Shown: one piece after another, positions 1 through 32,485 of the stretch
How the letters are laid out: the number at the start of each line of letters is the position of its first letter
Position numbering within the stretch: position 1 is the first letter of the stretch
Assembly: GCA_016868535.1 (NCBI GenBank)
Contig: VGGQ01000010.1
Location: 1 to 32,485, forward strand
Length of the DNA: 32,485 bases
Source of the DNA: Bacteroidota bacterium
Lineage (GTDB): Bacteria; Bacteroidota; Bacteroidia; NS11-12g; UBA955
Direction: 5' to 3'
Made by a program: the position numbers and the translations under genes
Notes under the pieces: model-generated
The model's database searches: none
Seen by the model: the letters and a program-made list of their open reading frames with translations, nothing else
What the model was told of the DNA's origin: nothing

Positions 1-1087
1 CAACGACTGGATTCCGATGGTTCACGAGCAGGGGTCCCTGGGCGCTTCCGGTGATCTGGCTCCGCTTTCGGAAATGTGTTTGCCACTGCTGGGAATAGGC
101 ACTGTGGAACACCCTGTATTCGGTGCAAAAAGTGCGGAGAATGTGCTTTCGGAAAACAACCTAAAACCCATCACCTTAAAGCAAAAGGAAGCTCTGGCAC
201 TCATCAACGGAACACAGTTCATGCTGGCCCATGCTTTGCAAATTGCGGAAGCGGCTAAAGTAATTCTTGACAAAACACATACCGTAGCTGCCCTCAGCGC
301 CGATGTATGGCTTTGCCGGCAGGATCCGTTCAGGCCTGAATTGCAACGCATTCGCCCCCACGGCGGGCAAGTAAAAGTGGCTGAAAACATGCTGCAGCTA
401 CTCCAGCAAAGCCCCATGCAAAACCTTCCCCGACCTGCGGTGCAGGATCCATACAGTTTTCGCTGTATCCCTCAGGTACACGGTGCGAGCATAGATGCGC
501 TCAATCACTGTTTTTCGGTTTGGGAAACCGAGTTAAACAGCGTTACGGATAACCCCAACGTATTTGCGGAGGAAAAAGCTGTAATAAGCGGAGGGAACTT
601 CCATGGACAGCCACTGGCTCTTACCCTCGATTATGCCGCCATGGCATTGGCCGAACTGGCTAACATCAGTGAACGCCGCACGTATTTGCTTATCAGCGGG
701 CAGCGTGACTTACCCGCATTTCTGACCACCAAACCCGGCACTGACAGCGGCTATATGATAGCGCAGTACACGGCCGCCAGCATTGTGAGCAAAAACAAAC
801 AACTGTGCACGCCCGCCAGCGTAGACAGCATTGTGAGCAGCAATGGCCAGGAAGACCATGTGAGCATGGGCGCCAATGCGGCTGTTAAAGCCCTTCAGGT
901 GGCTAAAAACCTTCAGGATGTGCTGTCCATAGAATGGCTTTGCGCCAATCAGGCACTATCATTTAGACAGGATAAGACCTTTCCGCAGGCAGAAAATATT
1001 CGTATGCAACTGGGAAATGACGAGCACACACAGGTTCCGATGCACGAACTTATTACACGCTCAAAAAAATACTTGTTTGGCCTTTAA
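1..1087 (+). CDS. hutH: Histidine ammonia-lyase (3' part; 5' end outside window)
   Basis: Histidine ammonia-lyase deaminates L-histidine to urocanate, the first step of histidine degradation, in the cytoplasm. The reading frame is open from base 2, so the gene begins upstream of the window; about 361 codons are present. The Ala-Ser-Gly triad that cyclises to the MIO cofactor is seen in GSLGASGDLAPLS at the very start. Other family hallmarks follow: LINGTQ, QDPYSFRCIPQVHGA, NSVTDNP, ISGGNFHG, SERR, GYMIAQYTAA, and near the end the NGQEDHVSMG block. NGTQ and QEDHVSMG favour the histidine enzyme over phenylalanine or tyrosine lyases. The C-terminus is intact, ending in LFGL. Its stop codon overlaps the stop codon of the convergent BNR gene within the palindrome TTAA. 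Other hut genes are not in the window. Confidence 0.93.
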   Translation, partial: NDWIPMVHEQGSLGASGDLAPLSEMCLPLLGIGTVEHPVFGAKSAENVLSENNLKPITLKQKEALALINGTQFMLAHALQIAEAAKVILDKTHTVAALSADVWLCRQDPFRPELQRIRPHGGQVKVAENMLQLLQQSPMQNLPRPAVQDPYSFRCIPQVHGASIDALNHCFSVWETELNSVTDNPNVFAEEKAVISGGNFHGQPLALTLDYAAMALAELANISERRTYLLISGQRDLPAFLTTKPGTDSGYMIAQYTAASIVSKNKQLCTPASVDSIVSSNGQEDHVSMGANAAVKALQVAKNLQDVLSIEWLCANQALSFRQDKTFPQAENIRMQLGNDEHTQVPMHELITRSKKYLFGL

Positions 1088-2643
1088 GGCTTGCCAATGT
1101 AAAGTTCCCGGGTCATTTTGCTCCCCTTGGCCGACAGTGAAACCTTATATACTCCGGGGGGGATTTTGTTCAGCGGCAATGCTACTTCCTGCTCCTCCGC
1201 ATGCAGAGGATCAAAAAGCTGTTTGTGTAGAATTTGTCTGCCCCTGCTCATTTCCAGCGTACAACTTTTCATTCTGGGAAGGGCAAAATGCACTAGAAAT
1301 AAGGTCGTATCCGGCAAAACACTCATTTCCATGTAGGCAGATTTCGGGGTTTCGGCATTGCGTTTGACAAATCCCTCCGACAAGGCAGCTATCTTAACCG
1401 ATGTCAATGCCGATTGATTGTCAAAATCGGTAAAAGCTGCGCGAATGATACCTTTGTATGCGGCCACTGCGATGTAATCACCAAAAAATACTTTTTTACC
1501 CGGTGGGCAAAAAGACTGATTGGTAATTCTGTATTCCTTACCGGGCTTACCTTTCACAACAGCACGTAGGTACACATCGGTGTATATGTTGTTTTCAGAG
1601 TGACGGCGGTCATACCAGACTGCGTAAAGTATACTGCTGCTGACATCCATGGCAATATGGGGCATATATTGATCTCGGCCGTTCCCTTTGGTATCATTAT
1701 TCAGCCTGATATCTTCGGTCCAAATTTTTCCCCCATCGCTGCTCATTTTTAAGAATATATCATAATCCCCGTTGCGCTTGTCGCCGTAAACAAGATACAG
1801 ATTGCCTCTTGCATCGCTTTTGATAAAAGGCATATTGTTGCTGCGCATAAGCCCCGGAATATCCGCAACGATGGCCCATCCGCCGGTTTGCTCAGCGATA
1901 ACCTGGTCTACTCCCCATGTTTTACCTCCATTGTGACTCACATCCATCCAGATTTTATTTTTGCCGGCCCAGACACAGTAAATTTCGCCCCAAACACCCA
2001 CGGCGCAGGTAGCGCCTTCCAGGGTCCCATCATTGTCAATCGCATCACCGCAGGTATCACTGACCACCGCAGTTGTGAAGGTATCTGAATCATATCTGCG
2101 GAATGCAAAACGGATTCGGCTGGAATCCCGGGAATCCTTGCTGCCGTATTTGTCAAATTCAGTCCATGAAACATACACAGAACCCTTATAACTGCTTGCC
2201 TTGTTCTCATCAACTGCAATCCAGGGTTTATCCTGCATTTTACCGGGTCGGTACCCGATACCTGAACTCTTCCATGTTTGCCCGTTATCATCTGACGTCT
2301 GAAGCACTATTCTGTCAAAATGCTCGGGCCACTCCAGACCCGGATTCTGCGAAAGACTCGCCAGGTAAAAACGTCCCTGCTTATCAATGTAGGTCACAGG
2401 GTCGCCATAGAAACCCTCTTTGGGTTTAAGGCTGATAAATTTCCAGTTGTATCCGGCATCTTCCGATATAAAAAAGTAATCGGTATTAGACCCCAGTATC
2501 TGCACGTTGGGATTGTTGGGATAAATAGCCAGACTGGGCTCATTGGATTCAAGTCCACCGGGGATTACATCAATCAACGGGGTTTGCGCCATTAGGTTTT
2601 GAACCATCAGGCATGCTACTATCAAATCCCGCCGCAGTTGCAT
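1084..2643 (-). CDS. Secreted BNR/Asp-box (sialidase-fold) protein with T9SS-like tail
   Basis: A 519-residue secreted protein of the sialidase/BNR beta-propeller superfamily. Residues 1-20 form a signal peptide (hydrophobic core, cleavage likely after MAQ). At least four Asp boxes of the form S-x-D-x-G-x-x-W are visible: SEDAGYNW, TSDDNGQTW, VSHNGGKTW and SSDGGKIW. The last ~30 residues (PPGVYKVSL..KGSKMTRELYIGKP) resemble a type A T9SS C-terminal sorting region, suggesting secretion across the outer membrane. I chose the ATG at 2643, although an in-frame ATG lies at 2703, because it gives the signal peptide and sits in TGATG, where the trxB stop and this start share one base, implying translational coupling. 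I do not see the full sialidase active-site set (arginine triad), so a glycosidase activity is unproven; it may only be a propeller. Confidence 0.8.
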   Translation of the reverse strand: MQLRRDLIVACLMVQNLMAQTPLIDVIPGGLESNEPSLAIYPNNPNVQILGSNTDYFFISEDAGYNWKFISLKPKEGFYGDPVTYIDKQGRFYLASLSQNPGLEWPEHFDRIVLQTSDDNGQTWKSSGIGYRPGKMQDKPWIAVDENKASSYKGSVYVSWTEFDKYGSKDSRDSSRIRFAFRRYDSDTFTTAVVSDTCGDAIDNDGTLEGATCAVGVWGEIYCVWAGKNKIWMDVSHNGGKTWGVDQVIAEQTGGWAIVADIPGLMRSNNMPFIKSDARGNLYLVYGDKRNGDYDIFLKMSSDGGKIWTEDIRLNNDTKGNGRDQYMPHIAMDVSSSILYAVWYDRRHSENNIYTDVYLRAVVKGKPGKEYRITNQSFCPPGKKVFFGDYIAVAAYKGIIRAAFTDFDNQSALTSVKIAALSEGFVKRNAETPKSAYMEMSVLPDTTLFLVHFALPRMKSCTLEMSRGRQILHKQLFDPLHAEEQEVALPLNKIPPGVYKVSLSAKGSKMTRELYIGKP

Positions 2644-3596
2644 CAGGATACAGCTGAATTGCGCAAAGCGAGCCACCTTTCGGCATCGAGGGCGGCCATA
2701 CAACCGCTGCCTGCAGCGGTAACAGCTTGGCGGTATACTTTATCCTGCGCATCGCCAGCACAGAACACCCCTTCCACATTGGTGAAGGAAGTACCGGGTT
2801 TGGTGATAATATAACCCTGCTCATCCATGTTGATGTAGGGTTTGAATATTTCGGTGTTAGGGGTATGACCAATGGCTACAAAAAATCCTTTGATGGGAAT
2901 TTCGCGGGTGGCACTGGTTTGGTTATTCTTTACACGAACGGCCTCTACAGCTTGTCTGCCGAGAATTTCGTCGGTTTCGGTATTGAAAAGCACTTCAATA
3001 TTGGGCATGTTCATCACACGGTGCTGCATGGCTTTGCTGGCGCGGAATTCATTTTTGCGAACCAGCATATAAACCTTGGAACAGATCTTTGCGAGGTAAC
3101 TCGCCTCTTCACAGGCGGTATCGCCGGCACCCACAATGGCCACATCGGAGTTGCGGTAGAAAAACCCGTCGCACACAGCACAGGCACTTACGCCGCTTCC
3201 GTTCAGACGCCGTTCGCTTGGAATGCCCAGCCATTTGGCGCTGGCACCGGTTGAAATAATCACCGAGTCGGCAATAATTTCATGGCTGCCATCTACCATC
3301 ACTTTCTGGGGGCCGCCATTTATAAATTCAACGGAAGTTACCATCCCAAAGCGCACGTCGGTGCCCAGGCGCACAGCCTGTTTTTTGAACATGTCCATCA
3401 TTTCGGGGCCCATAATACCATCGGGATAACCTGGATAATTTTCTACTTCGGTGGTGATGGTAAGCTGCCCACCGGGCTGTAATCCTTCATACAAAACGGG
3501 TTTCATGTCGGCGCGGGCGGCATAAATAGCGGCTGTATAACCGGCAGGGCCACTGCCGATGATCAGACATTCTAAGTGTTCGGGTGCGTTGGTCAT
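2643..3596 (-). CDS. trxB: Thioredoxin reductase
   Basis: NADPH-dependent thioredoxin reductase, a cytoplasmic flavoenzyme that keeps thioredoxin reduced. At 317 residues it has the normal low-molecular-weight length. The FAD-binding GSGPAG motif is at residues 14-19, the redox-active CAVCDG (Cys139 and Cys142) follows the FAD half, and the NADPH-binding GAGDTA motif is at 156-161. The terminal FAD motif CAGDAQDKVYRQAVTAAG is present. Start ATG at 3596 is 13 bases below an excellent promoter on the same strand. Its stop codon overlaps the start of the BNR protein gene by one base, so the two are very probably one transcript; the functional link to a secreted propeller is not obvious. Confidence 0.96.
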   Translation of the reverse strand: MTNAPEHLECLIIGSGPAGYTAAIYAARADMKPVLYEGLQPGGQLTITTEVENYPGYPDGIMGPEMMDMFKKQAVRLGTDVRFGMVTSVEFINGGPQKVMVDGSHEIIADSVIISTGASAKWLGIPSERRLNGSGVSACAVCDGFFYRNSDVAIVGAGDTACEEASYLAKICSKVYMLVRKNEFRASKAMQHRVMNMPNIEVLFNTETDEILGRQAVEAVRVKNNQTSATREIPIKGFFVAIGHTPNTEIFKPYINMDEQGYIITKPGTSFTNVEGVFCAGDAQDKVYRQAVTAAGSGCMAALDAERWLALRNSAVS

Positions 3597-3609
3597 GGTA
3601 TCGAGAAGA

Positions 3610-3642
3610 CAAATTTACAATGAGCACTGCCTATTACACAAA
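3610..3642 (-). promoter_or_regulatory. Bacteroidota-type promoter of trxB
   Basis: On the minus strand TTTG (3642-3639) is followed after 21 bases by TAAATTTG (3617-3610), a perfect match to the Bacteroidota -33/-7 promoter pattern TTTG...TAnnTTTG. The start codon of trxB lies 13 bases further down, so the leader should be only a few bases. Confidence 0.75.
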
Positions 3643-3975
3643 AGGATCTTTAGTTGGGAAAACACAAGTTACGAACAAGAGATATTTATATTGTTTTTTT
3701 ATCGGTTTTGAAAACGTGACATATATTGTATATATTGACTGTTAAGCTGTTTTTTATTTGTTTTTCTTTGCATTTTTTGCGTTGACCATAATTAGACCGA
3801 CAAACATTACGTTCACTGAGTGTGAATAACTTTTAAAATGACCAAAAAGCGATAAACCTCAGTCTTGGCGGCTATGTATTGAATAAGAAAGAGTTACGCA
3901 ACCAATCTTTTACAAAAATATTTGGATTTACAAAACTTTATCCTTACTTCGTATATCATAAAACACTATTTGCCT
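3643..3975. other. AT-rich non-coding stretch
   Basis: I see no convincing gene here. The stretch is very AT-rich, with T-runs around 3691-3697 and 3751-3778 and a direct repeat of ATATATTG at 3721-3728 and 3730-3737. Near the end, TTTG (3921-3924) and TACTTCG (3945-3951) sit about 20 bases apart and could be a weak promoter for the small membrane gene at 3976. A reading frame that begins at 3879 runs across the small gene and through its terminator; it has no homology I recognise and I do not call it. Confidence 0.5.
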
Positions 3976-4071
3976 ATGCAAGAAGATTACATTTGGATTT
4001 TTGCGGGCATTGTGGTAGTGGTTCCGGCAATCTTTCTGATTGCCTGGCTTACATCCCGCAAAAAAAATTAA
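3976..4071 (+). CDS. 31-residue single-span membrane protein
   Basis: A very short gene that standard length cut-offs would miss. It encodes 31 residues: a short acidic N-terminus (MQEDY), one hydrophobic segment at about residues 6-25 (IWIFAGIVVVVPAIFLIAWL) and a basic tail (TSRKKN). The charge distribution predicts N-out/C-in insertion. Support for it being real: a clean start and stop, a hydrophobic block exactly the length of one membrane helix, and a strong intrinsic terminator beginning four bases after the stop. A possible promoter lies at 3921-3951. It resembles the many uncharacterised one-helix small membrane proteins of bacteria; no function can be assigned. It could alternatively be a chance frame in a small-RNA-like transcript ending at the terminator. 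Confidence 0.6.
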   Translation: MQEDYIWIFAGIVVVVPAIFLIAWLTSRKKN

Positions 4072-4075
4072 CCCC

Positions 4076-4098
4076 AAGCCCCGGTATATCTGGGGCTT
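4076..4098 (+). terminator. Intrinsic terminator of the 31-residue protein gene
   Basis: AAGCCCCG (4076-4083) pairs with TGGGGCTT (4091-4098), allowing one G-T pair, around a 7-base loop, and is followed by TTATTTT. The hairpin starts four bases after the small gene's stop codon. Confidence 0.8.
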
Positions 4099-4396
4099 TT
4101 ATTTTACTGTGTTTTGTGCAAAATTGTTTAGCAAAACCACTCACCCCGAATTTTTGGGGTTGGTTTATGAATTGAGGGAGTTTGGTCTTGCGGAATTGCC
4201 AAACAACATCCCGGATTAAAAAACCATCCTATTTACGTTTTGAAACTATATTGTGATTGCATATTATTGCAATAAGAGGTTAAACAACTTGCACAATATA
4301 TCCACCTAGCAAGAAAATATTTTCAACTTTGTTGCGCCAATATGCAAGTTAACTCACAGATACGTATAAAGTACTAATTTTTACAAAACCATAAAA
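4099..4396. other. Non-coding stretch between two terminators
   Basis: No gene is supported. A second hairpin is possible at 4134-4166 (AAACC and ACCCC pairing with GGGGT and GGTTT around GAATTTTT) but lacks a strong T-run. A loosely inverted pair, GTTAAACAACTTGCA near 4279 and TGCAAGTTAAC near 4342, is imperfect. Otherwise it is AT-rich filler. Confidence 0.5.
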
Positions 4397-4419
4397 AAAG
4401 CCCCGTCATCCGGGGCTTT
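4397..4419 (-). terminator. Intrinsic terminator of glnN
   Basis: AAAGCCCCG (4397-4405) pairs perfectly with CGGGGCTTT (4411-4419) around the loop TCATC. Read on the minus strand the stem is followed by a T-run (4399-4393), and it lies about 18 bases after the glnN stop codon. Confidence 0.88.
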
Positions 4420-4436
4420 CTCATTTGTTCATCTTT

Positions 4437-6569
4437 TTAGCGGCAGCCACTCAGCAGGTCGCGGTACTTGGGGAAAGGCCACTCGTTATCGTCTATCATA
4501 CTTTCCAGCGTATCGCTGTATTCGCGGATGTCGTCAAACAGGGGTTTCACCTTTTCGCAATAGGCGATGGCGCGCTTGTGGGCATTCTCAATTTTGTTGG
4601 CATTAGCACGCTCTGCAGTCATGGCTTTGTTGGCTTCGTGCAGTTTGTTTACCAGGCTGCTTATTTCAGAGATAATCTCATTTTGCGCTTTCAGAGTTTC
4701 TTTCTTCTGCCCAATCTGCAAGAGGGTTTGCACGTTGTCGGCCAGACGCTTCTGGTAGTTGATGGCGGCAGGTACAATGTGGTTCTGCACCATTTCATTG
4801 ATCAGACGACCTTCAATCTGCAGGCGCAGTATGTAGTTTTCAAAACGAATCTCGGTACGGGCTTCCAGCTCTTTGTGACTGAAAATGCCGTTCTTCACAA
4901 ACAAATCGGTGCTGGCCTTACTAATATAGGCTTCCAGCGCACGGGGCGTGGTTTTGATATTGTTCAAACCACGGCTTTTGGCTTCTTTTATCCATTCTTC
5001 GCTGTAACCGTTACCACCAAAGAGCACTTTCTTGCTGTCTTTCAGGTACCCCTGCAAAACCTTTTTGATAGCTGCTTCCGACCTGGTCCCTTTTTTGGCT
5101 TTGATGGCGGCATCCACATCCTTCTTAAACTTGATAAGTTGATCGGCCACGATAGTGTTCAGCACGGTCATAGCGCTGGCGCAGTTGTCACTGCTGCCAA
5201 CTGCCCTGAACTCGAATTTATTGCCGGTGAAGGCAAAAGGTGATGTACGGTTTCTGTCTGTATTGTCCAGCAGAATTTCGGGAATATTGGCAATCTTGAT
5301 GCTGGCGTTGCCATTGCCGGCTTTGGCTGGGATTTTAGTGCCTTCTATGGTTTCGAGTACGTGCTCCAAATTATCTCCCACAAACACCGACACAATGGCC
5401 GGTGGTGCTTCGTTGGCTCCCAGTCGGTGATCGTTGGCAGCAGTGGCAATGCTGGCACGCAGCAAATCGGCGTGGTTATATACGGCCTTGATTGTATTGA
5501 TGAAGAAAGTAAGGAACTGCAGGTTGTTCTGGGAATCGGCGCCGGGCGACAGCACATTCACTCCGGTATTGGTGATAATACTCCAGTTGTTGTGTTTGCC
5601 ACTGCCGTTTATGCCTTTAAAGGGTTTTTCATGAAACAGCACTTTCAGGCCGTGCTTGTCGGCCACGCTTTCCATCACATCCATCAGCAAGCTGTTGTGG
5701 TCTACTGCCAGATTTGCCTCTTCAAACTGGGGAGCGCACTCAAACTGTGCGGGTGCAACCTCATTGTGGCGTGTGCGCAGGGGAATACCCAGTTTATGGC
5801 TGGCTTCTTCAAAATCGGCCATAAACGCCAACACACGGTTGGGGATACTGCCAAAATAGTGGTCTTCAAGCTGCTGCCCTTTGGCAGGTGAACTTCCCAC
5901 CAGGGTTCTGCCGGCAAGCATCAAATCGGGGCGCTGGAGGTAGTGGTTTTCATCCACAAGAAAGTATTCCTGTTCCACACCCAGACTGATGGTGCAGTCT
6001 GTAACCTTGGGGTCAAAATAATGGCAAACGTCGGTCGCTGCCTTGCGAATCAGGGCAACGGCCTTCAGCAAGGGAGCCTTATAATCGAGTGCTTCTCCTG
6101 TGTAAGAAACAAAAACGGTGGGAATACAGAGCGTTTTGGCACCTGCCTTCTCCATGATAAATGCGGGAGAAGAAGGATCCCAGGCGGTGTAACCGCGGGC
6201 TTCGAAGGTATTGCGGATACCGCCGCTTGGAAAGCTGGATGCATCGGGCTCCTGCTGAACCAGGGCTTTGCCGCTGAATTTCTCGACACCTTTATCGGTG
6301 GCCACAGGTTCAAAAAAGGTGTCGTGTTTTTCGGCAGTGGTGCCACGCAGGGGTTGAAACCAGTGGGTGAAGTGTGTACAGGCTTTGGCCAGTGCCCAGT
6401 CTTTCATGCCTGCTGCCACTTCGCTGGCCAGTGCGGCGGAGATGGGATTACCTGCGCGCTGGGCGTCAGCAATAGCTTTTACAGCGGTTTTACTAAGGTG
6501 TTTTTTCTGCGCTTCAGGGCCAAAAACGTTTTCGCCGAAGTAGTTAGAAATAAGGTGTTTGTTTGCCAT
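4437..6569 (-). CDS. glnN: Glutamine synthetase, class III
   Basis: Class III glutamine synthetase, which condenses glutamate and ammonia using ATP; this is the common form in Bacteroidota and some cyanobacteria. The 710-residue length fits GSIII, which is far longer than the 450-470 residues of class I/II enzymes. Recognisable blocks include HWFQPLRGTTAEKHD near residue 70-85, FEARGYTAWDPSSPAF, the glutamate/metal-binding region SLGVEQEYFLVD, RHNEVAPAQFE, GSGKHNNWS and the nucleotide/substrate block RLGANEAPPAI. The C-terminal third is helical and lysine/alanine-rich, as in the family. It is transcribed divergently from kup. Upstream on its strand GAACTTTG (6625-6618) is a one-off match to the -7 box. 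It ends in a strong terminator, so it is monocistronic. No adjacent PII or ammonium transporter gene is present. Confidence 0.97.
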   Translation of the reverse strand: MANKHLISNYFGENVFGPEAQKKHLSKTAVKAIADAQRAGNPISAALASEVAAGMKDWALAKACTHFTHWFQPLRGTTAEKHDTFFEPVATDKGVEKFSGKALVQQEPDASSFPSGGIRNTFEARGYTAWDPSSPAFIMEKAGAKTLCIPTVFVSYTGEALDYKAPLLKAVALIRKAATDVCHYFDPKVTDCTISLGVEQEYFLVDENHYLQRPDLMLAGRTLVGSSPAKGQQLEDHYFGSIPNRVLAFMADFEEASHKLGIPLRTRHNEVAPAQFECAPQFEEANLAVDHNSLLMDVMESVADKHGLKVLFHEKPFKGINGSGKHNNWSIITNTGVNVLSPGADSQNNLQFLTFFINTIKAVYNHADLLRASIATAANDHRLGANEAPPAIVSVFVGDNLEHVLETIEGTKIPAKAGNGNASIKIANIPEILLDNTDRNRTSPFAFTGNKFEFRAVGSSDNCASAMTVLNTIVADQLIKFKKDVDAAIKAKKGTRSEAAIKKVLQGYLKDSKKVLFGGNGYSEEWIKEAKSRGLNNIKTTPRALEAYISKASTDLFVKNGIFSHKELEARTEIRFENYILRLQIEGRLINEMVQNHIVPAAINYQKRLADNVQTLLQIGQKKETLKAQNEIISEISSLVNKLHEANKAMTAERANANKIENAHKRAIAYCEKVKPLFDDIREYSDTLESMIDDNEWPFPKYRDLLSGCR

Positions 6570-6751
6570 GTATTATTGAGGTGCTTTTTATTGAACAGTT
6601 GAGCGGATTTGTTGCTGCAAAGTTCGTCACACCTTCCGGGTATTGAAAAAGCAGATATTCATAATTTTCCATAAATAATGCACCATGGTGTAAGTGCGAC
6701 ACTAAAGGCATTTCGGGCATTGTTGACAGATTATTCACAACTTGTAATATC

Positions 6752-6786
6752 ACAAAACAAAAATGGGAATACCCCACGTAAATTCG
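6752..6786 (+). promoter_or_regulatory. Possible kup promoter
   Basis: TTG at 6752-6754 and TAAATTCG at 6779-6786 form an imperfect -33/-7 pair with a 24-base spacer, somewhat long. The -7 box has one mismatch to TAnnTTTG and lies 16 bases before the kup start codon. This is inference from pattern only. Confidence 0.4.
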
Positions 6787-6802
6787 CCCCTAGTTTATTC
6801 AA

Positions 6803-8734
6803 ATGGGGCATTCTCGCATAGACAAGTTATCAGCGGCCGGCCTGCTGGTTACTTTAGGGATCATTTACGGCGATATAGGAACATCGCCATTGTATGTAAT
6901 GAGCGCCATACTTGGCGAAGGGCAATACAACAATGTGATGGTTTTGGGAGGACTCAGCTGCATTTTCTGGACCCTTACATTACAAACCACCATAAAATAT
7001 GTATTGCTAACCCTCAAAGCCGACAACAAGGGTGAAGGTGGTATTTTTTCTCTTTTCGCACTGCTCCGGCGAAGATTTCCTTATCTGATGATCGGCGCGG
7101 TAGTTGGCGGTGCCGCCATTCTTGCAGACGGTATTATTGCTCCTCCTATTGCTGTATCATCGGCGGTAGAAGGTTTGCGGTATCTCAATCCGGATATTCC
7201 GACAGTACCTATTGTAATTGCTATACTGACCGGCATATTTCTTTTTCAGCGGGCAGGTACGCACATTGTAGGTCGGGCATTTGGACCTATCATGCTGGTT
7301 TGGTTCAGCATGCTGGCTACCCTCGGTATTAATCAGCTCATTGACAATCCAGGTGTTATAAAAGCAATCAACCCATATTACATGGTACAATTCCTGAGCA
7401 GCAGCCGCGAATCGTTTGTGTTGCTGGGTGCAGTTTTTCTTTGCACCACAGGTGCAGAAGCTCTTTACAGTGATTTAGGCCATTGCGGTAAAAAGAATGT
7501 TCGTACCGGCTGGATTTTTGTAAAAACCTGCCTGCTGGCCAACTATTTCGGACAAGGTGCATGGTTATTAACGGAAAAAAAGAATTTGGCAGAGCAGGGT
7601 CCTTTCTTCGGTCTTATGCCTGAATGGTTTTTACCCGTAGGCATCATCATAGCCACCTGCGCCACCATTGTTGCCAGCCAGGCAGTAATCAGCGGCTCTT
7701 TTACACTGGTGGCCGAAGGCATACGTTTACATCTGTTTCCTAAGTTTACCGTAAAATTCCCGAGCAATATCAAGGGGCAGATTTATATCCCGGCCATAAA
7801 CCAGACATTGCTGCTGGGATGTATTGGCATGGTCCTGTATTTTAAGGAATCTGCCAAGATGGGGGCCGCCTATGGCCTTGCTATCACCATTGCCATGCTT
7901 ATGACCAGTATTTTACTGCTGCACTACCTCAAATTTCGTGGCTGGAACATGGTACTTGTATGGGGAATAATGTTGATTTTCTTTGCCGTGGAAAGTTCAT
8001 TTTTGTTTACCAATCTTACCAAATTCATGGACGGCGGCTTCTTTACTGTAATAATAGCCTCGCTGATTGTAGCCCTGATGTATGTATGCTACCGGGGTGG
8101 GAAAATTAGTAAGAGCATGGTAAAACCTGTAAAAATCGAAACAATCAGCCACAAACTGAAGTCCCTGAGTGCGGACACCACATTACCGAAATATTCTACA
8201 CACCTGATTTACCTGAGTAAGGTTAAAAAGGATGATGAAGTTGAATCTATAATACCACACTCCATCCTACAGAAGAGACCTAAGAGAGCCGATTTTTATT
8301 GGTTTGTGAATGTGGATGTAACTGACGAGCCCTACACCATGGAGTACAAAGTCAACATTATCGAAAAAGATGATTTGATTAAAGTCTGTTTTCGCCTAGG
8401 CTTCAGGGTTCAGCAAAAAATCAGCTATTTTTTGCGTCTGGTGATTGAAGATTTAGTAAAAAACCATGAAATCAACCTTGACCCCTATTACCATGGATTT
8501 TCAGATAAAAAACAACTGGGCGATTTTCGCTTTGTAATTGTGGAAGAAGAAATAAGTCAGGAAAATGACCTGCCATTTTTCGATGCATTAATCATGAAAG
8601 CCTACAACTGGGTGCGCAAAACAGCCGCCAGCCCAGATCAATGGTTTGGACTGGATTACAGCATGGTAACCTATGAACTTGTACCTGTAGTATTTAGAAA
8701 AACCGCACCGGTAAAACTTATCCGAATTTCTTAA
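6803..8734 (+). CDS. kup: Kup-type potassium uptake transporter
   Basis: Low-affinity K+/H+ symporter of the KUP/HAK/KT family in the inner membrane. The 643-residue product begins with the diagnostic first helix LGIIYGDIGTSPLYV (residues 17-31), followed by about twelve hydrophobic segments to roughly residue 430, including GEGGIFSLFAL and GAVFLCTTGAEALYSDLGHCG. The remaining ~200 residues are a soluble cytoplasmic domain, as in the family (length usually 600-700). The start ATG at 6803 places the first helix correctly. The stop is 11 bases before the DPP IV gene on the same strand, so co-transcription is likely although no functional connection is evident. Confidence 0.96.
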   Translation: MGHSRIDKLSAAGLLVTLGIIYGDIGTSPLYVMSAILGEGQYNNVMVLGGLSCIFWTLTLQTTIKYVLLTLKADNKGEGGIFSLFALLRRRFPYLMIGAVVGGAAILADGIIAPPIAVSSAVEGLRYLNPDIPTVPIVIAILTGIFLFQRAGTHIVGRAFGPIMLVWFSMLATLGINQLIDNPGVIKAINPYYMVQFLSSSRESFVLLGAVFLCTTGAEALYSDLGHCGKKNVRTGWIFVKTCLLANYFGQGAWLLTEKKNLAEQGPFFGLMPEWFLPVGIIIATCATIVASQAVISGSFTLVAEGIRLHLFPKFTVKFPSNIKGQIYIPAINQTLLLGCIGMVLYFKESAKMGAAYGLAITIAMLMTSILLLHYLKFRGWNMVLVWGIMLIFFAVESSFLFTNLTKFMDGGFFTVIIASLIVALMYVCYRGGKISKSMVKPVKIETISHKLKSLSADTTLPKYSTHLIYLSKVKKDDEVESIIPHSILQKRPKRADFYWFVNVDVTDEPYTMEYKVNIIEKDDLIKVCFRLGFRVQQKISYFLRLVIEDLVKNHEINLDPYYHGFSDKKQLGDFRFVIVEEEISQENDLPFFDALIMKAYNWVRKTAASPDQWFGLDYSMVTYELVPVVFRKTAPVKLIRIS

Positions 8735-8745
8735 TATTGCTGCCG

Positions 8746-10965
8746 ATGAGAAGCTCCATCGCATTTCTCTTCTTCGTGGCACAGACCACTGTAACTCTTT
8801 TTGCCCAAAAAACTCCCTTTACCCTTGAAGATATTTTTCTGAAAAGAACATTCGAAACGGCGGGCATTTCCGGCTTCAATGTTATGAATGACGGACTGCA
8901 CTACACGGAACTCATTCCAGAATCAAACGGCAGGCCCAAGTCGGGCACCACACCACCATGCTGGCGAATCATAAAGCGTAAACTGTGGACCGGCGACAGT
9001 GCAGGTATTGTGCTCAGAAGTTCAGAAACAGCAGTGGATATTATGCCCGATGGTTATACCTTTTCCAAAAATGAAAAATACCTGATCCTTAACGCAGCTA
9101 GGGAATCCATTTACCGCCACAGCACCAAATCCCTCATTTACCTGATTGATTTAACCACCGGAAATTCCATTAAAATCAGCGAACGGAAAGCCATGTATCC
9201 GCTACTTAGCCCCGACAACCGCTACCTGGCCTATGTGCGCGATAATGACCTGTTTGTGTTTGACCTGAAAAATCAGGTGGAAAAAGCCGTTACCACAGAC
9301 GGGCAGAAAAACAGCATTATCAATGGTGCCGTTGACTGGGTTTACGAGGAGGAATTCAGCATGAACCGCGGTTTTGAATGGTCTCCCGATGGAAAACACC
9401 TTGCCTATTTCCGGTTTGATGAAAGCGGTGTAAAGGAATTCAGCATGGACATGTTCAACGGGCTCTATCCCGATCATGAACGCTGGAAATACCCCAAGGC
9501 CGGCGAAGAAAACTCGGTGGTGGAAGTGTATATGTATGAACCGGGAACAGACAAAAAGGTAAAAGCTGATATCGCGCCGGGAGATCAATACCTGCCCAGA
9601 ATTCAGTGGACGCAAGTGCCCGGACAACTGAGTATTCAGTGGCTAAACCGCACACAAAACGAATGGAAATTGCTGTTTGCCAGTGCTAAGACAGGCGCAG
9701 TCACTGCGGTTCTGCACGAAAAAAGCAAAACCTACACAGACATCCACGACAACCTGTATTTCCTTAAAAAATCTCCCGGATTCATTACCACATCTGAGAA
9801 AAACGGCTATAACCACATTTACAGATACACGCCAACCAAAGTTTTAAACCAATTCAAAGAAACGTCTGTAACTACGGGTAAATTTGATGTGCTGCAAATT
9901 AACTACGTTAATGAAACTACCGGTTTGATTTACTACAACAGCAGCGAAGTTTCAGCGACGGAAGACCATTGTTACAGCATTGATTTTAACGGGAAGAAAA
10001 AAACAAATATCACCCCAGAACCCGGCAACCACAGCATCAGCATTCTCAATGGAGGCAAGTATTACCTGGATTATCAAAGCCGTTTTGGAGAGCCTACAAA
10101 ATTCACCCTAAAGGAATTTGCCAAAGGAACCGCTGCAAGTCCGGCCAGGGTGCTTGAAGACAATGCCAATGCGAAGAAAACCCTGAAAAGCTATGCCTTC
10201 GGCAAATGCGAATTCGGCACGGCTACTACAGACAGCGGCGTGGTTTTGAACTACTGGATGATGAAGCCTCATGATTTTGACCCTAACAAAAAATATCCCG
10301 TGCTGATGTTTGTTTATGGGGGCCCGGGCGCCAATACCGTGCGAAACAACTGGGGGGGACGCAACTATCTTTATCATCAGTACCTCACGCAAAAGGGCTA
10401 CATCGTGGTAAGCTTCGACGGGCGAGGAACCGGCCACCGGGGTGAGGCATTTAAAAAATGCACCTACCTGAATCTGGGCAAGCTGGAACACATTGACCAG
10501 ACTTCAGCGGCCCGCTGGCTGGGGAAATTACCCTACGTGGATAACAACCGCATCGGAATCTGGGGCTGGAGTTTTGGCGGCTATATGAGCAGCCTGTGCA
10601 TCACCAAAAGTGCCGATGTTTTCAAAACAGCCGTGGCGGTGGCTCCTGTAACCAGCTGGCGCTATTACGACAATATCTACACCGAGCGTTTTCTGCGCAA
10701 ACCCGCTGATAACCCGGTAGGGTATGATGAAAACTCTCCCATACAGTTTGTGAAGAATATAAAAGGCAATTACCTGCTCATCCACGGCACCGGCGATGAC
10801 AATGTGCACTGGCAAAACAGCGCTGAAATGATTAACGCCATGATAAAAGCAGGTGTGCGTTACGATGCCGAAGTTTATCCCAACCGCAACCACGGAATCG
10901 GCGACAGGAATGCACAGTATCATTTGTACAGGCGAATGGCCGAATACATTATCGAAAAGCTATAA
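8746..10965 (+). CDS. Dipeptidyl peptidase IV (family S9B)
   Basis: A secreted or periplasmic serine peptidase that releases X-Pro/X-Ala dipeptides from the N-terminus of peptides. The 739-residue protein has a signal peptide at residues 1-21 (cleavage near LFAQ), a beta-propeller, and a C-terminal alpha/beta-hydrolase domain. The catalytic triad is visible: Ser609 in GWSFGGY, Asp684 in GTGDDNVHW and His716 in NRNHGIG. The DPP4-specific double-glutamate motif that binds the peptide amino terminus is present as DWVYEEEF (Glu201-Glu202), which separates it from prolyl oligopeptidases and acylaminoacyl peptidases. I use the ATG at 8746 rather than a TTG at 8737, because it directly begins a signal peptide. 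It follows kup by 11 bases. No T9SS tail is seen. Confidence 0.93.
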   Translation: MRSSIAFLFFVAQTTVTLFAQKTPFTLEDIFLKRTFETAGISGFNVMNDGLHYTELIPESNGRPKSGTTPPCWRIIKRKLWTGDSAGIVLRSSETAVDIMPDGYTFSKNEKYLILNAARESIYRHSTKSLIYLIDLTTGNSIKISERKAMYPLLSPDNRYLAYVRDNDLFVFDLKNQVEKAVTTDGQKNSIINGAVDWVYEEEFSMNRGFEWSPDGKHLAYFRFDESGVKEFSMDMFNGLYPDHERWKYPKAGEENSVVEVYMYEPGTDKKVKADIAPGDQYLPRIQWTQVPGQLSIQWLNRTQNEWKLLFASAKTGAVTAVLHEKSKTYTDIHDNLYFLKKSPGFITTSEKNGYNHIYRYTPTKVLNQFKETSVTTGKFDVLQINYVNETTGLIYYNSSEVSATEDHCYSIDFNGKKKTNITPEPGNHSISILNGGKYYLDYQSRFGEPTKFTLKEFAKGTAASPARVLEDNANAKKTLKSYAFGKCEFGTATTDSGVVLNYWMMKPHDFDPNKKYPVLMFVYGGPGANTVRNNWGGRNYLYHQYLTQKGYIVVSFDGRGTGHRGEAFKKCTYLNLGKLEHIDQTSAARWLGKLPYVDNNRIGIWGWSFGGYMSSLCITKSADVFKTAVAVAPVTSWRYYDNIYTERFLRKPADNPVGYDENSPIQFVKNIKGNYLLIHGTGDDNVHWQNSAEMINAMIKAGVRYDAEVYPNRNHGIGDRNAQYHLYRRMAEYIIEKL

Positions 10966-10982
10966 TTCATACGCCGTTTTTA

Positions 10983-11024
10983 ACCGATTTATTTGGAATT
11001 GTCATTTTTAATTGCGTATATTAG
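10983..11024 (+). promoter_or_regulatory. Promoter with extended -33 element, KSEA-repeat gene
   Basis: ACCGATTTATTTGGAATT (10983-11000) contains the -33 TTTG (10992-10995). After 21 bases comes TATATTAG (11017-11024), one mismatch from TAnnTTTG. The ATG is only five bases further, so the transcript should be leaderless or nearly so. The 18-base upstream block recurs at 16481 and 30034. Confidence 0.6.
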
Positions 11025-11029
11025 TGGTT

Positions 11030-11338
11030 ATGAAAAATTTTATATTTCTGGCTGTTCTCATCTTTCTCAGCCATAAAGCCACGGCTCAAAAAGTGTATAA
11101 AACTTCCTACAAAAGCGAAGCCGATAAAATCATATATGTAACCGAATACAAAAGCGAAGCAGATATGATTGTATATGAAACTCAACATAAAAGCGAAGCC
11201 AAACCCTACAGCGGAATCTGGTTTTGGACACAATATAAGAGCGAAGCAGACTGGAAAGTGTATTTTACCAAATACAAAAGCGAAGCATCGCTGAAAATTT
11301 ATATAACCAAATATAAGAGTGAAGCGGGGATGAAGTAA
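11030..11338 (+). CDS. Small secreted KSEA-repeat protein
   Basis: A 102-residue protein of unknown function. Residues 1-20 are a signal peptide (cleavage likely after ATAQ). The mature part is almost entirely six copies of a 13-residue unit ending in (Y/H)KSEA, with KSEA at residues 28, 41, 54, 70, 83 and 96; only the third-to-fourth step is longer (16 residues, with KPYSG). Between the motifs the pattern is hydrophobic-x-(Y/W)-x-T-x-(Y/H), suggesting short beta strands. No cysteines are present. From memory it resembles the family once called DUF6150, small proteins with Y-K-S-x-A-D repeats predicted to form a 7(1) (septoil) knot; I cannot verify this without a profile search. I chose ATG 11030 because it starts the signal peptide and lies just below a promoter; TTG 11012 would overlap the promoter. 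The gene appears monocistronic. Confidence 0.85.
   Translation: MKNFIFLAVLIFLSHKATAQKVYKTSYKSEADKIIYVTEYKSEADMIVYETQHKSEAKPYSGIWFWTQYKSEADWKVYFTKYKSEASLKIYITKYKSEAGMK
11090..11335 (+). repeat. Coding tandem repeat, ~39-base period, six units
   Basis: Six in-frame units encode the KSEA motifs. The core is AAAAGCGAAGC(C/A) in the first five copies with minor changes (AAGAGCGAAGCA, AAGAGTGAAGCG), starting at 11111, 11150, 11189, 11237, 11276 and 11315. The period is 39 bases, except 48 between copies three and four. Codon-level divergence between units indicates an old array under protein-level selection, not a recent expansion. Confidence 0.9.
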
Positions 11339-11394
11339 AAATCATAAAACCATTCACACGGTTTTGTGTTAATTTACAGACAATTCTACTGATT

Positions 11395-11844
11395 ATGAAC
11401 CTCAAACCCGGAGACAAAGCCCCCGCATTCCGCGCACCCAACGAAAACGGACAAACCCTCACCCTAAAAGACTTTACAGGCAAAAAGCTGGTTTTGTATT
11501 TTTACCCCAAAGATGACACCCCCGGTTGCACCACCGAGGCCTGCAGCCTGCGCGACAATCACAACGCGCTGCTCAAACAGGGATTTACCATTTTGGGTGT
11601 GAGCCCCGATAACGAGAAAAAGCACCAAAAATTCATTGCCAAATACGAACTTCCTTTCAGCCTGCTGGCCGATACCGACAACAAAGTAGCCACTGATTAT
11701 AGTGTTTGGGTAGAAAAAAGCATGTATGGCCGTAAGTATATGGGCATTGCGCGCACCACCTTCGTAATTGATGAAAAAGGTATCATCTGCGAGATTATTG
11801 AAAAGGTAGAAACCGCCAAACACGCGGCTCAAATCCTGAAATAA
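11395..11844 (+). CDS. bcp: Thioredoxin-dependent thiol peroxidase (peroxiredoxin Q/BCP)
   Basis: A cytoplasmic peroxiredoxin reducing hydrogen peroxide and organic hydroperoxides with electrons from thioredoxin. The 149 residues match BCP length. The active site DTPGCTTEACSLRD contains peroxidatic Cys45 and, five residues on, Cys50, the usual resolving cysteine of the BCP subgroup. The N-terminal GDKAPAF, the strand LVLYFYPKD and the distal RTTFVID with a conserved arginine complete the fold. The trxB product encoded at 2643-3596 could supply reduced thioredoxin, but the two genes are not in one operon. A TTTG at 11363-11366 with TACTGATT at 11387 is only a weak promoter candidate. The gene is followed by gpsA, which has its own promoter. 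Confidence 0.95.
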   Translation: MNLKPGDKAPAFRAPNENGQTLTLKDFTGKKLVLYFYPKDDTPGCTTEACSLRDNHNALLKQGFTILGVSPDNEKKHQKFIAKYELPFSLLADTDNKVATDYSVWVEKSMYGRKYMGIARTTFVIDEKGIICEIIEKVETAKHAAQILK

Positions 11845-11852
11845 GCAATTCG

Positions 11853-11885
11853 TTTGCCGAAAAACCCACCACTTCCCTACTTTTG
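11853..11885 (+). promoter_or_regulatory. Promoter of gpsA
   Basis: TTTG (11853-11856), 21-base spacer, then TACTTTTG (11878-11885): a perfect -33/-7 pair. The GTG start of gpsA follows after only eight bases, predicting a leaderless or near-leaderless mRNA. Confidence 0.75.
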
Positions 11886-11893
11886 CAGTCAGG

Positions 11894-12892
11894 GTGGAAA
11901 ACGCTTTTCATAGTGTAGGCATTGTTGGCAGTGGCAGCTGGGCCACCGCACTGGTAAAAATCATTTCCGAAAAAAACGGCGTTGCCGTAAACTGGTGGAT
12001 TCGCAACAGCGAAACCCTCGCCTACATTCAGGAATTTCACCACAATCCCCGCTATTTGTCATCGGTAAAGATTGACCTGCAAAAAGTATCGTTGCACAAC
12101 GATCTGCAGTCCATGATCAACCACTGCGATGCTGTTATACTGGCGGTTCCTTCGGCATTCCTGCACGAAGCACTGAAAGATATTTCGCTACCCAAAGACA
12201 AAATCTACATTTCAGCCGTAAAAGGCGTGGATCCCACCACCCGTTTGGTGATTGCCCGATACCTGGAAAATCGCCATGGCATTTCGCCCCAAAACATTGG
12301 ACTGATTACCGGTCCTTGTCATGCAGAAGAAGTGGCGCTGGAAAAACTGAGCTACCTTACACTGGCCGCTACAGATAACGCTCTTGCTGAACGCATTGAA
12401 GCCCTCATTCGCTGCCGTTATATCAATACCTGCACCAACAATGATTTGTATGGCGCCGAATACGCCGCAGTACTGAAAAATATTTACGCCATTGGCGCCG
12501 GTATTGCCCACGGACTGGGCTACGGCGATAATTTCCATGCCGTTTACACCGGCGCTGCCCTTCGTGCAACGGAATTGTTTCTGGAAGCCATGCACGAAAC
12601 CCACCGCGATGTGAAAGATGCCACCTACCTCGGAGATTTGCTGGTAACATGCTACAGCCAGTTTAGCCGCAATCGCACCTTTGGCAATATGCTTGGCAAG
12701 GGCTACAGCGTAAAAAGCGCACAGCTGGAGATGAATATGGTCGCCGAAGGCTACTATGCAACCGGCAGTATTTACCCCATTTGCAAGGAGAATAACATTT
12801 CGGCTCCTATCGTGGAGGCCGTGTACAGCGTTTTATACGAAAATACCAATGCTGCAAAGGTTTTCGGAGTTTTAAGCAGACAACTTTCCTGA
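11894..12892 (+). CDS. gpsA: NAD(P)H-dependent glycerol-3-phosphate dehydrogenase
   Basis: Reduces dihydroxyacetone phosphate to sn-glycerol 3-phosphate, the backbone for phospholipid synthesis, in the cytoplasm. The 332-residue product has the Rossmann motif GIVGSGSWA at residues 9-17 and the two lysine-bearing family blocks, ISAVKGVDP and AEYAAVLKNIYAIGAGI, the latter carrying the catalytic lysine; GPCHAEEV is also characteristic. The start is a GTG: it is the only plausible start codon upstream of the nucleotide-binding loop, and it lies just eight bases after the -7 box. About 120 bases of regulatory DNA separate its stop from the TonB receptor. Confidence 0.95.
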   Translation: MENAFHSVGIVGSGSWATALVKIISEKNGVAVNWWIRNSETLAYIQEFHHNPRYLSSVKIDLQKVSLHNDLQSMINHCDAVILAVPSAFLHEALKDISLPKDKIYISAVKGVDPTTRLVIARYLENRHGISPQNIGLITGPCHAEEVALEKLSYLTLAATDNALAERIEALIRCRYINTCTNNDLYGAEYAAVLKNIYAIGAGIAHGLGYGDNFHAVYTGAALRATELFLEAMHETHRDVKDATYLGDLLVTCYSQFSRNRTFGNMLGKGYSVKSAQLEMNMVAEGYYATGSIYPICKENNISAPIVEAVYSVLYENTNAAKVFGVLSRQLS

Positions 12893-12900
12893 AATTATTA

Positions 12901-12941
12901 TTAATTTAATGTTAACTGAATGTTTGCGTTAAAATACGCAA
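12901..12941 (+). promoter_or_regulatory. Direct and inverted repeats upstream of the TonB receptor
   Basis: Two adjacent 11-base units, TTAATTTAATG (12901-12911) and TTAACTGAATG (12912-12922), agree at 9 of 11 positions. They are followed by TTGCGT-TAAAAT-ACGCAA (12924-12941), a perfect 6-base inverted repeat. Eleven-base direct repeats are typical binding sites of PhoB/OmpR-family response regulators, so this may be an activator site. A further hairpin GGGGT/ACCCC (12952-12973) lies in the likely leader. The assignment to a regulator is inference. Confidence 0.45.
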
Positions 12942-13014
12942 TCTTAAACTCGGGGTAATATTCGGTTAACCCCACAGAGGTTGTTTTGAAGGTGAAAGAA
13001 AGAACCTAACACAC

Positions 13015-15819
13015 ATGAATCGTATTGTTACATTATCCCTGCTGGCATTGGGTTTTACCAAAATTTCAGCGCAAACAGGAACCCTTACTGGAAAGGTACA
13101 ATCAGAAACCGGGAGATCGGCAGCTGATGCTAAAGTGTTTAGCATTGGCAGTTTAGATACCGTTCGCACAGACATGGACGGCCTGTTCCTGCTGAAACTG
13201 AAACCCGGCAAACACATTTTCCAGATTGAAAGCCGCAGTTTTGCTGAATACATAGACAGTGCAATTATCACAGTAAATGAAGAAACTTTCGTTTACCCCT
13301 TGCTCAGCAGCATTCGCGACATGGGCGTTACGAACATTACTGTAGCACGCAAACAGAAAGAAAACACAATAGCCGGTGCCATCCGCTCCAAACAGCTATC
13401 TGTGCAAATGGTGGAAGCTATATCTTCTGAAGATTTCAAACGAACCACCATCCGTACCTCGGCTGATGCCATGAAACGCATTCCCGGTGCTACCATCATG
13501 GAAGGCAAGTTTGCCAATATCCGCGGTATGTTTGACCGCTACAATGCCGGCTACCTGAATGGCGCACCATTACCCAGTACCGAAAGTGACAGAAAAGCAT
13601 TTTCATTTGATATAATTCCCGCTTCGCTGCTGGATAATATCGTGGTTATCAAAAGCGGCACACCTGATGTAACGGGTGATTTCGGCGGTGGCATTATTCG
13701 TATCAATACCAAAAGTATTCCTGAAAAGCTAACCCAGAGTTTCAACCTCGGTTTCCAATACAACTCTATTACTACGCTCAGACCCATTGAAATGTTCAGC
13801 AGTTCGGCTTCTGAATATTTTGGCATACCCGGCACAGACCGCAAGTTGCCTGCTTTATCCGGCAATCTGAACCAAGGTAAACCGGCTGAATTTCTGGCAG
13901 GAGAATCCCAAAAGTTTAACAATAACTGGGATCTTACTACAACCAAACCCATGCTCACACCCCGATTCAACTACACTATTGGGGTTCCATTCAAGCTAAA
14001 AAACAAAAAAGAAATTGGCTTGCTGATAAGCCTCAATTATTCTGTAACCCAGAAATACAGTGATGGCCTGGTAAACCGCCAGGATTTGAGCGACAACCAG
14101 CTCATTAACAGCTACAACGACGCCCTGTTTACCACCAATGTTCAAAACGGCGGAATCATGAACCTGAGTTTCAAACTGAATAACCGCCACCGCATCGACT
14201 GGAAAAACCTGTACACGCTGAATTATGATGCATCCAGCACCATACGCAAAGGAAATAATGATATCAACGTATCTCCTGTGGTTCCCATTGAAGGTTTTTC
14301 AAACCAGATTAATTACAACCGTCTGGCCAGCACCCAGCTGAATGGAACACACATCTTTGGGGCCAAACAAAGTACCCTTACCTGGCTGGTAAACTATGGT
14401 AACACCCACCGCGAAATTCCCGATTTCAGGATAGCACAATACGCGACCATAGAAGACACACGTTATCTGGTTTTAAACGACTTTTTCAATGCCGGTTCCG
14501 GTCGTTTCTTCTCCAACCTGAATGAGAACACCTTCTCTGCAAGCGCTGATATGCAACACAGCATTACCACCGGCAAAACGACCAACAATATCAAATATGG
14601 TATTTTCAGGCAAACCCGTTCGAGGGTATTCAACAGCCGTGAATTTGTTTACGGACCGGTTGGCAAATCTGTAATTAGCAACCGCAAGCCTGCCGAAGAT
14701 TTGGGAGCTGACAATATCAATGCTTCAGGCATTTACCTGGTGGAAAAAACTTCCAGCGATGCCGATGAATACAACGGAAACAGCAGCCTTAATGCCGCAT
14801 TCATCATGCTGGAGCATCATTATCCTCTGTTTAAGACCAATGGAAAAAACCAGAATTTGAAGGTAATTTATGGTGTTCGCGCCGAACAGTTCAGCCAGTA
14901 TTTAACCAATGATTATTTTGACCAATTGGGCAAAAAACTGGCTGATGGCGGCATCACAAATGACCTATTGCCATCCATGAACATCATTGCACCACTCACC
15001 GGCAAAACCGGTATGCGCTTGGCATATTATAAAACCGTAAATCGCCCGGAAATGCGCGAAATGGCGCCGTTCAGCTTTTATAATTTCAACCTAAACTCAG
15101 AGATCATTGGCAATACCCAGTTGAAACGGGCGCAATTACACAACTTTGATGTGCGCTACGAAATCTACCCGGGCAAAGAAGATATGTTTAGCATCGGTGC
15201 TTTCAGCAAACGCATCATCAACCCCATTGAGTTTTCGCTGGAAACCAGTCAGCCCGGCATACGCACCTTTGGATACCAGAATGAAAAGAGTGCCGACATT
15301 CGCGGGGTTGAGCTGGAAATTCGCAAAAGCCTGAAGTTTCTTGGACAATACCTGGCGCCCGGTTTGTTTAACTACCTTTCAGCCTATGGTAACTTCTCAA
15401 TAATCCAAAGCGAGGTTCAGTTTAAGTCGGCACAGAACACCAATAAACGCTCACTGCAGGGTCAAAGCCCATACGTAGCCAATATTTCTTTGTTTTTTGA
15501 GAATAAAAAAGGACTGCAGGCAAGCGTAAACTTTAATAAAATAGGATCACGCATTGCCTACATCGGTGTAGCGAAGGATGTTCAGCCGTTTGGCAGCGAT
15601 ATTTATGAGTTTGGCCGCAGCATTTTAGACTTCCAGATTGGACAAAACATGAAGAAGGCAGGGAACCTAAAACTAACGTTGGGTGATGTACTGCGTCAAG
15701 CAACCGTTTTCTATCAGGACATCAACGAGAATAAGAAATACGATGAATCCGGCGACAACACGCTGTTTAAATTCACCAACGGAATGACCGTAACCCTGGG
15801 TTACTCTTATACTTTCTGA
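13015..15819 (+). CDS. TonB-dependent receptor with N-terminal carboxypeptidase-regulatory-like domain
   Basis: An outer-membrane active transporter of 934 residues energised by TonB-ExbBD. Residues 1-20 are a signal peptide (ending ISAQ). A carboxypeptidase-regulatory-like beta domain follows (about 21-100, TGKVQSETGRSAADAKVFSI...), then a plug (about 125-240) containing SADAMKRIPGATIMEGKFANIRG and VIKSGTPDVTGDFGGGIIRI. The rest is a beta-barrel ending in VTLGYSYTF with a terminal phenylalanine. It is not obviously SusC: no SusD partner lies next to it. The substrate cannot be read from sequence. The nearest envelope partner is the T9SS protein at 16624, which shares upstream DNA elements with it. 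The cobalamin adenosyltransferase on the opposite strand immediately downstream raises, but does not prove, a corrinoid link; no cobalamin riboswitch was recognised upstream. Confidence 0.93.
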   Translation: MNRIVTLSLLALGFTKISAQTGTLTGKVQSETGRSAADAKVFSIGSLDTVRTDMDGLFLLKLKPGKHIFQIESRSFAEYIDSAIITVNEETFVYPLLSSIRDMGVTNITVARKQKENTIAGAIRSKQLSVQMVEAISSEDFKRTTIRTSADAMKRIPGATIMEGKFANIRGMFDRYNAGYLNGAPLPSTESDRKAFSFDIIPASLLDNIVVIKSGTPDVTGDFGGGIIRINTKSIPEKLTQSFNLGFQYNSITTLRPIEMFSSSASEYFGIPGTDRKLPALSGNLNQGKPAEFLAGESQKFNNNWDLTTTKPMLTPRFNYTIGVPFKLKNKKEIGLLISLNYSVTQKYSDGLVNRQDLSDNQLINSYNDALFTTNVQNGGIMNLSFKLNNRHRIDWKNLYTLNYDASSTIRKGNNDINVSPVVPIEGFSNQINYNRLASTQLNGTHIFGAKQSTLTWLVNYGNTHREIPDFRIAQYATIEDTRYLVLNDFFNAGSGRFFSNLNENTFSASADMQHSITTGKTTNNIKYGIFRQTRSRVFNSREFVYGPVGKSVISNRKPAEDLGADNINASGIYLVEKTSSDADEYNGNSSLNAAFIMLEHHYPLFKTNGKNQNLKVIYGVRAEQFSQYLTNDYFDQLGKKLADGGITNDLLPSMNIIAPLTGKTGMRLAYYKTVNRPEMREMAPFSFYNFNLNSEIIGNTQLKRAQLHNFDVRYEIYPGKEDMFSIGAFSKRIINPIEFSLETSQPGIRTFGYQNEKSADIRGVELEIRKSLKFLGQYLAPGLFNYLSAYGNFSIIQSEVQFKSAQNTNKRSLQGQSPYVANISLFFENKKGLQASVNFNKIGSRIAYIGVAKDVQPFGSDIYEFGRSILDFQIGQNMKKAGNLKLTLGDVLRQATVFYQDINENKKYDESGDNTLFKFTNGMTVTLGYSYTF

Positions 15820-15841
15820 GTAAATCAGGTCTTTCTTTCGG

Positions 15842-15865
15842 CAATCCCGCCCGCAAGCGGGATTG
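15842..15865 (+). terminator. Intrinsic terminator of the TonB receptor gene
   Basis: CAATCCCGC (15842-15850) pairs perfectly with GCGGGATTG (15857-15865) around CCGCAA and is followed by seven T. The T-run lies only on the plus-strand side, so it serves the receptor gene. Confidence 0.92.
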
Positions 15866-15870
15866 TTTTT

Positions 15871-16425
15871 TTATTTAGCGCGGGGTACCCAGGCAATTTC
15901 TTCACCACCGGCCAGTTTATCCAGATAGCGTGCCAGGGTAAACAAATAATCACTTAAGCGGTTCAGATAGGTAACAATCATGCCGTCTATCTTTTCATTG
16001 TCGGCCAAATAGACTACCAGACGTTCGGCCCTGCGGCAAATGCATCGGGCCACATGGGCATGCGAACCGGGCGTGGTGGCACCCGGCAGGATAAAGTTGC
16101 GTAATTCAGGCAAAACTGCCGTCATGCGGTCTATTTCATTTTCCAAAAATACCACATCATCTTCATACAACTCGGGCAGAATCACCTTGCTGCCTGCGGC
16201 TGATGCCAGATAGGAGCCCAATGTAAACAAGCGATCCTGAACAGCGGCGATGGCGGAAACAACCCCGGAATCCTCGCTGCTGCTGCGGATAAGCCCCAGG
16301 TAACTGTTAAGTTCATCTACTGTTCCGTAGCTTTCCACGCGGATGTGGTGTTTTGAAACCCTATCGCCGCCCAGCAATGCTGTTTTGCCGTCGTCGCCCT
16401 TGCGTGTATAAATCTTGAATGTCAT
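15871..16425 (-). CDS. PduO-type corrinoid (cob(I)alamin) adenosyltransferase
   Basis: Transfers the adenosyl group of ATP to cob(I)alamin to make adenosylcobalamin. The 184-residue product has the PduO/MMAB signature: N-terminal ATP-binding TRKGDDGKTALLGG (residues 7-20), RVESYGTVDELNSYLGL in the first helix, and the conserved CRRAERLVVYL and YLNRLSDYLFTLARYL helices at the C-terminus. I start at ATG 16425 because the family begins within a few residues of the KIYTRKGDDG block; the longer frame to 16485 adds 20 residues with no homology. It is convergent with the TonB receptor and divergent from the T9SS gene. No adenosylcobalamin-dependent enzyme is in the window. Confidence 0.93.
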   Translation of the reverse strand: MTFKIYTRKGDDGKTALLGGDRVSKHHIRVESYGTVDELNSYLGLIRSSSEDSGVVSAIAAVQDRLFTLGSYLASAAGSKVILPELYEDDVVFLENEIDRMTAVLPELRNFILPGATTPGSHAHVARCICRRAERLVVYLADNEKIDGMIVTYLNRLSDYLFTLARYLDKLAGGEEIAWVPRAK

Positions 16426-16480
16426 GTGTATTACCTGCCCGAAAGTTACAACCAAGGCCGTGCTTTTGTTTGCGGTTTTT

Positions 16481-16521
16481 ACCAATTCATTTGGAAATGT
16501 GCATAAAAATCCGTATATTAA
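16481..16521 (+). promoter_or_regulatory. Extended -33 element and -7-like box upstream of the T9SS gene
   Basis: ACCAATTCATTTGGAAAT (16481-16498) with TTTG at 16490-16493 is followed after 20 bases by TATATTAA (16514-16521). It matches the promoter of the KSEA-repeat gene in both the upstream block and the -7 region (CGTATATTA in both). The likely start site is near 16527, giving a leader of about 95 bases that would contain the repeats at 16548. Confidence 0.5.
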
Positions 16522-16547
16522 GTATCTGTTCTGTGATGGTTAAAATC

Positions 16548-16581
16548 TTAATCCATCATTAACATTGGCTTGAAAATACGC
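16548..16581 (+). promoter_or_regulatory. 11-base TTAA repeats upstream of the T9SS gene
   Basis: TTAATCCATCA (16548-16558) and TTAACATTGGC (16559-16569) repeat TTAA at exactly 11 bases, as upstream of the TonB receptor. AAAATACGC (16573-16581) is identical to the 9-mer at 12931-12939. The spacing between the second TTAA and the 9-mer is five bases shorter than at the receptor. A shared regulator is inferred. Confidence 0.4.
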
Positions 16582-16623
16582 TAATTCAGCGAGGAGATTT
16601 TTGTAACAAATAAAAACTCCTAT

Positions 16624-18405
16624 ATGAAAAAAATTACGCAATTATTAATGCTGACCGGTTTAAGTGCCGTGGCAGCCAAAGCTCAGTTTATTGAGCAGGT
16701 AAATTACATCGGTGCACTGGAAGCAGACACCAGAAAAGACTGGACTTCCGGTTGGGCCAACTTCAATCCACAGGCAACCATTTATGCTGTTGCTACTGAT
16801 GATACCACGCTGAACGCTATTACAACCGGTTCGGGTGGCATCAAAAACATCAGAGGCACTCGTACCCTAAACGCCAGCACGGTTTATTTGATGAAAGGTT
16901 TAATTGTGGTTAGAGATGGTGGAACCCTCATCATTCCTGCCGGTACTTTAATTCGTGCTGAAGCTGATGTAACCGCATCCCCAAAAAATTATGCCAGTAT
17001 CGTAGTAGAGCGTGGCGGTAAAATTCAGATTAACGGCACCCAAACTAGCCCTGTTGTTATTACCAGCAACAAAGGAACCGGCGCCAGAGCACGCGGTGAC
17101 TGGGGTGGAATCGTAATTTCAGGCAAAGCCAGAAACAACCAGGGTTCTGATGTCCAGGTAGAAGGTTTTAACAACGCTACCGCCGATCCTAACCTGGCCA
17201 AATTTGGTGGCACAGACGACAACGACAACAGCGGTTCCATCACCTACCTACGCATGGAATTTGGCGGACTGGCTTTCGAACCTAACAAAGAAATCAACGG
17301 CCTTACCCTGGGTTCTGTGGGCAAAGGCACTACTTTACACCACATTCAGGTGAGCTTCATCAACGATGACGGTTTTGAATGGTTTGGCGGCAATGTAAAT
17401 GCCAAACACCTGATCTCTTACCGCATCACCGATGATGATTTCGATACCGATTTCGGTTGGGGCGGTGCCGTGCAGTTTGGTATTGCTGTAAAAGATACCA
17501 CCCAGTATGACCTTACTTACAGCGCTCCCAGCGGCTCCAGCACCAGCGAAACATTCGAGAGCGATAACGATGCTGCCGGTTCAGGTAAGACTCCCTACAC
17601 CCGCGGTGTATTCAGCAACATGACTGTTGTTGGTCCCGTACAGATTGGTTCTACCTACAGCGCACTGGGTACAGTTCCCAAAGCCGCTTTCCGCCGTGCT
17701 GCCCGTATCCGTCGTAACAGCCGCCTGAGCATCATCAACTCCGTATTCATGGGCTATCGCAACTTCTTGATGTATGATGGCGACAGCTCTTTCAAAGCAT
17801 CCGGTGCGCGCGACAGTGTATGGAATGAGAACATGCTTTTCCGCAACAACCTTATTGTAAACAGCACAGCCGCCGCCGCTGCCGGTTCAAGCAACACAGG
17901 TCTGGTGGAAGTGGCTACAGCAAACGCTCCTTTCCTGAACCGTTTTGATGCATGGGTTCGCAATGCCGCTACCCAGAACAAAATTAATCCGGTAGCATAC
18001 ACTGCCAAAACTGTTTTGGAAGATCCCCAGAACGCTACCGCACCCAACTTCCGCCCCGTTGCAGGTTCTCCCGCACTGAGTGGCTCTAACTTCACCTACA
18101 GCCGCCTTGCAGAGTTTGGTGTGTTCAATGGTGTAAACACCATCGAGACGGTGAGTGGTATTAACCTTTACCCAAACCCTGCTCAAGACAACATCAACCT
18201 GGAATTTGGTTCAACACAGAGTTTCGAAGCTTCTGCCAAAATTGTTGACCTGACCGGTAAAACCGTTATGAGTCTGGGTAACCTGCGTGTAAACGGTGGT
18301 TTGAATACACTTTCTGCCAACATCAGCAACCTGAACAAAGGTATTTACCTGATGGTGGTTGAAGGCAGCAAAGGCCGCATCAGCCAGCGCTTTATTGTTA
18401 AGTAA
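16624..18405 (+). CDS. Large secreted T9SS cargo protein, probable beta-helix
   Basis: A 593-residue protein with a signal peptide (residues 1-20, ending AAKA) and a classical type A T9SS sorting domain in the last ~75 residues: LYPNPAQDNINLEF, IVDLTGKTV and NKGIYLMVVEGSKGRISQRFIVK. The region between is rich in short beta segments and glycine/asparagine (GGKIQINGTQTSPVVIT, GDWGGIVISGKA, GSITYLRMEFGGLAF, NDDGFEWFGGNVNAKHLIS), a pattern consistent with a right-handed parallel beta-helix. Acidic runs (GTDDNDNSG, ITDDDFDTDFG, ESDNDAAGSGK) may bind calcium. No catalytic residues can be identified. Relatives are often labelled multidrug transporter in databases, which the sequence does not support: it has no membrane helices. 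It may be a surface partner of the TonB receptor at 13015. Confidence 0.88.
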   Translation: MKKITQLLMLTGLSAVAAKAQFIEQVNYIGALEADTRKDWTSGWANFNPQATIYAVATDDTTLNAITTGSGGIKNIRGTRTLNASTVYLMKGLIVVRDGGTLIIPAGTLIRAEADVTASPKNYASIVVERGGKIQINGTQTSPVVITSNKGTGARARGDWGGIVISGKARNNQGSDVQVEGFNNATADPNLAKFGGTDDNDNSGSITYLRMEFGGLAFEPNKEINGLTLGSVGKGTTLHHIQVSFINDDGFEWFGGNVNAKHLISYRITDDDFDTDFGWGGAVQFGIAVKDTTQYDLTYSAPSGSSTSETFESDNDAAGSGKTPYTRGVFSNMTVVGPVQIGSTYSALGTVPKAAFRRAARIRRNSRLSIINSVFMGYRNFLMYDGDSSFKASGARDSVWNENMLFRNNLIVNSTAAAAAGSSNTGLVEVATANAPFLNRFDAWVRNAATQNKINPVAYTAKTVLEDPQNATAPNFRPVAGSPALSGSNFTYSRLAEFGVFNGVNTIETVSGINLYPNPAQDNINLEFGSTQSFEASAKIVDLTGKTVMSLGNLRVNGGLNTLSANISNLNKGIYLMVVEGSKGRISQRFIVK

Positions 18406-18430
18406 TTTCTCATAGGTTTAGTTCGGAAAG

Positions 18431-18450
18431 TCCCGCCTGAAAAGGCGGGA
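18431..18450 (+). terminator. Intrinsic terminator of the T9SS cargo gene
   Basis: TCCCGCC (18431-18437) pairs with GGCGGGA (18444-18450) around TGAAAA and is followed by TTTTCCTTTTT. Confidence 0.9.
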
Positions 18451-18469
18451 TTTTCCTTTTTACACCCAT

Positions 18470-18477
18470 TACCTTTG
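18470..18477 (+). promoter_or_regulatory. -7 box of the AlkD-like gene
   Basis: TACCTTTG is a perfect TAnnTTTG; the chosen ATG (18487) lies nine bases on. No TTTG is seen at the -33 position, which falls in the preceding terminator. Confidence 0.5.
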
Positions 18478-18486
18478 TCATGTTCT

Positions 18487-19155
18487 ATGAATACCACTGA
18501 ACTCATTGCTTTGTTTCATTCCCACGCAAATCCTGAATTAGCAGAGGGTATGTCACGGTATATGAAATACCACTTCCCTTATCTTGGTATTCAAAAGCCA
18601 TTGAGAAGCAAACTGGAAAAGGATTTTGTTCAGGTAAACAAAAATCGGAAGTTTGATATACTGAAGTCTATCATCATGGAACTTTGGGAACAACCGGAAC
18701 GCGAATTTCAGTATACCGCCATGGAACTGATGCTAAAATCCAAAATATGGAAACACCGGGATGCACTGGATTTATGGCAGTATTGCCTCACCCACAAAAG
18801 CTGGTGGGATACAGTGGACATGTTGGCCAGCCGCATGGTGGGACCGTATTTTCTGGTTTTTCCGGCAAAAAGAGACAAAAATATTGAGCAATGGCTGCTT
18901 TGCGATAATATGTGGCTAAACCGCACCGCGCTTATTTTTCAGCTGAATTACAAATCAAAAACCGACGAAGGATTGCTATTTGCCTGCATAGAAAAACAGA
19001 TTGATTCCAAAGAATTTTTTATCCGAAAAGCCATTGGCTGGGCCTTGCGGCAATATGCCCGCACCTACCCCGATGCTGTACTGCGTTTTGCAGATGCACA
19101 CAACCTAAGCCCACTAAGCAAAAGAGAAGCATTGAAACATTTCCCGAAAGCATAA
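18487..19155 (+). CDS. AlkD-family DNA alkylation repair protein (DNA glycosylase)
   Basis: A HEAT-like-repeat DNA glycosylase expected to excise bulky or cationic alkylated purines. The 222 residues form an all-helical repeat fold: RYMKYHFPYLGIQKPLRSKL (24-43), EFQYTAMELM, the active-site-like HKSWWDTVDMLASRMVG (103-119, with Trp106/Trp107 and acidic Asp108/Asp111), then FIRKAIGWALRQYARTYPDAV and LSPLSKREALKHF at the C-terminus, all typical of the family. The TTG at 18475 is rejected because it would overlap the -7 box; ATG 18487 is favoured. The exact equivalent of the AlkD catalytic aspartate cannot be fixed without alignment. A terminator follows and the gene is convergent with the YceI gene. 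Confidence 0.9.
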   Translation: MNTTELIALFHSHANPELAEGMSRYMKYHFPYLGIQKPLRSKLEKDFVQVNKNRKFDILKSIIMELWEQPEREFQYTAMELMLKSKIWKHRDALDLWQYCLTHKSWWDTVDMLASRMVGPYFLVFPAKRDKNIEQWLLCDNMWLNRTALIFQLNYKSKTDEGLLFACIEKQIDSKEFFIRKAIGWALRQYARTYPDAVLRFADAHNLSPLSKREALKHFPKA

Positions 19156-19156
19156 A

Positions 19157-19184
19157 AAAAGGCCCGTTTTTCGACGGACCTTTT
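19157..19184. terminator. Bidirectional terminator between convergent genes
   Basis: AAAAGG-C-CCGT (19157-19167) pairs with ACGG-A-CCTTTT (19174-19184) around TTTTCG, with one C-A mismatch. T-rich tails occur in both directions (TTTTCTT on plus, seven T on minus), so it can end both the AlkD-like and the YceI transcripts. Confidence 0.8.
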
Positions 19185-19215
19185 CTTATAATACTATCGC
19201 TGTAATCAGGAAGTT

Positions 19216-19887
19216 TTACTTGGTTGCTTTCAGGGAGATGGTGATTTCCATTTCCTTGTTTACGATACCGTCTTTCATCTTCTTCTGGGCAGCTTCAGCC
19301 AATCCGAGGTTTTTGCTGTCGTAGTTGATGCCCCATTCCAAACGGTTGATGGTAGCTTTGCCGTTAGCCGTAACGGTATTCCCTTCTACTTTAATGGTAG
19401 CCGGGAAAGTGATTTTACGGGTGCTGTCGCGAAGGGTCAGGTTACCGCTTACTTCGTGGGTATTGCCTTCTGAAGCTTTCTCTTCTACGCTCACGATTTC
19501 AAATTTGCCGGTTGGGAATTTGGCAACATTGAAGAAATCTTCAGCCATCAGGTGGCCAACGAGTTTTTTCTGGTAAACCGTGTCGGTAAGGTCGGTATTT
19601 TTGATGCTGTTCATGTCGATAACAAATGAACCAGCAACTACTTTTCCGCCTTCTACGCTCAGGCTGCCTTCTTTAATCCCGATGGTGCCTTTGTGCTCGC
19701 TTGTAGCAACAATCTTCCAGCCGCGCCATTCCAGGTTGCTGCCGGCAGCATCAAGGGTGTAAGTTCCGGCGTTTTCACCGGCTTGTGCCGCTGAATCGGC
19801 ATTTTCAGAGTTTTGTGAGTTCCCTCCGCAGGAAGCCAGCATGCTTAATGCGGCGATTCCGGCTACGTAAAACAAGGTTTTTTTCAT
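19216..19887 (-). CDS. YceI-family lipoprotein
   Basis: A 223-residue lipoprotein with a YceI lipocalin-like domain, a fold that binds isoprenoid-like lipids in the periplasm. Residues 1-20 are a lipoprotein signal with lipobox LASC and lipidated Cys20. A Ser/Asn/Ala-rich linker (about 21-40) leads to the domain: YTLDAAGSNLEWRGWKIVATSEHKGTIGI, VVAGSFVIDMNSIKNTDL, LVGHLMAEDFFNVAKFPTGKFEIVSV, GNLTLRDSTRKITFPATI and INRLEWGINYDSK. The physiological ligand is unknown. It has its own promoter, which overlaps two palindromes, so expression is probably controlled by a repressor. It lies directly downstream of the TetR-ABC1 gene pair on the same strand, 69 bases after the ABC1 stop. Confidence 0.94.
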   Translation of the reverse strand: MKKTLFYVAGIAALSMLASCGGNSQNSENADSAAQAGENAGTYTLDAAGSNLEWRGWKIVATSEHKGTIGIKEGSLSVEGGKVVAGSFVIDMNSIKNTDLTDTVYQKKLVGHLMAEDFFNVAKFPTGKFEIVSVEEKASEGNTHEVSGNLTLRDSTRKITFPATIKVEGNTVTANGKATINRLEWGINYDSKNLGLAEAAQKKMKDGIVNKEMEITISLKATK

Positions 19888-19921
19888 CTTTCTATTTTTT
19901 TATTTATTTGGTTTTATAGTG

Positions 19922-19952
19922 CAAATATATTTGTTTAAACAAACTTTTACAA
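19922..19952 (-). promoter_or_regulatory. YceI promoter overlapped by palindromic operator
   Basis: On the minus strand TTG (19952-19950), a 20-base spacer and TATATTTG (19929-19922) form a promoter. Inside the spacer, abutting the -7 box, is the perfect 14-base palindrome TTTGTTTAAACAAA (19930-19943). A second perfect palindrome, CAAATATATTTG (19922-19933), overlaps the -7 box itself. Such placement is typical of repressor operators. The TetR-like protein encoded nearby is a candidate binder; this is inference. Confidence 0.6.
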
Positions 19953-19956
19953 GTTT

Positions 19957-21261
19957 TTAATAAAATATTCTGTTTCCCGTGTTCACAACCGCCTTCAAAT
20001 CGAAGAGGATATGGTATAATCCGTAATAGGTTCGATTGATATACAGAGAATGACGGGATCCCCTTGCCTTCTTGCTGTTGCGTACTTCGGGCATGTCTAT
20101 GAGTTTATCGGCAAACTGATAAATACCGGAGAAATAGGTTTCGTTGCCAAAATCAAAGGTTTCCTTGGTGAAAGGCAGGGTTAGCATATTGATCATCTCC
20201 TTGAAAAGTGGGGTAAAAAAGGCGATATCGGCATCGGTATCATCGGCATGCAGCAGTTCAAGTTCCCTGAAAATCGCTCCTGTCTTTTCGCTGTCCTTGT
20301 AAATATTTCTATCTACCAGCCTGAAATACGGTGTATAAAAGCGATCCGGAATTTCCTTCACACAACCGAAATCAAAAATATTGACGGTACCGTCTTCCAA
20401 AAACAGAAAATTGCCGGGATGCGGATCGGCATGCACGGTTTTAAGTATATGGATCTGGAAATCGTAAAAATCCCAAAGTGCCTGCCCGATGCGGTTGCGC
20501 ACTTCCTGCGAAGGATTGTTGGCCAGAAATTCCTTCAGATGCAGGCCATCCAGCCAGTCCATGGTTATGATCTTGTCGGATGACCATTTCGGATAATATT
20601 GAGGAAATATGAGGTTTTTTATGTGTGTACAGGCAGCACTCAATTCCATGCTGCGCTTCAGTTCCAGGGCATAATTGGTCTCTTCCAGCAGTTTGCCTTC
20701 AATTTCATCGAAATAATTGTCGATGTCATTTTTATTCATATTGAGCAGGCGAACCGCAAAGGGCTTTACCATGCGCAAATCAGAGCCGATGGAATTGGCC
20801 ACCCCGGGATACTGAATTTTCACAGCCAGCCACTTTTCTTTGGCCCTGGCCTTGTGCACCTGACCAATACTGGCGGCGGCCACGGCCTTTGACGTAAAAT
20901 CATCAAAAAAAGCAGTTGGTGGTTGCCCGAATGCCTTGCGGAATACTTGCGCTACCAGCGGTGCTGACAGCGGTGGAGCAGAATATTGCGAGAGCTGAAA
21001 TTTCTCCTGATACTCTCTGGGCAGGATTCCACGGTCCATGCTCATCATTTGCGCCACCTTGAGGGCGCTGCCTTTAAGCGTGCTCAGGGTTTCGTAAATA
21101 TCGCCGGCATTGTCTTTGTGCAGTTCTTCCCTGCTCACATCCGCATTCACCAGCTTTTTGGCATAATGCTTCATGTAATTGCCTCCCACCTTCACCCCGG
21201 CACCGGCAATGTGCGCCGCACGCTCAATGCGTGTTTTGGGTATTCTCTCCTGCGTTTTCAA
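19957..21261 (-). CDS. ABC1/UbiB/ADCK-type atypical kinase
   Basis: A 434-residue member of the ABC1 (UbiB, Coq8/ADCK) protein-kinase-like family, whose members act as ATPases or kinases mainly in quinone and lipid metabolism. Family elements in order: the N-terminal KxGQ region reads KGSALKVAQMMSMD (residues 63-76), the alanine-rich loop replacing the kinase P-loop is AAASIGQVH (128-136), the nucleotide-binding lysine is probably Lys148 in AVKIQYPGV, LEETNYALEL (192-201) supplies acidic helix residues, the catalytic loop is HADPHPGN (277-284), and the metal-binding DFG is at 297-299. The KxGQ glycine is alanine here. No transmembrane helix pair like that of E. coli UbiB is evident, so it is closer to soluble ADCK types. 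Its start is three bases after the stop of the TetR-like gene, so the two form one unit. Confidence 0.9.
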   Translation of the reverse strand: MKTQERIPKTRIERAAHIAGAGVKVGGNYMKHYAKKLVNADVSREELHKDNAGDIYETLSTLKGSALKVAQMMSMDRGILPREYQEKFQLSQYSAPPLSAPLVAQVFRKAFGQPPTAFFDDFTSKAVAAASIGQVHKARAKEKWLAVKIQYPGVANSIGSDLRMVKPFAVRLLNMNKNDIDNYFDEIEGKLLEETNYALELKRSMELSAACTHIKNLIFPQYYPKWSSDKIITMDWLDGLHLKEFLANNPSQEVRNRIGQALWDFYDFQIHILKTVHADPHPGNFLFLEDGTVNIFDFGCVKEIPDRFYTPYFRLVDRNIYKDSEKTGAIFRELELLHADDTDADIAFFTPLFKEMINMLTLPFTKETFDFGNETYFSGIYQFADKLIDMPEVRNSKKARGSRHSLYINRTYYGLYHILFDLKAVVNTGNRIFY

Positions 21262-21264
21262 CGA

Positions 21265-21909
21265 TTATGAAAAAGATTTTTTGGCGCGCTGAAACATAAA
21301 TTTGCCAAAATCCAGTACTTCATCAAACAGATTTTCGCCCATAAGTTTAAAGCCAATATTCACGGTCTTTTCAATGGCCGCATCGGTATCTTCAAAGTCT
21401 TTGGAAGTATCTTTCAACCAGAAGTTCAGTAGGAACAAGGTTTGCACCCAAAGTCCGTGTTTAAACTGTTCTGATATAAATTTCCTGTCTGCCACCTGTC
21501 CGGCTGCTATGCCTGTAGACACAATGTTTGAGGCATAATCCAGAAAAGCGTGTCGAAAATCCTGCAAAGCGGAATCCATGGGATTGATGCCCTTCATGGA
21601 TTTATCTGCCAGATAAAGCACATAGCTGCGATACTGCATGAGTTCCTGTGTCCACAGGAAATAAAAAGCACTCAGTTTTTCGGCAGCACTGAATGCACCG
21701 TACTGGGCATCGGCTTCCAGCTTGTGGCGGGTCGCTTCAAAAACATGCACCCAAAAATAGCGGTCAAGGGCTTCGAAATTGCTGAATTGCGCGAAAAAAT
21801 CCGCGTCTGTTTTTTTCAGCTTTTTCATAAAAATATAAACCGATTCCGGCTTTTTACCGTTCTCCAGCTGATACTGTATATACTTTTTCAGCAATGATGA
21901 TGTATCCAT
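21265..21909 (-). CDS. TetR-like regulator paired with ABC1 kinase
   Basis: A 214-residue, mostly helical protein. Residues 6-53 align by pattern and length with a TetR DNA-binding domain: LLKKYIQYQLENGKKPESVY matches the first helices (the usual G-x-x-x-T/S-V turn), KTDADFFAQF sits where the recognition helix (usually S-x-x-x-x-Y-x-x-F) lies, and FEALDRYFW matches the S-K-E-x-L helix. The normal AGVS turn is replaced by KLKKT, so DNA binding may be altered. The rest (about 55-214) is a helical ligand-binding/dimerisation domain with many aromatics (WTQELMQYRSYVLYL, LWVQTLFLLNFWLKD). It is three bases upstream of the ABC1 gene and 60 bases downstream of the aldehyde dehydrogenase gene on the same strand. 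It might sense a lipid-like molecule and may act on the palindromes at 19922-19943. Confidence 0.7.
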   Translation of the reverse strand: MDTSSLLKKYIQYQLENGKKPESVYIFMKKLKKTDADFFAQFSNFEALDRYFWVHVFEATRHKLEADAQYGAFSAAEKLSAFYFLWTQELMQYRSYVLYLADKSMKGINPMDSALQDFRHAFLDYASNIVSTGIAAGQVADRKFISEQFKHGLWVQTLFLLNFWLKDTSKDFEDTDAAIEKTVNIGFKLMGENLFDEVLDFGKFMFQRAKKSFS

Positions 21910-21969
21910 ACGTTTTGTTGCATAGATAACCCATAGACAGGGGTTTTTGTTTGGATTCGCGAACGAAAT

Positions 21970-23613
21970 TTATGCGTGGCGGTTACCCACCCAAACAAAG
22001 CGGCGATTCACATATTCGGGAGTGGTAAAACCTGCGTTTCCGCTGGGGTTTCCACCCGATACGTGAAAATCGCTGAAGGCGGCATGCTGGTTCACAAAAG
22101 CGGCGCCGGTAAAGTTGAAGCTCACGGGTGTGAAGGCAGCGTTCATGGCTTCGGCCACTTCTGTTTTGAATGCTTCCTGTGTGGTATAGCACAGACAGGT
22201 AATAGCGCCCAGTTCGGATGCAGAAGCCGCAGCCAGTTTCAGGCTTTCAGCACTGCCGGCAGTTTTTACCACAAACACAGCCGGACCAAAACATTCATGC
22301 TTCCAAACCTGTGAGCTTGCAGCATCGGTAACCATTACCACGGGGCTTTTCATACGTGCATCGGGGAATTCAGGATGCAGCACAGGGATGCTGTCCATTG
22401 CTATGGTTGTATGCTTTTTAGCTTCATCCACGCGGCTTATGGTAAGATCGTTCTGAATAGCACCCAGTGTGTACGGGCCTATTTTGGGATTTTCCACCAG
22501 GCTTTTAACCGCATTGCTGATTCCGGCGACCACTTCATCAAAGCTCAGATGCCCATCGGCTGTGGCGATTCCATTTTCGGGGACAAAAATATTTTGGGGC
22601 GCGGTACACATTTGTCCGCTATAGAGACAAGCACTGAAAGCAATATTGCCAAACACAGCCTGCACATCGGTCACAGAATCGAGTATGATGCTGTTTACAC
22701 CCGCTTTTTCGGTAAAAGTGATCTTTCCGGGCATGGCTTCAATCACATCGCCAAAGGCGGAACCGCCGGTGTAGTCAATCAGATTCACATCCGGGTGTTC
22801 GGCCAGTTTTTTGGTAATCGGGTTTGAAAGGGTATCAGCAGCCATTTGCACCACATTGGCCGGAAGGCTCGCAGACAGCATTGCCTTTTGAATTTCTTCA
22901 AGTACAATAGCAATGGGCAGAATGCTCTTGGGGTGCGGTTTCACAATCACGGGATTGCCTGCTATCAAAGAGGCATAAAGCCCGGGAAGTGTGTTCCACG
23001 TGGGAAAGGTACTGCAACCGATAACCAGCGAAATGCCACGAGGAACGGGATTAAAGTCCTTTTTAATCTGCAGATCGAACTTGCCCATGGGTTTCACCCA
23101 GTCTACGGAATGGGTAAAACGGGTCAATTCCTGATACGCCAGACTCAGCACTTCCATGGCGCGGTCATTGGCATGCGGGCCGCTGGCCTGAAAGCTCATC
23201 ACAAAACTTTGTCCGGTGGTGTGCATGGTGGCATAGGCGATTTCAAAAAACCGTTCAGACACCTTGTTAAGCGAGTTTACCAGAATTTCGGCGCGCTTTT
23301 CAATCGAAGTATGTTTCCATGCAGACCAGGCATTGCGGGCATACGCCACCAGATCTTCGGCCTCGTAATACGGGTATTGTATTCCCAATCCCACCATCAT
23401 ATACGGAGAAACCTCCTCGCCTACCCTTCCGCTGTGCGGATTTTCGGCAAGGCCGCTAAAATCGGTGTTCAGGTGCTTCTGAAAGGCTTCCAGTCCTTTG
23501 GCATTGGCGTCTTCAGCATATGCCTTTGGATTTTCGGGGTAAGCAGCATAAAACTGCCTGTTTTTTTGTGCCTCAATGGCTTGCTGTATCTGGTTTTGGG
23601 CTTGTGTGCTCAT
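21970..23613 (-). CDS. PaaN-like aldehyde dehydrogenase
   Basis: A 547-residue member of the aldehyde dehydrogenase superfamily closest in feel to PaaN, the aldehyde dehydrogenase of phenylacetate degradation. The catalytic cysteine is Cys336 in YSGQMCTAPQNIFVP; the general-base glutamate is Glu302 in ITFTEKAGVN; the NAD(P)-binding turn is YTGGSAFG (281-288); NPVIVKPHPKS (220-230) holds the adenine-binding lysine. The long N-terminal extension (about 1-85) and the QMCTAPQN variant around the cysteine are features of PaaN and distinguish it from ordinary aldehyde dehydrogenases. No other paa genes are nearby, so the substrate here may differ. Its ATG lies 11 bases after the stop of the channel-like gene, placing it in that operon. 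Confidence 0.75.
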   Translation of the reverse strand: MSTQAQNQIQQAIEAQKNRQFYAAYPENPKAYAEDANAKGLEAFQKHLNTDFSGLAENPHSGRVGEEVSPYMMVGLGIQYPYYEAEDLVAYARNAWSAWKHTSIEKRAEILVNSLNKVSERFFEIAYATMHTTGQSFVMSFQASGPHANDRAMEVLSLAYQELTRFTHSVDWVKPMGKFDLQIKKDFNPVPRGISLVIGCSTFPTWNTLPGLYASLIAGNPVIVKPHPKSILPIAIVLEEIQKAMLSASLPANVVQMAADTLSNPITKKLAEHPDVNLIDYTGGSAFGDVIEAMPGKITFTEKAGVNSIILDSVTDVQAVFGNIAFSACLYSGQMCTAPQNIFVPENGIATADGHLSFDEVVAGISNAVKSLVENPKIGPYTLGAIQNDLTISRVDEAKKHTTIAMDSIPVLHPEFPDARMKSPVVMVTDAASSQVWKHECFGPAVFVVKTAGSAESLKLAAASASELGAITCLCYTTQEAFKTEVAEAMNAAFTPVSFNFTGAAFVNQHAAFSDFHVSGGNPSGNAGFTTPEYVNRRFVWVGNRHA

Positions 23614-23624
23614 GCAACTATTTT

Positions 23625-23987
23625 TTAAGGGCTTGATTCTATGCTTTCGAGGTGTAAGAAATGAAAAAGGCGGTGTACCAGCGGGGCAAAGATGACCCCT
23701 ATGGAAGTAAGAAACGCTACACCGCTGTATATGCTGTAGAGGGTGGCAAATATTTTGGCATCATCGGTGGTGAGGTTGGCTACGGGTCCCATTCCGGTAA
23801 GGATCATGGAGGCGTTATAGAAACCATCTACCCAGCCTAAACCTGCGTAATGCCTGTAACCTACGGCACCCACAAACAGGCTCAGAAATATAAATGCTAT
23901 CCCGAACAAAGTAAAAAGTAGCATCCTTTTAAGAAAGATATTTCTCCTTGCCAGCGGATTGCTTCTATGTTCAAAATGCAATGCCAT
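23625..23987 (-). CDS. Two-helix channel-like membrane protein with degenerate filter
   Basis: A 120-residue inner-membrane protein resembling the pore module of two-transmembrane potassium channels. Helix one spans about residues 21-43, a pore-helix-like WVDGFYNASMILTGMG covers 52-67, and helix two spans about 78-102, ending in APLVHRLFHFLHLE. In K+ channels the pore helix runs into T-V-G-Y-G; here the equivalent is T-G-M-G-P (64-68), so potassium selectivity is unlikely. The TTDDAKIFATLYSIYSGVAFL stretch after the filter closely follows the channel pattern, which supports real homology. Nothing suggests a cytoplasmic regulatory domain. It lies between DUF3467 (gap 5 bases) and the PaaN-like gene (gap 11 bases). 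Identification as a channel relative is inference. Confidence 0.65.
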   Translation of the reverse strand: MALHFEHRSNPLARRNIFLKRMLLFTLFGIAFIFLSLFVGAVGYRHYAGLGWVDGFYNASMILTGMGPVANLTTDDAKIFATLYSIYSGVAFLTSIGVIFAPLVHRLFHFLHLESIESSP

Positions 23988-23992
23988 TTAAC

Positions 23993-24307
23993 TTATGCCT
24001 GACCGGTTTGTCCGCCGAAATTCAACGGGATGGCTGGATTCGATTCGTTTTCATCCAGTTCTATTTCTCCAAACGTATGTTCAAATTTCGCGATGTTATC
24101 TCCCAATGCAAACAGCAATCTTTTGGCATGCTGGGGAGCCAGAATAATGCGGGATTTTACCTTGCCTTTGGGAACTCCGGGCATCAGGCGCACAAAATCC
24201 AAGATAAACTCGGTATTGCTGTGGGTAATAATGGCAAAATTGCTATAGGTACCGTCTGCTATTTCGTCAGAAATTTCTATGTCAATTGGGGGGGTGTTGT
24301 TTTCCAT
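23993..24307 (-). CDS. DUF3467 protein
   Basis: A 104-residue protein of the DUF3467 family, function unknown. The core is the conserved TYSNFAIITHSNTEFILDFVRLMPG (residues 20-44), followed by KVKSRIILAPQHAKRLLFALGDNIAKFEHTFGEI. The N- and C-termini are low complexity and acidic. I start at ATG 24307: the longer frame to 24394 adds a hydrophobic translated leader that runs over the promoter. From memory, a DUF3467 gene is often found near rpoC in Bacteroidota; this copy is instead the first gene of an operon with a channel-like protein and a PaaN-like enzyme. Confidence 0.85.
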   Translation of the reverse strand: MENNTPPIDIEISDEIADGTYSNFAIITHSNTEFILDFVRLMPGVPKGKVKSRIILAPQHAKRLLFALGDNIAKFEHTFGEIELDENESNPAIPLNFGGQTGQA

Positions 24308-24334
24308 GGTTGAATATTTAAAAAATAATAACAG

Positions 24335-24342
24335 CAAAGATA
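24335..24342 (-). promoter_or_regulatory. -7 box of the DUF3467-channel-paaN operon
   Basis: Minus strand TATCTTTG is a perfect TAnnTTTG, 27 bases upstream of the DUF3467 start. No TTTG is present at -33 (only a T-run). Confidence 0.5.
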
Positions 24343-24374
24343 CTGAAGGTGATAGCAAGCTTAAAAAAAAATGG

Positions 24375-24382
24375 TAATTTTG
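24375..24382 (+). promoter_or_regulatory. -7 box of the cytochrome/PHM gene
   Basis: TAATTTTG is a perfect TAnnTTTG on the plus strand, 38 bases before the ATG at 24421. It lies back to back with the divergent box at 24335-24342, 32 bases away, so the two promoters may compete. Confidence 0.5.
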
Positions 24383-24420
24383 TGTTAAACCCAAACAGGC
24401 TTAACAGTGTCTAAGTTCCG

Positions 24421-25968
24421 ATGAAAAAATTGATACTCGTTTTGAGCATAATCCTAACCTCTCGTGCATTTGCCCAAACACCCTACTGGAGCGAGCATGT
24501 AGCACCCATTTTGTACAACAATTGCACCAACTGCCACATTGAAGGCGGCATCGCTCCTTTCTCACTGGTGGGATATGAAAAAGCAGTTGCTTACGCAGGA
24601 AGCATAAAAAGTGCAACCTCATCTCGCAGCATGCCTCCGTGGCCTGCCGATTTGCAATATCAACGATATGCGCATGAGCGTGTTTTGAGCAATGAAGAAA
24701 TCAGTGCCATTGCAAACTGGGTGGATGGCGGCACGCCCAAAGGTGATACCACCAAAGCCCCTGCAAAACCTGAATTAAAAACAGGCGGTAGCATAATCAG
24801 CCCCACCCGAAATCTCAAAATACCTGATTACTCTGTAAAAACAACCACCGACGAATACCGTTGTTTTGTTTTGCCCACGGGCTTCACACAGAATCAGTTC
24901 CTCACGGCCATTGAAGTCATTCCCGGAAACCTGCGTGTGGTGCACCACGCGCTCATTTTTCACGATACAAGCTCAAAACCCTTGCAACTGGATGCGGCAG
25001 ACCCCAAACCCGGGTATCTTAGTTTTGGCGGTACGGGCAGCAGCACTTCAGAACTCATCGGTATCTGGGCTCCGGGTTCAGAACCCTATTTCTTCCCGAA
25101 TGGCTTTGGCATTAAACTGCTAAAAAAAGGTAATATCGTTTTACAGATTCACTATCCCGGAGGCGTAAATAATGTGGTTGACAGCACAAGGGTAATTCTA
25201 AAAACAACTACCACAACCCAAAGGCAAGTGGTTATTCAACCTGCACTGAACCACAATGCACCCAATTTACAAAACGGGCCATTGTATATCCCGGCAAACC
25301 AGGTCAAATCATTCAACAACAAATACGATTTACCTGTTGATGTTTCTGTATTTACGGTGGGGCCGCACATGCATCTCATTGGCAGTTCCATCAAGGCTTT
25401 TGGAGTTACAACCCATAAAGATACAATCCGTTTTGTTGATATACCCAAATGGGATTTTCACTGGCAACGCTCCTATACCTTCAGGAATGTATTGAAAGTT
25501 CCGGCAGGGACGACTTTGCGTGGACAAGCCAGCTACAACAACACTTCCTCCAATCCGTTCAATCCAAGCAACCCGCCACAGGCCGTTTCGCTGGGAGAAG
25601 GCACCAATGATGAAATGTTTCTGGTGTATTGCTGGTTTACCCTTTACCAGCCGGGTGATGAAAATATTGTTATTGATAATGCGGTGCTCAAAAATGTGAG
25701 CAAAACTTCGGTATTGAAAACGGAAACCACCCGCATTTATCCCAATCCCGTGTCAGATTTCGCCTGGGTAACGGATGTTCGCTTTGCTCCGGGAAATTAT
25801 CAGTGGAAGATTACAGATCTCACAGGGAAAACCGTTGCAGAAGGCAATAACAACATGGATTCGGGAAAACGCTGCAAAATCCCGGTTGTGGAGATTCCCG
25901 CGGGCGCCTACCATATTTCCATTCGGCAGGGAAATACCTATTACAGCGGGCGGCTACTGAAACAGTAA
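24421..25968 (+). CDS. Secreted cytochrome c - copper monooxygenase (PHM-like) fusion with T9SS tail
   Basis: A 515-residue secreted protein with four parts. Residues 1-19 are a signal peptide (ending AFAQ). A c-type heme motif CTNCH (Cys35, Cys38, His39) with a plausible axial ligand Met71 in SRSMPPWP forms a short cytochrome domain (about 22-105). Residues about 145-430 match the two-domain copper type II ascorbate-dependent monooxygenase fold of peptidylglycine alpha-hydroxylating monooxygenase: the first copper site is His175-His176 (RVVHHALIFHD) plus His244 (LQIHYPGG), the second His316 and His318 (GPHMHLIGS) plus Met399 (NDEMFLVY). All six expected ligands are present. The last ~80 residues are a T9SS sorting domain (IYPNPVSD, WKITDLTGKTVAEG, IPAGAYHISI). 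Likely a cell-surface oxidase whose heme may deliver electrons; the substrate is unknown. Tail-to-tail with ridA with no gap. Confidence 0.88.
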   Translation: MKKLILVLSIILTSRAFAQTPYWSEHVAPILYNNCTNCHIEGGIAPFSLVGYEKAVAYAGSIKSATSSRSMPPWPADLQYQRYAHERVLSNEEISAIANWVDGGTPKGDTTKAPAKPELKTGGSIISPTRNLKIPDYSVKTTTDEYRCFVLPTGFTQNQFLTAIEVIPGNLRVVHHALIFHDTSSKPLQLDAADPKPGYLSFGGTGSSTSELIGIWAPGSEPYFFPNGFGIKLLKKGNIVLQIHYPGGVNNVVDSTRVILKTTTTTQRQVVIQPALNHNAPNLQNGPLYIPANQVKSFNNKYDLPVDVSVFTVGPHMHLIGSSIKAFGVTTHKDTIRFVDIPKWDFHWQRSYTFRNVLKVPAGTTLRGQASYNNTSSNPFNPSNPPQAVSLGEGTNDEMFLVYCWFTLYQPGDENIVIDNAVLKNVSKTSVLKTETTRIYPNPVSDFAWVTDVRFAPGNYQWKITDLTGKTVAEGNNNMDSGKRCKIPVVEIPAGAYHISIRQGNTYYSGRLLKQ

Positions 25969-26349
25969 TTATTTTACGCAGGTAACCGAAATCTCCACCA
26001 TTGCATCTTTGGGTAGACGGGATACCTCTACGGTTTCACGTGCCGGATACAGTTCATTTGAGAAATAACTGCCATAAATGGCATTCACCTTGGGAAAATC
26101 ATCCATGCTTTTCAGGAAAATAGTAGTTTTAACGATATGGCTGAATTCCAGCCCGGAAACCGTTAACAGGGCTTTGATATTTTCCATAACCTGTTTGGCC
26201 TGGGCTTCCACGCCGCCTTCGGCCATTTTACCGGTTACGGGATGGAGCGCAATTTGTCCGGAAAAGTACCAGGTGTTGCCGACACGCACACCCTGACTGT
26301 AAGGCCCAATGGGCTCAGGAGCATTTTTTGTAAAAATCGTTTCTCGCAT
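25969..26349 (-). CDS. ridA: RidA-family enamine/imine deaminase
   Basis: A 126-residue RidA (YjgF/YER057c/UK114) protein that hydrolyses reactive 2-aminoacrylate and related imines released by PLP enzymes. The family pattern is complete: APEPIGPYSQGVRVGNTWYFSGQI at the N-terminus, QAKQVMENIKALL, VKTTIFLKSMDDFPKVNAIYGSYF, and the C-terminal signature PARETVEVSRLPKDAMVEISVTCV, where the arginine of PAR is the catalytic/substrate-binding residue. I use the ATG at 26349, which gives the standard length; an upstream in-frame ATG at 26454 would add a lipobox-like leader but that DNA is the opposite-strand coding start of the next gene. It is divergent from the dehydrogenase-like gene, with 26 bases between start codons. 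Confidence 0.94.
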   Translation of the reverse strand: MRETIFTKNAPEPIGPYSQGVRVGNTWYFSGQIALHPVTGKMAEGGVEAQAKQVMENIKALLTVSGLEFSHIVKTTIFLKSMDDFPKVNAIYGSYFSNELYPARETVEVSRLPKDAMVEISVTCVK

Positions 26350-26360
26350 GATGGTTTGCT

Positions 26361-26368
26361 TATTTTTG
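26361..26368 (+). promoter_or_regulatory. -7 box of the dehydrogenase-like gene
   Basis: TATTTTTG is a perfect TAnnTTTG ending seven bases before the ATG at 26376. It sits inside the 26-base divergent gap with ridA, so the plus-strand transcript is expected to be almost leaderless. Confidence 0.55.
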
Positions 26369-26375
26369 TAGCTGC

Positions 26376-27041
26376 ATGAACATAGGAATACTGGCATCAA
26401 CAGACAGGCGAAATGCCTGGCCTTCAGGTAGCGAAGCCCATTCGCAGATTTCATGGGCGCAAAATAGCCAAGATGCTGCGCATTTCGATGTTTTTATCGA
26501 TTTGAATTTTGACGCACACCCGGAACGTATTCGTAATTATGCTGGAAATACCAAAACTATTTTCCTGCTGAGTGCTGTCAATTACACACCGGAAGCGGCT
26601 TTTTTTCATGCGGGCATTCCTTTCAGTGGTGAAAAAATCTTTGGCATCAATGCTATTCCCGGTTTCTTGGAGAGAAACACTCTGGAAATTTCGGATCCGT
26701 TTGGCAAAAAAGATGAGACTGACGATTTATTGAACAAACTGCCATTTAGCAGCCTGGAATGGGTAAAAAGCCGTGTGGGAATGGTAACGCCGCGCATTGT
26801 TTTCATGATCATTAACGAAGCGTATTACACCATGCAGGAAGGCACTGCTGCCGCCCCCGATATTGACACGGCCATGAGACTGGGAACAGCCTATCCGCAC
26901 GGTCCGTTTGAGTGGAAGGCCAAATGCGGCATTGCCAATGTTTACCGCACGTTAGAAGCTATGTACGAAGACACAAAAGAAGAGCGCTACAAGATTTGTC
27001 CGGCGCTGAAAACGGAATACCTGACCGGTGGCGTTTGTTAA
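26376..27041 (+). CDS. Truncated 3-hydroxyacyl-CoA dehydrogenase-like protein, probably non-catalytic
   Basis: A 221-residue protein. Residues about 130-215 match the 3-hydroxyacyl-CoA dehydrogenase C-terminal domain: RVGMVTPRIVFMIINEAYYTMQEGTAAAPDIDTAMRLGTAYPHGPFEWKAKCGIANVYRTLEAMYEDT contains the IDxAMRLGxxYPxGPFE core (split here for reading). The N-terminal part (1-125) looks like a shortened Rossmann-type domain but starts IGILASTDRR, lacking the G-x-G-x-x-G loop for NAD. The block that normally reads H-F-F-N-P, holding the catalytic histidine, is FGINAIPGF here. Normal enzymes have about 280-300 residues. I infer a binding protein or regulator, not an active dehydrogenase. Its stop overlaps the convergent CoA-binding gene by four bases. 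Confidence 0.75.
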   Translation: MNIGILASTDRRNAWPSGSEAHSQISWAQNSQDAAHFDVFIDLNFDAHPERIRNYAGNTKTIFLLSAVNYTPEAAFFHAGIPFSGEKIFGINAIPGFLERNTLEISDPFGKKDETDDLLNKLPFSSLEWVKSRVGMVTPRIVFMIINEAYYTMQEGTAAAPDIDTAMRLGTAYPHGPFEWKAKCGIANVYRTLEAMYEDTKEERYKICPALKTEYLTGGVC

Positions 27042-27403
27042 AACTGACCCGCCCTTAACATCACAAGCGTACAAGCCTGCAAGTACGGGATATTTGCAGC
27101 ATCCAGCCTCTCCATCAACTCCGGATTTTCCGTTCCGGGATTAAAAATAACCCTGCCGGGCTTCAATGAAATAATGGTATTGTACCATGCAACCTGATGC
27201 AACGGATTTAGGTACAGGGTAATAGTATCCAACCTTTGTAAGTCTTCCGGAACAACCCGCAGAATGGGCAAACCTTGAACTCCAATACCCGATTTACCGA
27301 CCAATACAGGCTTATGGCCATATTCCAGCAACATTAGCGTAGCCATGTGGCTGTAGCGCATAGGGTTTTCGGAAGCACCCAGTAGCAGAACTGTTTCAGG
27401 CAT
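27038..27403 (-). CDS. CoA-binding domain protein (YccU-like)
   Basis: A 121-residue single-domain protein of the CoA_binding_2 family, related to the nucleotide-binding domain of succinyl-CoA synthetase. The N-terminal strand and loop TVLLLGASENPMRYSHMATLMLLEYGH and the later VQGLPILR and GRVIFNPGTENPELMERL segments are typical; PGxxN/E is the usual end motif. The function of such stand-alone domains is unknown. Its start codon lies within the end of the preceding flavoprotein gene (8-base overlap), so the two are co-translated. Convergent with the truncated dehydrogenase gene. Confidence 0.88.
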   Translation of the reverse strand: MPETVLLLGASENPMRYSHMATLMLLEYGHKPVLVGKSGIGVQGLPILRVVPEDLQRLDTITLYLNPLHQVAWYNTIISLKPGRVIFNPGTENPELMERLDAANIPYLQACTLVMLRAGQF

Positions 27404-28943
27404 GCTGCAAAGTTAATGCGGCGGCTTCCGCACAGCGAACCCCATCGAGGGCAGCACTGATGATTCCACCCGCGTAGCCTGCCCCTTCGCCACACGGATA
27501 GAGATTTTGCACCTGCGGATGCTGTAAATTTTCTTTTTTTCGTGGTATGCGAACGGGACTGCTGGTGCGGCTCTCCACACCCACCAGAATACCTTCGCGT
27601 GTGCGGAAACCTTTCATTTTATTGCCCAGTATCTGCAAGGTACCACGGATGCGTGAACCCACATCTTCGCTCAGTACTTCATCTATTTTTCGGGGAATAA
27701 TACCGGGTATGTAAGAGCATTCGGGCAAATCTGAAGATGCCCTTCCGTTTACAAAATCCTCTATGCGCTGAGCGGGTGCGGTTAGGTTTCCGACAGTTTC
27801 AAATGCCTTTTGCTCCCACACCGCCTGATAATGCATGGCCTTTAGTGGGCCGTAATGTTCGAATTCGGAGAAATCTTTTTCATCCACCGACACCACAAAA
27901 CCGCTGTTGGCAAATTTTCCGTTGCGCTTGCTGGGACTCCAGCCGTTCACCACCACCTCACCGGGTGCAGTAGCCGCAGGTGCTATAATGCCACCCGGAC
28001 ACATGCAAAACGAAAACACACCCCTGCCACTCACATGTTCTACCAAACTGTAGGAGGCAGGCGGCAAGTGGTTTTCAGCGGCATTGCAGCGATACTGAAT
28101 GCTGTCTATCAGTTCCTGTGGATGTTCCAGCCGCACGCCCAGGGCGAAGGGTTTGGCCTCTATCTGAACGTCTTTTTTATGCAGTAAAATAAATATATCG
28201 CGTGCGCTGTGGCCCGTAGCGAGAATTAAAGCCTGAACAGGCCATTTTGAGCCTTTTTGGGTACATATTTCCTTGATTTTACCATTTTCTAACGTAAAAT
28301 CCACCATTTTTTGGCCAAAATGCACTTCTCCGCCAGATGCGATAATATGTTCACGGATATGCTCGATAATACCGGGTAGTTTATTCGTGCCAATATGCGG
28401 ATGTGCCTCCCAGGTGATGGCCGAAGTGGCCCCGTGATGCACCAGCTCCTGCAAAATTTTGGCCACATCGCCGCGTTTGGTGCTGCGGGTATAAAGTTTT
28501 CCATCGCTGTAGGTACCGGCACCGCCTTCACCAAAGCAATAATTGCTGTCCCCATCCACTACATGCTCTTTGTTCAGCACCGCCAGATCGCGCCTGCGCT
28601 CTTTTACCGGTTTGCCGCGTTCCAGGATTACAGGTTTAAAGCCTTTTTCAATCAGCGACAGCGCCGCAAACAAACCTGCAGGACCACTACCGATAATATG
28701 CACAGAAACAGCGTTGTGCACATCTCTGCCCAGAAATCCCTGCGCCACGGGCGGCAATTCGCCGTGACCGTAAACATCAGCCGTGATAATAAAAAAAGGT
28801 TGTTTGCCCCTGGCATCTAGGCTGCGCTTGCGCCACATCACCGTGGCATCTGCCACGCCCGCCGCTTCACAAAAACGCCGGTTTACCAGAACAGCATCGG
28901 CATTTTCCGCAGGACTAAAGGTTAATTGCAGGGTTTGGGGCAT
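27396..28943 (-). CDS. FAD-dependent dehydrogenase of the COG2509 type
   Basis: A 515-residue flavoprotein of unknown substrate. An N-terminal region of about 85 residues precedes the FAD-binding VHIIGSGPAGLFAALSLIEKG. This is followed by the group-specific stretch NKEHVVDGDSNYCFGEGGAGTYSDGKLYTRS, then ILATGHSARDIF, FALGVRLEHPQELID, FSFCMCPGGIIAPA, and at the C-terminus LYPCGEGAGYAGGIISAALDGVR, the second FAD contact. These blocks define the uncharacterised FAD-dependent dehydrogenases related to BaiN/HI0933-like proteins. I prefer the ATG at 28943 to that at 28970, because a perfect -7 box (28955-28962) lies between them. It overlaps the CoA-binding gene by eight bases. Confidence 0.88.
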   Translation of the reverse strand: MPQTLQLTFSPAENADAVLVNRRFCEAAGVADATVMWRKRSLDARGKQPFFIITADVYGHGELPPVAQGFLGRDVHNAVSVHIIGSGPAGLFAALSLIEKGFKPVILERGKPVKERRRDLAVLNKEHVVDGDSNYCFGEGGAGTYSDGKLYTRSTKRGDVAKILQELVHHGATSAITWEAHPHIGTNKLPGIIEHIREHIIASGGEVHFGQKMVDFTLENGKIKEICTQKGSKWPVQALILATGHSARDIFILLHKKDVQIEAKPFALGVRLEHPQELIDSIQYRCNAAENHLPPASYSLVEHVSGRGVFSFCMCPGGIIAPAATAPGEVVVNGWSPSKRNGKFANSGFVVSVDEKDFSEFEHYGPLKAMHYQAVWEQKAFETVGNLTAPAQRIEDFVNGRASSDLPECSYIPGIIPRKIDEVLSEDVGSRIRGTLQILGNKMKGFRTREGILVGVESRTSSPVRIPRKKENLQHPQVQNLYPCGEGAGYAGGIISAALDGVRCAEAAALTLQHA

Positions 28944-28954
28944 GGCAACCACTG

Positions 28955-28962
28955 CAAAAGTA
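28955..28962 (-). promoter_or_regulatory. -7 box of the COG2509 flavoprotein gene
   Basis: Minus strand TACTTTTG is a perfect TAnnTTTG, 11 bases before the ATG at 28943. A TTTTGG at about 28992-28988 is 25 bases upstream, long for a -33 element. Confidence 0.5.
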
Positions 28963-29022
28963 GTATCCACAGACGTTTATCCCCACCCAAAACCTAAATA
29001 GCGGGGCATATCATTTCTGTTT

Positions 29023-29030
29023 TACCTTTG
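29023..29030 (+). promoter_or_regulatory. -7 box of trpS
   Basis: TACCTTTG is a perfect TAnnTTTG, and the ATG of trpS is five bases further, implying a leaderless mRNA. No clear -33 TTTG. Confidence 0.55.
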
Positions 29031-29035
29031 CAGGC

Positions 29036-30034
29036 ATGAGCGAAAGGGTAGTCAGCGGCATACGCCCCACCGGCAAACTGCACTTGGGCAATTATTTTGG
29101 TGCGGTGCAAAACTTTTTGAAGTTTCAGGAAGCCCATCCCTGCTATTTTTTCATTGCCGATTACCACAGCCTTACCACACACCCTACTCCGGAAGATTTG
29201 GGCGGCAGCGTTTACCGCGTTTTTGCCGAGTATATGGCCCTTGGGCTGGATCCCGAAAAATGCACGCTTTATCTGCAAAGCGATGTACCTGAAGTGGCCG
29301 AACTGTATCTGTTCCTGAACATGAACGCCTACCTCGGCGAACTGGAGCGTGTGAGCAGCTTCAAGGAGAAAGTGCGCAGCCAGCCCAACAATATCAATGC
29401 GGGCCTGCTATCCTACCCCGTGCTGATGGCGGCTGATATTCTCATTCACCACGGAACCCGCGTGCCTGTGGGCAAAGACCAGGAACAACACCTGGAAATG
29501 GCCCGCACCTTCGGCAACCGTTTTAACCGCATGTACAACACCGAATATTTCAAAGAGCCCTCCGCTATTGGTGCGGATGATGGTTTGGTGAAAGTACCCG
29601 GACTAACCGGTGGCGGAAAAATGAGCAAAAGCGCCGGCGAAGCCGACAATATTTACCTTGACGATGAACCCGAAGTGCTGCGCAAAAAAATCATGCGGGC
29701 GGTGAGTGACAGCGGTCCGGCAGAAACCGGCAGCACCAAATCACAGCCCGTGCAAAACCTGTTTGACCTGATGGCACTGGTTTGCGAACCCGATATCATT
29801 GCCCACTTCGACGAAACCCACAAAAACGGCAGCATCCGCTACGGCGATTTGAAAAAACAGCTGGCCGAAGACATGGAAACCTTTGTAGCACCAATGAGAA
29901 GCCGCATTCAAGATATGCTGAACAACAAGGAACTCGTGAAGAAAGCAGCCAAATGCGGTGCTGAAAAAGCCCGTGAAAACGCCTCCAAAACAATCACAGA
30001 AGTGCGCAGCCTGATGGGCTTCAGGGGTTTCTGA
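29036..30034 (+). CDS. trpS: Tryptophanyl-tRNA synthetase
   Basis: Class Ic aminoacyl-tRNA synthetase charging tRNA-Trp. The 332-residue length is standard. The HIGH-type signature is PTGKLHLGN (residues 11-19), the KMSKS loop is at 195-199 in TGGGKMSKSAGEADN, and AADILIHHGTRVPVGKDQEQHLEMAR (132-157) is the conserved tryptophan-binding and dimer region. Its stop at 30034 is immediately followed by an extended -33 element, so downstream glycosyltransferase genes probably have their own promoter. The start ATG at 29036 is set by the family N-terminus (GIRPTG at residue 8) and the promoter position. Confidence 0.97.
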   Translation: MSERVVSGIRPTGKLHLGNYFGAVQNFLKFQEAHPCYFFIADYHSLTTHPTPEDLGGSVYRVFAEYMALGLDPEKCTLYLQSDVPEVAELYLFLNMNAYLGELERVSSFKEKVRSQPNNINAGLLSYPVLMAADILIHHGTRVPVGKDQEQHLEMARTFGNRFNRMYNTEYFKEPSAIGADDGLVKVPGLTGGGKMSKSAGEADNIYLDDEPEVLRKKIMRAVSDSGPAETGSTKSQPVQNLFDLMALVCEPDIIAHFDETHKNGSIRYGDLKKQLAEDMETFVAPMRSRIQDMLNNKELVKKAAKCGAEKARENASKTITEVRSLMGFRGF

Positions 30035-30074
30035 CCGGTTTATTTGGAAATCTCGATTATTTTTCATATGTTCA
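30034..30074 (+). promoter_or_regulatory. Extended -33 element upstream of the glycosyltransferase pair
   Basis: ACCGGTTTATTTGGAAAT (30034-30051), with TTTG at 30043-30046, is followed after 20 bases by TATGTTCA (30067-30074), a weak -7. The upstream 18 bases match those at 10983 and 16481. A second possible -7, TTAATTTG (30124-30131), lies 11 bases before the GT2 start. Confidence 0.4.
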
Positions 30075-30142
30075 TATTTCACGGCATCTGCCAAAAATTC
30101 TGCCCATTGTTCTGCATTATGCTTTAATTTGCAGTTGAAAAC

Positions 30143-31105
30143 ATGGACGTTTCCATTGTCATACCCCTGCTGAACGAGGAAGAGAGCCTCCCGGAACTTT
30201 ACGCATGGATTAAGCGTGTGACCGATGCGCACAAGCTTTCCTATGAAATCATCTTCATCGATGACGGAAGTAACGACGGTTCCTGGAAAGTAATTTCAGA
30301 CCTGAGCAACCAGAATCCGGGTGTGAAAGGCATTCGTTTCCGCAGAAACTATGGTAAAAGTGCCGCCCTGAATGAAGGTTTCAGCATAGCAAAGGGCGAA
30401 ATTGTTATCACCATGGATGCCGACCTGCAGGACTCCCCCGACGAAATTCCCGGGCTGGTAGCCATGATCCGCAAAGAAAACTACGATTTGGTGAGTGGCT
30501 GGAAAAAGAAACGCTACGACAACGCCCTTACCAAAAATATGCCCTCCAAGATATTCAACTACACCAACCGCAAACTCAGCGGTATTGAGCTGAATGACAT
30601 GAACTGCGGTCTCAAAGCATACCGCAATGAGGTGGTGAAAAATATTGAAGTGTATGGCGACATGCACCGCTACATTCCTGTGATTGCCAAAAATGCTGGT
30701 TTCAGGCGCATTGGCGAAAAAGTGGTGGGACACCAGGCCCGCAAATACGGCAAAAGTAAGTTCGGGCTGGAACGCTTTGTTAACGGCTTTCTGGATCTGC
30801 TCACCATTTTGTTCATGGGGAAATTCGGCAAAAAACCCATGCATTTCTTCGGCGTACTGGGCATATTGTCGTTTTTGATTGGTTTTGGTATTGCCGCATG
30901 GCTGTTGATTGACAAAGCCATTCATGTGTGGCAGGGCACACCTGCACCTAAAGTGGCCGATTCTACATTTTTCTACATCGGGCTGGTGGTGATGATTATT
31001 GGTACCCAGCTGTTTCTGGCGGGTTTTCTGGGCGAACTCATCAGCCGCTCTCACCCCGACCGCAACCGCTATCAGGTTTCTGAAACGACCTTCAGCACCC
31101 GATGA
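30143..31105 (+). CDS. Family 2 glycosyltransferase with two membrane helices (polyprenyl-phosphate type)
   Basis: A 320-residue GT-A glycosyltransferase resembling dolichol-/undecaprenyl-phosphate sugar transferases (DPM1, GtrB, ArnC types). VSIVIPLLNEEESLPELY (3-20) opens the nucleotide-sugar domain, FIDDGSNDGS (38-47) binds the nucleotide, and the metal-binding DAD is at 92-94 within MDADLQDSPDE; GWKKKRYDN and NDMNCGLKAYR follow. Two hydrophobic helices, about 235-257 and 275-300, anchor the C-terminus in the inner membrane. It probably loads a sugar on undecaprenyl phosphate for surface glycan or protein glycosylation. Its stop overlaps the start of the GT4 gene in ATGA, so the two proteins are likely made together. 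Confidence 0.93.
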   Translation: MDVSIVIPLLNEEESLPELYAWIKRVTDAHKLSYEIIFIDDGSNDGSWKVISDLSNQNPGVKGIRFRRNYGKSAALNEGFSIAKGEIVITMDADLQDSPDEIPGLVAMIRKENYDLVSGWKKKRYDNALTKNMPSKIFNYTNRKLSGIELNDMNCGLKAYRNEVVKNIEVYGDMHRYIPVIAKNAGFRRIGEKVVGHQARKYGKSKFGLERFVNGFLDLLTILFMGKFGKKPMHFFGVLGILSFLIGFGIAAWLLIDKAIHVWQGTPAPKVADSTFFYIGLVVMIIGTQLFLAGFLGELISRSHPDRNRYQVSETTFSTR

Positions 31106-32235
31106 AAGGCAAACACATCGTGATTGTGGGCCCTGCCCATCCGCTGCGCGGAGGACTGGCTACGTTCAATGAACGGCTCGCACGCGAACTGGCCAAAGAG
31201 AATACCGTTACCCTGCTCTCCTTTAAACTTCAGTACCCCGGATTTTTGTTTCCCGGCCAAACCCAGTTTACCGACGAACCCGCTCCGGAATACCTGCACA
31301 TTGATACTGCGCTGAACTCCGTCAATCCGCTTAACTGGATATCGGTGGGCCGCAAATACAAAAAACTGCGCCCAGACCTGATAATCTTCCGCTACTGGAT
31401 GCCGTTCTTTGGTCCCTGTTTTGGAACGTTTGCACGCATCGTTAAGCAAAACAAGCACACTAGGTTGGTCTGCATTGCAGATAACATCATTCCCCACGAA
31501 CGCCGCTTTTTCGATAAACCATTCAATGCGTATTTCCTGCCCGTGCTGGACGGCGCCGTTACCATGAGCCGCAAGGTAATGCAGGATCTGGAAGATTTGC
31601 ACTTCAACAAACCCAAGTTATACAACCCGCATCCGCTGTACGACAATTTTGGCGATGCCCTGCCCCGCGAGAAAGCCCTGCAGGAATTGGGTTTGCCCGC
31701 CGATGGGCGCTACCTGCTTTTTTTCGGCTTTATCAGACGCTACAAAGGGCTGGATTTGCTGCTCAGCGCCATGGCGGATGAAAAAGTGAAACAAACCGGC
31801 GCCAAACTGATTGTGGCCGGTGAATTTTACGAAGATGCAGCGCCGTACCACGCACAGATAGAGCAGCTGAGTCTGGCAGACCGCGTGATATTGAAAACCG
31901 AGTTCATTCCCAACGGAAAGGTTCTGTTGTACTTCAGCGCCGCCGATCTGGTGGTGCAGCCCTACCGCAGTGCTACCCAAAGCGGGGTTAGCCAGGTGGC
32001 GTATCACTTCAACAAGCCCATGATTATTACAAATGTGGGCGGACTGGCCGAAAGTGTACCCGACGGTAAAGTAGGTTTTGTGGTTCCCCCCGAACATGCC
32101 GCCATTGCCGATGGTATTGCCCGTTTCTTCAATGAAAACAAATCTGCCGAATTTATTGGCAAGATGGAAGAAGCCAAGGCACCGTTTAGCTGGGAGAGAT
32201 TGGTGCAGGGGTTGGAGAAGGTGGGTATGGGATAA
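31102..32235 (+). CDS. Family 4 glycosyltransferase
   Basis: A 377-residue GT-B fold enzyme. The N-terminal domain begins HIVIVGPAHPLRGGLATFNERLARELA (5-31), the acceptor-side loop. The C-terminal donor-binding domain contains LLFFGFIRRYKGLDLLLSAM, KLIVAGEFYED, and VVQPYRSATQSGVSQVAYHFNKPMIITNVGGLAESVPDGKVG. In many GT4 enzymes the donor-ribose E-x7-E starts with a glutamate; here the first position is in ATQSGVSQ (Gln/Ser) while the second glutamate (GGLAE) is kept, a variant seen in a subset of the family. It is translationally coupled to the GT2 gene by the four-base ATGA overlap. Sugar donor and acceptor are unknown. Confidence 0.9.
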   Translation: MKGKHIVIVGPAHPLRGGLATFNERLARELAKENTVTLLSFKLQYPGFLFPGQTQFTDEPAPEYLHIDTALNSVNPLNWISVGRKYKKLRPDLIIFRYWMPFFGPCFGTFARIVKQNKHTRLVCIADNIIPHERRFFDKPFNAYFLPVLDGAVTMSRKVMQDLEDLHFNKPKLYNPHPLYDNFGDALPREKALQELGLPADGRYLLFFGFIRRYKGLDLLLSAMADEKVKQTGAKLIVAGEFYEDAAPYHAQIEQLSLADRVILKTEFIPNGKVLLYFSAADLVVQPYRSATQSGVSQVAYHFNKPMIITNVGGLAESVPDGKVGFVVPPEHAAIADGIARFFNENKSAEFIGKMEEAKAPFSWERLVQGLEKVGMG

Positions 32236-32250
32236 GGGTTTGTTTTGGTG

Positions 32251-32342
32251 TAATTGTTTATTGGTTTATTGGCAAACATTATATTAAGCAACGTTTTGTA
32301 TGACGGGATAGTCAATTAAACAATTAGACCATTAAACGATTA
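32251..32342. repeat. Long imperfect inverted repeat after the GT4 gene
   Basis: TAATTGTTTATTGGTTTATTG (arm 1 at 32251-32271, first 20 bases quoted plus one) pairs with the arm at 32321-32342 with about 18 matches, three mismatches and a one-base bulge, around a 49-base loop. Arm 1 itself contains a tandem TTTATTGG TTTATTGG. It could act as an mRNA 3' stem; it has no T-run, so it is not a standard terminator. Confidence 0.45.
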
Positions 32343-32361
32343 TTCAGGCATGAACAAACTA

Positions 32362-32410
32362 TACAGTCTATACTGTAAACTATCAACTAAAAAAAATTAC
32401 CCTACATTTG
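32362..32410 (+). promoter_or_regulatory. Promoter and possible operator of the terminal lipoprotein gene
   Basis: TACATTTG (32403-32410) is a perfect TAnnTTTG, 13 bases before the ATG at 32424. TACAGT-CTAT-ACTGTA (32362-32377) is a perfect six-base inverted repeat just upstream of where the -33 element would lie; no TTTG is present there, so an activator or repressor may bind instead. Confidence 0.45.
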
Positions 32411-32423
32411 TGTTTACCCAAAC

Positions 32424-32485
32424 ATGAAAAAATGGTTTATTTTTCTTTTCGCGGTGCTGCTCACAGCCAACTGGGCCTGCAGAAA
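32424..32485 (+). CDS. Start of a probable lipoprotein (3' end outside window)
   Basis: Only 20 codons are in the window: MKKWFIFLFAVLLTANWACR. This is a typical bacterial lipoprotein signal: two lysines, a hydrophobic core of about 11 residues, and a lipobox-like NWAC with Cys19. The family cannot be determined. The -7 box 13 bases upstream supports the start codon. Confidence 0.65.
   Translation, partial: MKKWFIFLFAVLLTANWACR

Follow-up and report, generated by a model that had tools for sequence, protein, structure and literature searches.

A six-fold repeated word in a small exported protein

The window analysed here, a stretch of 32,485 nucleotides of DNA from a Bacteroidota bacterium, contains a small gene whose product carries the same short word six times, and the question it raises is what keeps six copies of a word alike along one chain, and what such a chain might build. 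The reading frame extends from ATG 11030 to TAA 11338 and encodes 102 residues, with the translation MKNFIFLAVLIFLSHKATAQ continuing as KVYK... Its parts are given below, the words being placed by the sequence together with the in-register alignment of the family.

11030 to 11338, plus strand: gene for the DUF6150 protein, 102 aa, above the PF19647 cut-off, single copy in the genome
11030 to 11086, plus strand: signal peptide, residues 1–19, judged by eye and from the AQ/SQ pattern in relatives
11108 to 11122, plus strand: word 1, YKSEA
11147 to 11161, plus strand: word 2, YKSEA
11186 to 11200, plus strand: word 3, HKSEA
11201 to 11230, plus strand: KPYSGIWFWT, which includes the three residues added between repeats 3 and 4, as well as a near-invariant Trp, from family conservation
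11234 to 11248, plus strand: word 4, YKSEA
11273 to 11287, plus strand: word 5, YKSEA
11312 to 11326, plus strand: word 6, YKSEA, with a conserved Gly after it

The mature protein consists of six 13-residue units, each composed of a word, T-x-Y-K-S-E-A, and a segment, [D/x]-x-x-V-Y-x. Successive words are 13, 13, 16, 13 and 13 residues apart, which agrees with the initial annotation of six KSEA repeats interrupted once by three residues, and 31 identities are found at a lag of 13, whereas no lag gave more than 19 in 20,000 same-residue shuffles. A hydrophobic N-terminal stretch followed by AQ or SQ is present in nearly all relatives, and cleavage, again by eye, probably occurs before Gln20, in the ...TAQ that closes the signal region. 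The protein had been described as secreted with a mature length of 82 residues; the signal peptide stands, and the length becomes 83 residues with a cut before Gln20. Its location is probably periplasmic or at the cell surface.

Residues 15–101 match the PF19647 (DUF6150) profile with an E-value of 2.4e-15 and 56.7 bits against a curated cut-off of 27, confirming the family named in the initial annotation; the score was 61.1 bits in a genome-wide search, and NCBIfam held no matching model for the window protein. The protein shares with DUF6150 the six words in 13-residue units, the insert of two to three residues after unit 3, the near-invariant Trp and the secretion signal that is usual in members. 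It differs in its shorter C-terminal tail and in having KSEA with Thr at −6 (offsets are numbered from the Ala of KSEA, taken as 0), whereas the majority of members combine ESQA or ENQA with Val. Neither the KSEA variant nor the insert of three residues, both put forward as undescribed, is peculiar to this protein: about 20 close relatives, all from metagenome-assembled genomes, carry KSEA, and an insert of two to three residues together with the Trp occurs in nearly all members. The window gene, which is under strong constraint, is an unexceptional member of a family that is known but uncharacterised.

The family is found in about 18% of the genomes sampled from the class and 5% of those sampled from the phylum. 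No relative was found in the plasmid and phage collections searched, and the viral contigs scanned (IMG/VR) yielded one, L076, which has Tyr at −2 in all its words and is flanked, within positions 3489–6086, by a McrBC-type restriction gene and a gene of an exonuclease/endonuclease family. PADLOC gave no match and PHROGs chance-level matches only. DUF6705, likewise uncharacterised, is weakly matched by positions 11030–11284 of the window, below its cut-off (17.6 bits, cut-off 24.4). Two proteins, L072 (residues 1–239) and L125, from genomes G126 and G724, contain a DUF6150-like domain with no signal peptide, comprising five words, doubly aromatic in all or almost all cases, and no insert; C-terminal to the repeats are a linker rich in Ser, a helix that probably spans the membrane and a weak SH3_3 match (24.1 bits, below cut-off). 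This layout means that repeat number and location vary in DUF6150. Genome G089 holds three matches with identical scores (L006 and two copies) and a different fourth, a hint of recent duplication or mobility.

Transcription and gene neighbourhood

Three further elements flank the reading frame, the last of them from a terminator scan of the region.

10992 to 10995, plus strand: possible −33 element, TTTG, kept in four of five same-genus loci
11017 to 11024, plus strand: possible −7 element, TATATTAG, one mismatch to TAnnTTTG, kept in four of five same-genus loci
11343 to 11368, plus strand: terminator-like hairpin and, after it, a T-rich stretch

The consensus of the Bacteroidota promoter box is TAnnTTTG. 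With TATATTAG at 11017–11024, directly before ATG 11030, transcription would start at or beside the ATG, and the leaderless promoter first suggested is thus plausible in a near-leaderless form. Three terminator-like sites were seen in the region compared with 0.2 expected from shuffles, and the DUF6150 gene is probably its own transcription unit.

Within the genus the gene is syntenic, with a DPP-IV-like peptidase on one side and a Bcp-type peroxiredoxin on the other, and outside the genus it sits among differing, unrelated genes. An assignment of function from operon context was dropped, the neighbours being conserved in the genus only. Unlike the window, other species of the genus have an extra gene between DUF6150 and bcp: genes of the same type, with a signal-like N-terminal stretch, in L034 (5341–6237) and L035 (5338–6243), and a different gene in L032 (5322–5891). 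The extra-gene proteins of L034 and L032 had no Pfam match.

Words usually change together while the framework changes by position

For comparison across the family, 122 DUF6150 sequences were aligned in register, and identity statistics were computed for 66 diverse non-degenerate members, with repeats permuted between proteins (300 permutations). At offset −6 and at offsets −4 to −1, the six repeats of a given protein agree with one another, and different proteins do not. Within-protein identity at −4, −3, −2 and −1 is.88,.60,.92 and.86, compared with.53,.24,.42 and.41 after permutation and permutation maxima of.56,.28,.47 and.45. The segment following the word behaves differently: from +1 to +6, within-protein identity in the 66 members is at or near the permuted value, and identity between proteins is.54–.65 at the same repeat number versus.10–.34 at other numbers. 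The homogenised half of the 39-bp unit ends with a sharp edge at the Ala, and within it the offsets alternate, −6, −4 and −2 being strong and −5 nearly free. The words seen are Y.SE, F.SE, W.SE, Y.SQ, Y.NQ, Y.HQ, Y.YQ, S.YD, A.WK, S.SD and N.AY, most of them repeated six times within one protein.

The same division appears in 504 pairs of relatives with framework identity of at least 70%, which share ancestry and are hence non-independent. The numbers of pairs differing in zero to six repeats are 271, 73, 7, 21, 10, 27 and 95 at −4, and 218, 28, 9, 16, 1, 25 and 207 at −2; both distributions are U-shaped, and those at +1 to +6 are single-peaked and low. Between relatives with similar frameworks, words usually differ in either none or all six of the repeats. 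L014 and L005, for example, are identical in 90% of framework columns and in 25% of word residues, and genomes G590 and G744 each encode two paralogues with different words on frameworks that are 74–81% identical.

Doubly aromatic words occupy all six repeats of L086 and the first repeat only of L081, L082 and L085, and they look like intermediates of a jump of the aromatic residue from −4 to −2. A rule of an aromatic residue at −4 or −2 and never at both was discarded, since L086 has both six times, L083 has none and L084 has its aromatic residue at −1. Milder swaps have intermediates as well, with Y, F and W mixed in L051, L088, L115 and L044, so that the coupling of words between repeats is not absolute. 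Matching words are missing from degenerate members, namely the second gene of L011 and L067–L069; in L011, a gene with matched words lies next to its degenerate, unmatched neighbour, and in L069 two adjacent DUF6150 genes are both degenerate. A tree of the 52 non-word columns, poorly resolved and indicative only, requires the aromatic class to have changed at least 11 times and the word at least 30 times.

A proposed closed fold, possibly knotted

On balance we lean towards a reading in which all six words are packed against one another within a closed, pseudo-symmetric and possibly knotted envelope protein. The window gene gives rise to a small exported protein, and the word and the following segment of each unit would do different jobs. 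The six words would touch one another or fill equivalent sites of one ring or ladder, and such contact or equivalence would allow a word to change only if all six change. The fold would be a closed, pseudo-symmetric β-structure with its two ends meeting. With less confidence, it may be a torus-type knot like that of Q9PR55, which would make a rigid, protease-resistant module, and, most tentatively of all, its job may be that of a stable binding or structural module of the envelope and not of an enzyme, since DUF6150 has no residue of catalytic appearance that is conserved throughout. The alternation of −6, −4 and −2, with −5 almost free, speaks for a buried strand face.

The meeting of the ends is suggested by five distant members of the family (L116, L117, L130, L131 and L132), which form a divergent subfamily with the word xFAD and an aromatic residue at −1 in most repeats. 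Each has exactly two Cys in the repeat domain, one immediately before repeat 1 and one immediately after repeat 6, and the spacing is 84 residues in all five; the window protein does not have the pair. We infer that the two Cys form a disulfide, in which case the ends would be adjacent, an arrangement that an open solenoid of six coils would not permit.

A more specific proposal, compatible with the closed fold, is that the window protein is a direct homologue of Q9PR55 and shares its 7_1 knot. The initial annotation took DUF6150 to be the family to which the 7_1 knot belongs. The knot had been cited as proposed; for Q9PR55, an uncharacterised Ureaplasma protein of 89 residues, it is in fact seen in a crystal structure (8IWA), and is firmer there to that extent (PMC9278004, PMC13352647). 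The homologue P73136, with a predicted 5_1 knot, differs from Q9PR55 by one winding (PMC9278004). Both resemble the window protein in being small and uncharacterised, and the Cys pair, with the adjacent ends that it suggests, fits such a relationship. However, the searches found no sequence similarity of Q9PR55 to DUF6150: 8IWA was not matched when six queries or profiles were run against solved structures at E limits of 1 or 10, which returned chance matches only. Furthermore, the literature search found no paper that mentions DUF6150 or 'septknot' and none that ties DUF6150 to a knot. AlphaFold2 models were too poor to use, with a pLDDT of 40.6 from 19 close relatives, signal peptide included, and of 42.1 from 22 mature sequences, probably because the alignments contained close relatives only, and a fold search with the latter model gave no match. 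In that model, only suggestive at a pLDDT of 42, most K-S-E words take the form of a short helical turn and some of the following segments that of strands. These results neither support nor refute the knot, and, taking both sides together, we place a 7_1 knot by direct homology slightly on the doubtful side of an even balance.

Two other repetitive β-proteins invite comparison. The DUF2963 or Scorpion repeats of phytoplasmas, arrays of 1–24 β-hairpins (PMC12633904), are likewise β-rich and uncharacterised, with a repeat of about 26, or 2 × 13, residues, but their match to the window protein is at chance level (E 0.41, 10.5 bits against a cut-off of 22.6). The Knotted Solenoid fold of 2026 is a repetitive β-protein with a knot, of a different type (3_1) (PMC13123833).

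An extension of the closed-fold reading would treat the word, aromatic and polar in its make-up, as one evolving character that jumps in all six repeats at once (to −4, −2, −1, both −4 and −2, or none) by way of doubly aromatic intermediates. Homotypic contacts between words would then both set and lock a closed, probably knotted fold, and the self-matching code would keep paralogues from entangling. We offer this as speculation that is rather unlikely to hold in full.

In an open β-solenoid, one coil would correspond to each 13-residue repeat and the words would be stacked as ladders on one face, with neither closure nor knot. Solenoid ladders favour like residues, and both the regular 13-residue step and the resemblance of the homogenised −6, −4 and −2 positions to ladder positions are what this arrangement would give; yet the second halves of the repeats would stack too and are not homogenised. 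The span across six solenoid coils is about 25 Å or more, too far for the end Cys of the five relatives to be joined in one disulfide. We regard the open solenoid as unlikely.

Alternatively, the words could be six binding sites for a ligand that is itself repetitive, for instance a surface polymer, with the word tracking changes of the ligand. Residues that each bind one identical unit of ligand would likewise become homogenised with no mutual contact, which counts against the contact reading, and the all-or-none word changes, the different-word paralogues of G590 and G744, suited to different specificities, and secretion itself are in agreement with such sites. Against them, the alternation, in which −5 is almost free, is more in keeping with a buried face than with an exposed site, and there are no conserved ligand-related neighbours, the flanking genes being different outside the genus. 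We consider this explanation improbable.

Probable selection on the protein rather than recent homogenisation of DNA

The closed-fold reading supposes that the words are kept alike at the level of the protein, and synonymous codons bear on this. Inside words, synonymous codon identity is 0.51 observed versus 0.48 expected, a difference of 0.035 ± 0.017, and Ser codons of the TCN and AGY types are mixed at one word position within single genes. Codons this near to random mean that recent homogenisation of DNA does not explain the alike words, and selection on the protein is the simplest account of their likeness; gene conversion in the words, if old or rare, may have contributed to some extent, codon identity being slightly above expectation. 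Concerted evolution of the DNA by gene conversion or slippage, with no structural meaning, is the usual cause of homogeneous repeats and could draw on the first 2.4 copies of the 39-bp unit, the only ones detectable as a tandem array (11108–11200, 79% matches), and on the slight excess of identical word codons, largest in L083, L086 and L106, but the confinement of homogeneity to half of each unit and the codon data leave it very improbable, and its recent form largely refuted.

In L043, 90% of the aligned mature residues are identical to those of the window protein, its synonymous codons agree at 0.46 versus 0.48 for random, and the best Bcp match in its genome is only 50% identical. KSEA relatives outside the genus share up to 90% of aligned mature residues, their best Bcp matches being mostly 46–66% identical. 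At the level of these codon and residue comparisons, strong purifying selection on the DUF6150 protein is evident. Recent horizontal transfer of the KSEA type across families was rejected, synonymous codons being at the random level despite 90% identity.

Significance of joint word switching

The family-wide pattern is less ordinary than the gene itself: one half of the repeat switches jointly in six copies, and the other half evolves position by position. As judged from related sequences, this joint switching reflects a constraint on the protein and not recent homogenisation of the DNA, and its structural meaning would be the packing or equivalence of the six words. If DUF6150 proteins are knotted, the family would offer a natural series of word-swapped proteins with the same framework for testing what specifies a complex knot and in what ways such a knot can evolve, and L014 and L005, with 90% identical frameworks and wholly different words, would be ready-made constructs for this purpose.
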